From NCBI GenBank assembly GCA_009377395.1, contig WHUB01000012.1, positions 1 to 57,583 of the forward strand: a DNA stretch of 57,583 bases, in the 5' to 3' direction. The notes below the pieces were generated by a model. That model did no database searches. It had not been told where the DNA came from and worked only from the letters and a program-made list of their open reading frames with translations. Both the position numbers and the translations under genes were made by a program. Below are positions 1 through 57,583 of this stretch, piece by piece (the first letter of the stretch is position 1; each line of letters opens with the position of its first letter). This DNA comes from Actinophytocola sp. GTDB taxonomy: Bacteria > Actinomycetota > Actinomycetes > Mycobacteriales > Pseudonocardiaceae.

Positions 1-273
1 CACGCCATCGCCACCTGCAACCTCGCCGAGATCGCGATGGGCATGCTGGCCGAGGCCACCGTGCCGGTCACTCACCGCTGGCTGCCCAAGGGCATGACGG
101 TCGGCTACGTCGCGAAGGCCGAGACGGGGCTGCGCGCGGTCGCGGAGCTGCCGGAGCTGCCCGAGTTCGGTGAGGACGGCTTCGAGCTGCCGGTGCCGGT
201 GACGATCTACGACCGCCGCGACAAGCCAGTCACCGAGTGCGTGATCACCATCTGGGTCACGCCCAAGAAGTAG
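1..273 (+). CDS. DUF4442 hotdog-fold protein, C-terminal part (5' end outside window)
   Basis: The open frame runs in from base 1 without a start and ends at TAG 271-273, so only about 90 C-terminal residues are seen. The visible part begins HAIATCNLAEIAMGMLAE and continues with a stretch ending in VTIYDRRDKPVTECVITI, which resembles the hotdog fold of DUF4442 or acyl-CoA thioesterase-like proteins (a helix carrying N/E residues, then beta strands). The substrate cannot be told from this fragment. It converges on the epimerase gene with no base between the two stop codons. An upstream ATG at 37 is internal to the domain and is not a credible start. Confidence 0.6.
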   Translation, partial: HAIATCNLAEIAMGMLAEATVPVTHRWLPKGMTVGYVAKAETGLRAVAELPELPEFGEDGFELPVPVTIYDRRDKPVTECVITIWVTPKK

Positions 274-876
274 TCACTCCGCGCGTAGTTGCTGGTAGCG
301 GGCCACGCAGTCCTCGTAGCGCGGCAGCAGACCGGCCTCGGCCGCCTCGGCCAGCGTTGGCGCCGCCTTGTCCTTGTCGGAGATCACCGGGTCCAGCTCG
401 GCGGGCCACGGCAGCCCGAGCGCCTCGTCGAGCGGGCTCACGGCGTGCTCGGCGCCGGGGTTGTAGCCGGTCGAGCACAGGTAGCCCATCGCGGTGTCGT
501 CGGTGAGCGCGACGAAGCCGTGGCCGAGCCCCTCGGACAGGTAGACCGCGTGGAACGACTCCGAGTCGAGCCGCACCGCGTCCCACACGCCGAAGGTCGG
601 CGAGCCGACGCGCACGTCGACGACGACGTCGAGCAGGGCGCCACGCGGGCAGTAGACGTACTTGGCCTGGCCGGGCGGGGTGTCCGCGAAGTGGATGCCC
701 CTGATCACCCCACGTCGTGACACGCTGTGGTTGGTCTGCTCGATCCGCAGCCGGTGACCGGTGGCCTCGCGGAACGCCGGCTCCTGGAACGGCGCGACGA
801 ACAAGCCGCGATCATCGGGGAACGTGGGTGGGGTGAAAAGGTACGCGTCGGGCACCGCGAGCTGAGTAACCTGCAT
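274..876 (-). CDS. rfbC: dTDP-4-dehydrorhamnose 3,5-epimerase family protein (RmlC-like)
   Basis: A 200-aa cupin-type sugar-nucleotide epimerase. The family epimerises C3 and/or C5 of dTDP-4-keto-6-deoxyglucose on the way to dTDP-L-rhamnose or other deoxysugars. The signature SVSRRGVIRGIHF places the catalytic-base His at residue 62; the partner Tyr is probably Tyr132 in MGYLCSTGYNP. GEGLGHGF-like (SEGLGHGFVAL) and the C-terminal aromatic loop are also present, and the length is normal for the family. No other rml genes are adjacent, so it could serve rhamnose in the arabinogalactan linker or act as a 5-epimerase for a natural-product sugar. The stop codon directly abuts the stop of the convergent DUF4442 gene. 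Confidence 0.85.
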   Translation of the reverse strand: MQVTQLAVPDAYLFTPPTFPDDRGLFVAPFQEPAFREATGHRLRIEQTNHSVSRRGVIRGIHFADTPPGQAKYVYCPRGALLDVVVDVRVGSPTFGVWDAVRLDSESFHAVYLSEGLGHGFVALTDDTAMGYLCSTGYNPGAEHAVSPLDEALGLPWPAELDPVISDKDKAAPTLAEAAEAGLLPRYEDCVARYQQLRAE

Positions 877-1214
877 AGCTGCACTGTGGCACGGTGAGAG
901 ATCGGTGACACTACCGGATGGCGGCGGGGCATCGGCTTGCCCGACCTGTCACACTAGGTGCAACCACCCGGTCTGCTGCCGTCGCGGTGCACCCCAAGCG
1001 AGCGGCGATGCTGGACCCTCCGCGCCCTGCCGCGATGGTGCCACCGCACCGTTCCAGCGCGCCCCGGTAAGGGTTGAATACGTTCGGCGAAATGTGATGT
1101 CGCTGAATTCGCGCCTGACCCGGACAAAGTCCGGAAAAGCCATGAGACGATGAGCTGATCCCCGCGGGTCCGGGCGCGATGAAGCAATCCGAGAACACGA
1201 TGACAGGAACCACG
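877..1214. other. Intergenic region between divergent rfbC and malic enzyme genes
   Basis: About 340 bases without a supported gene. It must hold the promoters of the divergent epimerase and malic enzyme genes. The only structure I see is a perfect 6-bp inverted repeat CCGGAC-AAA-GTCCGG at 1120-1134, followed by AAAA, about 80 bases before the malic enzyme start. It could be an operator or a small leader hairpin. No clear -35/-10 pair was identified. Confidence 0.4.
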
Positions 1215-2408
1215 ATGAACGACCTGGCCAGCTCCGCCCCTGTCCCAGCGACAACTCCGGTGACCAACGAGGAGATCTTCGCAGGCCACGAGGGCGGCAA
1301 GCTGAGCGTAGGCGCGACGCGGCCGATCTCGGACCCGCGTGAGCTGTCCATCGCCTACACGCCGGGTGTCGCCAAGGTCAGCACCGCGATCGCCGAGGAC
1401 GCCTCGCTCGCCGCGCGCTACACCTGGGCGAACCGGCTCGTGGCCGTCGTCAGCGACGGCACCGCCGTGCTCGGGCTCGGCGACATCGGCGCGAGCGCGT
1501 CACTGCCGGTGATGGAGGGCAAGGCGGTCCTGTTCAAGACGTTCGGCGGCCTCGACTCGATCCCGCTGGTGCTCGACACCACCGACGTCGACGAGATCGT
1601 CGAGACGCTGGTGCGGCTGCGGCCGTCGTACGGCGCGGTCAACCTGGAGGACATCGCCGCGCCGCGCTGCTTCGAGCTGGAGGACAAGCTCAAGGACGCG
1701 CTCGACTGCCCGGTGATGCACGACGATCAGCACGGCACCGCGATCGTGGTGCTCGCCGCGCTGCGCGGGGCGAACATGGTGCTCGGCCGCGACATCAGCA
1801 AGCAGCGGGTGGTGATCTCGGGCGCCGGCGCGTCCGGCATCGCCTGCACCAAGATCCTGCAGAATGCCGGCGCAGCCGATGTGACGCTGCTCGACTCCAA
1901 GGGCATCATCCACGTCGGCAGGCCAGGCCTGACGCCCATCAAGCAGGACATGGCGTGGTCGACCAACCGGACCGGGCTCTCCGGCGGTATCGCGGAGGCG
2001 CTCGACGGCGCCGACGTCTTCATCGGGCTCTCCGGGGCCACCATCGACGGGTCGCTGCTCAGCCTGATGGCCGACGAGTCGATCGTGTTCGCGCTGTCCA
2101 ACCCCGAGCCCGAGGTGCACCCCGACATCGCGGCGAACCACGCGAGCGTGGTCGCCACGGGACGCAGCGACTTCCCCAATCAGATCAACAACGTGCTGGC
2201 CTTCCCCGGGGTGTTCCGTGGCGCGCTCGACGCCGGTGCGCGAGCGATCACCGACAACATGAAGCTCGCCGCCGCCGACGCCATCGCGGGCGTCGCGGCC
2301 GACGATCTCGCCGTGGACAAGATCGTGCCGAGCGCGCTCGACCCCCGGGTCGGTCCCGAGGTCGCCGCCGCCGTCGCCAAGGCGGCGACGGCCGACGGCG
2401 TGGCGTAA
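1215..2408 (+). CDS. NAD(P)-dependent malic enzyme
   Basis: About 397 aa. Decarboxylates malate to pyruvate with NAD(P) reduction in the cytosol, linking the TCA cycle to gluconeogenesis and fatty-acid synthesis. Seen in the sequence: the malic N-terminal domain with the conserved block ISDPRELSIAYTPGVAKV, the lysine-containing MEGKAVLFKTFGG, the metal-site motif EDIAAPRCFELE and the HDDQHGTA block. A Rossmann segment VVISGAGASGIAC near mid-protein and the later ALSNPEPE motif follow. It is the short bacterial form without a phosphotransacetylase domain. Three in-frame ATGs exist (1179, 1200, 1215). I chose 1215 because AGGAA lies 6-8 bases upstream and the extra N-terminus adds nothing conserved. 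It converges on kgd across a repeat-filled gap. Confidence 0.9.
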   Translation: MNDLASSAPVPATTPVTNEEIFAGHEGGKLSVGATRPISDPRELSIAYTPGVAKVSTAIAEDASLAARYTWANRLVAVVSDGTAVLGLGDIGASASLPVMEGKAVLFKTFGGLDSIPLVLDTTDVDEIVETLVRLRPSYGAVNLEDIAAPRCFELEDKLKDALDCPVMHDDQHGTAIVVLAALRGANMVLGRDISKQRVVISGAGASGIACTKILQNAGAADVTLLDSKGIIHVGRPGLTPIKQDMAWSTNRTGLSGGIAEALDGADVFIGLSGATIDGSLLSLMADESIVFALSNPEPEVHPDIAANHASVVATGRSDFPNQINNVLAFPGVFRGALDAGARAITDNMKLAAADAIAGVAADDLAVDKIVPSALDPRVGPEVAAAVAKAATADGVA

Positions 2409-2412
2409 CCGC

Positions 2413-2541
2413 GCGAGTCCCCGGTTACGGTGCCGCGAGTCCCCGGGACACGCGGCACCGGAAGTCGGGACTCGCGACGCCACAACGCGGGACTCGCGAC
2501 CCGGGAAGTCGGGACTCGCGACCCGGGAAGTCGGGACTCGC
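2413..2541. repeat. 22-bp-period repeat array filling a convergent intergenic gap (locus 1)
   Basis: The 9-mer GCGAGTCCC occurs at 2413 and 2435. Its complement GGGACTCGC occurs at 2467, 2489, 2511 and 2533, with a one-base variant (GGGACACGC) at 2445. Within each orientation the spacing is exactly 22 bp. The variable 13-bp part takes a few forms, two of which (GACTTCC... and GCGTTGTGG... after the 9-mer) recur at 23.5 kb. The two orientations meet at 2432-2456 in a 12-bp inverted repeat with one mismatch. The array starts 4 bases after the malic enzyme stop and ends exactly at the base before the kgd stop. Confidence 0.85.
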
Positions 2542-5500
2542 TTACTCGAACGCCTTCGCGATGATGGCCTTCTGCTCCACCTCGTGCACCCGGGGGGAGC
2601 CCGCCGACGGCGCCGCCATCGGCCGACGCGAGACCACCTGCAACGGCTTGTCGAACGCCTCCGGGACCCGGCGCGGCAGGTTCAGCCCGAAGAACGGCCA
2701 CGCGCCCTGGTTCTCCGGCTCCTCCTGCACCCAGACGACCTCCGTCGCCGCCGAGTAGCGCGCCATCGCCTCGCGCAGCTTCTTCTTCGGCAGCGGGTAG
2801 TACTGCTCGATCCGCACGATCGCCACGTCGTTCGCGCCGCGCTTGTCCCGCTCGGCGACCAGCTCCCAGTAGAGCTTGCCCGAGGTCAGCAACACCTTGC
2901 GCACCGCACCCGGCTCGGTCTCGGCGTCGTCGATCACGGACAGGAACTTCGAGCCCTCGGTGAAGCCCTCAATATCCGACGTCACCGCCTTGTTGCGCAG
3001 CATCGACTTCGGCGTGAACACGATCAACGGCCGGTCGACGCCGTCGAGCGCGTGCCTGCGCAGCAGGTGGAAGTAGTTCGCCGGTGTCGACGGCACCGCG
3101 ACCGTCATCGAGCCCTCGGCGCACAGCGACAGGAATCGCTCGATGCGGCCCGAGGTGTGGTCGGGGCCCTGCCCTTCGTGGCCGTGCGGCAGCAGCAGCA
3201 CGACGGGGGTGAGCTGCCCCCACTTCGCCTCACCGGAGGAGATGTACTCGTCGATGATGGTCTGCGCGCCGTTGACGAAGTCGCCGAACTGCGCCTCCCA
3301 CAGCACCAGCGCGCGCGGCTGCGCCACCGAGTAGCCGTACTCGAACCCGACGGCGGCGAACTCGGACAGCGCCGAGTTGTAGACCATCACGCGGCCCTGG
3401 TCCTCGGAGAGGTTCTGCAGCGGCGCGTACTCCTTGCCGTTCTCGCGGTCGACGAGCATGAAGTGCCGCTGCGTGAAGGTGCCGCGCTGCGAGTCCTGAC
3501 CGGACAGTCGCACCAGTTTGCCTTCCAGCCCGAGCGAGCCGAACGCGAGCAGCTCGGCGAACGCCCAGTCGATGGTGCCCTCGCGGGACATCTTGTGCCT
3601 GCGTTGCAGCACCGGCTTGACCCTCGGGTGCGGGGTGAAGCCGTCCGGCAGGTTGACGAACGCGTCGCCGATCCGCTGCAGCGTCTCGCTGGTGATCGCG
3701 GTCGGCACCTGGGCGGGGACCTGCTGCGCCTCCTCGACCGACGGGCTCGCCTTGATCGGGTGCTTCTCCAGCTCGCGCACCTCGTTGAAGACGTGTTCGA
3801 GCTGGCTGGAGAAGTCGCGCAGCGCGGTCTCGGCCTCGTCGACCGAGATGTCACCGCGCCCGATCAGCGACTCGGTGTAGGTTTTCCGCACGCTGCGCTT
3901 GCCGTCGATGATGTCGTACATCGCGGGCTGGGTCATCGACGGGTCGTCGCCCTCGTTGTGGCCACGCCGCCGGTAGCAGATCATGTCGATCACGAGGTCC
4001 TTGTTGAACGCCTGCCGGTAGTCGACGGCGAGCTTGGCGACCCAGTACGCCGCCTCCGGGTCGTCGCCGTTGACGTGGAAGATCGGCGCTTCGATGATCT
4101 TGGCGACGTCGGTGGCGTACTGGCTCGACCGGGCGTGCTGCGGCGCGGTGGTGAACCCGACCTGGTTGTTGATGATGACGTGCACGGTGCCGCCGGTGCG
4201 GTAGCCGCGCAGCAGCGCCAGGTTCAGCGTCTCGGCGACGACGCCCTGGCCGGCGAAGGCCGCGTCACCGTGCAGCAGCACCGGCAGCACGGTGAAGCCC
4301 TCCGAGCCCTTGTCCAGCGCGTCCTGCTTGGCCCGCACGATGCCTTCCAGCACCGGGTCGACGGCTTCCAGATGCGACGGGTTCGCCGTCAGCGACACCT
4401 TGGTCTCGCCGTCGCCGAACATGCGGAAGTACTTGCCCTCGGCGCCGAGGTGGTACTTCACGTCGCCGGAGCCGTGCGCCTGGCCCGGGTCGAGGTTGCC
4501 CTCGAACTCCTGGAAGATCTGCGAGATCGGCTTGCCGACGATGTTGGCGAGCACGTTGAGGCGGCCCCGGTGCGGCATGCCGATGACGACCTCGTCCAGC
4601 TCGTACTCGGCCGACTTGTCCAGCACGGTGTCGAGCAGCGGGATCACCGTCTCGCTGCCTTCGAGCGAGAACCGCTTCTGCCCGACGTACTTGGTCTGCA
4701 GGAAGGTCTCGAACGCCTCGGCCGCGTTGAGCTTCGACAGGATGTACTTCTGCTCCGACGTCGGCGGCTTGGAGTGCTTGATCTCGATGCGATCCTGCAG
4801 CCAGCGTCGTTCCTCGGGGTCGATGATGTGGGTGTACTCGACGCCGACGGTGCGGCAGTAGGAGTCGCGCAGCACGCCGAGCACGTCGCGCAGCTTCATC
4901 CGCTGCTGACCCGCGAACCCGCCGACGGCGAACTCGCGGTCGAGGTCCCACAGCGTCAGCCCGTGGGAGAGGATGTCGAGGTCCTCGTGGCGGCGCTGCC
5001 GGTAGTTCAGCGGGTCGGTGTCGGCCATCAGGTGGCCGCGCATCCGGTACGCGTCGATCAGCTCGATGATCCGGGCGGTCTTGTCGACGTCGCCCTCGGG
5101 GATGTCCTCCACCCAGCGCACCGGCTCGTACGGCAGCCGCAGCGAGGTGAAGATGTCGTCGTAGAAGCGGTCCTCGCCGAGCAGCAGCTGGTGGATGCGG
5201 CGCAGGAACTCGCCCGACTCGGCGCCCTGGATGATGCGGTGGTCGTAGGTCGAGGTCAGCGTCATGATCTTGCTGACGCCCATCTTGATCAGCGCCTGCC
5301 CGCTGGTGCCCTGGTATTGCGCCGGGTACTCCATCGCGCCGACGCCGATGATCGCGCCCTGGCCCTGCTGCAGCCGGGGCACCGAGTGGTTGGTACCGAT
5401 GCCGCCGGGGTTGGTCAGCGAGATCGTGGTGCCCGCGAAGTCGTCCGCGGTGAGCTTGTTGGCGCGGGCCTTCTTGATGATCTCCTCGTAGGCCTGCCAG

Positions 5501-6228
5501 AACTGCAGGAACGACATGTCCTCGACGCCTTTGATCGAGGCGACGACGAGGTTGCGCTGGCCGTCCTTGCCCTTGATGTCGATGGCGAGCCCGAGGTTGA
5601 CGTGCTCCGGCGTCACCGCGTGCGGCTTGCCGTCGATCACCTCGTAGTGGCGGTTCATGTTCGGGTATTCCTGCAGCGCCCGCACCATCGCGTAGCCGAT
5701 GAGGTGGGTGAACGAGATCTTGCCGCCGCGGGTCCGCATCAGGTGGTTGTTGATGACGATGCGGTTGTCCGCCATGAGCTTGGCGGGCACCGCGCGCACG
5801 CTGGTCGCGGTCGGCACGGCGAGCGAGGCGTCCATGTTCTTGGCTATGGCCGCCGCGGCGCCGCGCAGTGGCTTGCGGTCCGGCTCCGGCTTCTCGGGCT
5901 TCTTCTCGGCCGCCTGCTGGGTCGGCTTCGGCTGCGGCGCGGGGGCCTCCTGGACGGGCTCTTGCGGTGCGACGGGCGGCTGCGGCTGCCGCACTGCGGG
6001 GTGCGGCGTCGGCCTCGGCGCCGGAGTGCCGCCGTTGCGCTCCTCGGTCCTGGTCGGCAGCGTCCCGGTCGCCTCCGCGCCGTCGCCTGCGCCAGTCGGG
6101 GTGAAGTCGGCGAAGAACTCATGCCAGGCGGCATCGACTGACTGGGGATCGTCGAGGTAGCGCTCGTACATCTCCTCGACGAGCCACTCGTTGGGGCCGA
6201 ATTGTGACGCAGGGCTGCTGCTAGACAC
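2542..6228 (-). CDS. kgd: Multifunctional 2-oxoglutarate decarboxylase/dehydrogenase (E1 with fused E2-like domain)
   Basis: 1228 aa, close to the length of mycobacterial KGD. It decarboxylates 2-oxoglutarate with ThDP and, with dihydrolipoyl transferase and dehydrogenase partners, makes succinyl-CoA. An N-terminal helix ([17 protein letters not shown]) is followed by a Pro/Ala-rich linker at about 40-115. Next comes an acyltransferase-like domain at about 115-350 with the [15 protein letters not shown] active-site motif but no lipoyl domain. The E1 part starts near 370: [29 protein letters not shown] and a [18 protein letters not shown]hDP/Mg region. Ends with the transketolase-like C-terminal domain ([11 protein letters not shown]). 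GTG start at 6228. The family is controlled by FHA protein GarA, which is not in this window. Confidence 0.97.
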
Positions 6229-6275
6229 GGCTGGGATTCGCCTCTATCCGTCTGTCGTTTGAGTGGTTCAACGTG

Positions 6276-6307
6276 TCGCGCCTCCCAGGCTAACGCCTGG
6301 CGCGCGA
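6276..6307. promoter_or_regulatory. Inverted repeat in the divergent kgd / sirtuin promoter region
   Basis: The divergent gap 6229-6445 carries CCAGGC-TAAC-GCCTGG (6285-6300), flanked by TCGCGC (6276-6281) and GCGCGA (6302-6307), giving a 12-bp interrupted stem. It lies 48-79 bases upstream of the kgd start and could be an operator or a 5'-leader hairpin of kgd. Function is inferred from position only. Confidence 0.4.
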
Positions 6308-6445
6308 CGAAGTGAGGAATGTTCCCGCCCACCTCGCACGCAGACGTTGTGCGAAGCGCGCGGTCATTGTTCCACCCGTGCGATCTGCCCTCGCGTGGGT
6401 CACGGTGTCAACGTGACCTACTCCGCACTGGGGTCGGTTGGCATC

Positions 6446-7216
6446 ATGGATGCCATGGACGGCGCGGACGATCCAGCCCTGGTGCGGCGGGCACAATCCC
6501 TGGTCAGCGGCGCGACCCGGGCCGTGGCGCTCACCGGCGCCGGGGTGTCGACCGACTCGGGCATCCCCGACTTCCGAGGCCCCAACGGACTGTGGACCCG
6601 CGACCCCGAGGCGCAGCGGCTGTCGAACATCCACGACTACACCGCCGACAAGGAACTGCGGGAACGCAGCTGGCAGGCGCGGCTGAACCACCCCGGCTGG
6701 CAGGCGAGCCCCAACGACGCGCACCGCGCGCTGGCGACGTTGGCCCGCTCCGGCCCGCTGCGCGCGATCGTGACGCAGAACGTCGACGGGCTGCACCAGC
6801 GCGCGGGCAACGACCCGGACACGGTGATCGAGCTCCACGGCACGCTGTACGAGTCCGCCTGCCTGAGCTGCGACGACCACCGGGACATGCGGGAGGCGCT
6901 GGACCGGGTCGCCGACGGTGAGACCGACCCGCCGTGCCTGGTCTGCGGCGGCATCCTCAAGTCGGCGACGATCTCGTTCGGCCAGGCCCTCGACGGCGCC
7001 GTGCTGAGCCGCGCCCGCGCCGAGGTCGAGGCGTGCGACCTGCTGCTCGCCGCAGGCAGCTCGCTGAGCGTGCACCCGGCCGCCGGGCTGGTCGGGCTCG
7101 CCGCCGGAAACGGCGCCCGCGTCGTCATCTGCAACGCCTCCGAGACGCCCTACGACGACGTGGCCGACGTCGTGCTGCGCGGCTCACTCGGCGAGGTGCT
7201 GCCCGCTCTGCTGTGA
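6446..7216 (+). CDS. cobB: Sir2-family NAD-dependent protein deacylase
   Basis: About 256 aa. Removes acetyl or other acyl groups from lysines using NAD+, producing nicotinamide and O-acyl-ADP-ribose. The NAD site GAGVSTDSGIPDFRG is at about 31-45, the QNVDGLHQRAG motif follows, and the catalytic His is in ELHGTLYESAC. Zn-binding pairs are SACLSC and PPCLVCGG, and GSSLSVHPAAGL lies near the end. The Tyr/Arg pair typical of succinyl-specific sirtuins is not seen after the NAD motif, so deacetylase activity is more likely. The frame stays open upstream to 6263; ATG 6446 (or 6455) fits the family N-terminus. The 3' end overlaps the convergent ABC exporter gene by 33 bp. Confidence 0.9.
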   Translation: MDAMDGADDPALVRRAQSLVSGATRAVALTGAGVSTDSGIPDFRGPNGLWTRDPEAQRLSNIHDYTADKELRERSWQARLNHPGWQASPNDAHRALATLARSGPLRAIVTQNVDGLHQRAGNDPDTVIELHGTLYESACLSCDDHRDMREALDRVADGETDPPCLVCGGILKSATISFGQALDGAVLSRARAEVEACDLLLAAGSSLSVHPAAGLVGLAAGNGARVVICNASETPYDDVADVVLRGSLGEVLPALL

Positions 7217-10200
7217 CGCCGCCTCGGTGAAGTCGCCGAGTTCCCAGAGCCGGGCATAGGCGCCGTGGGCGGCGAGCAGCTCGGCGTGGCTGCCCTGCTC
7301 GATGAGACGGCCGCCGTCGAGCACCAGGATGCGATCGGCCCGGGCCGCCGTCGCCAGCCGGTGCGCGACGACGAACGTCGTCCTGGCCCTGGTCAGCTTG
7401 TCGGTCGCGGCGAGCACAGCCGTCTCGGTGGCGGGGTCGAGCGCCGCCGTCGCCTCGTCGAGCAGCAGGATGTCCGGGTCGACCAGCTCGGCGCGGGCGA
7501 GCGCGACGAGCTGCCGCTGACCGGCCGACAGCGACTGCCCGCGCTCGCCGACCTGCTGGTGGAAGCCGGACGGCAGTGTGCCGATCGCGTCCAGCGCCCC
7601 GACCGCGCGGGCGGCCGCCTCCACCTCGGCGTCGGGCGCGTCGCCGCGCGCGTAGCGGATGTTGTCGGCGACGGTGCCGGAGAACAGGTGCGCCTCCTGC
7701 GGCACCACGCCCATCCGCGCCCGCAGCGCGGCGAGGTCGTAGTCGCGGACGTCGATGCCGTCGACGCGGACCGTGCCCGACGTCGGGTCGTAGAACCGCG
7801 CCAGCAGCTTCATCACCGTCGACTTGCCCGCGCCGGTCGCGCCGACCAGCGCCACCGTCTCGCCCGGCGCGGCGTGGAGCGAGAGCGCGTCGACCGCCGC
7901 CGTCTCCGAGCCCGGGTAGCGGAACGAGACGTCCTTGAGCTCGACCTCGCCGGTCAGCCGGTGCGGCGGCGTCACAGGGGAGCGCGGCGGCGGCACCGAC
8001 GTGGGCGTCGCGAGCAGGTCGCCGATGCGCAGCAGCCCGACCTTGGCCTGCTGGTAGCTGTCGAAGACGTTGGAGAGCTGCTGCACCGGGGAGAAGAACA
8101 GCGACAGGTACAGCAGGAACGCCGTCAGCACACCGGCGGTGAGCGTGCCGTCCGCGACCCGGCCCGCGCCGACGAACAGCACCATCGCCTCGACCAGCTG
8201 CGAGAGCAGCGCGACGAACGGGAAGTAGGTCGCGATGTAGCGCTGCGCGCGCAGCCTGCTGCGGCGGTACGCGTCGCTGCGGGAGGCGAACGCACGCGCC
8301 GAGTGCCGCTCGCGGGTGAACGCCTGCGCGGTGCGCAGCCCCGTCACGTTCTCCTGCATGTCGGCGTTGACGACGCTGACCCGCTCCCGCGCCTCGGTGT
8401 AGGCCCGCGACGAGAGTCGTCGGAACACCGCCGTCGCCACCAGCAGCACCGGCAGCACCGCGAGCGCGAAGAGCGCGAGCGAGAAGTCGGTCACCAGCAG
8501 CGCGACCGAGATGCCGACGATGGTGAGCAGGCTGACCACGGCGTTGGCCATGCCGGTCTGCATGAACCGCGACAGCGCGTCGACGTCCGTCGTCATCCGC
8601 GTCATGATCTTGCCGGCGAGCTCGCGCTCGTAGAAGTCGAGCCCGAGCCGTTGCAGCTGCGCGTAGCAGCGCACCCGCAGCAAGTAGAGCACGCTCTCCC
8701 CGGCGCGGGCGGTCAGCTTCGTCTGGGTGGCGAGCACCAGCCAGTCCGCCGCGACGATCACCGCGCCGAGCGCGGCGATGCCGAGCACGGCCCCGGCCGA
8801 GCCCGTGCTGACGCCGTTGTCGACCCCGTAGCGGAACAGCGACGGCAGCGAGATCGAGGCGAGCGCGTCGGCGGCGACGAGACCGATGACGCCGACCAGC
8901 AGCAACCGCACCGGCCGCACGAGCCGGGCGAGCCGGAAGCCGGGATCGGGCGCCGCCGGGTCCTCCCCGCCGAGGTCGGGGTTGTCGGTCGCGGGCGGCA
9001 GCTCCCGCACGGCCTCGATGAGCTGCGGCGTCGGCGGGGTGTCGATGGCCGCCCCCGCGCCCCGACTGGCGCCGGGTCTGCCTGCCGCCGCGTCGCTCGG
9101 CGTTGTCCGCAGCTCCGCGTGCAATGCCAGCGCCGTGGTGTCGTCGGTGACCGACGTGCCGGGCCAGAGATCGCGGGCGGTGTCGTCCAGGGCCGTGTCC
9201 TGGCGTTCGGCACCCGCCACCAGGATGCGGAACAGCGCCGAGCGTTCGAGCAGCTCCGCCTCGGTGCCGACGTCGACCACCCGGCCCGCGTCGAGCACGG
9301 CGATGCGGTCGGCCAGCGCCAGCGAGGATCTGCGGTGCGCGATCAGCAGCGTTGTGCGCTGCCCGTGGGTGACCTGCCGCAGCGTCTCGGTGATGGCGGC
9401 CTCGGTCGCGGTGTCGACCGCCGAGGTGGCGTCGTCGAGCAGCAGCACCCTCGGGTCGGTCAGCAGCGCCCGCGCCAGCGCGAGCCGCTGCCGCTGCCCG
9501 CCGGACAGTGTCAGCCCGCGCTCGCCGGCCAGGGTGTCGTAGCCGTCCGGCAGCGCGGTGATGAACTCGTGCGCCTGCGCCGCCCGGGCCGCCGCCACGA
9601 CCTCGTCGCCGGTCGCGTCGGGGCGGCCGTAGGCGATGTTGTCGCGGATCGACGACGAGAACAGGAACGGCTCCTCGAACACCACCCCGATCGCGGCGCG
9701 CAGCTCGGCCAGCCGCAGGTCACGGACGTCGGTCTCGGCGCCGGGTTTGCCGAGCCGCACCGACCCGCCGTGGACGTCGTAGAACCGGGGCAGCAGCAGC
9801 GAGATCGTCGACTTGCCGGACCCGGCCGTGCCCACCAGCGCCACCGTCTCACCGGGGGACACCGTCAGCGACAGCCCGTCGAGCACCGGATCGTCGCGGG
9901 TGTAGCCGAACCGGACGTCGTCGAGGCGCACCGACAGCGGGCCGTCCGGCAGCCCCCGCGCGCCGGGCCGGTCGGTGACCTCCGGCTGCGCGTCGATCAG
10001 CTCGTACACCCGCTCCGCGCCCGCGCGCGTGGTCTGCGCCTGTACGATCAGGCTGGCCACCATGCGGGCCGGCGCGATGAGCGCCGATATGTAGGCGGCG
10101 AACGCGATGAAGGTGCCGAGGCTGATCTGGCCGTGCAGCGCGAGCATGCCGCCGAGTGCCAGCACCGCGACCTGGCCCGCCGCGGGCAGCGCCGAGGTGG

Positions 10201-10999
10201 TCGCCGTCGGCATCGCCGACAGCCGCGCCGTCCGCATCCGCTCGGCGAACAGCCGCCGCGCCGTCCGCTCCAGCCTGCCGATCTCGCGCGCCTCCTGGCC
10301 GAACCCCTTCACCACCCGCACGCCGGTGACGGTCTCCTCGACGTGCTGCGCCAGGTCGGCGGCCCGCTGCTGTGCCGTCCAGGTGGCGGGAAAGAGCCGC
10401 TTCCGGCTCACGCCGAGCACGACCGCGACCGCGGGCGCGACGATCAGCGCGATCAGTGTCAGCGTCGGCGACATCCACAGCATCGCGCCGAGCGCGAGCA
10501 CGCCGAACACCACCGAGCCCAGCGCCAGTGGCGCCTGCATCATGATGCTGGTGACCAGTTGCAGGTCGGTGATCGCGCGCGAGACGATCTGCCCGGTACG
10601 CATGGTGTCCTGCTTGCCGCCGTCGAGCCGGGAGACCGCGCCGAACACCCGCTGGCGAAGGTCGTGCTGCACGTCGAGGGCCAGCCTGCCGCCCAGGTAG
10701 CGGCGGGCGAACGCGCTGCCGAACGTCAGCAGCGCCAGCCCGCCGAGGCCGAGCGCGAGCAGACCGATCCGCCCGGTCTTGCCCGCGACGGCGTCGTCGA
10801 CGGCGACCTTGATCAGCAGTGGCCCCGCGGCTTGCAGGCCGACGCCGAGCACGGCGGCGCCGAAGGCCAGCACCACCAGCGCGGGATGCCGCCAGCACGC
10901 CTCGGCCAGCCGCCGGATCCAGCCCGCGTGGCCGCGCTGCGGTGACTCGTCGTCGGTGGCGGAGGCCGTGCCGGACGGCCGGGTGATCGTCAGGGACAC
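7184..10999 (-). CDS. Fused heterodimeric-type ABC exporter (TMD-NBD-TMD-NBD)
   Basis: 1271 aa: two half-transporters joined in one chain, each a six-helix ABC-B membrane domain plus an ATPase domain. NBD1 has Walker A GTAGSGKST, signature LSGGQRQRLALARA and Walker B LLLDDATSAVD. NBD2 has GATGAGKST, signature LSAGQRQLVALARA and Walker B LLLDEATAALD. The catalytic Glu is thus Asp in NBD1, and NBD2's LSGGQ is altered to LSAGQ, so one of the two composite ATP sites should be degenerate. This is as known for asymmetric heterodimeric exporters. An Ala/Pro/Asp-rich linker of about 85 residues joins the halves. The substrate is unknown; multidrug or lipid export is the usual role. GTG start at 10999. 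Confidence 0.92.
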   Translation of the reverse strand: MSLTITRPSGTASATDDESPQRGHAGWIRRLAEACWRHPALVVLAFGAAVLGVGLQAAGPLLIKVAVDDAVAGKTGRIGLLALGLGGLALLTFGSAFARRYLGGRLALDVQHDLRQRVFGAVSRLDGGKQDTMRTGQIVSRAITDLQLVTSIMMQAPLALGSVVFGVLALGAMLWMSPTLTLIALIVAPAVAVVLGVSRKRLFPATWTAQQRAADLAQHVEETVTGVRVVKGFGQEAREIGRLERTARRLFAERMRTARLSAMPTATTSALPAAGQVAVLALGGMLALHGQISLGTFIAFAAYISALIAPARMVASLIVQAQTTRAGAERVYELIDAQPEVTDRPGARGLPDGPLSVRLDDVRFGYTRDDPVLDGLSLTVSPGETVALVGTAGSGKSTISLLLPRFYDVHGGSVRLGKPGAETDVRDLRLAELRAAIGVVFEEPFLFSSSIRDNIAYGRPDATGDEVVAAARAAQAHEFITALPDGYDTLAGERGLTLSGGQRQRLALARALLTDPRVLLLDDATSAVDTATEAAITETLRQVTHGQRTTLLIAHRRSSLALADRIAVLDAGRVVDVGTEAELLERSALFRILVAGAERQDTALDDTARDLWPGTSVTDDTTALALHAELRTTPSDAAAGRPGASRGAGAAIDTPPTPQLIEAVRELPPATDNPDLGGEDPAAPDPGFRLARLVRPVRLLLVGVIGLVAADALASISLPSLFRYGVDNGVSTGSAGAVLGIAALGAVIVAADWLVLATQTKLTARAGESVLYLLRVRCYAQLQRLGLDFYERELAGKIMTRMTTDVDALSRFMQTGMANAVVSLLTIVGISVALLVTDFSLALFALAVLPVLLVATAVFRRLSSRAYTEARERVSVVNADMQENVTGLRTAQAFTRERHSARAFASRSDAYRRSRLRAQRYIATYFPFVALLSQLVEAMVLFVGAGRVADGTLTAGVLTAFLLYLSLFFSPVQQLSNVFDSYQQAKVGLLRIGDLLATPTSVPPPRSPVTPPHRLTGEVELKDVSFRYPGSETAAVDALSLHAAPGETVALVGATGAGKSTVMKLLARFYDPTSGTVRVDGIDVRDYDLAALRARMGVVPQEAHLFSGTVADNIRYARGDAPDAEVEAAARAVGALDAIGTLPSGFHQQVGERGQSLSAGQRQLVALARAELVDPDILLLDEATAALDPATETAVLAATDKLTRARTTFVVAHRLATAARADRILVLDGGRLIEQGSHAELLAAHGAYARLWELGDFTEAASQQSGQHLAE

Positions 11000-11027
11000 A
11001 CGTCCAGGTTAGGTGCGTCCGGCTGGC

Positions 11028-11930
11028 TCACGTGATGTCGCGGGCCCGAGTGCGGACAACGCCGAGGGCGAAGAACAGCATCGCCCACCCGAAGAAGATC
11101 GCCGCGCTGGCCAGCAACCCGTACGAGCCGAGCCCGCCCGCCGCGAGCCGCGCGGTGTCCTGGAAGCGCTCCACCAGGTCACCGGGCAGCACCGACAGCC
11201 CGCCCGCGTTCGCCTCGATCTCGGCCGCCAGCGTGTCGGCCGCGGTGGAGCCGGTGAGCCCGTTGGCGGCGCCGTTCGGCAGTGCCCCGGCGAGGTTGGC
11301 GTTCCCCCCGGCGAACCCGGTCAGCACCAGGTCGCTGAGCGGGCCGATCGCGAGGCCGTAGACGAGCAGCACGATCACGGTGCCGACCGGGGAACCGATC
11401 AGCGCGCCGACGCCGAGCCCGAGCAGCGTCCACAGCACGCAGGACAGCAGCCCGGCCGCCGCCGTTGACAGCCAGGTCGTGACGCCGACGAGGTGGTCGC
11501 CGCCGGTGCCGATGACGATGCCGAGCGTCGCGGCGAGGGTGATCGCGACGCCGTAGATCGCGCCCCAGATCACATAGGTGATGGCCTTCGCGCCGAGCAG
11601 CATGGTGCGGTTCGGCGCGGTGAGGAAGCTGGTGGTGATGGTCTTGCGGCCGAGCTCGCTGGCGATGGCGAGCCCGCCGAAGAGCATCGGGAAGATCGTC
11701 GCGATGTTGATCGCCCGGGCGAGGAACACGACCGAGAAGGAGATGTCCGCCAGGTCGATCCCGGCCCGTTGCGTCAGGTCCGAGCGCTGGATCTCCTCGG
11801 CGATGCCGTCGAACGCCGAGGACAGCAGCCCGGCCCAGCCGCCCGCGACGAGCAGCGCGACGATCAGCAGGCCCCACCACAGCTTGGTGGTCAGGATCTT
11901 GCGGAACTCCGCTTTGATCAGCTTGCCCAT
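11028..11930 (-). CDS. ABC-2-type transporter permease
   Basis: 300 aa, with an N-terminal MGKLIKAEFRKILTTKLWWGLLIVALLVAGG helix preceded by the short cytoplasmic amphipathic segment typical of ABC-2 permeases. A large outside loop with AEEIQRSDLTQRAG follows, then about five further hydrophobic segments (FPMLFGGLAIASELGRKTI marks the conserved cytoplasmic turn). It pairs with the ATPase encoded immediately upstream; the two reading frames share one base (TGATG), implying translational coupling. Substrate unknown. Its stop is 28 bases from the start of the fused exporter on the same strand, so read-through into that gene is possible. Confidence 0.85.
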   Translation of the reverse strand: MGKLIKAEFRKILTTKLWWGLLIVALLVAGGWAGLLSSAFDGIAEEIQRSDLTQRAGIDLADISFSVVFLARAINIATIFPMLFGGLAIASELGRKTITTSFLTAPNRTMLLGAKAITYVIWGAIYGVAITLAATLGIVIGTGGDHLVGVTTWLSTAAAGLLSCVLWTLLGLGVGALIGSPVGTVIVLLVYGLAIGPLSDLVLTGFAGGNANLAGALPNGAANGLTGSTAADTLAAEIEANAGGLSVLPGDLVERFQDTARLAAGGLGSYGLLASAAIFFGWAMLFFALGVVRTRARDIT

Positions 11931-12877
11931 CAGCGCTGACCTCCCTGCTGGTACTGCTGCTGCGGCTCCGTCTCGTACTGGCCGTTGGTGAGCTGGAAGA
12001 AGAGGTTCTCGAGGTCGGCGTGGCGCTCGTCGAGACCGTAGATCGCGACGCCCGCCCGCAGCGCGATGTCGCCGACGTGGCGCGCGGTGGTGTCCAGGAC
12101 GGTGAGCCTGCCGTCGTCGTCCTGCTCGATCTCGGTGAGCTGTTCGGCTCGCAGCGCCGTCGTCAGTGCCTCCTGGTCGGACGGCAGCACGATCACCCGT
12201 TGCCGCTGCGCCTTGCGGAGGTCCTCGAGCTGGCCGTAGTAGCGGGTCTGGCCGTGGCTGATGATGACGACCTGGTCGATGGTCTGCTCGACCTCGGCGA
12301 GCAGGTGGCTGGAGACGAGCACCGTGCGGCCGTTCCTGGCGAAGTCGCGCAGGAAGGTGCGCAGCCAGGCGATGCCCTCCGGGTCGAGCCCATTCGCCGG
12401 TTCGTCGAGCACCAGCGCCTGCGGGTCGCCGAGCAGCGCGGTGGCCAGCGCGAGCCGCTGCCGCATGCCGAGCGAGAACCCGCCCGCGCGCCGGTTAGCC
12501 GCGTCGGTGAGCCCGACCAGCTCGAGCACCTCGTCGACCCGCCGGTCCGGCACGCCGATCGCCGCCGCGTACACCTTCAGGTGATTCCGCGCTGTCCGCT
12601 TTGGATGGAAGCCCTCGTTCTCCAGCACCGAGCCGACCACGCGCGCGGGCTCGCCGAGCTTGTCGTGCGGCAGGCCGTTGATCGTCGCGGTTCCGGCCGA
12701 CGGCCTGACGAGCCCCAGGATCATCCGCAGCGTCGTCGTCTTTCCGGCGCCGTTCGGGCCCAGGAACCCGGTCACCGAGCCTGGTTCGACGGTGAAGCTC
12801 AGGTCCGACACCGCCTGCACCGTGCCGAAGTTCTTGCTGAGCTGTTGCACCGCGATCCGGCCACTGCCGTCGTGCAT
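11930..12877 (-). CDS. ABC transporter ATP-binding protein (ABC-2 partner)
   Basis: 315 aa. Seen: Walker A GPNGAGKTTTLRMILGL near residue 40, signature FSLGMRQRLALATALLGDP and Walker B ALVLDEPANGLDPEG. The switch His is in VLVSSHLLAEV. A C-terminal extension of about 90 residues ends in a Gln-rich tail (YETEPQQQYQQGGQR). This resembles the DrrA/CcmA/NatA type that energises ABC-2 permeases. The start at 12877 has GGAGG 7 bases upstream, which decides it. The permease gene overlaps its stop by one base. Drug or lipid efflux is a reasonable guess but not shown. Confidence 0.9.
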   Translation of the reverse strand: MHDGSGRIAVQQLSKNFGTVQAVSDLSFTVEPGSVTGFLGPNGAGKTTTLRMILGLVRPSAGTATINGLPHDKLGEPARVVGSVLENEGFHPKRTARNHLKVYAAAIGVPDRRVDEVLELVGLTDAANRRAGGFSLGMRQRLALATALLGDPQALVLDEPANGLDPEGIAWLRTFLRDFARNGRTVLVSSHLLAEVEQTIDQVVIISHGQTRYYGQLEDLRKAQRQRVIVLPSDQEALTTALRAEQLTEIEQDDDGRLTVLDTTARHVGDIALRAGVAIYGLDERHADLENLFFQLTNGQYETEPQQQYQQGGQR

Positions 12878-13008
12878 CGCATCGCCTCCAGTCGGTCCCG
12901 CTCATGGCCGCGCGCCGGTAAGCCATGTGGAGCATCGCGCGCGGGGTCTATCGAGAATGTACGCGTTCAGTGCAGCGAAACGCGTGGTGGTTCGCTTAAG
13001 CTTGTGGT

Positions 13009-13053
13009 GGCGGCCCGCTCCCAGTGACCCCCAGGCTGGTTGAGCGGGCCGCC
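13009..13053 (-). terminator. Hairpin terminator downstream of the FAD-linked oxidase gene
   Basis: A perfect 12-bp inverted repeat GGCGGCCCGCTC (13009-13020) / GAGCGGGCCGCC (13042-13053) with a 21-base loop, starting 28 bases after the oxidase stop on the minus strand. No U-tract follows, as is common in high-GC actinobacteria. It separates the oxidase from the ABC-2 operon. Confidence 0.65.
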
Positions 13054-13080
13054 CCCGCGTGTCACTCCTATCGCACGGTG

Positions 13081-14625
13081 TCATTCCAGCAGCACGCCGG
13101 GGTTCATGACACCGGCGGGATCGAGCACGGATTTGGCGCCCGCGAGCGCCGCCGCGAACGGGTCGGGCCGCTGCCGCTGGTACCACGGCCGGTGGTCTCT
13201 GCCGATGGCGTGGTGGTGGGTGATCGTCGCGCCGTTGGTGAGCAGTGCGTCGCTCGCGGCGGCCTTGATCTCGTCCCACATCGTCAGTTCGGAGCCGCGC
13301 GTGCCGGCGGCGATGACGGTGAAGTACGGCGCCGGGCCGTCCGGGTAGACGTGCGTCAACCGGCAGTTGATCATGGCGGGGGAGCCGGTGACCCGCTGTA
13401 CAGCCGCGCCGACGTCGGTGCGCACCGTCTCGTACAGCTCTATGGCCTTGTCCCAGGTGCAGGCCGTCTCGAAGGTCTCGACGATCGCGCTCATCCGTGC
13501 CATGCCGTCGCGCAGGTAGGGCATCCGCAGGAACGCCGACCGCCACGACCCGACGGCGTCGTCGCCGCTCGGCTCGGCCGGAGTACCGCCGTGGTCGCGT
13601 GCCAGGTCGACGGCGGCGTCGAGCTGGCTGGTGACGCGGAAGTGCGCCGACTCGAATCCGAGCACCAGCACGCTCGAGCCGTCCGTGCTCGCGCCGCTCA
13701 GTGCCGCCTCGCCCGCATCGAGCAGGCGGCAGTTCGCCGGGTTGAGACCGGATTGGACGATCGTGCGCACCGCGTGGAGACCGTCGGGGAACGAGGGGAA
13801 GGAGACGGCGCGCGACGCCTTGTGCACCGGCCGGTCCTGCACCCGCAGCCACGCCTCGGTGATCACGCCGAGGATGCCCTCCGAGCCGAGGAAGAACCGA
13901 TCCGGCGATGGCCCGGCGCCGGAGCCGGGCACGCGCAGCGACTGGCTGACGCCGGTCGGTGTCAGCACCCGCATCGATTCGACGAAGTCGTCGATGTGGG
14001 TGTGCAGCGTGGCGTAGTGCCCGCCGGCGCGGGTGGCGAGCCAGCCGCCGACCGAGGAGAACTCGAAGCTCTGCGGGAAGTGCCGCAACGTGAGGCCGTG
14101 CGGGCGCAGCTGGTCCTCGAGGGTGGGTCCGAGCGTGCCCGCTTGCACCCGGATCGCCCGGCTGGTGGTGTCGACGTCGAGCACACGGTCCATTGCGGAC
14201 AGATCGAGGGAGAGCCAGGGCCGCTCGCCCCGGTACTCGACGCCGCCGACGACCGAGCTGCCGCCGCCGTAGGGCACGACGGCCATGTCCGCGTCCGCCG
14301 CCCAGTCGAGGATCGCGGCGATATCGTGCTCGGCGCGCGGGTAGGCCACCACGTCCGGCGGGTTGGCCAGGTCGCCGACCAGCGCTCGGACGACGTCGCG
14401 GTAGGCCTTGCCGTAGGCGTGCGAGGCGCGGTCGGCGGTGGTGGTGGAGCACAGCGGGGCGAGGCCGGCCGGCGGTTCGCTGCGCGGCACCCGCAGGTCG
14501 AGATCGGCCAGGTCGGGCACCGGCACGGGCTTGTCCGGCAGTCCGGGCAGTTGGCCCGCGAGCTGGACGCATTCGTCGTCACTGACCGCCTGATCGACCG
14601 TGCCCCAGCCCCACCATGACCGCAT
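13081..14625 (-). CDS. FAD-binding oxidase (alkyl-DHAP synthase / VAO family)
   Basis: About 514 aa. An FAD_binding_4 domain: PDVVAYPRAEHDIAAILDWA then VVPYGGGSSVVGG (about 120-130) and GGWLATRAGGHYATLHTHIDD for the pyrophosphate and isoalloxazine sites. A cap domain follows, with the C-terminal DHHAIG-like segment THHHAIGRDHRPWY and the end block AALAGAKSVLDPAGVMNPGVLL. The N-terminal MRSWWGWGT and overall layout match actinobacterial proteins annotated as alkyldihydroxyacetonephosphate synthase-like. Ether-lipid synthesis is not established in this group, so a general flavin oxidase is the safe call. ATG 14625 was chosen over GTG 14634 because MRxWWGWG is the usual start. It begins 36 bases after the ald stop. 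Confidence 0.82.
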   Translation of the reverse strand: MRSWWGWGTVDQAVSDDECVQLAGQLPGLPDKPVPVPDLADLDLRVPRSEPPAGLAPLCSTTTADRASHAYGKAYRDVVRALVGDLANPPDVVAYPRAEHDIAAILDWAADADMAVVPYGGGSSVVGGVEYRGERPWLSLDLSAMDRVLDVDTTSRAIRVQAGTLGPTLEDQLRPHGLTLRHFPQSFEFSSVGGWLATRAGGHYATLHTHIDDFVESMRVLTPTGVSQSLRVPGSGAGPSPDRFFLGSEGILGVITEAWLRVQDRPVHKASRAVSFPSFPDGLHAVRTIVQSGLNPANCRLLDAGEAALSGASTDGSSVLVLGFESAHFRVTSQLDAAVDLARDHGGTPAEPSGDDAVGSWRSAFLRMPYLRDGMARMSAIVETFETACTWDKAIELYETVRTDVGAAVQRVTGSPAMINCRLTHVYPDGPAPYFTVIAAGTRGSELTMWDEIKAAASDALLTNGATITHHHAIGRDHRPWYQRQRPDPFAAALAGAKSVLDPAGVMNPGVLLE

Positions 14626-14661
14626 GGCCGCCACGCTAACAGTGCGAGTGGGCGAGCCCGA

Positions 14662-15777
14662 TCAGCCGAGCACGGACTCCAGCGCGGTGTGGTCGATACC
14701 GTGGGCGGTGGCGACCGGCTCGTTGACCAGCGCGCCCTGGTGCGTGGTCAGCCCGAGCGCCAGCGGCTCGTCCGCCCGCGCCGCCGCGCGCCAGCCCTTG
14801 CCCGCCAGCTGCAGCGCGTACGGCAGCGTCACGTTCGTCAGTCCGTACGTCGAGGTGCGCGGTACCGCGCCCGGCATGTTCGCCACGCAGTAGAACACCG
14901 AGTCGTGCACCTGATAGGTGGGCTCGTCGTGGGTCGTCGGCCGGGAGTCGGCGAAGCAGCCGCCCTGGTCGATGGAGATGTCGACGAGCACGCTGCCCGG
15001 CTTCATCCGCGCCACCTGCGCGTTGGAGATCAGCTTCGGCGCCCGCGCGCCCGGCACCAGCACTGCGCCGATCACCATGTCGGCCTGCAGGATCGACTCC
15101 TCGAGCGTCAGCGTGTTCGAGGTCAGGGTGCGGATCCGGCCGCCGAAGTCGCTGTCGATCTGACGCAGCTTGTCGACGTTGGTGTCGAGCACCTCGACGT
15201 CGGCCCCCATGCCGAGCGCGATCCGCGCGGCGTTGATGCCCGCCACGCCGCCGCCGATCACCGTCACCCGCGCCGGGTGCACACCGGGGATGCCACCGGG
15301 CAGCACGCCCCGGCCGCCGCTCGGCTTCAGCAGCGCGTACGAGCCGACCTGTGGCGCGAGCCTGCCCGCCACCTCCGACATCGGCGCCAGCAGCGGCAGC
15401 GCCCCGGATGGCAGCTGCACCGTCTCGTAGGCGAACGACGTCGTGCCCGCGTCGAGCAGCGCGTCGGTCAGCGGCCGGTTCGGCGCGAGGTGCAGGTAGG
15501 TGAAGAGCACCTGGTCCCGCCGCAGCAGCGGATACTCCGGCTCGATCGGCTCCTTCACCTTCAGCACCAGCTCACCCTCGGCCCAGACGTCCTCGGCCTT
15601 GGACAGCACCTTGGCGCCCGCGGCGAGGTACTCCTCGTCGCTGATGGCCGAGCCAGCCCCCGCGTCGGCCTCGACGAACACCTCGTGACCGCGCTCGGTC
15701 AGCTCGTGCACGCCTGCCGGGGTCGCCGCGACCCGGTACTCATGCTTCTTGATCTCGCGGGGGACTGCGATACGCAC
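14662..15777 (-). CDS. ald: Alanine dehydrogenase
   Basis: 371 aa. Reversibly deaminates L-alanine to pyruvate plus ammonia with NAD+. Seen: MRIAVPREIKKHEYRVAATP at the N-terminus, substrate Lys in VLKVKEP near 75 and active-site His in FTYLHLAPN near 95. The NAD Rossmann motif VTVIGGGVAGINAARIALGMGADV and the NMPGAVPRTSTYGLTN block with its substrate-binding residues follow. Length is typical. GTG start with GGAGG 7 bases upstream. A PucR-type regulator gene ends 119 bases upstream on the same strand, and two related 15-bp sequences lie in that gap, so induction by alanine through that regulator is plausible (inferred). Confidence 0.96.
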   Translation of the reverse strand: MRIAVPREIKKHEYRVAATPAGVHELTERGHEVFVEADAGAGSAISDEEYLAAGAKVLSKAEDVWAEGELVLKVKEPIEPEYPLLRRDQVLFTYLHLAPNRPLTDALLDAGTTSFAYETVQLPSGALPLLAPMSEVAGRLAPQVGSYALLKPSGGRGVLPGGIPGVHPARVTVIGGGVAGINAARIALGMGADVEVLDTNVDKLRQIDSDFGGRIRTLTSNTLTLEESILQADMVIGAVLVPGARAPKLISNAQVARMKPGSVLVDISIDQGGCFADSRPTTHDEPTYQVHDSVFYCVANMPGAVPRTSTYGLTNVTLPYALQLAGKGWRAAARADEPLALGLTTHQGALVNEPVATAHGIDHTALESVLG

Positions 15778-15848
15778 TTCTGGCCTCCGATGTTCTGCGG
15801 GCTGACACCTCCAACGGTGTACCCGTTCTCACCGAATGTCATCGTTCT

Positions 15849-15896
15849 ACCACGACAATGTTGCGCCAGGAGCGTAGTTTCACCACAACAGCGTTG
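15849..15896. promoter_or_regulatory. Direct 15-bp repeats upstream of ald (candidate regulator sites)
   Basis: ACCACGACAATGTTG at 15849-15863 and ACCACAACAGCGTTG at 15882-15896 match at 12 of 15 positions and are 33 bp apart (about three helix turns). Both lie in the gap between the PucR-type regulator gene and ald, 72-119 bases before the ald start. Each contains an imperfect ACA-GTTG dyad. Likely regulator-binding sites, by position. Confidence 0.45.
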
Positions 15897-17504
15897 TCAG
15901 GACCATCGCATGCTGACCAGCTGCGTCAGCAGCGCCAGCCGGACGTCGGGGTCATCGAGGTCGACGTCGCACAGCGCGAGCAGCTTGCGCATCCGGTAGC
16001 GCAGCGTGTTCGGGTGGATCCGCAGCTCGCGCGCGGCGGCCCTCGGGTCGCCGGGATGCCGCAACCAGGCGTAGAGGGTGTCGACGTAGGCGGTCTTGCC
16101 GGTGCGGTCGTGCGCCCGCAACGTCTCCAGCGGCCCCAGCTCCAGCGCGCCGGAGTTCGCCGTCGCAGTCGCGATCCGGTGCAGCGTCAGCGCCGTCCAT
16201 GCCTCGTCGAAGCTGACCACCGGGCCGTCGACCAGCTCGGCGCGCAGCAGCCCGAGCGCCTCGTCGGCCTCGGCGCGCGAGTGCACCAGCTCGGCCACCG
16301 GACGCCTGCTGCCCGCCGCCGCGCGGAAGGTGCGCTTGGCCGCCGCCGACTCCTTCGCCAGCACCTGCCGCAGCTCGGACCAGTCCGCCCGCTCGGCGGG
16401 CACCACCAGATACAGCACCCCGCCGATGGCGCAGCCGTGCGCGTGGCTGCCGATGCGCTTGCCGATCCGTTCCAGCAGCGCCAGCCGCATCCCCTCGGCA
16501 CGGGGATGGTCGTCGGGATGCTTGCCGCCGGTGTCGACCGCGATCACCCGGTGCGCGGCGGCGGTCATGCCGAGCTCGGCCATCGCCCGGCGCGGGCTGG
16601 CCGTGCCGTCGAGCAGCCCCTCGACCAGCTCGGCCGTCGCGCGGCGGTGCGCGTCCGCGCTGGCCCGCCTGCGCAGCAGGTGCACCGCGACGACCGGCGC
16701 GGCGTCGGCGAAGGCGGCCGCGCGTTCCTCCGACACCGGGCCGTCGACCACCGCCCACATCGACCCGAGCAGCTCACCACCCATCCGGATCGGCACGATC
16801 AGCCGGGGCAGCGTGCCGTCCTGCTGCGCGGGCACGAAGATCGTCTGCTTGCCGGTGGACAGCTCCCGGAACACGCCCCGGGACCGGAACCGGGCCAGCA
16901 CGTCGTCCGGGATGCGCCGCCCCATGATGGTCGACACCCGGGCCGGGTCGGTGAGGTCTTGCCGCGCCGAGTAGGCGAGCACGCGCGAGTTGGTGTCCTC
17001 GATGGTCACCGGCGCGTCGACCACCGAGGCCGCCGCGTCGGCCAGCCGGAACAGGTCCGCCGAGCCCGCCTCCGGCGCGTCGGTCGCCTCCCGCTCGTCG
17101 GCGATGGCGTCGAGCACCGTGCGCAACAGCCACACGAGCTGTGCCCACGACGTCTTGGTGTGCACCTCGATCAGCCCGATCTCGGCATCAGCCGCCGCCT
17201 TGCGCACCGCCGCCCGACGCGCCAGCGGCGGCTTGAGCAGCACCGCGGCCGCCGAGCACGCCGCACTCTCGGTCACCAGGTCCACCGCGTCCTCGACGCC
17301 GGTCGCCGCGACCGCCAGCACCAGATCGCCCGCGTTGAGATGCATCAGCCCGGCGCGCAGCGCCGACGCGTAGCTGTCGTGCGAGCCCGCCTCGGCGATC
17401 ACCACGTCGGCCACGGTGCGCTGGCCGTTGTCCCCTTCCGGCAGCACGACGGCATGCAGCAGTGTCGGGCCGACCCGGTTGACGACGCTGGCCAGCGACG
17501 TCAT
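15897..17504 (-). CDS. PucR/CdaR-type transcriptional regulator
   Basis: About 535 aa. An N-terminal PucR-like ligand segment at about 1-130 (VLPEGDNGQRTVADVVIAEAG) and a central GAF-like region at about 150-290 (APVTIEDTNSRVLAYSA) precede a GGDEF-like degenerate domain. The C-terminal helix-turn-helix is diagnostic of the family: RELRIHPNTLRYRMRKLLAL. ATG 17504 overlaps the stop of the upstream gene as ATGA, which fixes the start; the longer frame upstream is out-of-frame sequence of that gene. Located just before ald, so an alanine-responsive activator of ald is the likely role. Mycobacteria instead use an Lrp-type AldR. Confidence 0.85.
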   Translation of the reverse strand: MTSLASVVNRVGPTLLHAVVLPEGDNGQRTVADVVIAEAGSHDSYASALRAGLMHLNAGDLVLAVAATGVEDAVDLVTESAACSAAAVLLKPPLARRAAVRKAAADAEIGLIEVHTKTSWAQLVWLLRTVLDAIADEREATDAPEAGSADLFRLADAAASVVDAPVTIEDTNSRVLAYSARQDLTDPARVSTIMGRRIPDDVLARFRSRGVFRELSTGKQTIFVPAQQDGTLPRLIVPIRMGGELLGSMWAVVDGPVSEERAAAFADAAPVVAVHLLRRRASADAHRRATAELVEGLLDGTASPRRAMAELGMTAAAHRVIAVDTGGKHPDDHPRAEGMRLALLERIGKRIGSHAHGCAIGGVLYLVVPAERADWSELRQVLAKESAAAKRTFRAAAGSRRPVAELVHSRAEADEALGLLRAELVDGPVVSFDEAWTALTLHRIATATANSGALELGPLETLRAHDRTGKTAYVDTLYAWLRHPGDPRAAARELRIHPNTLRYRMRKLLALCDVDLDDPDVRLALLTQLVSMRWS

Positions 17505-17998
17505 GGCTCGTCGTCCGCCAGCGCGTCGGTGATCCAGTCCGGCACGTCGAGGTCGCGGTCGACGCACTCGCCCGCCAGCCGGATGGTCCAGCGCAGCGCC
17601 TGCAGCACGAGGCTGTCGACCTCGCCGGGCTCGGCGTTGTCCAGCGCGATGGCGACGTGCTCCCGCGCGTCGTCGGTGTTGCCGTGCATCTCGGCGAGCA
17701 GCGTGCGCACCGCGGTGCGCACCGGCGGGTCGGCCTGGTCGATGGAGACCTCGCTGCCCTGGTCGTCGAAGACCTGCACCTTGACCGGGGTGGCGCCGCC
17801 GTCGCCGAGCGCGGACACCAGGACGCCGCACTCGCCGAACAGCAGCATGACAAGCTCGCGCACGTTTTCGCTGGCATGCGCCAGCGCGGCGTCGTCGTCA
17901 CCACGCCGCATCGCGCTCAGCGCGAGCGTCGCCTGTGCCGCGAGCCGGGCCCTGCCTGGAAAGTCGGCGTCCACATGCCCTATCAAACACGAGATCAT
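17501..17998 (-). CDS. Conserved protein of unknown function between TetR and PucR-type genes
   Basis: 165 aa, largely helical and acidic, with no signal peptide or membrane segment. I do not recognise a domain. Features visible: an Ala-rich start (ARLAAQATLALSAMRRGDDDAALAHASENVRELVMLLFGECGVLV), a short strand region VKVQVFDDQGSEVSI and a C-terminus DWITDALADDEP. It overlaps the TetR stop and the PucR-type start by ATGA on both sides, so the three genes are probably co-translated. ATG 17998 is favoured by that overlap; a GTG at 17974 with AGGG upstream is the alternative start. It might modulate one of the flanking regulators (inference). Confidence 0.7.
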   Translation of the reverse strand: MISCLIGHVDADFPGRARLAAQATLALSAMRRGDDDAALAHASENVRELVMLLFGECGVLVSALGDGGATPVKVQVFDDQGSEVSIDQADPPVRTAVRTLLAEMHGNTDDAREHVAIALDNAEPGEVDSLVLQALRWTIRLAGECVDRDLDVPDWITDALADDEP

Positions 17999-18597
17999 CT
18001 GGCGGCGTGAAGTGCTCCCAGCGCCAGATCGGCGAGCAGGTCGGTGAGTTCGGCTCTACCGAGGTAGCGGGTGTGCGGCGTGGAGTTGATGAGACCGAAC
18101 ACCGCGTGCGCGCAGGCGCGGGCTCTGGGCAGCGGCACGCTCGGCATGGCGTCGGTGATCGTGCTCGCCCATACCTCGACGTAGCGTCGCTGCAGCGCAC
18201 GGACCTGGCGCCGGTCCTCGTCGCGCAGGTTGCCGAGGTTGCGCTCCTGCACCGTGATGAGCGCGGGGTGGTCGAGGGCGAAGTCGGTGTGAAACCGCAC
18301 CAGCGCGATCAGCGCCTCGGACGGCGTGCTCGCCTCGGTCGCCCGGGTCATGCCGCCGCTGAGCAGGTTCTCGCTGATCGAGGTCAGCATTTCACCCAAT
18401 ATGGCGTCCTTGCCCCGGAAATGCCGGTAGAGTGCGGGACCAGAGACACCGACGGCCGCGCCGATGTCGTCGATACCGACGCCGTGGAAGCCGTGATGGG
18501 CGAACAGTTCGGCCGCCGCGGCCAGGATCTGTTCCCGCCGCGACGGCGTACCGGTGGCCGTGCTCCGCACGGTGCCGGCCTCGCTTGCCTCAGTCAC
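17995..18597 (-). CDS. TetR-family regulator of the divergent accD1-accA1-fadE19 operon
   Basis: About 200 aa. The N-terminal helix-turn-helix RREQILAAAAELFAHHGFHGVGIDDIGAAVGVSGPALYRHF is followed by a helical ligand domain (ALDHPALITVQERNLGNL). The same gene order (TetR divergent from an accD1-accA1-fadE19 set) is known in mycobacteria (the Rv2506 neighbourhood), where it goes with leucine/isovalerate catabolism. GTG 18597 is preferred because GGGGAG lies 10 bases upstream; the longer frame would start inside the operator region at 18643-18660. Two 16-bp operator-like copies sit between it and accD1, so it probably represses both itself and the operon. Confidence 0.85.
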   Translation of the reverse strand: MTEASEAGTVRSTATGTPSRREQILAAAAELFAHHGFHGVGIDDIGAAVGVSGPALYRHFRGKDAILGEMLTSISENLLSGGMTRATEASTPSEALIALVRFHTDFALDHPALITVQERNLGNLRDEDRRQVRALQRRYVEVWASTITDAMPSVPLPRARACAHAVFGLINSTPHTRYLGRAELTDLLADLALGALHAAR

Positions 18598-18642
18598 CGC
18601 AGAATTGCTCCCCTCGAAAGTGCGGGCCCGGTAGACGGACGC

Positions 18643-18686
18643 GTTAACACATACTAACATCGGAGATTGAGTTAACGACTACTAAC
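18643..18686. promoter_or_regulatory. Paired TetR operator-like sites before accD1
   Basis: GTTAACACATACTAAC (18643-18658) and GTTAACGACTACTAAC (18671-18686) share 13 of 16 bases, are in the same orientation and start 28 bp apart. Each has GTTA...TAAC dyad ends. They lie in the AT-rich divergent gap, the second ending 18 bases before the accD1 ATG. Best explained as operator sites for the adjacent TetR protein. Confidence 0.7.
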
Positions 18687-18704
18687 GGGGTGAGGGTACT
18701 CGGG

Positions 18705-20318
<1,614 letters not shown>

Positions 20319-20324
20319 GGGAGA

Positions 20325-22322
20325 GTGTTCGAGACAGTCCTCGTCGCCAACCGGGGTGAGATCGCGGTCCGGATCATCGGCACATTGCGCCGGATGGGCA
20401 TCACCTCGGTCGGCGTCTACAGCGACGCCGACACCGACGCGCGCCACGTCCGCGAGGCCGACATCGCGGTGCGCATCGGGCCCGCCGCCGCTGCGGAGAG
20501 CTACCTGGCGATCGACGCGATCCTCGACGCCGCCAAGCGCACCGGCGCGCAGGCTGTGCACCCCGGCTACGGCTTCCTGTCCGAGAACGCCGCGTTCGCG
20601 CGGGCCTGCGCCGACGCGGGTCTGGTCTTCATCGGCCCGCCCGCCGAGGCGATCGACGCCATGGGCGACAAGATCAGCGCCAAACGGACCGTGTCCGCCG
20701 CCGGAGTTCCCGTTGTACCCGGTGGTGCGGGCACTGCCGCCGAGCTGACCGCTGCCGCCGGCGACATCGGTTACCCGATCTTGCTCAAGCCGTCCGCGGG
20801 CGGCGGCGGCAAGGGCATGGTCGTGGTGCACGAGCCCGGCGAGCTGGCCGACGCTATCGAGTCGGCGCAGCGGGTCGCGCGCTCGGCGTTCGGCGACGAC
20901 CGGCTGCTGGCCGAGCGGTTCGTCACCAGCCCCCGCCACATCGAGATCCAGGTGCTCGCCGACAGTCACGGCAACGCCATCCACCTCGGTGAGCGCGAGT
21001 GCAGCCTGCAACGACGCCACCAGAAGATCATCGAGGAGGCGCCGTCGCCGCTGCTCGACGCCGACACCCGCGCCCGCATGGGCGCCGCCGCCGTCGACGC
21101 CGCCAAGGCCGTCGACTACGCGGGCGCGGGCACCGTCGAGTTCATCGTCTCCGCCGACCGGCCGGACGAGTTCTTCTTCATGGAGATGAACACCCGGCTG
21201 CAGGTCGAGCACCCCGTCACCGAGCTGGTTACCGGTCTCGACCTGGTGGAACAACAGGTGCGGGTCGCGGCGGGGGAGCGGCTCGGCGTCGCCCAGCACG
21301 ACGTCCGCCTCGACGGGCACGCCATCGAGGCCCGCGTCTACGCCGAGGACCCCGCGGCCGGGTTCCTGCCGACCGGTGGCAGGGTGCTCGCCGTCGCCGA
21401 ACCCGCGGGCGAAGGGGTGCGCGTCGACTCCGGGCTGCAACCGGGCACCGTGGTCGGCTCCGACTACGACCCGATGCTGGCCAAGGTCATCGCGCGCGGT
21501 GACGACCGGGAGCAGGCGCTGCTGCGCCTCGACGAGGCGCTGGCGGGCACGGCGGTGTTCGGCATCGTCACCAACGTTCCCTTCCTGCGGGCGCTGCTGG
21601 CCGACGACGACGTTCGCGCGGGCCGGATGGACACCCAGATGGTGGACCGGCTGGCCGAGCGGCTCGCGGTGGCAAGCCCGGTGCCGGACGAGGTGTTCGC
21701 CGCCGCCGCGCTGGACGAACTGCTCGGCATGCAACCGACGGCTGAGTGGGTGGACCCGTGGGCCGTGCCCACCGGCTGGCGGCTCGGCGGCGCCATCGGC
21801 ACCCTGTTCCGGCTCACCTGCGGCGGCCGCGACGTCACCGTGCGCGTCACCGGCCCCCCGCACGACGCCACCGTGACCGTCGACGACGGCGAACCCATCC
21901 CGGCGCGGGCGGTCCGGCGTGGCGCCGACGTCCTCGAGCTCACCTACGGCGGACGTCGCCGCGGCTACGGCCGGGTGATGGACGAGCGCGCCGACACGCT
22001 GTGGTTGGCCGAGGGCGGGCGCACCTGGGCGGTCGCCGAGCACTCGCTGCTCGACGTCGACGCCACCGCCACGGGCGAGGCGGGCCCGGTGACCAGCCCG
22101 ATGCCGGGCACCGTGCTCGCCGTCAAGGTCGAACTCGACGCCGAGGTCAGCGCCGGACAGCCGCTGCTCGTCGTCGAAGCGATGAAGATGGAACACACGA
22201 TCACCGCGCCGATCGACGGCGTGGTCAGCGAAATCGCCGTCAAGGCGGGCCAAAAGGTCGCACTTGAGGAAACCCTCGCCGTGGTGACTCCACGCGAGAT
22301 CGAAAAGGAGCAACAGCCATGA
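20325..22322 (+). CDS. accA1: Acyl-CoA carboxylase biotin carboxylase / BCCP subunit
   Basis: 665 aa. ATP-dependent carboxylation of biotin plus the biotin carrier. The N-terminal biotin carboxylase starts [31 protein letters not shown], the glycine-rich ATP loop [14 protein letters not shown] (about 150-165), [23 protein letters not shown] ([14 protein letters not shown]) and [14 protein letters not shown] follow. A middle BT-type region precedes the C-terminal biotinyl domain with the biotinylated Lys in [14 protein letters not shown] start with GAGGGAG just upstream. The stop overlaps the fadE19 start as ATGA, so the operon is accD1-accA1-fadE19. Confidence 0.95.
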
Positions 22323-23509
22323 TCGACGTCCGGTTGGACGACACCTACGAGACGCTGCGCAAGACGGTCGAGGACTTCGCGCAGCGCGAGGTCGCACCGG
22401 TGATCGGTGACTTCTACGAGCGCGAGGAGTTCCCCTACGGCATCGTCGCCCAGATGGCGGAGATGGGGCTGTTCGGCCTGCCGTTCCCTGAGAAGTACGA
22501 CGGCATGGGCGGCGACTACTTCGCGCTCTGCCTCGCGCTCGAGGAGCTGGCGCGGGTGGACTCCTCGGTGGCGATCACGCTGGAGGCGGGCGTGTCGCTC
22601 GGTGCGATGCCGATCTACCGCTTCGGCACCGAGGAGCAGAAAGAGCAGTGGCTGCCCGCGATGTGCCGGGGCGAGACGCTGGGCGCCTTCGGCCTGACCG
22701 AGCCCGGCGGCGGCTCCGACGCGGGCGCGACCAAGACCACCGCGAAGATCGACTGCAGTGGGGGTACCCCCGCCAATGAGGGCGTAGCCGGTGGGGGACA
22801 CTGGGTGATCAACGGCAGCAAGTCGTTCATCACCAACTCCGGCACCGACATCACGTCGCTGGTCACCGTCACCGCCGTCACCGGCACCAAGGACAACGGC
22901 GGCAAGGAGATCTCGGCGATCATCGTGCCGTCCGGCACGCCGGGCTTCACGGTGGAGAAGAAGTACTCCAAGGTCGGCTGGAACGCCTCCGACACGCACG
23001 GGCTGTCGTTCGACGACGTCCGCGTGCCGCAGGAAAACGTGGTCGGCCAGCGCGGCCGTGGCTACGCCCAGTTCCTGTCCATTCTGGACGAAGGCAGGAT
23101 CGCGATCGCCGCGCTGTCGGTGGGTTTGGCGCAGGGCTGCGTCGACGAGTGCCTGCGGTACGTGCGCGAGCGGGAGGCGTTCGGCCGCCCGATCGGGGAG
23201 TACCAGGCGATCCAGTTCAAGATCGCCGACATGGAGATGCGCACCCACAACGCACGGCTGGCCTACTACGCGGCGGCATCGAAGATGCTGCGCGGCGAGC
23301 CGTTCAAGAAGGAGGCGGCGATCGCGAAGCTGACGTCGTCCAACGCGGCGATGGACAACGCGCGCGAGGCGACGCAGATCTTCGGCGGCTACGGCTTCAT
23401 GAACGAGTTCCCGGTCGGCCGGTTCTACCGCGACGCCAAGATCCTCGAGGTCGGCGAGGGCACCAGCGAGGTCCAGCGCATGCTCATCGCCCGCGAGCTC
23501 GGCCTCTGA
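22319..23509 (+). CDS. fadE19: Acyl-CoA dehydrogenase (isovaleryl/branched-chain type) carrying an in-frame insertion
   Basis: 396 aa FAD enzyme oxidising an acyl-CoA to the enoyl-CoA. Seen: [32 protein letters not shown], the [13 protein letters not shown] beta domain, [20 protein letters not shown] and the C-terminal [20 protein letters not shown] / [19 protein letters not shown]. Gene order after accA1 and the TetR context suggest branched-chain (leucine-derived) substrates. Residues about 146-160, [15 protein letters not shown], interrupt the loop before [10 protein letters not shown]; relatives have only one or two residues there. The extra codons coincide with a 48-bp palindromic element (22756-22803). 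The reading frame is intact and the active-site regions are complete, so the enzyme may still work. Confidence 0.93.
22756..22803. repeat. 48-bp palindromic element inserted in frame in fadE19
   Basis: Outer arms CAGTG (22756-22760) and CACTG (22799-22803), then inner arms CCCCCGCC (22767-22774) and GGTGGGGG (22790-22797, one G-T pair), around a 15-base loop. The 5' side also reads GGGGGTACCCCC. At 48 bp the element equals 16 codons and encodes a Gly/Ser/Thr-rich peptide in a surface-loop position. It looks like a small mobile palindrome tolerated in a coding sequence, in the manner known for Rickettsia palindromic elements; the latter is an analogy, not homology. Confidence 0.7.
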
Positions 23510-23515
23510 GTTTGC

Positions 23516-23603
23516 GCGAGTCCCGCGTTGTGGTGCCGCGAGTCCCGACTTCCGGCGCGGTGAGTTCCGACTTCCGGGGCTGCGAGTCCCGCGAGCTCGG
23601 CCG
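23516..23603. repeat. 22-bp-period repeat array filling a convergent intergenic gap (locus 2)
   Basis: GCGAGTCCC occurs at 23516, 23538 and 23582, and the variant GTGAGTTCC at 23560, exactly 22 bp apart. The variable halves begin GCGTTGTGG, GACTTCCGG and GACTTCCGG, matching the units of the 2.4-kb array read on its minus strand. The array lies between the stops of fadE19 and the convergent molybdopterin oxidoreductase gene, starting 7 bases after the first. Confidence 0.85.
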
Positions 23604-23605
23604 GC

Positions 23606-24709
23606 TCACCGGACGGTGACGTCGACCCGCTGCGCCATGTTGTTGGCCATGCCCTGCCGGTTCCACGGCTGCTCGGCCGGCTGCACCTCGCCCCGGTCGT
23701 CGGTGGCGCGCACGCACAGCTCGTAGTCGCCCGGCATGCCGGCGTGCCAGGTCAGCCGCCACGACCGCCAGGCACGCGGACCGGCCTGCTCACCCAGCTC
23801 GGCCTCCCGCCAGCTCGCGCCGCCGTCGGTGCTGACCTCGACCCTCGCGACGGTGCCCGTGCCGGTCCACGCGCGCCCGAACAGTGCCACCTCACCGGCG
23901 TCCACGATCCGCCTGCGGGTCTGGAAGTCCGGGAATCCCGGTGGCGCCAGCAACGCCTTGGGCCGGACGCGGGTGACCGGCTCGCCCGGGTCATCGGCGT
24001 CCTGCTTGAGCCGGTACGCCGTCGCGTTCTGGAAGCCGGTGAACGGTTCGGCCTGCACCGTGATCTCGCGCAGCCACTTCACGTGCGCCATGCCGTACCA
24101 GCCCGGCGCGATCAGCCGAACCGGCGCGCCGTGCTGCGGCGGCAGCGGCATTCCGTTCATCTCGTAGGCCAGCAGCACGTCGTCGGCGGTTGCGTCGGCG
24201 ACCGACAGTGATCGCGCGTAGTCCTGCTCGACGCCGCGTTCGGTGCCGTGGTCCTGACCGGTGAACACGACGTCGACCGCGTCCGGCGCGATGCCCGCCT
24301 CCCGCAGCAACGGCGCCAGCGGCGTGCCGGTCCACTGCGCCGTGCCGACCGCCTCGTCCAGCCACGGCTGGCTGATCGGACGGGGCAGGAACCGGGCACG
24401 TCCGTTGCCCGCGCATTCCAGCGTCACCGTGTGGGTCACCTGCGGCCGCTCCCGCAGCCGCGCGAGGTCCAGCTCGACCGGGCGTTCCACCGCGCCATTG
24501 ATCGTCAGCCGCCAGGACGCCGGGTCCACAAACGGGATGTCGTAGTGCACCAGCAGGTAGTGCAGGCCCGGCGGGGTGATGTCGTAGCGCAGCGCCTCCA
24601 GCGGCATGCCGTGGTTGCGGGCCGCGAGCTTGAGCTCGTCGGCCGAGATGCCTTCGGCCGGTGCGGCCACCCTGGCCAGCTCGCCGGGTCGCGCGGAGAC
24701 CGAGGTCAT
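23606..24709 (-). CDS. Sulfite oxidase-family molybdopterin oxidoreductase
   Basis: 367 aa. The Mo-cofactor domain has the ligand Cys in TVTLECAGNGRARF (about residue 99). Cofactor-binding stretches are FTGQDHGTERGVEQDYARSL, YEMNGMPLPPQHGAPVRLI and the PGWYGMAHVKWL block. A C-terminal dimerisation (Ig-like) domain carries GRAWTGTGTVARVEVSTDGG. No heme domain and no signal peptide, so it is a cytosolic SorA/SUOX-like or YedY-like enzyme with an unknown acceptor. The substrate may be sulfite or an S/N-oxide. Start ATG 24709 has GGGAGGAG 7 bases upstream. The divergent neighbour is a VOC protein gene. Confidence 0.87.
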   Translation of the reverse strand: MTSVSARPGELARVAAPAEGISADELKLAARNHGMPLEALRYDITPPGLHYLLVHYDIPFVDPASWRLTINGAVERPVELDLARLRERPQVTHTVTLECAGNGRARFLPRPISQPWLDEAVGTAQWTGTPLAPLLREAGIAPDAVDVVFTGQDHGTERGVEQDYARSLSVADATADDVLLAYEMNGMPLPPQHGAPVRLIAPGWYGMAHVKWLREITVQAEPFTGFQNATAYRLKQDADDPGEPVTRVRPKALLAPPGFPDFQTRRRIVDAGEVALFGRAWTGTGTVARVEVSTDGGASWREAELGEQAGPRAWRSWRLTWHAGMPGDYELCVRATDDRGEVQPAEQPWNRQGMANNMAQRVDVTVR

Positions 24710-24858
24710 GGTCGCTCCTCCCTGTACGACGTCAGGAACTCAAGTCTCGTCCGTGCGGGTAGTCAGGACAAGGTGCCCGAAGAACGGTTTTTGTCGGTCC
24801 CCCGGGCTAGGCTCCGATCGAGGGTTCCATTGACGGTGCAGATCGAAAGGTTGAGACC

Positions 24859-25320
24859 ATGCCCAATCCCATTCCCGACGGTTATCCCCGGATGATGCCG
24901 CACGTGACCGTGCGCGGCGCCGCCAAGGCGATGGACTACTACATCGACGTCTTCGGCGCCAAGCAGCGTGGTGACCGCTTCACCATGCCGGACGGCTCCA
25001 TCGCACACGCGGAGCTGCAGATCGGCGACGCGGTGCTGATGCTGGCCGACGAGAACCAGGACTTCGGCAACACGAGCCCGCAGGCGCTCGGCGGCACGCC
25101 CGTGACGATGATGATCTACGTCGAGGACGTCGACGCGACCGTCGAGAAGGCGGTCAGCAAAGGGGCCACTTTGGAGAGGCCGGTCAACGACGAGTTCTAC
25201 GGCGACCGGGTCGGAAACATCACCGATCCGTTCGGCCATGTCTGGCACGTTGCCAGCCACGTCGAGGACGTCTCCGAGGAGGAGATGGCCAAGCGGGTGA
25301 GCGACATGTTCGGCGGCTGA
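24859..25320 (+). CDS. VOC-family protein (PhnB/glyoxalase-like)
   Basis: 153 aa with two babbab modules. The first runs MMPHVTVRGAAKAMDYYIDVFGAKQ, the second VTMMIYVEDVDATVEKAVSKGATL and ends DRVGNITDPFGHVWHVASHVEDV. This is the PhnB/bleomycin-resistance-like arrangement. Metal ligands would be among the His/Glu of the strands (HAELQIG, GHVWHVA). Probably a small-molecule lyase, isomerase or binding protein; the substrate is not evident. GAAAGG lies 9 bases before the ATG. Confidence 0.85.
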   Translation: MPNPIPDGYPRMMPHVTVRGAAKAMDYYIDVFGAKQRGDRFTMPDGSIAHAELQIGDAVLMLADENQDFGNTSPQALGGTPVTMMIYVEDVDATVEKAVSKGATLERPVNDEFYGDRVGNITDPFGHVWHVASHVEDVSEEEMAKRVSDMFGG

Positions 25321-25348
25321 CCGTCCATTTCATACTCGACGGTCGGCG

Positions 25349-26035
25349 TTACCGAACCAGCGTGGTGCGGTACGCCTCCAGCCGGTCGGCCAGTTCGGCC
25401 GGCCGGCTCAGCGCGACGAGGTGTCCGCCAGGCATCTCGTCGACGTCCAGTTCGAGGCGTTCCTTGACGACGCGGCGCTGAAACTCCAGGGGAAAGAACC
25501 GGTCGTCGCGGCCCTGCAGGAACCGGGTCGGCACCTCCGGCCAGTCGTCGAGCGGCCACGGCGGGCGCATCGGCGTCATCGACTGCTCGGGCTCGTCCTG
25601 CGCCGTCGCTTCCGCCACGACGTGCTCGGGCACATCGTGGAAGAAGTCCGCGAGCAGGTCGAAGCCGCCGCCGCGTCCCTCGCGGGCCGCGTGCTCGGCC
25701 TTCGCCTCGGCGTGGCCGGTCGCCTCCCACCAGTCGTCCGGCGACTCACCCGGCAGCGGAACCATGGCGTTGAGCAGGATGAGCAGGCTGACGTCGGCGC
25801 GGTCGCACACCAGCGGCGCCGTGAATCCGCCGAGCGACTGCGCCACCAGCGTGACGTCGGTGCGAGCGCCGATCGCGTCGACAACCGCGTCGGCGTACTC
25901 GACGAGTCCTGCTGAGTTGTCGGCGGCGGGCAGGTCGACGGCGATGGCCTCCTGGCCGCGCGCCGCCAGCTCGGGAACCAGGCGATGGAAGTACCAAGCC
26001 TGGCCGCCCGCGCCGGGGATAAGTACATAGGTCAT
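25349..26035 (-). CDS. Alpha/beta hydrolase
   Basis: About 228 aa, cytosolic. N-terminal strand TYVLIPGAGGQAWYFHRLVP provides the oxyanion loop. The nucleophile elbow is unusual: VTLVAQSLGGFTAPLV has A-Q-S-L-G with Ser near 84 and Gln before it, as in small esterases of the EstC/salicylate-binding type. A cap of about 70 residues rich in Glu/His follows, and the C-terminal His is in MPGGHLVALSRP. ATG 26035 is set by GAGGGGGA just upstream; the frame extends to 26155 but without a ribosome site. Substrate unknown. Confidence 0.85.
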   Translation of the reverse strand: MTYVLIPGAGGQAWYFHRLVPELAARGQEAIAVDLPAADNSAGLVEYADAVVDAIGARTDVTLVAQSLGGFTAPLVCDRADVSLLILLNAMVPLPGESPDDWWEATGHAEAKAEHAAREGRGGGFDLLADFFHDVPEHVVAEATAQDEPEQSMTPMRPPWPLDDWPEVPTRFLQGRDDRFFPLEFQRRVVKERLELDVDEMPGGHLVALSRPAELADRLEAYRTTLVR

Positions 26036-26193
26036 CGATTCCCCCTCTTGTCCTCCGGCAAGAAAGGCCACTGTAGCCGACCGAAACGCAGGGAACGGAC
26101 AAGCCCAACGAAGTCGCCGATCGTGCGTACCGGAAAGCAGGGTGCCTCGTTGCATTGAGCATCGGATGGGTGTTCGGTGTCAAGGAGTCTGTG

Positions 26194-27195
26194 ATGTCCG
26201 GTAAGTTCCGCATGCTGGTGTGCGCTGCCGCCGCGTCGTTGTTGCTGCCCGTAGCGCAGGCGAGCGCCGCCGAGCCACTGCCGTGGCCGCTGCCGGGTTC
26301 GCCACCGCTGCCGCCGGACTACACCGTGCCGTACCTGCCCGCGGTGAATCCGGTGTGTGTGGAGGGAAAGCTGTCGTGCGTGCTGCAACTGGAGACCACG
26401 CTGCAGCAGAAGGTCGCCGCGCTCGGCTGTGACCACGACGCGGTCTTCGCCGACGCCTACCTGACCATCACACGCGGCTACATCGAGTCCGCCACCGATC
26501 CGGACTACTTCGACGACCTGGTGCGGATCGACCCGCTGGCGGTGCGTGGAACCTACGACCGGCCGGACCGCGTCAACCACGAGGTGCGCAACTACGCCCA
26601 GGAGTACCTCGACCAGTACGCGGCATGGCATTCCGGCAACCTCGGTGAGGTGGCGCCGTCATGGCGGATCGCATTCCAAGCGGCCGACGACGAATCCGTG
26701 ACGGCGACGGGGGATCTGCTGCTCCAGCTCAACGCGCACATCCGGCGGGACAATGCGATCCGCGCGATCGAGCAGACCGAGGGCGTGCTGCGGGTCGACG
26801 GCCCGATGCCGGATGCGTCCGGGCGGCTCGACCATGACCGCATCAGCGACGTCCTGCAGGAGAACGCCGAGTTCATGACCGACCGGCTCGCCGACCGCTA
26901 TGACCCGTCGCTGAATGACAGTAACGAGTCGCTGGGCATGGTGATCGACCCGAAGAGCATCTACCTGCTCATCTCGTCGTGGCGAGAGGAGGCGTGGCGC
27001 AACGCCGAGCAACTGCGGCATGCTCGCGCGGCCGGTGGCGTCGATGGGCCGCTGTACCAAGCGAAACTGGCCGAGATCGAGGCGTCGGCAGAGGCCGCCG
27101 CGTACGCGATCCTGGAAGCCACCCGCACCACCCCCGAAGACAATGAAACTCGGCGGCAGTACTGCCTCGACCACCTCGGCACCGGCACGCCCTGA
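26194..27195 (+). CDS. Secreted DUF5995-family protein
   Basis: About 333 aa. A clear Sec signal peptide: MSGKFRMLVCAAAASLLLPVAQASAAEP, with a likely cut after ASA. A Pro-rich spacer (PLPWPLPGSPPLPPDY) follows. Then a mostly helical domain contains LLQLNAHIRRDNAIRAI, the recognisable DUF5995 motif, and W-rich C-terminal helices (ISSWREEAWRNAEQL). Four Cys in the mature part could form disulfides. The family's function is not known to me. ATG 26194 is chosen for the AAGGAG 8 bases upstream and the signal peptide; the frame opens at 26155. Confidence 0.75.
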   Translation: MSGKFRMLVCAAAASLLLPVAQASAAEPLPWPLPGSPPLPPDYTVPYLPAVNPVCVEGKLSCVLQLETTLQQKVAALGCDHDAVFADAYLTITRGYIESATDPDYFDDLVRIDPLAVRGTYDRPDRVNHEVRNYAQEYLDQYAAWHSGNLGEVAPSWRIAFQAADDESVTATGDLLLQLNAHIRRDNAIRAIEQTEGVLRVDGPMPDASGRLDHDRISDVLQENAEFMTDRLADRYDPSLNDSNESLGMVIDPKSIYLLISSWREEAWRNAEQLRHARAAGGVDGPLYQAKLAEIEASAEAAAYAILEATRTTPEDNETRRQYCLDHLGTGTP

Positions 27196-27242
27196 CCTGC
27201 GACTCGCCGGTCTGCGATCTAACGCGCACAGCCTCGCGCATG

Positions 27243-27269
27243 TGATACTTAAAGGTATCTTAGGTATCA
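27243..27269. promoter_or_regulatory. AT-rich palindrome upstream of the Fic gene
   Basis: A 27-bp interrupted palindrome with outer arms TGATAC (27243-27248) and GTATCA (27264-27269) and inner arms TAA / TTA. The middle repeats GGTATC, so GGTATC occurs twice 9 bases apart. It is markedly AT-rich for this chromosome and lies 46-72 bases before the Fic reading frame. Probably an operator, perhaps for the winged-helix tail of the Fic protein itself. Confidence 0.45.
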
Positions 27270-27314
27270 TATCGTGCTGATGATGAGAGTTAGGTAGCAC
27301 ATGCCGAACAGTAC

Positions 27315-28384
27315 GTGCTGACCTTCGACGATCGACTCGTACGCCTGCTCTCCGACGCCGATCGCACCCTCGGCCAGCTCGCCGGTGTGGGGCGCACCTT
27401 GCCGAGCCCGCACTTGTTCACCCGGGCGCTGCTCCGTCGAGAGGCGGTCTTGTCCAGCCGTATCGAGGGTACCCAGGCCACCCTGTCGGACCTGGTGTTG
27501 TTCGAGGTCGAGCCCAGTCACGAGACTGTCGGCGACGTTCGTGAGGTGGCGAACTACGTCACCGCCATGGACTACCTGCTCGACCCCGGACAACACGCCC
27601 CCGTCGGGCTGTGGCTGCTGCGCCAAGCCCACCGCGTCCTCATGACCGGCGTTCGCGGAGAACACGCCAATCCGGGCAACTTCCGCGACACGCAGAACTG
27701 GATCGGCTCGGCCGGTGGTGGCATCGAGGATGCCTTCTACGTTCCACCGCCGCCGCCGGAGCATCTGGCTCAGTGTCTCGACGAGTTCGAGAGCTATCTG
27801 GGGCAGGCGAACACCTTTCCACCGTTGGTGGAGGTCGCGTGTCTGCACTACCAGTTCGAGGCGATCCACCCGTTCCGGGACGGCAACGGACGCGTTGGCC
27901 GACTGCTCGTCACCCTGCCATGGTCCAATGGGGACTGTTACCCGGGCCGATGCTCGATTTTTCCGCCTACATCGAACGGAACCGGAAGGAATACTACGAG
28001 CGACTGCTGGCGGTATCGACCAACGGCGACTGGCCAGGATGGATCAGCTTCTTCCTGCGTGTCATCGCCGTGCAGGCCGAGGATGTACTCCAACGCGCCG
28101 AAGCCCTCCAGCGACTGCGTGACGACTATCGGTCCCGCGTGACTGGCGTACGAGCCTCCAGTCTCCTGCCGAAGCTCGTGGACACCCTCTTTGAAACGCC
28201 CGCACTCACCATCGCCTCCGCGCAACAAGCCCTGAACATCACCCATCGAGCCGCTACCGTGAACATCGAGCGGCTGGTGGAGGAAGGCTTGCTCGACGAG
28301 GTACCCAAGGCTGGGCGGACCCGGCGCTTTATTGCTCGTCGGATCCTCGATGTCATCAACGGCCATCGAGGCACCAGCGCGTAA
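27315..28384 (+). pseudogene. Fic-family protein, frameshifted after the Fic motif
   Basis: The first frame (from GTG 27315) encodes the Fic N-terminal domain with the inhibitory-type motif SSRIEGTQATLSDL and the full active site HPFRDGNGRVGR. Immediately afterwards, near 27915-27920, homology jumps by one base to another frame. That frame carries the expected continuation QWGLLPGPMLDFSAYIERNR and a C-terminal winged-helix segment, ending at 28384. A single missing base would restore one chain of about 356 aa. Fic proteins usually AMPylate targets. The N-terminus is also shorter than usual; an ATG at 27301 with a better ribosome site reads only 6 codons. Alternatives are a sequencing error, or separate translation of the tail from ATG 27920 (154 aa). 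Confidence 0.75.
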
Positions 28385-28416
28385 ATCACGCCCGTGCCCC
28401 GATGGCTTTCCGTCTC

Positions 28417-29625
28417 TTACTTCAGCTCGCTGCTGCTCTTGCCCAGCAGCCGCCGAGCGATGATCAACTGCTGGATCTGCTGGGTGCCCTCGAAGATGTC
28501 CAGGATCTTCGAGTCGCGGCTCCACTTCTCCAGCAGCGAGTCCTCGCTGTAGCCGAGTGTGCCGCACAGCTCGACGCACTTGAGCGTGATGTCCACAACG
28601 GACCGACCGGCCTTCGCCTTGGACATTGACGCCTCGACCGAGTTCGGCTTGCGGTTGTCGGCCATCCACGCCGCCGACAGCGTCAGCATGTGCGCGGCCT
28701 CGTAGTCGGCCTCCAGCTGCAGGTACGTCGCCGCCGCCGCGGGCTGGACGTTGGCGGGCTTGTCGTAGTCGACCGTGATCCCGGCCTCGGACAGAATCCG
28801 CGCGGTCTCCTCCAGCGCCGCGCGGGCGAGACCGACCGCCATCGCCGCGACGAGCGGCCGGGTGTTGTCGAAGGTCTCCATGACCCCGGCGAAGCCCTTT
28901 TTGGTGTCGATCTCGGGGCTGCCGAGCAGGTTCTCCTTCGGCACCCGGCAGTTGTCCAGTCGGATCACGGCGGTGTCGGACGCCTTGATGCCGAGCTTGT
29001 GCTCGAGTCGCTCCACCGTGATGCCCGGCCGCGACTTCTCCACCACGAACGACTTGATCGCCGCGCGCCCGACCGACTTGTCCAGCGTCGCCCACACCAC
29101 GACCGAGTCGGCACGCTCACCGGCGGTCACGAAGATCTTCTCGCCGTTGAGCACATACTCGTCGCCGTCGAGCACCGCCGTGGTCGACACCGCCGCCGAG
29201 TCCGAACCGAACTCCGGCTCGGTGATCGCCATCGCCGACCAGGTGCCCTTGAACCGTTCGAGCTGCTCGTCGTTGGCGACCGACGCGATCGCGGCGTTGC
29301 CGAGTCCCTGCCGCGGCATCGACAGCAGCAGCGCGACGTCGCCCCAGCACATCTCTATCGTGCCGAGCACGGTGCGCAGGTTCGCCCCGTTCACGTTGCC
29401 GCCTTTGTCGCCGTTCTCGTCGCGGCGCACACCCGACGCCCCGGCGCCGCCCTCGCCGGACTCGTTCAGCCCGTCGACCAGCGCGGCGAAGGTGTCCAGC
29501 TCCTTCGGGTAGGCGTGCTCGGCGCGGTCGTACTTGCGCGAGATCGGCCGGAACACCTCGGACGCGGCCTGGTACGCCTGGTTGATCAGCGGCTTGGCCT
29601 TGGCGGGAACCTCGAGGTTGATCAT
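28417..29625 (-). CDS. fadE23: Acyl-CoA dehydrogenase, FadE23-like
   Basis: 402 aa, matching the length and arrangement of mycobacterial FadE23. Seen: AMAITEPEFGSDSAAVSTTA (FAD/substrate site), GEKIFVTAGERADSVVVWATL, LGIKASDTAVIRLDNCRVP and METFDNTRPLVAAMAVGLARAAL. The C-terminus ILDIFEGTQQIQQLIIARRLL carries the catalytic Glu and FAD-binding Gln. The start ATG 29625 has AGGAG 10 bases upstream and overlaps the stop of fadE24 (ATGA). Mycobacterial FadE pairs encoded side by side are known to form alpha2-beta2 enzymes, which this pair probably also does. Confidence 0.9.
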   Translation of the reverse strand: MINLEVPAKAKPLINQAYQAASEVFRPISRKYDRAEHAYPKELDTFAALVDGLNESGEGGAGASGVRRDENGDKGGNVNGANLRTVLGTIEMCWGDVALLLSMPRQGLGNAAIASVANDEQLERFKGTWSAMAITEPEFGSDSAAVSTTAVLDGDEYVLNGEKIFVTAGERADSVVVWATLDKSVGRAAIKSFVVEKSRPGITVERLEHKLGIKASDTAVIRLDNCRVPKENLLGSPEIDTKKGFAGVMETFDNTRPLVAAMAVGLARAALEETARILSEAGITVDYDKPANVQPAAAATYLQLEADYEAAHMLTLSAAWMADNRKPNSVEASMSKAKAGRSVVDITLKCVELCGTLGYSEDSLLEKWSRDSKILDIFEGTQQIQQLIIARRLLGKSSSELK

Positions 29626-30986
29626 GCGAGGACAGCTCCTTCCATGACGCCGACCGCGCGCAGGTCGCGGTACCAGCGTTCGACGGGGTGCTCCTTGGTG
29701 AACCCGTGCCCACCGAGCAACTGCACACCGGCGCTGCCGATCCACATGCCCTTGTCGGTGGCCAGCTTGCGGGCGAGTGCGACCTCGCGGGCGTAGGGCT
29801 TGCCCTGCTCGGCGCGCGCGGCCGCCTTGAGCGTCAGCAGCCGGATGCTCTCCAGTTCGATCGCGATGTCGGCGACCTGGAACGCCACGCCCTGCCGGTG
29901 GCTGATCGGCTCGCCGAACGCGACCCGCTCGTTGACGTACGGGATCACGTAGTCGAGCACCGCCTTGCCGGTTCCGGCCGCCAGCGCGCACCACGCCAGC
30001 CGGGACAGCCGCACGACCTCGGTGAACACCGCGGGGTCGCCACCACCGAGCAGCGCGGAAGCGCCGACGCTGACCTTGCTCAGGTGCAGCTTGCCGGTCG
30101 CGGCACCGCGCAGGCCCATCGCCGGGTCGGACTCCACCGACACCCCCGGCGTCGACGACTCGACGAGGAACAGCGCGGGGCCACGGCCCTCCAGGTTGGC
30201 CGAGACCAGGAACAGCTCGGCGGCACCGGCGCGGGGGACGAGCGCCTTGACGCCGTCGAGCTGGTAGCCCTTCGGCGTGCGCTTGGCCGTCGTGGCCGGC
30301 TTGGCCGGGTCGAACAGCGCGGTCGGCTCGGCCAGCGCGAGCGCGGCGGCGGGCACGTTCTCGCCCGCGAACTCCGGCAGGTAGGTGGCCTGCTGGTCGG
30401 CGTCGCCCCACTGCGTCAGCGCGGTGCTGACAGCCGACGGCGCGAGGACGGCGACGGCCAGCCCCATGTCGCCGTGCGCGAGCGCCTCGGCGACCAGGAC
30501 GTTGGTGGTGACCGAGCGTTCGGTACCGAACCCGCCCAGCTCCTCGGGGATGCCGAACGCGCCGATGCCCAGCTCGGCGGCCCGGTTGAGCAGGCCGTCC
30601 GGCGGGGCCAGTTTCGCGTCGGCGTCGTGGGCGGCGGGCCGCAGCTGCTCGGCGGCGAACTCGCGCACCGTCTCCACGATCATCTGCTGCTCTTCGGTCG
30701 GCTCGAGGTCGAACAGCCCGGTGTCCTGGGCCGGGGCGAGCCGGGCCGGCTTGTCGAGCTTCTTGCCCGGGCTGAAGCCGCGGCTGGCCGCGCCCGCCGC
30801 GCGGAAACCGTGCTTGACCGACGTCGTGACCGCCTTCTCGAACGGCTTGCGCAGCCCAATCCGGTCGATGACCTGCGAGCTCGAGATCTTGGTCAGGGTC
30901 GCGAGGCCGAATCCCATCGCGTCACGCTTCTTCGGCGGAGGCCCGCCTTGCTTGTTTCCCGCTCCCGCGGGCTGAGCGCTAGACAC
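29622..30986 (-). CDS. fadE24: Acyl-CoA dehydrogenase, FadE24-like partner subunit
   Basis: About 454 aa. It carries an N-terminal basic extension of roughly 80 residues (ISSSQVIDRIGLRKPFEKAV) before the dehydrogenase fold that begins LEPTEEQQMIVETVREFAAEQLRP. The FAD region is less canonical than in FadE23: the mid-domain reads AAALALAEPTALFDP rather than T-E-P-x-x-G-S-D. The protein ends soon after YRDLRAVGVMEGAVLA, so the last FAD-binding helix is short. This fits a subunit that shares active sites with FadE23. GTG 30986 has GGGAG 7 bases upstream; GTG 30992 is too close to it. A tandem TetR gene lies 122 bases upstream. Confidence 0.88.
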   Translation of the reverse strand: MSSAQPAGAGNKQGGPPPKKRDAMGFGLATLTKISSSQVIDRIGLRKPFEKAVTTSVKHGFRAAGAASRGFSPGKKLDKPARLAPAQDTGLFDLEPTEEQQMIVETVREFAAEQLRPAAHDADAKLAPPDGLLNRAAELGIGAFGIPEELGGFGTERSVTTNVLVAEALAHGDMGLAVAVLAPSAVSTALTQWGDADQQATYLPEFAGENVPAAALALAEPTALFDPAKPATTAKRTPKGYQLDGVKALVPRAGAAELFLVSANLEGRGPALFLVESSTPGVSVESDPAMGLRGAATGKLHLSKVSVGASALLGGGDPAVFTEVVRLSRLAWCALAAGTGKAVLDYVIPYVNERVAFGEPISHRQGVAFQVADIAIELESIRLLTLKAAARAEQGKPYAREVALARKLATDKGMWIGSAGVQLLGGHGFTKEHPVERWYRDLRAVGVMEGAVLA

Positions 30987-31021
30987 AGTCACTCTCCCAT
31001 TGGCCGCAGGCGGCCCGTCGC

Positions 31022-31044
31022 TTACCTACTCGTGAGTAAAGTAA
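31022..31044. promoter_or_regulatory. Palindrome in the fadE24 promoter region
   Basis: TACTC-GT-GAGTA (31027-31038) inside an AT-richer block TTAC...GTAA, 36-58 bases before the fadE24 start and between it and the tandem TetR gene. Its position and symmetry suit a TetR operator; which TetR binds is not known. Confidence 0.45.
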
Positions 31045-31108
31045 ACCCTGCGGGCAGCAGTGCGCCACTCGGGTGGCGCAGCTAACGCCCCCATGCGGGT
31101 GAGTCTCG

Positions 31109-32296
31109 TCAGTGCGGCAGGCCGAGCGCGACGGCCATGATGGTGGCGAGTTCGGTGTGCAGGTTCGGGCGAGCCGCCAGCCGCCCGGTGTGGATGAGGT
31201 CGTTGGCGATGGTCAGCGCCATGTGCACGACCACCCTGCCCTCACCCGCGCCGAGCTCCGGCCGGACCGTGCGCAGCAGGTGCGTCCACTCGGCCACGTA
31301 GTCCCGCTGCACCCGCTTCAGCTCGGCGCGATCGGCCTCGGAGAGCGCGCTGACCTGGCTCGACGCCGTCATCAGGTCCGCCGAGCGCACCATCGTCTCG
31401 ATGTAGGAGGCGACCAGCCCGCGCAGCGCGTCCGCCTCGCACGTCGCCGTGCGCGCGACCGCGAGCCTGCCGAACTCCAGCTGCTGCGCGATCCGGTTGG
31501 CCGCCGCCATGAACAACGCCGCTTTGCTGGGGAAGTGCCGGTACACGCTGGGTCCGCTGATGCCGGCGGCCGCGCCGATGTCCTCCATGCTGACGTCGTG
31601 GAAGCCGCGGTCCTGGAACAACGTGCTCGCCGCCGTGATCAGCTCGTCCTTACGCGAGGTACGCAGGACGGCCGACTCCTTCGCCGTCTCCTGGGTCGCC
31701 GTCAGCCGCTGCTCGACCGGCAGCGTGGTGTGCAGCACGGCGCGCGCGCACTCGATCAGCAGCGGGGTGTAGCGCCGCTTGGCGACGCGGGTGGAGTGCA
31801 CGGCGGTGCTGCCGAACACGCTCAGCGCCGCGAAGCACAGCAGGTCGGCGTCGCGTTCGGCCAGTTCGGGCCGCACCGCGCGCAGCGTCGTGCTCCACTT
31901 GCCGATCAACGTGCCGGAGCGCCTGCGCACCTCCCGCTGGTGCTCCGGGCTGAGGTTGCGCCGCTCCCAGCGCCACAGCGACGCGACGTCGCGGTGGTCG
32001 ACCGACATCGTGGCCAGCCGCCGCAGCAGCGCGTCCACCTGATTCGGGACTGGCTTATCGCCGTCGGCGAGCGCACGCTGGGTGGTGGCGATGAGCTCGT
32101 CGATCCCGCCCAGCACGACGTGCGCGAGGATCGCTTGCTTGTCGGAGAAGTGCCGATACAGCGCGGGTCCCGTGATCCCGGCCGCCGACGCGATGTCGGT
32201 GATGCCGACCTCGTGGTAGCCGCGCGCGCAGAACAACTCGGCCGCGACGGCGGCCAGCTGCTCCTTGCGGCTCTGCACGGTGTTCACAGTCGGCAT
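31109..32296 (-). CDS. Tandem-domain TetR-family regulator (Mce3R-like architecture)
   Basis: About 395 aa, twice the usual TetR size, with two complete TetR modules in one chain. First helix-turn-helix: SRKEQLAAVAAELFCARGYHEVGITDIASAAGITGPALYRHF at about 10-50. Second: SRKDELITAASTLFQDRGFHDVSMEDIGAAAGISGPSVYRHF at about 215-255. Each is followed by its own helical ligand domain. The architecture and length match mycobacterial Mce3R, a repressor of lipid/sterol genes. It sits between fadE24-fadE23 (same strand, downstream) and divergent fadA-fadB, so it probably controls one or both. ATG 32296 is favoured over the frame's first ATG at 32338, which adds an unconserved stretch. Confidence 0.88.
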   Translation of the reverse strand: MPTVNTVQSRKEQLAAVAAELFCARGYHEVGITDIASAAGITGPALYRHFSDKQAILAHVVLGGIDELIATTQRALADGDKPVPNQVDALLRRLATMSVDHRDVASLWRWERRNLSPEHQREVRRRSGTLIGKWSTTLRAVRPELAERDADLLCFAALSVFGSTAVHSTRVAKRRYTPLLIECARAVLHTTLPVEQRLTATQETAKESAVLRTSRKDELITAASTLFQDRGFHDVSMEDIGAAAGISGPSVYRHFPSKAALFMAAANRIAQQLEFGRLAVARTATCEADALRGLVASYIETMVRSADLMTASSQVSALSEADRAELKRVQRDYVAEWTHLLRTVRPELGAGEGRVVVHMALTIANDLIHTGRLAARPNLHTELATIMAVALGLPH

Positions 32297-32347
32297 AGTG
32301 AACCAACTGTAGCGTGCGATCGGCGTATGACAAGCCACCCGTACCCA

Positions 32348-32378
32348 TTGACAACAGCGGAAATGCCGTCACTATGTT
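32348..32378 (+). promoter_or_regulatory. Candidate promoter of fadA-fadB
   Basis: TTGACA at 32348-32353 and TATGTT at 32373-32378, 19 bases apart (a little long), 66 bases before the fadA start. A partly symmetric TTAGTGAGCATTA overlaps the -10 end and could be an operator. Confidence 0.4.
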
Positions 32379-32443
32379 AGTGAGCATTAGCGCCATCCAT
32401 GGAGCAGCGTGGGTTCGCCAGCGGCAAGGAAGGAAAGATTGGC

Positions 32444-33655
<1,212 letters not shown>

Positions 33656-33675
33656 GTAGCGAGGGAAATCAAGAC

Positions 33676-35838
33676 ATGACTGAAGCGAAGACCATCCGTT
33701 GGGAGAAGGACTCCGACGGCGTCGTCGTGCTCACGCTCGACGACCCCAAGCAGTCGGCGAACACGATGAACGCCGACCACATCGAGTCGATGGGCGTCAT
33801 CCTGGACCGGCTGGAGTCCGAAAAGGACGACATCACCGGGGTAGTGATCACCTCGGCGAAGAAAACCTTCTTCGCGGGCGGTGACCTCAACGACCTGATC
33901 AAGGCGCGCAAGGAAGACGCGCCGCAGCTGATGGAACACGTCACGCTGCTCAAGTCCCAGCTGCGCAGGCTGGAGACGCTGGGCAAGCCGGTCGTCGCCG
34001 CGATCAACGGCGCCGCGCTCGGCGGCGGCCTCGAGATCGCGCTGGCGTGCCACCACCGCATCGTGGCCGACGTCAAGGGCGTGCAGATCGGCTTCCCCGA
34101 GGTCACGCTCGGCCTGCTGCCCGGCGCCGGTGGCGTCACCCGCACCGTGCGGATGCTCGGCATCCAGGACGCGGTGATGAACTGGCTGGCGCAGGGCCAG
34201 CGCCGCAAGGCCGCCGACGCCAAGGAGAAGGGCCTCGTCGACGAGCTCGTGTCCAGTGTGGACGAGCTGCTGCCGAAGGCGAAGGAGTGGATCAGAGCGA
34301 ACTCGGAGGCCGCGCAGCCGTGGGACGTCAAGGACAAGGTCCCCGGCGGCACGCCGTCCAACCCGAAGTTCGCCGCGAACCTGCCCGCTTTCCCGGCGAA
34401 TCTGCGTAAGCAGCTCAAGGGTGCGCCGATGCCTGCGCCGAGGGCGATCCTGTCGTCGGCCGTCGAGGGGTCCCAAGTGGACTTCGAGAACGCCCAGCTG
34501 ATCGAGAGCCGTTACTTCGTGGACCTGGTCACCGGCCAGACGTCGAAGAACATGATCAAGGCGTTCTTCTTCGACCTGAACCACATCAACGGCGGCGGCT
34601 CGCGGCCGGACGGTTACGAGCAGCACACCGTGCGCAAGGTCGGTGTGCTCGGCGCCGGGATGATGGGCGCCGGGATCGCCTACGTGTCGGCCAAGGCGGG
34701 CATGGAGGTCGTGCTCAAGGACGTCTCGCAGGAGAACGCCGAGAAGGGCAAGGGTTACGCGGTCAAGCTGGAGGAGAAGGCGCTCAAGCGGGGCAAGACC
34801 ACGCAGGAGAAGTCGGACGCGCTGCTGAACCGCATCACGCCGGCCGCCGACCCGGCCGCGCTCGAAGGCGTCGACTTCGTGATCGAGGCCGTCTTCGAGA
34901 GCCAAGACCTCAAGCACAAGGTGTTCCAGGAGATCGAGGACGTCGTCAACCCGGACGCGGTGCTGGGCTCCAACACCTCCACGCTGCCGATCACCGGCCT
35001 GGCGACCGGTGTGAAGCGGCAGGAGGACTTCATCGGCATCCACTTCTTCTCGCCGGTGGACAAGATGCCGCTGGTGGAGATCATCTGCGGGGAGAAGACC
35101 TCCGACGCCACGCTGGCGAAGGTGTTCGACTACACGCAGGCGATCAAGAAGACGCCGATCGTCGTCAACGACAGCCGGGGCTTCTTCACCAGCCGCGTGA
35201 TCGGCACGTTCATCAACGAGGCGCTGGCCGCCGTCGGTGAGGGCGTCGAGCCGTCCACCATCGAGCAGGCCGGGTCGCAGGCCGGGTTCCCGGCGCCGCC
35301 GCTGCAACTCTCGGATGAGCTGGCGCTGACGCTGATGCAGAAGATCCGGCAGGAGACCAGGGCCGGGGTCGAGGCGGCCGGTGGCACCTGGACGCCGCAC
35401 GGCTCCGAGGCCGTCGTCGACCGGATGGTGGACGAGTTCGAGCGCAAGGGCCGCGCCGCGGGTGCTGGGTTCTACGAGTACGAGGACGGCAAGCGCGCCG
35501 GTCTGTGGCCGGGACTGCGGGAGGCGTTCAAGTCTGGCTCCGGCGAGGTGCCGTTCAAGGACCTGCAGGAGCGGATGCTGTTCATCCAGGCGGTCGAGAC
35601 GGTGCGCTGCTTCGACGAGGGCGTGCTCAACTCGATCCCCGACGCCAACATCGGCTCGATCTTCGGCATCGGCTTCCCGCCGTGGACCGGTGGCGTGATC
35701 CAGTACATCAACCAGTACGAGGGCGAGCTGCAGGGCTTCGTCGACCGGGCGCGTGAGCTCGCGGCGAAGTACGGCCCGCAGTTCGAGCCGCCGCAGTCGC
35801 TGGTCGACAAGGCGGCCAAGGGCGAGATCTACGAGTAA
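33676..35838 (+). CDS. fadB: 3-hydroxyacyl-CoA dehydrogenase / enoyl-CoA hydratase, FadB
   Basis: 720 aa, the length of mycobacterial FadB; alpha subunit of the trifunctional beta-oxidation enzyme. The N-terminal hydratase domain (about 1-200) has KKTFFAGGDLNDLIKA, AAINGAALGGGLEIALACH and the catalytic-Glu segment GFPEVTLGLLPGAGG. The NAD Rossmann motif VGVLGAGMMGAGIAYVSAKAG is near 320, followed by SNTSTLPITGLA and the dehydrogenase His in GIHFFSPVDKMPLVEII. C-terminal 3HCDH repeats include DSRGFFTSRVIGTFINEA. Start ATG has GAGGGAAA upstream. A strong terminator follows the gene. Confidence 0.96.
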   Translation: MTEAKTIRWEKDSDGVVVLTLDDPKQSANTMNADHIESMGVILDRLESEKDDITGVVITSAKKTFFAGGDLNDLIKARKEDAPQLMEHVTLLKSQLRRLETLGKPVVAAINGAALGGGLEIALACHHRIVADVKGVQIGFPEVTLGLLPGAGGVTRTVRMLGIQDAVMNWLAQGQRRKAADAKEKGLVDELVSSVDELLPKAKEWIRANSEAAQPWDVKDKVPGGTPSNPKFAANLPAFPANLRKQLKGAPMPAPRAILSSAVEGSQVDFENAQLIESRYFVDLVTGQTSKNMIKAFFFDLNHINGGGSRPDGYEQHTVRKVGVLGAGMMGAGIAYVSAKAGMEVVLKDVSQENAEKGKGYAVKLEEKALKRGKTTQEKSDALLNRITPAADPAALEGVDFVIEAVFESQDLKHKVFQEIEDVVNPDAVLGSNTSTLPITGLATGVKRQEDFIGIHFFSPVDKMPLVEIICGEKTSDATLAKVFDYTQAIKKTPIVVNDSRGFFTSRVIGTFINEALAAVGEGVEPSTIEQAGSQAGFPAPPLQLSDELALTLMQKIRQETRAGVEAAGGTWTPHGSEAVVDRMVDEFERKGRAAGAGFYEYEDGKRAGLWPGLREAFKSGSGEVPFKDLQERMLFIQAVETVRCFDEGVLNSIPDANIGSIFGIGFPPWTGGVIQYINQYEGELQGFVDRARELAAKYGPQFEPPQSLVDKAAKGEIYE

Positions 35839-35854
35839 GCGATCGCTTCGGCGC

Positions 35855-35886
35855 AAGGCCCGGGCACCCGTTGGTGCCCGGGCCTT
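35855..35886. terminator. Bidirectional intrinsic-type terminator after fadB
   Basis: A perfect 14-bp stem AAGGCCCGGGCACC (35855-35868) / GGTGCCCGGGCCTT (35873-35886) with loop CGTT, 16 bases past the fadB stop and 8 bases before the stop of the convergent TetR gene. The A/T ends of the stem give a short U-run on both strands. Confidence 0.9.
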
Positions 35887-35894
35887 CGTGGTGT

Positions 35895-36500
35895 CTAGGG
35901 TGCGCGCAGCCCGGTGAGCATGCGCCGCATGACGTCGGCGCACTCGGTCTTGAGCCGCGGCCGGTCGGCTTCGGGCGTGTCGGCCATGGCCATTCCGGCG
36001 GCGCCGAAGATCTGGAAGACGAACTTCACCGTGGTGTCGATCGCCTTCGGTTCGATGTACCCGGCCTCGATCAGCATGGTCATCGACGCCTTGACCAGCC
36101 CGAGTGCGTACTTCTCCTCGCACTCCTTCCAGCCCGTCAAACCGAGCGCTGCCGGGCCTTCCTGCCAGGCCAGCTTGGTGTAGACGGGATCCAGACACAG
36201 CTCGAGGAAGGTGTCGATCGCGGCGAGCGAGCCTTCCCACGGGTCGTCGTGCTCGGCGACCGTTGCGGTGATCCGCTCGGTCATGTGCCGTTCCTGCTCG
36301 TCAAACACCGCCTCGAACAGCGCCTGCTTGCCCGCGAAGTGGTGGTAGACCGCGCCGCGGGTGACCTGCGCTGCCGCCGCGACGTCCTCCAACGACGTCG
36401 CGGCGAACCCATGCTCGGCGAACAGCGTCGTCGCCGCGTCGACGATCGCGGCCCGCGTCGCCTCGGCGTACATCTCCCGGCGTGACTTGACGTTTGCCAT
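35895..36500 (-). CDS. TetR-family regulator divergent from a P450 operon
   Basis: 201 aa. N-terminal helix-turn-helix ATRAAIVDAATTLFAEHGFAATSLEDVAAAAQVTRGAVYHHFAGKQALFEAVF; ligand domain with ALGLTGWKECEEKYALGLVKASM. It belongs to the TetR group with an RGAVYHHF recognition helix. A near-perfect operator palindrome lies directly upstream, between this gene and the small protein/P450 pair, so autoregulation and repression of the P450 operon are likely. The start at 36500 lacks a good ribosome site, but upstream sequence in frame is not TetR-like. Confidence 0.87.
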   Translation of the reverse strand: MANVKSRREMYAEATRAAIVDAATTLFAEHGFAATSLEDVAAAAQVTRGAVYHHFAGKQALFEAVFDEQERHMTERITATVAEHDDPWEGSLAAIDTFLELCLDPVYTKLAWQEGPAALGLTGWKECEEKYALGLVKASMTMLIEAGYIEPKAIDTTVKFVFQIFGAAGMAMADTPEADRPRLKTECADVMRRMLTGLRAP

Positions 36501-36512
36501 ACCCCGAGTATA

Positions 36513-36535
36513 TTCACATACACAGGGTATGTGAA
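36513..36535. promoter_or_regulatory. TetR operator between the TetR and P450 genes
   Basis: Perfect 9-bp inverted repeat TTCACATAC (36513-36521) / GTATGTGAA (36527-36535) separated by 5 bases, 13 bases upstream of the TetR start and 23 bases upstream of the small-protein start. It is in the only AT-rich stretch here and is the expected operator of the adjacent repressor. Confidence 0.75.
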
Positions 36536-36557
36536 ATTCAGAGAGTAGGTGGAGGGA

Positions 36558-36887
36558 ATGGCAGGCTGGGAGCAAACGCACCGCCGCTACGAGCTGGTGT
36601 ATGCGGTTGCCGCTGACGTCGCACGCCGTGGACCAATGGCCATGGACGAGTGGCAGGCGCAGGTCGAGGCGGAGTACGGCAGCACGGACACCTTCTTGCT
36701 CGACGTCCGGCGCCGGTGGGACCTCGCCGTGACCGCGCGGCTGGACGGCAGGCGCTGCCAGCGGCTGGCTGCCGTCGAGGCGGAGGTCGGCCGCGCCAAT
36801 GCGGACCTGCGCGAAGTGCTGTCGGCGTTCGCCGACCACCCCGCGCTCACAGGCCGCACCAGGACCCCGGCGGTCAGCATCGCGTAA
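36558..36887 (+). CDS. Small uncharacterised helical protein encoded before a P450
   Basis: 109 aa. No signal peptide, no metal-binding Cys cluster (so not a ferredoxin) and no domain I recognise. Predicted to be almost all helical: RRYELVYAVAADVARRG, then MAMDEWQAQVEAEYG and two long amphipathic helices (RRWDLAVTARLDGRRCQRLAAVEAEVGRANADLREVLSAF). The tail is TRTPAVSIA. The start has GGTGGAGGGA immediately upstream. It precedes the P450 by 10 bases and probably shares its transcript. A role as a P450 accessory or small-molecule binder is only a guess. Confidence 0.7.
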   Translation: MAGWEQTHRRYELVYAVAADVARRGPMAMDEWQAQVEAEYGSTDTFLLDVRRRWDLAVTARLDGRRCQRLAAVEAEVGRANADLREVLSAFADHPALTGRTRTPAVSIA

Positions 36888-36897
36888 AGGAGGCGTC

Positions 36898-38115
36898 ATG
36901 TCCGAGGCAGTCGACACCGCGCTGTTCAACCCGTTCGCACCGGGGTTCACCGACGACCCGTACCCGCACTACGCGCGAGTGCGTGAGCAGACGGCGGCGT
37001 ACCAGCACCCGCTCGGGTTCTGGCTGGTCACCCGGTACGACGACGTCGCCACACTGCTGAAGTCGGGCAACTCCGTCGATGACGACAATCTCGCCGAGGG
37101 TCCGATGCGCGACCTGATTCGCTCGACCTACCAGCACGAGGGCGTGCACCTGCGGGGGAGTTCGATGCTGGACCGGGATCCGCCGGACCACACCCGGCTG
37201 CGGCGGCTGGTCGCCAAAGCCTTCACCGCCCGCGCGATCGAGCGGCTGCGGCCGCGTGTCGCCGCGCTGGTCGACGCCATGCTCGACGACGTCGCGGGTG
37301 CCGGGACGTTCGACCTGATCGAGACGCTCGCCTTCCCGCTGCCGTTCGCCGTGATCACCGAGATGCTGGGGATGCCGGACGTCGACACGGTGCGGCTGCG
37401 CGAGCTGACCGGCACGGTGGTGCGCTCGCTGGAGCCCGTCGTCGATCCGGAGCTGATGGCGCGCATCCAGGCCGCCGACGCCGAGCTGGCCGAGGTCGCC
37501 GCCGAGGGCATCGCGTGGAAGCGCCGCAATCCGGGTGACGACCTGCTGACCGCGCTGATCGAGGCGGAGGAAGATGGCGACCAGCTCACCGACGAGGACC
37601 TGATCGCCCAGGTCGCGCTGCTTTACGTCGCTGGCCACGAGACCACGGTGAACCTCATCGGCAACGGCGTGCACGCGCTGCTGCGGCACCCGGACCAGCA
37701 CGCGCGGCTGAGTGCGGAGCCCGGTCTGGCGGCGAACGCCGTCGAGGAGATGCTGCGCTACGACAGCCCGGTGCAGTCCAGCCGCCGGATCACGCTGGCG
37801 CCGTACCGGGTGGGCGACGTCGAAATCCCCGAGGGCTCGTTCGTGAACGCCTCCCTCGGCTCGGCGAATCGCGATGCCGCGCAGTGGGGTTCGGATGCTG
37901 ATGAGCTGCGGATCGACCGCGAGGGCGCGCGCAAACACGTGTCGTTCGGCGCGGGGCCGCACCACTGTCTCGGCGCCGCGCTGGCCCGGATGGAGGCCGC
38001 CGTGACGCTGGAACGGTTGATGGCGCGGCTGCCAGGGCTGGAGCCGGCGGGAGACGTCCGCTGGAACGGCAGGATCAACCTACGGGGGTTGGCGACGCTG
38101 CCGGTGTCGGGGTGA
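36898..38115 (+). CDS. Cytochrome P450
   Basis: 405 aa soluble bacterial P450. Conserved parts seen in order: the substrate-access DPPDHTRLRRLVAKAFT, I-helix oxygen-activating LLYVAGHETTVNLIGNG, K-helix ExxR in VEEMLRYDSP and the heme loop VSFGAGPHHCLGAALARME with the thiolate Cys. Family assignment below CYP level is not possible by eye. A strong AAAGGAGG lies 7 bases before the ATG. Controlled, by inference, by the divergent TetR through the palindrome at 36513. No ferredoxin or reductase gene is adjacent, so redox partners must come from elsewhere. Confidence 0.95.
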   Translation: MSEAVDTALFNPFAPGFTDDPYPHYARVREQTAAYQHPLGFWLVTRYDDVATLLKSGNSVDDDNLAEGPMRDLIRSTYQHEGVHLRGSSMLDRDPPDHTRLRRLVAKAFTARAIERLRPRVAALVDAMLDDVAGAGTFDLIETLAFPLPFAVITEMLGMPDVDTVRLRELTGTVVRSLEPVVDPELMARIQAADAELAEVAAEGIAWKRRNPGDDLLTALIEAEEDGDQLTDEDLIAQVALLYVAGHETTVNLIGNGVHALLRHPDQHARLSAEPGLAANAVEEMLRYDSPVQSSRRITLAPYRVGDVEIPEGSFVNASLGSANRDAAQWGSDADELRIDREGARKHVSFGAGPHHCLGAALARMEAAVTLERLMARLPGLEPAGDVRWNGRINLRGLATLPVSG

Positions 38116-38133
38116 GGGGCGACGTCTGCGGTG

Positions 38134-38146
38134 TATATTGTGATGT
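38134..38146 (+). promoter_or_regulatory. -10 box of a probable leaderless vapB transcript
   Basis: TATATT at 38134-38139 ends 7 bases before the vapB ATG at 38147, and no ribosome-binding site is present. This is the spacing expected when transcription starts at the A of the start codon. TGTAT is repeated 12 bases apart across the site, a possible antitoxin half-site. Confidence 0.5.
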
Positions 38147-38404
38147 ATGAGGCGCACCAACATCTACCTCGACGACGAGCAGACCGAACTGCTCGATCGT
38201 CTCGCTCACAGCCAGGGCGTGTCGCGAGCGGAGATGATCCGCAGGCTGCTCGCCGGTGCGCTGCGCAACGAGGTGGATGACGTCGCTGCGGACATTGCCG
38301 CCATCGACGAGTCGTTCGGCGTGCTGGCCGGCGCCGAATGGCCAGAGCGAGGTGCTGGCGACCGGGAGGCGCACCTGGCCAGGATGTGGGAGATCGGGTC
38401 CTGA
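38147..38404 (+). CDS. vapB: VapB-type antitoxin (ribbon-helix-helix)
   Basis: 85 aa. The N-terminal ribbon-helix-helix MRRTNIYLDDEQTELLDRLAHSQGVSRAEMIRRLL binds DNA as a dimer. The acidic C-terminal tail DIAAIDESFGVLAGAEW...EAHLARMWEIGS is of the kind that wraps the PIN toxin. It precedes the toxin gene with a 2-base gap, the normal order for the family. The likely leaderless mRNA (TATATT box just upstream) suggests autoregulation through sites overlapping the start. Confidence 0.85.
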   Translation: MRRTNIYLDDEQTELLDRLAHSQGVSRAEMIRRLLAGALRNEVDDVAADIAAIDESFGVLAGAEWPERGAGDREAHLARMWEIGS

Positions 38405-38406
38405 TC

Positions 38407-38787
38407 GTGTACCTGGTCGACTCCGACGTGCTGATCGCTCATCTACGTGGTGTCGAGGCGGCGAGGGAATGGCTACGGGAGGAACGGCGTCGCAGCCCAC
38501 TCGCGATCAGCGCGGTATCCGTCGCCGAGGTCACCGGAGGCATGCGTTCTGCGGAACGACGTACGGTCTGGCAGCTGCTCGGTTCCTTTCGCGTCGAACC
38601 GGTCACCGGGCTCGCGGCCGGACGGGCGGGGGAGTTCATGCGGAAGTACCGCCGCAGCCACAGCGGCATCGGCACCGCCGACTACCTGATCGCGGGGACC
38701 GCCGAAGTGCGAGGCTTTCAGCTCGCCACCCTCAACGTCCGCCACTTTCCGATGTTTGCCGGTCTCAAGATGCCGTTCACCGTCTGA
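38407..38787 (+). CDS. vapC: VapC-type PIN-domain toxin
   Basis: 126 aa putative endoribonuclease. PIN acidic residues: Asp in YLVDSDVLIAHL, Glu in SVAEVTGGM, Asp in GIGTADYLIAGTA; the fourth position is N (ATLNVRHF), as in many VapC proteins. Members cleave RNA until bound by the cognate antitoxin. GTG 38407 is chosen because it directly precedes the conserved YLVDSDVLI and follows the antitoxin stop by 2 bases. The gene converges on the ThDP-enzyme gene with 10 bases between the stops. Confidence 0.87.
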   Translation: MYLVDSDVLIAHLRGVEAAREWLREERRRSPLAISAVSVAEVTGGMRSAERRTVWQLLGSFRVEPVTGLAAGRAGEFMRKYRRSHSGIGTADYLIAGTAEVRGFQLATLNVRHFPMFAGLKMPFTV

Positions 38788-38797
38788 GCTGACTCCC

Positions 38798-40351
38798 TCA
38801 CAACAGCGGCGGCACGGCGGCGTCGATCAGGTGCGGGCCAGGCTCGGCCAGCGCCCTCGCGAACTGCTCTGCCAGCTCCTCGCACGTCGTCGCCCGCGAG
38901 GCGGGCACACCCATACCCTCGGCCACCTTCACGAAGTCCAGCTCCGGCGACGACAGGTCGAGCAGCGACTTCGCCGTCGGTCCACTCAGGTCCGCGCCGA
39001 CCCGCTGCATCTCCATCCGCAAGATCGCGTAGGCGTTGTTGTTCAGGATCACCGTCGTGACGTTGAGGTTCTCCCGCGCCTGCGTCCACAACGCCGACAC
39101 CGTGTACATCGCGCTGCCGTCGGCTTCCAGATTGATCACCGGACGATCCGGTGCCGCGATCGCCGCACCGGTCGCGACCGGCATGCCCTGACCGATCGCG
39201 CCGCCGGTCAGCGTGAGCACATCGTGCCGGGGTGAGCTCGCCGTCGCGGCCGGTAGCAGCAGGCCCGAGGTGTTCGCCTCGTCGGAGATGATCGCCCCCT
39301 CCGGCAGCAACGCCCCGATGACCTCCACCCAATTTTGCGGCGTCAGCGCACCCGACGGCACGGCGGGCGGCTGCGACGGCGCCAACGTCGGCTCCACATC
39401 CGCCGCGACGCGCTCGGCCAGCGCCGCCAGCGCACCCGCGACATCGTGCTCCCGGTCGGCCAGCGTGTGCACCCGCGCGCCCTCGGGCACCAGGTCGCTC
39501 GGCTTGTCCGGATAGGCGAAGAACGTCGCCGGTGACTTCGCCCCAGCAAGGATCACATGCTTGACGCCGTCGAGCTGGTGCGCAGCCTGTTCGGCGAGGT
39601 AGCCGAGCCGGTCGATCGCGGGCAGCCCGGCGCCGCGTTCCAGCCGCGCCGGGAAGGTCTCCACCAGCGCCCGCGCTCCGGTGGCGTTGGCGATCCGGCT
39701 GGTCGCCAGCAACCCACGCTCCCGGCACGCGCCACCGCCGATCAGCAACGCCGCAGGCTCACCGCTGCGCAGCACCTCGGCGACGGCTTCGATCGTCGCC
39801 TCGGAGGTCGCCTTGGGTCGGCGCGGCGGCACAGGGGCGACCGCGACACCGTCTTCGCCCCAGGATGCGTCGGCTGCCACGATCAGCGTCGCGACCCGCC
39901 CGGGCGCGTCCATCGACGCCGCCAAGGCCGCCGCCGCGTCGGCACCGACGTCGGCGGGATGCTCGCTGTGGCGCACCCAGCCGCTCAGCGACCCCGCGAC
40001 CGCCTCGATGTCGGACTCGAGCGGCGCGTCGTAGGCCTTGTGGTACGTGGCGTGATCGCCGACGACATTCACCACCGGGCTGCCCGCACGCCGTGCGTTG
40101 TGCAGGTTCGCCAGCCCGTTGCCGAGCCCCGGCCCGAGGTGCAGCAGCGTCGCCGCCGGAGTACCCGCGATCCGCGCGTAACCGTCGGCCGCGCCGGTCA
40201 CCACGCCCTCCGCGAGGCCGAGCACGCCGCGCAACTCGGGCACTGCGTCCAGTGCGGCGACGAAGTGCATCTCCGATGTCCCCGGGTTGGTGAAACACAC
40301 CTCGACCCCGGCGCCGACCAGGGTGCGAAGCAGCGACTGCGCGCCGTTCAC
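38798..40351 (-). CDS. ilvX: Thiamine-diphosphate enzyme, acetolactate synthase-like (IlvX type)
   Basis: 517 aa, the size of mycobacterial IlvX. Pyrimidine-binding domain: GVEVCFTNPGTSEMHFVAALDAV and the ThDP-activating Glu in LGLAEGVVTGAADGYARIAG. The central domain carries PAALLIGGGACRERGL. The pyrophosphate domain has TGGAIGQGMPVATG and the Mg motif EADGSAMYTVSALWTQA...LNNN. It lacks the FAD-linked quaternary features of true AHAS by eye, so a 2-oxoacid decarboxylase or carboligase is as likely as acetolactate synthesis. Start GTG 40351 overlaps the stop of the FAD dehydrogenase (GTGA), so the two are translationally coupled at the end of the island's minus-strand operon. Confidence 0.85.
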   Translation of the reverse strand: MNGAQSLLRTLVGAGVEVCFTNPGTSEMHFVAALDAVPELRGVLGLAEGVVTGAADGYARIAGTPAATLLHLGPGLGNGLANLHNARRAGSPVVNVVGDHATYHKAYDAPLESDIEAVAGSLSGWVRHSEHPADVGADAAAALAASMDAPGRVATLIVAADASWGEDGVAVAPVPPRRPKATSEATIEAVAEVLRSGEPAALLIGGGACRERGLLATSRIANATGARALVETFPARLERGAGLPAIDRLGYLAEQAAHQLDGVKHVILAGAKSPATFFAYPDKPSDLVPEGARVHTLADREHDVAGALAALAERVAADVEPTLAPSQPPAVPSGALTPQNWVEVIGALLPEGAIISDEANTSGLLLPAATASSPRHDVLTLTGGAIGQGMPVATGAAIAAPDRPVINLEADGSAMYTVSALWTQARENLNVTTVILNNNAYAILRMEMQRVGADLSGPTAKSLLDLSSPELDFVKVAEGMGVPASRATTCEELAEQFARALAEPGPHLIDAAVPPLL

Positions 40352-41997
40352 AGCGCCGCCACCAGGGCGCGGCCCGCCTGCCGGCCGGAGAACAGGCAGC
40401 CGCCGAGGAACGTCCCTTCGAGCGCGCGGTAGCCGTGCACCCCGCCGCCACCGAACCCGGCGGCCTCGCCGATCGCGTACAGCCCGGGCAGCGGTTCGCC
40501 GTCCGAACGCAGCACCCGGGCGGAGAGATCTGTCTCCAGTCCGCCGAGGGTTTTGCGGGTGATGATGTTGAGCCGGACGCCGATCAGCGGCCCCGCCTTC
40601 GGGGCCAGCAGCCGGTGCGGACTCGCGACGCGGACGATCTTGTCGCCGAGGTAGTTGCGCGCGCCGTGGATGGCGGTGATCTGCATGTCCTTGCTGAACG
40701 GGTTGGCCAGCTCGCGGTCGCGGGCCAGCACCTCGCGCTCGACGTCGGCCGCGTCCAGCAGCGGTTCGCTGGTGAGCGCGTTCATCTTGCCGACCAGCTC
40801 GCCGATGGTGTCCGCGGTGACGAAGTCCTCGCCCTTGTCGAGGAACGCCTGCACCGGCTCCGGCGGGCCGGGCAGCACCCGTTGCCGAAGCGTCTCGCGG
40901 ACGCTCTTGGCTGTCCAATCAGGATTCTGCTCGGAGCCCGACAGCGCGAACTCCTTCTCGATGATCTTCTTGGTGAGGATGAACCAGGAGTGGTCGTAGC
41001 CGGTGGTGCGCAGGTGGGCGAGGGTGCCGAGGGTGTCGAAGCCGGGGTAGAGCGGCACCGGCAGCCGGCGGCCTCGCGCGTCCAGCCACAACGACGACGG
41101 CCCCGGCAGCACCCGGATGCCGTGCTGCGGCCAGATCGGGTCGTGGTTGGTGACGCCTTCGACGTAGTGCCACATCCGGTCGCGGTTGATCAGGTTCGCG
41201 CCCGTGGCTTCGCTGATGCCGAGCATCCGGCCGTCGACGTGCGCGGGCACGCCGGTGATCATGTGCTTCGGCGGGGTGCCAAGACGGTCGGGCCAGTTCT
41301 TGCGGATCAGCTCGTGGTTGCCGCCGATGCCCCCGGACGCGACGACGACGGCCTGCGCGCGCAGCGAGAACGTGCCCACCTCGACGCGGGCGCTTTCTTG
41401 CCCGCGCGCGACGGAGCTCGGCTCGAGCACCGCGCCCGCCACGCCGTCGACGGCGCCTCTGGTGACGGTCAGCTCGTCCACCCGGTGCCGGAACCGCAGC
41501 TCGACTCTGCCATGCTCCACCCCGGCCCTGACCCGGCGCTCGAACGGCGCCACCACGCCGGGTCCGGTGCCCCAGGTGACGTGGAAGCGCGGCACCGAGT
41601 TGCCGTGGCCGGTGGCGTTGTAGCCGCCGCGCTCGGCCCAGCCGACGACCGGGAACCACCGCATGCCCTGCTCATGCAACCAGGCGCGCTTCTCACCGGC
41701 GGCGAAGTCGACGTAGGCCTCCGCCCAGCGCCGTGGCCAGCGGTCCTCGTCGCGGTCGAACCCAGCCGTGCCGAGCCAGTCCTGCCAGGCCAGCTCGTGC
41801 GAGTCGTGGATGCGGAGCCTGCGCTGCTCCGGGCTGTCGACGAAGAACAGACCGCCGAGCGACCAGTGCGCCTGCCCGCCGAACGAGACCTCCGGCTCCT
41901 GCTCGACGATGACGACCCGCTTGCCGTTGTCGGCCAGTTCGGCCGCGGCGACCAGCCCGGCGAGACCGGCGCCCACCACGATCACGTCTGCGTCCAC
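40348..41997 (-). CDS. FAD-binding dehydrogenase (fumarate reductase/ketosteroid dehydrogenase-like)
   Basis: 549 aa flavoprotein. N-terminal dinucleotide motif ADVIVVGAGLAGLVAAAELADNGKRVVIVEQEP; FAD-contact GGQAHWSLGGLFFVDSPEQRR. A central capping domain follows (AVVVASGGIGGNHELIRKNWP closes the FAD domain half). The C-terminal second FAD half is YAIGEAAGFGGGGVHGYRALEGTFLGGCLFSGRQAGRAL. This is the mycobacterial Rv0785-type 'FAD-binding dehydrogenase' group related to KstD; the substrate is unknown. GTG start with GAGG upstream. It overlaps the ThDP gene by 4 bases and follows DUF3830 by 136 bases. Confidence 0.9.
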   Translation of the reverse strand: MDADVIVVGAGLAGLVAAAELADNGKRVVIVEQEPEVSFGGQAHWSLGGLFFVDSPEQRRLRIHDSHELAWQDWLGTAGFDRDEDRWPRRWAEAYVDFAAGEKRAWLHEQGMRWFPVVGWAERGGYNATGHGNSVPRFHVTWGTGPGVVAPFERRVRAGVEHGRVELRFRHRVDELTVTRGAVDGVAGAVLEPSSVARGQESARVEVGTFSLRAQAVVVASGGIGGNHELIRKNWPDRLGTPPKHMITGVPAHVDGRMLGISEATGANLINRDRMWHYVEGVTNHDPIWPQHGIRVLPGPSSLWLDARGRRLPVPLYPGFDTLGTLAHLRTTGYDHSWFILTKKIIEKEFALSGSEQNPDWTAKSVRETLRQRVLPGPPEPVQAFLDKGEDFVTADTIGELVGKMNALTSEPLLDAADVEREVLARDRELANPFSKDMQITAIHGARNYLGDKIVRVASPHRLLAPKAGPLIGVRLNIITRKTLGGLETDLSARVLRSDGEPLPGLYAIGEAAGFGGGGVHGYRALEGTFLGGCLFSGRQAGRALVAAL

Positions 41998-42133
41998 TGC
42001 CCACCTCGCCTTTCACCGGAGCTGATCGCAGCGTAGTACTCACCGGTAGCGAGAAAAAGACGAGCAGCGCTCGGGTTCGTGGTGTCGCGAATGCCGAACA
42101 CGGCGGCACGAGCGCAGGACACGACGCAGGGGG

Positions 42134-42634
42134 TTACTCCACCCGGCGGAAGCTGAGGGTCTCGCCTTCGACGCCGCGGAGCCAGAGATCCTGCGCGGCC
42201 GCGGCCATCTCGTCCAGCCCCTCGACGATGCTGGCGAACACATTGCCCGGCACCCAGCCCGCGTCGCCGTTGATCAGCAGGTTGTTCCGACCGTAGAAGA
42301 TCGCCAGGTCGGTCGCGCCCGCCGCGCTGTGCGCCTCGCTGCCCTCGTCGTAGCCGTACGCCGGATTGCCGATCTCCCACGGCTCGAACGCGAAGTACAC
42401 GACGTCGCCGGGAATCGGCGTCACCGTGGGGTTCTCCCGGCCCGGCTCCGGGTCGGCGAACGGCCGCACCAGCGTGTACACCTCGTTGCGGGCGTACTTC
42501 GCGTGGTAGGCCTGATCGCCCTGTGGCAGCGCCCGCCACACCGCCTCGCAGGTGCGGGGCGCCTGCTCGTCGAGCAGCACCGCCCGGCACGAGACGCCCC
42601 GTTTGTCCAGGCTGATCGTGATGTAACGGCTCAC
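42134..42634 (-). CDS. DUF3830 family protein (cyclophilin-like fold)
   Basis: 166 aa. MSRYITISLDKRGVSCRAVLLDEQAPRTCEAVW begins the beta-barrel; ARNEVYTLVRPF, TPIPGDVVYFAFEP and IFYGRNNLL are the recognisable DUF3830 blocks. The family is uncharacterised and usually found beside amidases, racemase-like proteins and aminotransferases in catabolic clusters, as here. Its GTG start overlaps the aminotransferase stop (GTGA), so it is co-translated with it. It could bind a pathway intermediate; no catalytic residues can be named. Confidence 0.8.
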   Translation of the reverse strand: MSRYITISLDKRGVSCRAVLLDEQAPRTCEAVWRALPQGDQAYHAKYARNEVYTLVRPFADPEPGRENPTVTPIPGDVVYFAFEPWEIGNPAYGYDEGSEAHSAAGATDLAIFYGRNNLLINGDAGWVPGNVFASIVEGLDEMAAAAQDLWLRGVEGETLSFRRVE

Positions 42635-43884
42635 GAGGTGACCTCGGCGACGACGTCGGCCCAGATGTCGAGGGCGGCGTCGACCTGCTCGGCGTTGACC
42701 ACCAGCGGCGGGATCATGCGCACCACGTTCATGTGCGCGCCGCAGGTCAGCAGCAGCAGGCCCTTCTTCGCCGCGGTCTGCTGCGCGGCCTTGGCGGTGT
42801 TCGGGTCGGCCTTACCGTCCGATGTGGTGAACTCCGAGCCCACCATCAGCCCGAGCCCGCGCACGTCGCCGATCTCGGGGTGCTTGGCCGCGACCGAGCG
42901 AGCGCCGTCGACCAGCCGCTTGCCCTGCTCGGCGGCGTTGTCGACCAGCCGCTCCTCCTGGATGACGTCCAAAGTGGCCAGTGCGGCGGCGCAGGCGACG
43001 GCGTTGCCGCCGTAGGTGCCGCCCTGCGAGCCCGGCCACGCCTTGGACATCAGCTCGGTCGACGCGGCGACCGCCGACAGCGGGAACCCGCTGGCGAGCC
43101 CCTTCGCCGTGATCACGACATCGGGCCGGACGTCGAAGTGGTCGTGGCCCCAGAACTTGCCGGTGCGGCCGAAGCCGGTCTGCACCTCGTCGAGCACCAG
43201 CAGGATGCCGTGCTCGTCGGCGCGCCGGCGCAGGCCCGCCAGGAACTCGGTGTTGGCGGGCACGTAGCCACCCTCGCCGAGGACCGGCTCGACGAAGAAC
43301 GCCGCGATGTCGTTGCCGGGCGCCATAGTCGCGAACAGGTAGTCCAGCTCCTGCAACGCGAACTTCGTCGCGGTCTGCTCGTCCCAGCCGTAGCGGTAGG
43401 CGAACGGAAACGGCGCCGTCAGCACCCCGCCCATGATCGGCTCGTAGCCGGTGCGGAACCGGGTGCCGCTCGTGGTCATCGACGCGGCGCCGACCGTGCG
43501 GCCGTGGAAGCCACCCTGGAACACCACGACGTTGGGACGTCCGGTCGCCTGCCTGCTCAGCCGCAGCGCCGCCTCGACGGCCTCGCTGCCGGAGTTGGCG
43601 TAGAACAGCGAGTCCAGCCCGGGCGGCAGCACGTCGCCGAGCCGCTCGCTCAGCCGTTGCAGCGGCTGGTGCATCACGGTGGTGTACTGCCCGTGGATCA
43701 GCTTGCCGACCTGCTCCTGCGCCGCGGCGACCACGCGCGGGTGGCAGTGACCAGTGCTGGTGACGCCGATGCCGGCGGTGAAGTCGAGGTGACGGTCGCC
43801 GTCGACGTCATAGAGATAGACGCCCTCACCGTGGTCGACCACGACCGGAGTCGCTTGCTTGAGCAGGGGAGAAAGCTGGGACAT
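42631..43884 (-). CDS. Class-III PLP aminotransferase (4-aminobutyrate aminotransferase-like)
   Basis: 417 aa. Transfers the omega-amino group of GABA or a similar amine to 2-oxoglutarate, leaving a semialdehyde. Seen: DFTAGIGVTSTGHCHPRVV, the PLP-phosphate site ANSGSEAVEAALRLSRQATG, FQGGFHGRT, DEVQTGFGRTGKFWGHDHF with the PLP Asp, and the Schiff-base Lys in VVITAKGLASGFPLSA. ATG 43884 is set by AAGGAG 8 bases upstream. First gene of a minus-strand operon with DUF3830, FAD dehydrogenase and ThDP enzyme, divergent from the semialdehyde dehydrogenase across a GntR-type operator. The exact amine cannot be told. Confidence 0.9.
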   Translation of the reverse strand: MSQLSPLLKQATPVVVDHGEGVYLYDVDGDRHLDFTAGIGVTSTGHCHPRVVAAAQEQVGKLIHGQYTTVMHQPLQRLSERLGDVLPPGLDSLFYANSGSEAVEAALRLSRQATGRPNVVVFQGGFHGRTVGAASMTTSGTRFRTGYEPIMGGVLTAPFPFAYRYGWDEQTATKFALQELDYLFATMAPGNDIAAFFVEPVLGEGGYVPANTEFLAGLRRRADEHGILLVLDEVQTGFGRTGKFWGHDHFDVRPDVVITAKGLASGFPLSAVAASTELMSKAWPGSQGGTYGGNAVACAAALATLDVIQEERLVDNAAEQGKRLVDGARSVAAKHPEIGDVRGLGLMVGSEFTTSDGKADPNTAKAAQQTAAKKGLLLLTCGAHMNVVRMIPPLVVNAEQVDAALDIWADVVAEVTS

Positions 43885-43940
43885 GTGGGTACTCCTTAGC
43901 TCGTGGGCAGGCGCGGCGGCAGCACGTGACACGCTTGTAG

Positions 43941-43952
43941 ATTGTCAACAAT
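43941..43952. promoter_or_regulatory. GntR-type operator, copy A (aminotransferase / semialdehyde dehydrogenase)
   Basis: Palindrome ATTGTCAACAAT, read ATTGTTGACAAT on the other strand, identical in sequence to copies B and C. It lies in the divergent gap, 57 bases before the aminotransferase start and 74 bases before the dehydrogenase start, placed to control both. Confidence 0.75.
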
Positions 43953-44025
43953 ACTCATAGCATGGCCTCAGATCGGCGAGCAATCAAGTCGGAATCGGCC
44001 GTGGCTTCCCCATTAGGAGCGAACA

Positions 44026-45495
44026 ATGAACGCGACACCCAGCGAGTCCAGCGTCGTCGACGCGGTGGGCAAGGACCTCTTCATCGACGGCAAGTGGCGG
44101 CCTGCCAGTGGGTCCAAGACGTTCCCGGTGCACGACCCGTCGACCGGCGAGGTGCTGTGCGAGGTCGCGGACGCCTCACCCGCCGACGGCAAGGAAGCCC
44201 TCGACGCCGCCGTCGCCGCGCAGGCGAGCTGGGCCAAGCACCCGCCGCGCGAGCGGGGTGAGATCCTGCGGCGCTCGTACGAACTGCTGATGGAACGCAA
44301 CGAGGAGCTCGCGCTGCTGATGACGCTCGAAATGGGCAAGCCGCTCGCCGAGTCGCGCGGCGAGGTGGCCTACGCGGGCGAGTTCTTCCGGTGGTTCGCC
44401 GAGGAGGCCGTGCGCATCGAAGGCGGCTACGCGGTCGCGCCCAACGGCAAGGGCCGGTTCCTGGTTCACCGGCAGCCGGTCGGACCGTCGCTGCTGATCA
44501 CGCCGTGGAACTTCCCGATGGCGATGGGCACCCGCAAGATCGGTCCGGCGATCGCGGCGGGCTGCACCTCGGTGATCAAGCCGGCCGCGCAGACGCCGCT
44601 GTCGATGCTGGCACTGGCGGGCATCATGGCCGAGGCCGGGCTGCCGGAAGGCGTGGTCAACGTGATCACCACCAGCGACTCCGGTGGCGTGATGGAGCCG
44701 CTGATCCGCGACGGCCGGGCGCGCAAGCTCTCGTTCACCGGCTCTACCGGAGTGGGCCGCAAGCTGCTGGAGCAGTGCTCGGAGAAGGTGCTGCGGACGT
44801 CGATGGAGCTGGGCGGCAACGCGCCGTTCCTCGTCTTCGACGACGCCGACCTCGACGCGGCCGTCGACGGGGCGATGCTGGCCAAGCTGCGCAACATCGG
44901 CGAGGCGTGCACCGCGGCGAACCGGTTCTACGTCCAGCGCGGCGTCGCCGACGAGTTCGCCCGCAGGCTGACCGAGCGGATGTCGGCGCAGCCGATCGGA
45001 CGGGGCACCGAGGAGGACGTCGTGATCGGGCCGCTGATCGACGAGGCCGCGATCGAGAAGGTGTCCAGTTTGGTCAGTGACGCCGTCGACCGGGGAGCGA
45101 AGGTGCTCACCGGTGGCTCCGGTGTGGACGGTCCCGGCCACTTCTACCAGCCGACCGTGCTCACCGACGTGCCGCAGGACGCCCGGCTCGCGCACGAGGA
45201 GATCTTCGGGCCGGTGGCGCCGATCAACGTCTTCGACACCGAGGACGAAGCGGTCGCCAAGGCCAACGACACCGAGTACGGGCTGGTCAGCTACCTCTAC
45301 ACCAGTGACATCAACCGGGGGCTGCGAGTCTCGGAGGCGCTCGAGGCCGGCATGGTCGGGCTCAACCAGGGCATCGTGTCGAACCCGGCCGCGCCGTTCG
45401 GCGGCATCAAGCACTCCGGACTCGGCCGGGAGGGCGGCACTGTCGGCATCGACGAGTTCCTCGAGACCAAGTACATCGCGGTCGGGCTGACGTAG
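44026..45495 (+). CDS. gabD: NAD(P)-dependent succinate-semialdehyde dehydrogenase-like aldehyde dehydrogenase
   Basis: 489 aa. Oxidises an omega-oxo acid to a dicarboxylate. N-terminal FIDGKWRPASGSKTFPVHDPSTGEVL; cofactor loop LLITPWNFPMAMGTRKIGPA; TGSTGVGRKLLEQC; catalytic Glu in SMELGGNAPFLVFDDADLD; nucleophile Cys in IGEACTAANRFYV; end block APFGGIKHSGLGREGG. AGGAG lies 8 bases before ATG 44026. It is divergent from the aminotransferase that would make its substrate. Succinate semialdehyde is the usual substrate, but a related C4-C5 semialdehyde is possible. Confidence 0.9.
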   Translation: MNATPSESSVVDAVGKDLFIDGKWRPASGSKTFPVHDPSTGEVLCEVADASPADGKEALDAAVAAQASWAKHPPRERGEILRRSYELLMERNEELALLMTLEMGKPLAESRGEVAYAGEFFRWFAEEAVRIEGGYAVAPNGKGRFLVHRQPVGPSLLITPWNFPMAMGTRKIGPAIAAGCTSVIKPAAQTPLSMLALAGIMAEAGLPEGVVNVITTSDSGGVMEPLIRDGRARKLSFTGSTGVGRKLLEQCSEKVLRTSMELGGNAPFLVFDDADLDAAVDGAMLAKLRNIGEACTAANRFYVQRGVADEFARRLTERMSAQPIGRGTEEDVVIGPLIDEAAIEKVSSLVSDAVDRGAKVLTGGSGVDGPGHFYQPTVLTDVPQDARLAHEEIFGPVAPINVFDTEDEAVAKANDTEYGLVSYLYTSDINRGLRVSEALEAGMVGLNQGIVSNPAAPFGGIKHSGLGREGGTVGIDEFLETKYIAVGLT

Positions 45496-45501
45496 GCGGG
45501 G

Positions 45502-46389
45502 CTACTTCTTCGGGCCGTTTCCGTTCCCATTGCCGCCGGCGTTGCCGTTGCCCTTGGGCTTGTCCTGCTCCGGCGACGTCGGCTCCGGTGCGTTTCCACC
45601 GCCGGCGATGGTCGAGGTGATGAACGCCAGGATGCTGTCGTTGTTCACCTCGGCGTAGACACCGGGGAAGCCGGGGAAGGCGCAGCCGATGCCCCAGCTG
45701 ACGATGCCGATCTGCACCAGCCGTCCGTCCAGCTCATGGAACAGCGGGCCGCCGCTGTCGCCCTGGCAGGAGTCGGCCAGCAGCTCCTCGGCGCAGATCT
45801 CGGTGTCCGGGTCGAACCCGGCGAGCCCGTTGCCGGTCATGCCAGCGCAGCGGTCGTCGGCGACGGCCTGGACGTCGGCGCGCTTGAGGTGGCTCGGCGT
45901 GACCGGCGAGCCGAAGAACTCCGTGCCCCAGCCCGCCACGGTCAGCGGCGTGCCCTCGGCCTCGAGGTCGTCGTCGCCCTCGCCCGCGAGCTGAATGGCG
46001 GGCACCGACACCGGCTCGGCGAGCTTGAGCAGCGCGGCGTCGTGGATGCCGACGTCGGGATCGTAGTCCGGGTGCACGTGGATCGCGGCGACCGCGACGC
46101 GCTGCCCGCCCTCGGCGGCGAGGTCGGTCTTGCCGACGACGACGTCCTGGTCGGACGGCTTGGCGCCTTCGACGCAGTGTGCCGCGGTCAGTACCCACTC
46201 CGTGGCGACGACGCTGCCGCCGCAGAAGTGGAAGTCGTCCTCCTGCAGCGAGGCCATGAAGGGGTACTGGCCTTCAGCCGCCTGTTCGCCCCCGACGATG
46301 GCCTGGGCCGGGTGCTGCACCAGGACCGTGGTGGCGACAGCGGCGGCGAGGGCCGCACCCACCGACGCCAGCTTGCTCGTGACTCGCAC
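45502..46389 (-). CDS. Secreted trypsin-like serine protease (S1)
   Basis: About 295 aa. Signal peptide VTSKLASVGAALAAAVATTVLVQHPAQA, then the mature trypsin start IVGG. Catalytic triad: His in VLTAAHCVE, Asp in GIHDAALLKL, Ser in CQGDSGGPLF. The Asp six residues before the Ser (LADSCQGDS) and the Gly residues in SWGIGC/FPGVY predict trypsin specificity for Lys/Arg. Six Cys allow three disulfides. The C-terminal tail of about 35 residues is Pro/Glu then Gly/Asn-rich (NGNAGGNGNGNGPKK), probably a flexible extension. GTG 46389 has GAGGAGA upstream. It sits inside the catabolic island but nothing links it to the pathway. Confidence 0.93.
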   Translation of the reverse strand: MRVTSKLASVGAALAAAVATTVLVQHPAQAIVGGEQAAEGQYPFMASLQEDDFHFCGGSVVATEWVLTAAHCVEGAKPSDQDVVVGKTDLAAEGGQRVAVAAIHVHPDYDPDVGIHDAALLKLAEPVSVPAIQLAGEGDDDLEAEGTPLTVAGWGTEFFGSPVTPSHLKRADVQAVADDRCAGMTGNGLAGFDPDTEICAEELLADSCQGDSGGPLFHELDGRLVQIGIVSWGIGCAFPGFPGVYAEVNNDSILAFITSTIAGGGNAPEPTSPEQDKPKGNGNAGGNGNGNGPKK

Positions 46390-46477
46390 GGAGATCTCCT
46401 CTGTCCGCCCGATGAGGTCATTCCGTGCAACGAGCACAGGACAGAAAGGTCACTCGAAAGTGTGACAGTGCTAGTAG

Positions 46478-46555
46478 ATACCAATCCGACCGAAAGCCTG
46501 CCGACTGGCAGGTCTGGCAAGTGTGCCAGTCGGCTTTCTTTCGTCTTCTTGGTAT
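46478..46555. terminator. Large nested hairpin after the GntR gene
   Basis: Outer arms ATACCAA (46478-46484) / TTGGTAT (46549-46555). Next, GAAAGCC (46492-46498) / GGCTTTC (46532-46538); then GACTGGCA (46503-46510) / TGCCAGTC (46524-46531), with a 4-base bulge TGCC. TGCC-GACT-GGCA and TGGCA-AGTG-TGCCA can form alternative small hairpins. It starts 7 bases past the GntR stop, so it may terminate that transcript. There is no U-tract and the architecture is richer than a simple terminator; a small inverted-repeat element is the alternative. Confidence 0.5.
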
Positions 46556-46561
46556 AACCGT

Positions 46562-47275
46562 TCAGCCCGCGATGTCGACGCCGTCGGCGGGCACCGACGG
46601 CGGCGGGCCGGAGTGCAGGCTGCTGCCGGGCGCGAGCCGGGTGATGGCGTCCTCCATGTGCGCGTCGAGCAGCTCCAGCACGCGCCGCTCGTCGCCCGCC
46701 TTCATCGCCTCGATGATCGCGGTGTGCTCGGCGACGCGGTCCTCGGTGCCGGGGTCGGTGCGTTGCAGCGCCGCGAGGCACATCCTGGTCTCGATGAGCA
46801 GCGTGCGGGCCATCCGCACCAGTCTGCGGCTGCCGGACGCCTCCACCAGCGCCTCGTGGAATCGCAGGTCCGCCTCGGGCAGCGCGTTCTGGTCGGACTC
46901 CCCGGCGGCCACCACCATCGCGTCCAGCGCCTCCGTCAGCTCGGTGACCGCGCGCTCGGTGTCACCGCGCATGATCCTGATCGCCGCAGCGCGTTCGATC
47001 GCCGCCCGCGCGGCGTAGACGTCGTAGACGTCGCCGGGCTCGAGGTCGATGACGAACAGTCCCCGGTGCCGCTCGCTGCGCAACAGACCCTCCGAGACCA
47101 GCCGCTGCATCGCCTCGCGCAGCGGCCCGCGCGAGACCTGGAACCGCGCCGCCAGCTCGGCCTCGCCGAGCTGGGCGCCGGGCGGCAGCGCGCCGGTCAT
47201 GATCGCCTCGCGCAGCTGTCTGGCGATGATCGCCGCCGTCGACTCTCGGTTGACCGGCTCGATGTCAGGCAGCAT
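46562..47275 (-). CDS. GntR-family regulator, FadR/FCD subgroup
   Basis: 237 aa. Winged helix-turn-helix at about 10-75: IIARQLREAIMTGALPPGAQLGEAELAARFQVSRGPLREAMQRLVSEGLL. The FCD ligand domain has the metal-site pattern LRFHEALVEASGSRRL, EHTAIIEAMKAGD and LLDAHMEDAI. FCD regulators typically bind carboxylic acids and recognise short palindromes of the TTGT-N-ACAA kind, which fits the ATTGTTGACAAT sites at 43941, 48043 and 48893. It overlaps the upstream racemase-like gene by 11 bases, so it is probably co-transcribed from operator B and feeds back on its own regulon. Confidence 0.9.
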   Translation of the reverse strand: MLPDIEPVNRESTAAIIARQLREAIMTGALPPGAQLGEAELAARFQVSRGPLREAMQRLVSEGLLRSERHRGLFVIDLEPGDVYDVYAARAAIERAAAIRIMRGDTERAVTELTEALDAMVVAAGESDQNALPEADLRFHEALVEASGSRRLVRMARTLLIETRMCLAALQRTDPGTEDRVAEHTAIIEAMKAGDERRVLELLDAHMEDAITRLAPGSSLHSGPPPSVPADGVDIAG

Positions 47276-47993
47276 CGGCGTCTCCGTCGCGGAACAACGC
47301 GCCGATGCCCTCCGCCCGCGTCGGCGCGCCCGCCAGCCGCAGCCCCTCCCAGATGGTCACCTGGTTGGCGGTGAGCACCGGCTTGCCGATGCGCTGTTCC
47401 ATCTGCTCGATCAGCGCGATCGTGCGCATCGCGGTGTCGGGGATCAGCAGTGCGTCGGCCTCGGGGTGGTCCCCTCGGGTGACCAGCTCGGCTACCTCGT
47501 CCGGGTGCAGCCGCCCCACCTCGGCCGCGGTGTCGATACCGGCGCTGGCCAACTGGAGCACGTCGACGCCCTCGGCGGCGAGGAACTCGCGGAACAGCGT
47601 GGCGACGTCGTCCGGGTAGCTGGCGGTGATCGCGACCCGCTTCAGCCCGAGCGCGCGCAGCGCATGGGCGAACGCGAAGGAGGTGCTGGACGCCGGCACC
47701 CCGCTCGTCTTCGCGAGCTTGCCGACCTGCTCGGCGGCGCCGTCGTGGCCGAACACGAAGCTACCGCTCGTGCACGCCCAGACCACCGCGTCGGGGGACA
47801 GCGGCGCGAGCTGCGCGGCACCCTCCGCCAGCCGCTCTTCGCTGCCGAGGTCGAGCAGTTCGGCGACGGCGTGCAGGTCGGTGCCGTAGATGTGGGTCAC
47901 CGACAGCCGGGCCGCGTCGCCGAGCATCCGCTGAGCCAGCGGGTAGTCGTCCTCGGCCGCGTGGTCGGGGTAGATGAAACCGATCGTCTTCAT
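47265..47993 (-). CDS. Asp/Glu racemase-superfamily protein (maleate isomerase/arylmalonate decarboxylase-like), one catalytic Cys
   Basis: 242 aa, two Rossmann-like halves. The first active-site Cys is present (WACTSGSFV, Cys74). The position of the second reads ALLIPDTAMRTI, with Asp186 where isomerases and racemases have Cys, so simple two-cysteine racemisation is not expected. Arylmalonate decarboxylase also works with one Cys, but it keeps the other one. ATG 47993 has AGGAGG 5 bases upstream and is preferred over GTG 47999. Its product overlaps the GntR frame by 11 bases. Operator B lies 48-63 bases upstream. Confidence 0.82.
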   Translation of the reverse strand: MKTIGFIYPDHAAEDDYPLAQRMLGDAARLSVTHIYGTDLHAVAELLDLGSEERLAEGAAQLAPLSPDAVVWACTSGSFVFGHDGAAEQVGKLAKTSGVPASSTSFAFAHALRALGLKRVAITASYPDDVATLFREFLAAEGVDVLQLASAGIDTAAEVGRLHPDEVAELVTRGDHPEADALLIPDTAMRTIALIEQMEQRIGKPVLTANQVTIWEGLRLAGAPTRAEGIGALFRDGDADAA

Positions 47994-48040
47994 CAGCACC
48001 TCCTGCCGCCCCTCGGTGTTACTGAGCGGTTGCTACGTGA

Positions 48041-48056
48041 GGATTGTTGACAATCC
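48041..48056. promoter_or_regulatory. GntR-type operator, copy B (racemase-like gene and gntR)
   Basis: Perfect palindrome GGATTGTTGACAATCC between the two racemase-superfamily genes, 48 bases upstream of the start of the racemase-like/gntR unit. Shares the 12-bp core ATTGTTGACAAT with copies A and C. Confidence 0.75.
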
Positions 48057-48079
48057 TAGTAAAAGATACACCGTTCGGG

Positions 48080-48829
48080 TTAGGCAACCTCGGTGTGCCA
48101 GCTGCCCGGCCCGACGACGGGCAGCCCCATGCGGACCATGCAAGCCCACATCGTGAGCTGGTTGGCGGTGAGCACCGGCTTGCCCAGCCACTGCTCGAGC
48201 GGGTCGATGATGTCGAAGGTGGGCAGGTTGGTGCAGCTGACGAAGATCGCCTCCGCGTCGGGATGGTCGGCCTGGATGATGCGTTCGGCGATGGTGCGGT
48301 AGCTGACCTTCCAGATGCCGCCACCGAGGCCGAGGTGGTCACTGGAGACGGTCTCGACGTCGAGCTCGGCGAGGAAGTCGTGCAGCTTTTTGCTGAGGTC
48401 CTCGACGTAGGGCGTGAGCACGGCGATGCGGCGCAGGTTGAGCTGCTGCAGCACCTCGGCGAGCGCGCCGGAGGTGGTCACCGCGTCGGGTGCGCCGGCA
48501 TCGCAGATGACCTTGCGCAGCTCGCGTTCGCCGTCGACGCCGTTGACGAAGCTGCCCGAGCTGCACAGGTAGGCCACCACCTCCGGCTCGACCGGCAGCA
48601 CGTCGCGGGTGGCGGCCGCGACGTGCCTGGCGTTGCTGACCAGGCTCGCCATGTCGAGGCTGACCGGCACCGGTTCGTAGGGGGTGCGGGCGAGATGGAG
48701 CGAGACCTCGATCGGTACCCAGCGCCAGAGCTCGCGTTCGAGCGCCAGGTCGAACGGTGCGATGATGCCGATGCCGCGCTGGGCGAGCGGCCCTTCGGTG
48801 AAGGACAAGTCCAGTCCGGACAGGTCCAA
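48080..48829 (-). CDS. Asp/Glu racemase-superfamily protein (maleate cis-trans isomerase-like), both catalytic Cys
   Basis: 249 aa. Both active-site cysteines are present: Cys89 in YLCSSGSFVNG and Cys199 in FVSCTNLPTFD. Conserved NARHVAAATRDVL and KPVLTANQLTMWACM blocks complete the maleate isomerase / arylmalonate decarboxylase-like fold. The family isomerises maleate to fumarate or racemises related acids through a 1,1-proton transfer by the two Cys. The reading frame starts at a TTG (48829) behind GGGGGTGAG; the start is uncertain. It is divergent from the 2-hydroxyacid dehydrogenase across operator C and a paralogue of the next gene downstream. Confidence 0.84.
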   Translation of the reverse strand: MDLSGLDLSFTEGPLAQRGIGIIAPFDLALERELWRWVPIEVSLHLARTPYEPVPVSLDMASLVSNARHVAAATRDVLPVEPEVVAYLCSSGSFVNGVDGERELRKVICDAGAPDAVTTSGALAEVLQQLNLRRIAVLTPYVEDLSKKLHDFLAELDVETVSSDHLGLGGGIWKVSYRTIAERIIQADHPDAEAIFVSCTNLPTFDIIDPLEQWLGKPVLTANQLTMWACMVRMGLPVVGPGSWHTEVA

Positions 48830-48890
48830 GGCTCACCCCCTCGTCGTCGGTCGTTGAAGCCGTGTTGCTGACTGCCCCGGGGGATCCCTC

Positions 48891-48925
48891 GGATTGTTGA
48901 CAATCATACGATCAACTTCTACCGT
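48891..48925 (+). promoter_or_regulatory. GntR-type operator, copy C, overlapping the promoter of the 2-hydroxyacid dehydrogenase gene
   Basis: Operator core ATTGTTGACAAT at 48893-48904. Its TTGACA (48897-48902) can serve as a -35 box with TACCGT (48920-48925) exactly 17 bases on. Transcription would begin about at the GTG start codon at 48932, giving a leaderless mRNA. A repressor bound here would block the -35 directly. Confidence 0.65.
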
Positions 48926-48931
48926 GTCAAC

Positions 48932-49933
48932 GTGATGGGAGCCGGTCACCGCGTTGAGAGTGCCCCTGTCGTCGCCGTCCTATGCGGACAGGATCGGCCA
49001 CGCGGCATGGCGCCGGTCGAGAAAGTCGCGACGGTCCGTTACGCCGACGCCGCCGGACTACCGGATGCGCTGCGCGGCGCCGACGCGCTGTTCGTCTGGG
49101 ACTTCCTCTCCACCGCCGTACCCGACGCCTGGCACGCCGCCGACCGGCTGAGCTGGCTGCACATCGCCAGCGCCGGTGTCGACCCGGTGATGTTCCCCGA
49201 GCTGCGTGACAGCGACGTCGTGCTCACCAACTCGCGCGGCGTGTTCGACAACCCCATCGCCGAGTACGTGCTGGGTCTCGTCATCGCGTTCGCCAAGGAC
49301 TTCGCCGGCTCGCTCGACCTGCAACGCGCCGGCACCTGGCGGCACCGCGAGACCGAGCGGGTCGGCGGCAAGCGCGTCCTCGTCGCGGGCACCGGACCGA
49401 TCGGACGAGCCATCGCACGGATGCTCACCGCCGCCGGGCTGTCGGTGGCCGGGGTCGGCAGGCGCGCCCGCGAGGACGACCCGGACTTCGGCACCGTGCA
49501 CGCCTCCGACGAGCTTGCCGAGCATATCGGCTGGGCTGACTACGTCGTCGCCGTCGCCCCGCTGACCGAGCAGACCAAGGGCATGTTCGACCGGCGGGCG
49601 TTCGCCGCGATGAAGCCGACCGCTCGGTTCATCAACGTCGGCAGGGGAGAGCTGGTCGTCACCGAGGACCTGGTCGACGCGCTGCGCGCCGGCGAGCTGG
49701 CCGGGGCCGCGCTCGACGTGTTCGAGACCGAGCCGCTGCCCGCCGAGAGCCCATTGTGGACAATGGACGACGTGTTGCTCTCGCCGCACATGTCCGGCGA
49801 CGTCATAGGGTGGAAGGACACCTTGGTCGAGTTGTTCGTCGCCAACTTCGAGAAGTGGACAGCCGGCGAGCAGCTTGACAACGTCGTCGACAAGAAGCTG
49901 GGCTACGTGCCGACAGGGGCCGGGCCACGATAA
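48932..49933 (+). CDS. D-isomer-specific 2-hydroxyacid dehydrogenase
   Basis: 333 aa NAD(P)-dependent oxidoreductase. Catalytic-domain segment LSWLHIASAGVDPVMFPEL; Rossmann motif VLVAGTGPIGRAIARMLTAAG near 145. The catalytic residues are Arg in INVGRGELVVTEDLV, Glu in DVFETEPLPAESP and His in LLSPHMSGDV. Interconverts a 2-oxoacid and its D-2-hydroxyacid; the substrate is unknown. No ribosome site is visible; GTG 48932 (or ATG 48935) suits a leaderless mRNA from the promoter overlapping operator C. The amidase gene follows by 10 bases, so these two form the right-hand operon. Confidence 0.9.
   Translation: MMGAGHRVESAPVVAVLCGQDRPRGMAPVEKVATVRYADAAGLPDALRGADALFVWDFLSTAVPDAWHAADRLSWLHIASAGVDPVMFPELRDSDVVLTNSRGVFDNPIAEYVLGLVIAFAKDFAGSLDLQRAGTWRHRETERVGGKRVLVAGTGPIGRAIARMLTAAGLSVAGVGRRAREDDPDFGTVHASDELAEHIGWADYVVAVAPLTEQTKGMFDRRAFAAMKPTARFINVGRGELVVTEDLVDALRAGELAGAALDVFETEPLPAESPLWTMDDVLLSPHMSGDVIGWKDTLVELFVANFEKWTAGEQLDNVVDKKLGYVPTGAGPR
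49751..49766. promoter_or_regulatory. Intragenic operator-like palindrome in the 2-hydroxyacid dehydrogenase gene
   Basis: CCATTGTGGACAATGG has perfect 7-bp arms and fits the ATTGT-2-ACAAT operator pattern, about 180 bases before the amidase start. It encodes part of the conserved PLWTMDD segment, using a TTG leucine codon that is uncommon in this GC-rich context. It may be coincidence or a secondary GntR site. Confidence 0.35.
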
Positions 49934-49943
49934 GGAGGAGCGC

Positions 49944-51356
49944 ATGACCGCGAGTGCTGGGACGTTGCTGACGGCGAGCGAGCTCACGGTCGCGTACTCA
50001 CACGGCGCGGTGTCTCCGGTCGAGGCGACGAAGGCGGCACTCGACGCGATCGAGCGCCGCGACGGGGATATCAACGCCTACTGCCTCGTCGATCCCGATC
50101 ACGCGCTCGCGCAGGCGAAGGCGTCCGAGGAGCGCTGGCGCGAAGGCAACCCGATCGGCTGGCTCGACGGCGTGCCCGCCTCGATCAAGGACATGTTCCT
50201 CACCGCGGGCTGGCCGACGCTGCGCGGCTCGCTGTGCGTCGACCGTGACCAGCTGTGGGAGGTCGACAGCCCGGTGACGGCGCGGATGCGCGAGGCGGGC
50301 ATTGTCATCCTCGGCAAGACCACCACGCCGGAGCTCGGCTGGAAGGCCACTACGGACAGCAGGGCCACCGGCGTCACCCGCAACCCGTACGACACCAGCA
50401 AGACCGCCGGCGGTTCCAGCGGCGGCAGCGGGGCCGCCGTCGCGGCGGGGATGGGTGAGCTGTCGGTCGGCACCGACGCGGGCGGCTCGGTGCGCATCCC
50501 CGGCTCGTTCTGCGGCGTGGTCGGGTTCAAGCCGACCTACGGCCGGATCCCGCTGTACCCGGCGAGCCCGTTCGGCGCGCTCGCCCACGCCGGGCCGATG
50601 GCGCGGTCGGTGGACGACATCGCGCTGTACATGGACGTCCTCGCGATGCGCGATCATCGTGACCCCACGGCGCTGGCGCCGCTGACGGCCAGCTACCGCG
50701 AGGCGGTGCGTCGCGAGGTGCAGGGGCTGAACGTGGCGTTCTCGGCCGATTTCGGCTACATCGACGTCGACCCGGAGATCGCCGACCTGACCGCGCGCAC
50801 CGTGCACACGCTGGAGGAGGCGGGGCTGTTCATCGAGAACGCCGACCCCGGCTTCGACGATCCCGCCGACTGCTTCGAGGCGCTCTGGTACACCGGGGCG
50901 GCCAAGTGGCTCAACACCTTCCCGGCAGGGTCCGAGGAGAAGATCGACCGGGGGCTGCGCACGGCGTGGCAGAAGGGCCTGACCTACTCGGCGATGGACT
51001 GGCTCACCGCCGACCAGGCCCGCCGGGAACTCGGCATCCTCATGGGCGAGTTCCACACCCGCTACGACGTGCTCATCACGCCGATGATGCCGATCCGGCC
51101 GTTCGAGGCCGACCACGACGTGCCGCCGGGTGGGCCGTACACCAAGTGGTGGGAGTGGACCCGGTTCAGCTACCCGTTCAACCTCACGCAGCAGCCCGCG
51201 ATCAGCGTGCCGATCGGGTTCACCTCGGACGGGCTACCGGTGGGGCTGCAGATCGTCGGTCCCCGCCACTCCGACGACCTGGTGCTGGCCGTCGCGCGGC
51301 TGGTGCAGGAGGTCCAGCCCTGGCGCACCGGCATCCCAGCAGGCGAGGGACGCTGA
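49944..51356 (+). CDS. Amidase (amidase-signature family)
   Basis: 470 aa. Hydrolyses an amide to acid plus ammonia. Ser-cisSer-Lys machinery visible: Lys in PASIKDMFLTAG (about 80), the glycine/serine loop TAGGSSGGSGAAVAAGM and the nucleophile region GTDAGGSVRIPGSFCGVVGFKPTYGR. The C-terminal part carries NLTQQPAISVPIGFTSDGLPVGLQIVG. It resembles AtzF/GatA-like amidases; the substrate cannot be read from sequence. TAAGGAGGAG precedes the ATG by 3-8 bases. Last gene of the right-hand island operon; it could release the amine or acid that the aminotransferase branch uses. Confidence 0.93.
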   Translation: MTASAGTLLTASELTVAYSHGAVSPVEATKAALDAIERRDGDINAYCLVDPDHALAQAKASEERWREGNPIGWLDGVPASIKDMFLTAGWPTLRGSLCVDRDQLWEVDSPVTARMREAGIVILGKTTTPELGWKATTDSRATGVTRNPYDTSKTAGGSSGGSGAAVAAGMGELSVGTDAGGSVRIPGSFCGVVGFKPTYGRIPLYPASPFGALAHAGPMARSVDDIALYMDVLAMRDHRDPTALAPLTASYREAVRREVQGLNVAFSADFGYIDVDPEIADLTARTVHTLEEAGLFIENADPGFDDPADCFEALWYTGAAKWLNTFPAGSEEKIDRGLRTAWQKGLTYSAMDWLTADQARRELGILMGEFHTRYDVLITPMMPIRPFEADHDVPPGGPYTKWWEWTRFSYPFNLTQQPAISVPIGFTSDGLPVGLQIVGPRHSDDLVLAVARLVQEVQPWRTGIPAGEGR

Positions 51357-51361
51357 GTGGC

Positions 51362-52330
51362 TCACTGAGATGCGCCCAGAACCTCATCGGTGAAGGCGCG
51401 GATCTGGCGTAGTGCGGCCCGGGTCTCCGGCGAGAAGTAGCCGAGCACCGGGAAGGCGTGGACCTGGCCGTGCCAGGCCTGGAGCTTGCACGCTGCCCCG
51501 GCGGCCCACAGCCGTTCGGCCATGACCTCGGCGTCGCAGAGCAGCACCTCGGACTCCGCGGCCATGATCAGAGACGGCGGCATGCCGGTGAGATCCTCGT
51601 CGACCGGCGAGATCGGCGGCCCGTGTCGCTGCGGATCACCCCGCCAGAACTCGGTCAGATCGACGAGCCGGTTCACCGGGATGTAGGTGTCCCGGCGGAA
51701 GTTGGCGTGCGCCCGGCGCGCGGTGGAGTCGATGTCGAGCAGCGGTGACGCCGCCACGATGCCCGCGGGCACCGGCAGCCCGGTGTCGCGGGCGCGCAAC
51801 GCCGTCGCGAAGGCCAGGTAGCCGCCGGCCGAGTCACCGGCGAACACGATCTTGTCGGCGGGCACGCCGTCGTCGAGCAGATGCCGGTACGCGGTGAGAC
51901 AGTCGGCGACCGAGCCCGGGATCGGCGTGTCCGGCAACTGCCGGTAGCCCACCGACAGCGCGGGCAGCCGGGTCGACGACGACAGCGCCGCGATGCCGCG
52001 CCGATGCGTGTTGAGTCCGCAGAAGAAGAACCCGCCGCCGTGGAAGTACAGCACCGCCCCGTCGGTGTGCGGCTGCTCGGCGCGGGCCGAGCGCACCCAC
52101 TCCGCGCCGAAGCCGTCGAGCCGCACCGGAGTGATCGTGGTGTTGCGCGGCGCAGGTGCCCGTGCGGCGAGCCGGTCGAGGCGCTGCAACCGGGCGATGC
52201 TGCCCGGCGAGAGCGTGCCGAGCCGGAACACCGAGTGCCCCGCCGCCCACGACGCCGCGTAGAGCGCGCGCGAGCGGTAGCTCAGTCGCTGCCGCCTCGG
52301 CCCGCTGCCATCTTGTAGCCGCATGCCCAT
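51362..52330 (-). CDS. Alpha/beta hydrolase, hormone-sensitive-lipase-type esterase
   Basis: 322 aa. HSL hallmarks: oxyanion motif LYFHGGGFFFCGLNTH (about 95-110), nucleophile IVFAGDSAGGYLAFA, and the C-terminal His in AWHGQVHAFPVLGYF. The acid residue is expected in the SEVLLCDAE region. The N-terminal 60 residues form the family's cap. Probably hydrolyses short-chain esters, like the mycobacterial Lip proteins. GGAGGG lies 6 bases before ATG 52330. Converges on the amidase with 5 bases between the stops. A link to the catabolic island or to the following acyltransferase is possible but not shown. Confidence 0.9.
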   Translation of the reverse strand: MGMRLQDGSGPRRQRLSYRSRALYAASWAAGHSVFRLGTLSPGSIARLQRLDRLAARAPAPRNTTITPVRLDGFGAEWVRSARAEQPHTDGAVLYFHGGGFFFCGLNTHRRGIAALSSSTRLPALSVGYRQLPDTPIPGSVADCLTAYRHLLDDGVPADKIVFAGDSAGGYLAFATALRARDTGLPVPAGIVAASPLLDIDSTARRAHANFRRDTYIPVNRLVDLTEFWRGDPQRHGPPISPVDEDLTGMPPSLIMAAESEVLLCDAEVMAERLWAAGAACKLQAWHGQVHAFPVLGYFSPETRAALRQIRAFTDEVLGASQ

Positions 52331-52427
52331 GGGTGTCCCTCCAGCGCCGTTGCTGCCGACGGGCTCACAGTATCGACATACCCACGGTATTCGAAATGGA
52401 GGTGCGGCGTGGCGGACCCCGGACGGG

Positions 52428-53792
52428 TCAGTTCGCTCCGGTCGCGGTGGTCAGCTCGGACAGCGCGGTGTCGAGGTGCAGCAGCATCCGCTGTAGGTGC
52501 GGCACGCTGTTGCGACACCCGGTGATGCCGAAGTCCAGCATGCCGTTGTTGCTGGTCAGCGTGATGTTCAACGCCTGCCCGTCGAGGCAGATCGAGGCCG
52601 GATACACGCCGTCGAGCTTGGCCCCGTTGAAGTACATCGGCCGCCTCGGCCCCGGCACGTTCGAGATCACCAGGTTGAACGCGGGCCGAGTGTGGTCGGC
52701 GACCCCGGGAATCGGCGCCAGGCTCAGCGGCGAGACGTTCAACGCCGACAGCAGCAGGACCTGAAGCGGGCTCAACCCGGCGAACAGCCGCTTGCCGCCG
52801 CTCATCGACGCCGCGATCCGGGCCAGCCTGCGCGCCGGGTCCGGCTCGTCCGTCGCGAGGTCGACCAGGATCGCCCCGATGGCGTTGCCGCCCTCCGCCG
52901 CCGCGTCACCGCGCCGCAGCGACACCGGCACCATCGCGGTCAGCGGCGCGGTCGGCAGCGCGCGGTGCTCGATCAGGTAGTCCCGCAGCGCGCCCGCGCA
53001 CGTCGCGAGCACGACGTCGTTGACGGTGCTGCCGGTCGCCCTGGTGATCCGGCGGAACGACTCGATCGGCCACGACTGAGCCGCGAACCGCCGCGCGCCG
53101 CCGATGGAGACGTTGAACATCGTGCGAGGCGCCTGCATAGGCAGCGGCACCGAGTGCTCGCGCATCGCCTCGCTGAGCGCCCTGACCGCCGTCGGCCCGA
53201 ACCCGGCGACGTCGCCCGCCATGGTGGTCATCCGCTGCCACAGCGAGCCGCCGCCGGTGCGGCTCGGCTTCTTGCCCGGCCGCAGCTCCCACGGCGCGTA
53301 ACAGTCCCGCACCGACGGATCGTCCGTCAGCGCGTTCTGCATCAGCCGCAGCGCGGACACGCCGTCGAGCACGGCGTGATGCACCTTGGTGTAGATGGCG
53401 AACCGGTCGTCGGACAGCCCCTCGACGAAGTGCGTCTCCCACAGCGGCCGGTGCCGGTCGAGCAGCGTGCCGTGCCAGCGTGAGGTCAGTTCGAGCAGCT
53501 CCCTGACCCGGCCCGGGCTCGGCAACGCCGAGCGCCGCACGTGGTAGGAGAGGTCCAGCTCGTCGTCCTCGGTCCAGAGCGCCTGCCCCAGCGTGTTGAC
53601 CGGGTTCATCGGCCGCTTGCGGAACAGCCGCGCCGCCTTCGCGCGCTCGATCAGATCCCGATAGATCGACTCGACGTAGTCCTCACCGGCACCGTCCGGT
53701 TTGGTGAACAGCTGCAGCCCGCCGACGTGCATCGGATGTTCCCGAGATTCCATGAGCAGGAACATCGAGTCGGTGACCGGCATCAGCTGCAT
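52428..53792 (-). CDS. Wax ester synthase / diacylglycerol acyltransferase (WS/DGAT)
   Basis: 454 aa. Transfers acyl-CoA to diacylglycerol or a fatty alcohol to make triacylglycerol or wax ester. MQLMPVTDSMFLLMESREHPMHVGG is the canonical start. The catalytic motif HHAVLDGVSAL is at about 138, followed by the PLWETHFVEGL region. The C-terminal half has GSTVNDVVLATCAGALRDYL and the NLVISNVPGPRRPMYFNGAKL motif with the conserved ND and NVPGP. Length typical of mycobacterial Tgs proteins. ATG 53792 has AGGTGG 7 bases upstream. It fits a lipid-storing actinobacterium and the many beta-oxidation genes in the window. Confidence 0.95.
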   Translation of the reverse strand: MQLMPVTDSMFLLMESREHPMHVGGLQLFTKPDGAGEDYVESIYRDLIERAKAARLFRKRPMNPVNTLGQALWTEDDELDLSYHVRRSALPSPGRVRELLELTSRWHGTLLDRHRPLWETHFVEGLSDDRFAIYTKVHHAVLDGVSALRLMQNALTDDPSVRDCYAPWELRPGKKPSRTGGGSLWQRMTTMAGDVAGFGPTAVRALSEAMREHSVPLPMQAPRTMFNVSIGGARRFAAQSWPIESFRRITRATGSTVNDVVLATCAGALRDYLIEHRALPTAPLTAMVPVSLRRGDAAAEGGNAIGAILVDLATDEPDPARRLARIAASMSGGKRLFAGLSPLQVLLLSALNVSPLSLAPIPGVADHTRPAFNLVISNVPGPRRPMYFNGAKLDGVYPASICLDGQALNITLTSNNGMLDFGITGCRNSVPHLQRMLLHLDTALSELTTATGAN

Positions 53793-53894
53793 GGAGGAAC
53801 CACCTTGCGTCTATGAGGAATCTGCTGAAGCGAGACTCCCAATCCTAGTGTCGCTGACGGTCGCTCCGCGTTGCCAGACCGTTACGGCAAGACG

Positions 53895-56800
53895 TTATCG
53901 AGTCGGCGTGATCCCGTCCGGTTGGGCAGGCCCGGGGCCGGGTGACCACCAGCCCCAGTGCACCTCGGTGCCGGTGACCACGTGCGGCGGCACGCCCGGC
54001 TCGAGCGGCTCGATCTGCTTGAGCTGCCCCCACGACTGCTCCGGCTCCCCGGCGAGGAAGCTCGGCACCTCCGACTCCTCGGCCACCATGTGCATCCAGC
54101 CGAGCGGCCCGCCGCCGATGCTGTTCGCCCAGCCCGCCTCGATCGCGAGATCGCCCGCCGTGATGCGGTAGGAGGGCATCTCGCTGATGCCGTTGTGCGT
54201 CGTGGGCAGCCGCAGACAGGGGTAGACGAACGACGTCGGCCAGTCCATGTAGACCGCGTTCGCGCCGATCCGGGCGGTCAGCGTCGTCAGCGACGGCACC
54301 CGGGGTGCGGTGACGGCGATCCAACCCCGGTCGGTGAGGTCGTCGTCCTTGGCGATGATGCGCACCGCGTCGGCCTCGCGGTCGACGTAGTCCTGGCTGA
54401 TCCGGGTGTCCTCCCAGCTCGTCGAGGCCTCGTACGGCACCGACATCGGCTCGCGCTCGAGGACCTCGATGCCGTGCGGGGTCCGCGTGCCGTACTCGGC
54501 GGCCAGCGACAGCGCCACGCCCTGCCCGCCTGCCACCGAGGTGACCAGCTGTGACGTCAGCTGATCGTCGCGGAGCCGGAACCATTGCGAGCGCAGCACA
54601 CCGGTCGCGCCCTGCGGGTGGTCATAGCTGCTCCACATCGGCACCGTGCCGGGGTCGAACCCGGGCGGCGGCGCACCCAGCGGGTCGTCGGTGCCGACCG
54701 GCTGGCTGTGGAAGCCGACCGTCGACATCGCGTACCTGTCCGGCGGCACCGCGGGCACCGTCTTGCCGCCGCTCGGACGGTCCTCGCCGCTGATGAGCCG
54801 GGTCTTCGCCTGCTCGCTGTCGTCCTTCGGCGGCAGGGTGCGCTGCGACGGCGGCGGGTAGACGGGCAGCACGTTCGCCACCGGGTCCTCCTCGACGAGG
54901 ACGCGCTCGGACATGTTGCAGCTCGAGCTCATCAGGTGGTTGAGGTTGGCCGAGGCGAGGCTGTAGCTGGCGCGCTGGTTGTAGCCCGCCGCGGCGACCG
55001 TGGCGAACTCCGACAGCGCGAACAGCCCGCACACGATCGTCAGCGACGCGGAGTTGAGCGCGAGCGCCCGCGACCGGCGTTCCGGCTGCCGGGGCGGCGC
55101 GCCCGGACGCTGCGAGCGGATGTTCTGCACCAGCGCGATTACGCCAGCGACCCCGGCGCCCAGCAGCAGGATGGTCGACACCGTGACCGGGCCGATCGCC
55201 GGCGCCGTCGTCGACCACGGCACGCCGAGTTGGGAGACGAACCAGTACGAGTTCGGCCCCGTCGTCGCGAGCGCGGCGACGACGAGCAGCGCGGCGAGGA
55301 ACGCGTTGCGGTTGCGGGCGGAGCGCAGCACCGACTGGCTCGTCGCCAGCGCGGTCAGCGCCGCCATCGCCGCGCCGACCCCGGCGAACGCGCCGAAGTG
55401 GTGGGTCCACTTCGTCGGGGTCAGCGCCAGCAGCACGAAGAACAGCGCGACGGTTCCGATCAGCCGCCTGCTCGGGCCGAGCGCGGCGCCGGGAATCCTG
55501 CCCCGGCGCAGCAGCACCACCAGACACGCCATGGTGCACAACATCAGCAGCAGCACCGGGAACCTGCGGGTCAGCGAGTCGTCCCCGGTGGCGCCACCGC
55601 CGCCGAACAGCAGGTCGTAGCGGACGAACTCCTGGAACCACGCCAGGCTGGGCCCGACCTGCGTGCGCAGCCGGGTCGCCTCGATGACGGTGGCCAGCGT
55701 CTGGTCGGCGAAGACCACCATCAGCACCGCGGCACCCGCGGCCGAGACCGGGGCGAGCACGCCGGGCCAGCCGGTCTCCGCCCGCCGCCGCAGCATCTGG
55801 AACAGCGGCTTGGCCGCCACGATGTACGGGGCGACCGCGATCAGCCCGGTCGGCGTCGCGGCCAGCGTGAACGCGGACGCGACGACCCCGAGACACAGCG
55901 GCAGCAGTCGCCGGGTGACCAGGGTCCGCTCGACCGCCGTGATGGCCAGCAGCGCGCCGACCGCGGCGACCGGCTCCGGCCGGACGCCGTTGTTGAACGG
56001 CATCCACCACACCAGGAACACGGCGGCCGCCGCCCAGCCCGCAGCCGTCGAGTTGCGCACCTGCGTGCCGAGCCGGGGCAGGATCTCGCGGCTGATCAGC
56101 AGCCACGCGATCAGGGCGAGCACGAACGACGGCAGCCTGATCCACGGCGGCGCCGTCGACACCCACGTCATGACCTCGGTGAGGTGGTAGAACCAGCCGA
56201 ACGGCGCCTCGGCGACGCCGAACCAGCGGTGATAGTTCGTCAGATAGCCCGCGTCGTCGGCCACTCTGGCCATCGAGAGGATGTAGCCGTCGTCCGAGGT
56301 GACCGGGCCGATGATCACCCACAGCCCGAGCGCGACGATCACCGTGACGTCCCGCCCGGTCAGCTTCCACCAGCCGATGGGCGCCCATCTCGGGGCGCGC
56401 CGCGCGAAGCGCGTGTCGAGCCGGTTCACCGCGATGAGACAGCCGAGCAGCGACAGCGTGCCGATGACGGTGGCCGTCGTCTTCCAGATGGTCGGCGAGG
56501 ACTGGAAGCGGGTGTCCGGGGTGATCGACACCCGCAGCCCGTCGATGGGCTGGCGCTCGGCGCTGATGTCGGTGTAGATGCCGACGACCCGCGGCCGGAT
56601 GTCGTTGTGGTCCTCGAACACCGTGCTGCCCGCGACGGTGACGGCCGTCCTCACCCCCGTCGACGAGTAGCCGATATCGCAGCCGGACGACGGCAGCGGC
56701 TGCGACACGATCTGCTCGCCCAGGTTGACCGCGCTGACCGTGCCGTTCTCGACCCGCAGGTACATGCCGACGCCGCTGTCCATCTTGCGGTGCGGCACCG

Positions 56801-57068
56801 TCGAGACCAGCACGCCCCCGGCGGTGGTGTCGTCGAGTGCCTTGACGGTGTCGCACGGGATGTGGACGTCGATGTCCTGCGCCCAGTAGCCGGTCAGCGG
56901 AGCGTTCACCGGACTGGTGTCGCCCGCATGCGGCCAGGTGATCGTGGCGGTGTCGAAGGTCACCGGCAGGATCGGGACGGCCACCGCGCAGGCCGTGGCG
57001 AGCACACCGAGAACGATCGCGAACAGCCGCCACCCGCGCGGTGACGACGCTGAGCCCGGGTTCCCCAC
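53895..57068 (-). CDS. Emb-family cell-wall arabinosyltransferase (GT53)
   Basis: About 1057 aa integral membrane protein that adds arabinofuranose from decaprenyl-phosphoarabinose to arabinogalactan or arabinomannan. One N-terminal helix (WRLFAIVLGVLATACAVAVPIL), a large outer domain, then a dozen or so helices. The GT-C acidic motif is in TSDDGYILSMARVADDAGY, and WWMPFNNGVRPEP and LTPTKWTHHFGAFAG are Emb blocks. The soluble C-terminal carbohydrate-binding domain (about 700-1057) follows. GTG 57068 is preferred because AGGAGG lies 7 bases upstream; GTG 57104 has no ribosome site. Only one emb gene is in view, so the EmbA/B/C subtype is unsettled. Confidence 0.93.
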   Translation of the reverse strand: MGNPGSASSPRGWRLFAIVLGVLATACAVAVPILPVTFDTATITWPHAGDTSPVNAPLTGYWAQDIDVHIPCDTVKALDDTTAGGVLVSTVPHRKMDSGVGMYLRVENGTVSAVNLGEQIVSQPLPSSGCDIGYSSTGVRTAVTVAGSTVFEDHNDIRPRVVGIYTDISAERQPIDGLRVSITPDTRFQSSPTIWKTTATVIGTLSLLGCLIAVNRLDTRFARRAPRWAPIGWWKLTGRDVTVIVALGLWVIIGPVTSDDGYILSMARVADDAGYLTNYHRWFGVAEAPFGWFYHLTEVMTWVSTAPPWIRLPSFVLALIAWLLISREILPRLGTQVRNSTAAGWAAAAVFLVWWMPFNNGVRPEPVAAVGALLAITAVERTLVTRRLLPLCLGVVASAFTLAATPTGLIAVAPYIVAAKPLFQMLRRRAETGWPGVLAPVSAAGAAVLMVVFADQTLATVIEATRLRTQVGPSLAWFQEFVRYDLLFGGGGATGDDSLTRRFPVLLLMLCTMACLVVLLRRGRIPGAALGPSRRLIGTVALFFVLLALTPTKWTHHFGAFAGVGAAMAALTALATSQSVLRSARNRNAFLAALLVVAALATTGPNSYWFVSQLGVPWSTTAPAIGPVTVSTILLLGAGVAGVIALVQNIRSQRPGAPPRQPERRSRALALNSASLTIVCGLFALSEFATVAAAGYNQRASYSLASANLNHLMSSSCNMSERVLVEEDPVANVLPVYPPPSQRTLPPKDDSEQAKTRLISGEDRPSGGKTVPAVPPDRYAMSTVGFHSQPVGTDDPLGAPPPGFDPGTVPMWSSYDHPQGATGVLRSQWFRLRDDQLTSQLVTSVAGGQGVALSLAAEYGTRTPHGIEVLEREPMSVPYEASTSWEDTRISQDYVDREADAVRIIAKDDDLTDRGWIAVTAPRVPSLTTLTARIGANAVYMDWPTSFVYPCLRLPTTHNGISEMPSYRITAGDLAIEAGWANSIGGGPLGWMHMVAEESEVPSFLAGEPEQSWGQLKQIEPLEPGVPPHVVTGTEVHWGWWSPGPGPAQPDGITPTR

Positions 57069-57211
57069 CTCGGCCCTCCTGGCATCCCGTTGTGAACCCG
57101 ACACGGCGAGTCACGCTAACGCACCGCAGGTGAGGCCCCGGCATCGGCGGCCGGTTGGCGACGGCCTAACCTCGATGGCGGACCAGGCAACGGAATGGAG
57201 ACCGATCGCAG

Positions 57212-57583
57212 GTGACGCACGACATCGCGGCGCAGGCCCGCCGACGGCGCACCTTCGCGGTCATCAGCCACCCGGACGCCGGTAAGTCCACGCTGACCGA
57301 GGCGCTGGCGCTGCACGCCAAGGCGATCACCAACGCGGGCGCGGTGCACGGCAAGGGCGGCAGGCGCGGGGTCACCTCCGACTGGCTCGAGATGGAGCGC
57401 GAGCGCGGCATCTCGATCACCTCGGCCGCGTTGCAGTTCACCATCGACGACACCGTGATCAACCTGCTCGACACCCCGGGTCATGCCGACTTCTCCGAGG
57501 ACACCTACCGGGTGCTGTCGGCCGTCGACTCCGCGGTGATGCTGCTCGACGCCGCCAAGGGCCTCGAGCCGCAGACGCTCAAG
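57212..57583 (+). CDS. prfC: Peptide chain release factor 3, N-terminal part (3' end outside window)
   Basis: The first 124 codons of a translational GTPase. P-loop [16 protein letters not shown] at about 17-32, switch I region [24 protein letters not shown], and the G3 motif [19 protein letters not shown]. The [13 protein letters not shown] sequence distinguishes RF3 from EF-G and typical EF-Tu-like factors. RF3 recycles RF1/RF2 from ribosomes after termination. GTG 57212 is the first in-frame start with GGAG upstream (12 bases away). It is divergent from the arabinosyltransferase gene. Confidence 0.9.

What the first reader, a model, noticed from the sequence alone, without database searches (positions are those of the whole stretch)
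2413..2541. 22-bp phased repeat family restricted to convergent intergenic gaps (locus 1; sister array at 23516)
Seven copies of one 9-mer (two forward, five reversed, one with a mismatch) lie at exactly 22-bp steps within each orientation. They fill the whole 133-bp gap from 4 bases past one stop to the base before the other. The second array, 21 kb away, has the same period and the same two kinds of 13-bp filler and also lies between convergent genes. A 22-bp step is about two helix turns, so a protein could bind along one face. Possible roles: insulator or terminator between converging transcripts, nucleoid-protein site, or a mobile REP-like element. I know of no description of it.
Basis: partly seen in the sequence, partly recalled or inferred. 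Interest (0 to 1): 0.78.

Follow-up and report, generated by a model that had tools for sequence, protein, structure and literature searches.

The report
Two-turn DNA arrays past stop codons
In actinobacteria of one family, runs of a nine-letter DNA word repeated at a fixed step of 21 or 22 letters (about two helix turns) sit just past the ends of many genes, most often, gap for gap, between genes that face each other, where they likely serve as one-way docking arrays for a still unknown protein that would stop or insulate transcription.

Summary
In detail: GCGAGTCCC lies at exact 22-bp steps, filling one convergent gap (2413-2541), with a sister array at 23516-23590. Genome-wide, 73 of 73 close same-strand pairs are 22 bp apart (reversed control 0). 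"Restricted to convergent gaps" is too strong: of 37 arrays here, 18 are convergent, 17 tandem, 2 divergent. Over seven genomes (partly array-selected) 84 of 268 convergent, 79 of 906 tandem and 14 of 434 divergent gaps carry one. Arms begin a median of 5-14 nt past a stop codon in five genomes (21.5 in a sixth) and mostly point away from the gene. It is a Pseudonocardiaceae-wide class with several unit families, stepping 21 or 22 bp. An unconstrained middle core differs at 1.7% of sites, neighbouring spacers at 33.5%. At 8 of 10 orthologous gaps a sister species keeps an array, in 7 with units of another family. Facing arms are not co-adapted for pairing, no target-site duplication was found, and the REP transposase family is absent from several array-rich genomes. 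Best reading: a polar, phased protein-binding array that insulates or terminates transcription at gene 3' ends (inferred; no factor found). Main rival: a selfish REP-like repeat.

The parts
2413..2541 (.). Array 1: two + cores facing five - cores (one with a mismatch), 22-bp steps, filling the convergent gap 2409-2541
2413..2443 (+). Array 1, + arm (2 cores), 5' end 4 bases past the stop of the malic-enzyme-like gene
2445..2541 (-). Array 1, - arm (5 cores; innermost is GCGTGTCCC), abutting the stop of the kgd-like gene
2429..2459 (.). Central near-perfect inverted repeat where the two arms meet (long RNA or cruciform hairpin possible)
23516..23590 (+). Array 2: four + cores at 22-bp steps (third degenerate), in convergent gap 23510-23605
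42096..42125 (-). Two units of the sibling 21-bp family (GTCGTGTCC / GCCGTGTTC), 8 nt past the stop of the gene 42134-42634(-), in a tandem gap
1260..2408 (+). Flanking gene, malic enzyme domains (PF00390, PF03949)
2542..6171 (-). Flanking gene, 2-oxoglutarate dehydrogenase E1/KGD type (PF00676, PF00198, PF16870)
22319..23509 (+). Flanking gene, acyl-CoA dehydrogenase
23606..24709 (-). Flanking gene, molybdopterin oxidoreductase (PF00174, PF03404)

Best explanation
The arrays are a dispersed class of 3'-end elements: a conserved core repeated at a fixed step of 21 or 22 bp (about two helix turns), placed a few bases past stop codons and mostly pointing away from the gene, and they likely work as one-way docking arrays for an unidentified sequence-specific DNA-binding protein that would block or release RNA polymerase leaving the gene. 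Shown here: position, orientation bias, fixed phase, conservation of the core over the spacer, decay of cores away from the 5' end of each arm, and retention of an array at orthologous gaps while the unit family changes. Inferred: that a protein binds, that several copies bind together on one face of the DNA, and that the outcome is termination or insulation of converging transcripts. In a convergent gap each gene would have its own arm, which gives the inward-facing ++-- layout.
For: Fixed phase: only lags 21 and 22 stand out in gaps of G298 (1419 and 260 exact 8-mer repeats, both strands counted, against 10-29 at lags 19, 20, 23 and 24; coding sequence has a codon-periodic lag-21 level of 877 per Mb against 9461 in gaps), and likewise in G310. 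With the step left free from 18 to 26, it is 22 in 73 of 73 pairs in the own genome, 83 of 84 in G294 and 97 of the first 100 listed (of 126) in A. taiwanensis, the other three being 21. Core conservation, genome-wide with the middle core unconstrained: exact in 18 of 20 (own), 31 of 34 (G294) and 70 of 87 (A. taiwanensis, G318), that is 1.7, 1.0 and 2.2% divergence per site (counted by eye); the two spacers differ at 33.5% of sites in the own genome, and at 16.4% (A. taiwanensis) and 9.3% (Herbihabitans) in the pattern-selected loci. Anchoring: sense arms' 5' core a median of 5-14 nt past a stop in five genomes, 7 in G350 (4 arms) but 21.5 in G310. Orientation: convergent gaps with arms of one orientation inward 44, outward 9; tandem gaps with one orientation sense 42, antisense 15; a stricter detector on 1.0 Mb of G298 gave 15 sense, 1 antisense. 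Location: convergent 14 of 52, tandem 5 of 109, divergent 0 of 66 gaps in a blindly chosen 400 kb of the array-rich genome G310. Site retention with unit turnover: 8 of 10 orthologous gaps in G298 carry an array, judged by eye, 7 of them with units of another family, against 27 of 392 convergent plus tandem gaps there by detector. Arms are not co-adapted for pairing: native spacers match less than swapped ones, 7.2 against 8.1 of 13, 19 arrays.
Against: No binding protein was identified. Orientation is not strict: P. hydrocarbonoxydans tandem arms are 7 sense, 8 antisense; pooled tandem arms are 64 to 37; and with the looser detector G298 is 17 to 7. Convergent enrichment could simply reflect tolerance, since convergent gaps hold no promoter. 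The expected replacement of hairpin terminators was seen only in the first 100 nt (p=0.045 in G298, 0.0105 in G310; not in the own genome, p=0.41) and vanished at 160 nt with dinucleotide shuffles (no genome significant, pooled p=0.42; 10 of 44 against 154 of 421, Fisher p=0.07). Distribution is patchy: many family members have no GCGAGTC array, and G369, with 312 pattern hits, showed none in the 200 kb that I took. The own third-family arrays show weak core conservation (5 cases, 17.8% core against 36.7% spacer divergence).
Confidence: 0.4

Rival explanations
1. A selfish, REP-like dispersed repeat spread by an unknown enzyme, tolerated mainly where it breaks neither genes nor promoters; no host function is needed.
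For: High copy number and different dominant unit families in sister species; patchy distribution; several inward arrays share the same centre, GCGAGTTCYSGGGACTCGC in 6 of 20, which suggests dispersal of a ready-made element; avoidance of divergent gaps is what promoter avoidance would give, and inward arms plus promoter avoidance could by themselves yield part of the sense bias.
Against: REP transposase family PF01797 absent in array-rich G298, G299, G294, G188, G319 and G320 (5 of 18 searched genomes have it; one of these five, A. taiwanensis G318, only a partial match). No target-site duplication (20 arrays, mean match 0.8, shuffled 0.96). Arms start within a few nt of stop codons. At 8 of 10 orthologous gaps an array is kept although units changed in 7. 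The core is far more conserved than the spacer.
Confidence: 0.35
2. The facing arms form long RNA hairpins that act as bidirectional intrinsic terminators or RNase III sites.
For: The 20 inward arrays of the own genome fold at -38 to -117 kcal/mol on the + strand, many as long stems (no shuffled control there).
Against: Native arms pair no better than arms swapped between arrays (-60.3 against -61.8 kcal/mol, 19 arrays, p=0.90; the named sets there, 2 and 5 arrays, are too small). Many arrays have a single orientation or arms of different unit families. The strict T-tract terminator scan found none in array-bearing gaps of own loci (0 of 19 convergent, 0 of 18 tandem) and 1 of 27 in G298, but it is rare without arrays too (5 of 114 and 6 of 365).
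Confidence: 0.12
3. Binding sites of a nucleoid-organising protein whose role is chromosome architecture; 3' ends are merely the free space.
For: Two-turn phasing and multi-copy tandem sites.
Against: Stop-codon anchoring and orientation bias are not predicted.
Confidence: 0.1

Closest known systems
REP/BIME elements with RAYT transposases (PMC2817692: start of abstract and two passages seen; the rest recalled)
   Same: Short, high-copy, extragenic units, often in groups between genes.
   Different: The core is not palindromic, units run in the same orientation within an arm instead of alternating, the step is fixed at 21 or 22 bp, and there is no RAYT family hit in several array-rich genomes.
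Sal-box elements bound by TTF-I at mammalian rRNA genes (PMC11358750: passages seen)
   Same: Short motif (18 bp in mouse) past a 3' end, bound in an orientation-dependent way; polar termination. That factor and sites co-evolve is the title of a 1995 paper seen only in that paper's reference list.
   Different: Eukaryotic Pol I and one gene type; here dozens of protein-coding genes in bacteria and no known factor. A functional analogy only.
DNA-bound roadblocks to RNA polymerase, e.g. LacI, Tus, dCas9 (review PMC10310618: passages seen)
   Same: A protein on DNA stops elongation; for dCas9 and yeast Rap1 the block depends on orientation.
   Different: No genome-wide phased arrays at 3' ends in the passages seen.
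Intrinsic (hairpin) terminators
   Same: Place: right after stop codons.
   Different: No T-tract found in own array gaps; pairing of arms is not maintained.

Membership tests
REP/BIME with RAYT | Extragenic, high copy | tested here: met
REP/BIME with RAYT | Palindromic unit, alternating orientation within a group | tested here: not met
   Core is not self-complementary; arms are same-strand runs at 22-bp steps
REP/BIME with RAYT | Cognate Y1 transposase (PF01797) in the genome | tested here: not met
   Absent in G298, G299, G294, G188, G319 (P. hydrocarbonoxydans) and G320 (Herbihabitans); one gene each in G000 and G300, partial match in G318
MITE / insertion element | Target-site duplication | tested here: not met
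   20 inward arrays, mean match 0.8 against 0.96 for shuffled pairs
MITE / insertion element | Clean empty sites | tested here: inconclusive
   2 of 10 orthologous gaps lack an array; one holds a plain hairpin, the other a 1-kb insertion
Intrinsic terminator | G+C hairpin maintained by base pairing | tested here: not met
   Native arms pair no better than swapped arms, 19 arrays
Intrinsic terminator | T-tract after the hairpin | tested here: not met
   0 of 19 convergent and 0 of 18 tandem array gaps in own loci, 1 of 27 in G298; the scan is strict and finds few terminators anywhere
Rho utilisation (rut) site | C over G on the sense strand | tested here: inconclusive
   C/G 1.04 in arrays and 1.04 without in own loci; 1.34 against 1.02 in G298
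Sal-box/TTF-I-like polar terminator array | Tandem polar sites past 3' ends in fixed orientation | tested here: met
   bias strong but not strict, and absent among tandem arms of P. hydrocarbonoxydans (7 to 8)
Sal-box/TTF-I-like polar terminator array | Sequence-specific protein that stops the polymerase | not testable with these tools
   No factor identified; needs binding and 3'-end data
Known Rfam RNA | Match to a curated family | tested here: not met
   No match in the window at the gathering threshold

The most novel reading that the evidence does not exclude
Pseudonocardiaceae use a protein-based, polar transcription terminator: a fast-evolving DNA-binding factor reads tandem two-turn sites placed after stop codons. 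Factor and sites co-evolve, so the core and step of the arrays (22-bp GCGAGTCCC, 21-bp GCGAGTCGC, 21-bp GYCGTGTCC) are swapped between sister species while the sites stay put.
Probability: 0.3. Interest if true: 0.88.

Novelty: new variant of a known kind. Interest (0 to 1): 0.7.

Why it matters
Dispersed repeats between genes are usually treated as clutter or hairpins. This class has a strict phase, a polarity and an anchor point, and keeps its places while its sequence changes, so it makes a clear, testable prediction about how high-GC actinobacteria end transcripts between converging genes. It could also offer natural parts for insulating genes in antibiotic-producing genera.

Tried and rejected
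Restriction to convergent gaps: rejected. RAYT-driven REP: rejected as a membership. TSD-bearing element: no support. Arm pairing under selection: no support; native spacers even match less than swapped ones. Terminator replacement: apparent in the first 100 nt, not in a wider test. Perfect-hairpin counts: no significant difference. Rut-like C richness: none in own loci, some in G298. Arms as ends of gene-carrying elements: the genes between separated arms looked ordinary (judged by eye, no family search). Phage carriage: no exact two-core match in viral contigs. Plasmids: two Gemmatirosa records matched, but these are 7-bp simple repeats. Literature: no paper on such arrays in the listings (one search was on TTF-I); passages read in three papers.

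Weak points of my own analysis: genes were called by a home-made codon-usage finder, so a few gap types may be wrong; arms inside a called gene were dropped (3 own, 4 G298, 1 P. hydrocarbonoxydans). Own-genome loci were chosen because they hold arrays. Of the G298 stretches, the blocks of 600, 200 and 200 kb are contiguous but were chosen knowing that they held some arrays, and 200 kb more was picked for arrays. G310, G369 and G350 stretches were picked blind, after one search had shown those genomes to be array-rich. P. hydrocarbonoxydans, A. taiwanensis and Herbihabitans loci come from an exact three-core 22-bp pattern, 80 of 101 stretches returned; so their core-conservation figures (61 of 67, 41 of 42, 24 of 24) and spacing figures (283 of 285 with own) are biased upward, and I replaced them with the genome-wide counts, which for P. 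hydrocarbonoxydans list too few rows to use (9 of 55, all exact; none of 122). One search's pattern covers steps of 20 and 21 only. One search oriented about half the loci wrongly and was replaced, where the stop marked for several outgroups, and by 8-14 nt for G299 and G300, is not the kgd stop; I read those rows by eye. G294 and G320 may be the same species.

Full report
What is there. The window is the first 57,583 bases of an 82-kb contig of a 4.69-Mb, 622-contig genome. By the named relatives that carry the same pattern (Pseudonocardia, Amycolatopsis, Herbihabitans, Lentzea, Actinophytocola) its family is Pseudonocardiaceae. This is an inference from those names, as the genome itself is unnamed; four single hits in that list lie elsewhere (an Anaerolineae MAG, Micromonospora, Aldersonia, an unclassified actinomycete MAG). 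Array 1 lies between a malic-enzyme-like gene and a kgd-type 2-oxoglutarate dehydrogenase gene; array 2 between an acyl-CoA dehydrogenase and a molybdopterin oxidoreductase gene. A third, shorter array of a sibling family lies at 42096-42125, 8 nt past a stop in a tandem gap.

More than chance. The pattern core-N13-core occurs 73 times in the genome, and its reversed control never. The single 9-mer occurs 187 times against 18. In 37 multi-core clusters the gap is convergent in 18, tandem in 17 and divergent in 2, so the title's 'restricted' is wrong, but the enrichment is real. In a blindly chosen 400 kb of the array-rich relative G310, 14 of 52 convergent, 5 of 109 tandem and 0 of 66 divergent gaps carry an array; in 200 kb of G350 it is 3 of 19, 1 of 66 and 0 of 35, and in 200 kb of G369 none of 118. 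Pooled over seven genomes with a looser detector the numbers are 84 of 268, 79 of 906 and 14 of 434 (the own, part of the G298 and all named loci were selected for arrays).

A class, not one repeat. Core-free tests show the same thing. Autocorrelation of convergent gaps in G298, a sister species, peaks at 21. Exact 8-mers recur in its gaps at lag 21 (1419) and 22 (260), and 10-29 times at lags 19, 20, 23 and 24; coding sequence has a codon-periodic level at lag 21 of 877 per Mb against 9461 in gaps. In the own loci lag 22 gives 801 and lag 21 gives 162. Three unit families coexist in the genus: 22-bp GCGAGTCCC, 21-bp GCGAGTCGC-ACC and 21-bp GYCGTGTCC. The 21-bp GCGAGTCRC pair pattern is absent from the window's genome (0) but present in its three sisters (31, 21 and 37). 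Across 160 family genomes the 20/21-bp GCGAGTC pattern matched in 46, 17 of them with ten or more matches (my count; two of the 17, G325 and G255, have control counts of 29 and 7). Across the order, the 21/22-bp pattern matched in 17 of 54 family genomes and in 13 of 244 genomes outside it, there one or two hits each, in the range of the reversed control (my count). G310 has a 21-bp GCGAGTCCCGC family and a 22-bp GCGTGTCGGC family side by side.

Anatomy. The step is rigid: with steps of 18 to 26 allowed genome-wide, 73 of 73 pairs are 22 in the own genome and 83 of 84 in G294; of the first 100 listed of 126 in A. taiwanensis 97 are 22 and three are 21. Cores are fixed and spacers vary: with the two outer cores fixed and the middle free, genome-wide, the middle core was exact in 18 of 20 (own), 31 of 34 (G294) and 70 of 87 (A. 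taiwanensis), 1.0-2.2% divergence per site (counted by eye; in A. taiwanensis most exceptions are GCGTGTCCC). The two spacers around it differ at 33.5% of sites in the own genome. It is weaker for the own third-family arrays (5 cases, core 17.8% against spacer 36.7%). In the own genome neighbouring spacers are no more alike than spacers from different loci (8.50 against 8.28 of 13, 18 neighbour pairs); in A. taiwanensis and P. hydrocarbonoxydans neighbours are more alike, as after recent tandem duplication (11.0 against 9.4, 10.3 against 8.8). Cores decay from the 5' end of an arm to its 3' end (first exact in 53 of 57 own arms, last in 40 of 57), and the 5' border is sharp, with a conserved C before it. 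The 5' core of sense arms lies a median of 5-14 nt past a stop in five genomes, 21.5 in G310. In one search an arm in a convergent gap counts as 'after stop' by construction, so orientation was retested apart: arms of one orientation are inward 44, outward 9 in convergent gaps, and sense 42, antisense 15 in tandem gaps. P. hydrocarbonoxydans is the exception (7 sense, 8 antisense of all tandem arms).

Evolution in place. Of 37 own arrays, 10 have both flanks together in the 1.2 Mb of G298 that I fetched. At 8 of these 10 gaps G298 also has an array (judged by eye), in 7 with units of another family, sometimes several families in one arm; one gap has a plain hairpin and one a 1-kb insertion. 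Two of the ten lie in stretches picked because they held arrays; without them it is 6 of 8. The background in G298 is 27 of 392 convergent plus tandem gaps by the detector. At the kgd 3' end, G298 carries a hairpin followed by a 22-bp array, G300 a hairpin followed by a 21-bp array, G299 a hairpin only, and the window's genome an array and no separate hairpin; by eye 19 of 26 more distant rows show a hairpin.

What it is not. The REP transposase family PF01797 is in 5 of 18 genomes and missing from array-rich ones. No target-site duplication was found. Inward arrays can fold into long hairpins, but native arms pair no better than swapped arms. A test of whether arrays replace hairpin terminators was positive in the first 100 nt of G298 and G310, not in the own genome, and negative over 160 nt with better shuffles in all five sets; I count it as inconclusive. 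No Rfam family matches the window, and no exact match was found in viral contigs.

Mechanism. Conserved core, free spacer sequence and rigid two-turn step are what a tandem array of sites for one protein on one face of DNA would look like. The anchor past stop codons, the direction away from the gene, and the preference for convergent gaps point to transcript ends. I therefore commit to a polar protein-bound terminator or insulator, at 0.4. It would work like the Sal-box elements of TTF-I (PMC11358750, passages) and like orientation-dependent roadblocks (PMC10310618, passages). It is not claimed to be a member of either. The main rival, a selfish repeat tolerated at 3' ends, is not excluded (0.35).

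Noticed in passing
   Followed up: partly
L049 and L054 (own contigs C144, C266): Arrays that seem to have only + cores of the 22-bp family are faced by a - arm of the third family, so arms of one gap can belong to different families.
   Followed up: partly
G369 C1:100001-300000 (L287-L296): No array in 200 kb although the genome has 312 pattern hits; the hits must lie elsewhere.
   Followed up: no
G000 C444:1439-1777 (L204): One Y1 transposase (PF01797) match without internal stops in the own genome, with another in G300 but none in G298 and G299.
   Followed up: no
L307, L308 (Gemmatirosa kalamazoonensis plasmids): 7-bp simple repeats GACTCGG in + and then - orientation; they match the array by composition only.
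   Followed up: yes
L112 2536-3010, L108 6028-6430, L127 5081-5540 (P. hydrocarbonoxydans): Inward-facing arms at the two edges of gaps, 300-400 bp apart, with unrelated-looking sequence between.
   Followed up: partly
L192 (G316), downstream of a gene after kgd: A 22-bp inward array of yet another unit, GCGAGTCGTACRTTCCCG, in another genus.
   Followed up: partly
G318 (A. taiwanensis), listing: The commonest non-exact middle core is GCGTGTCCC, the same variant as the innermost unit of array 1 in the window.
   Followed up: no
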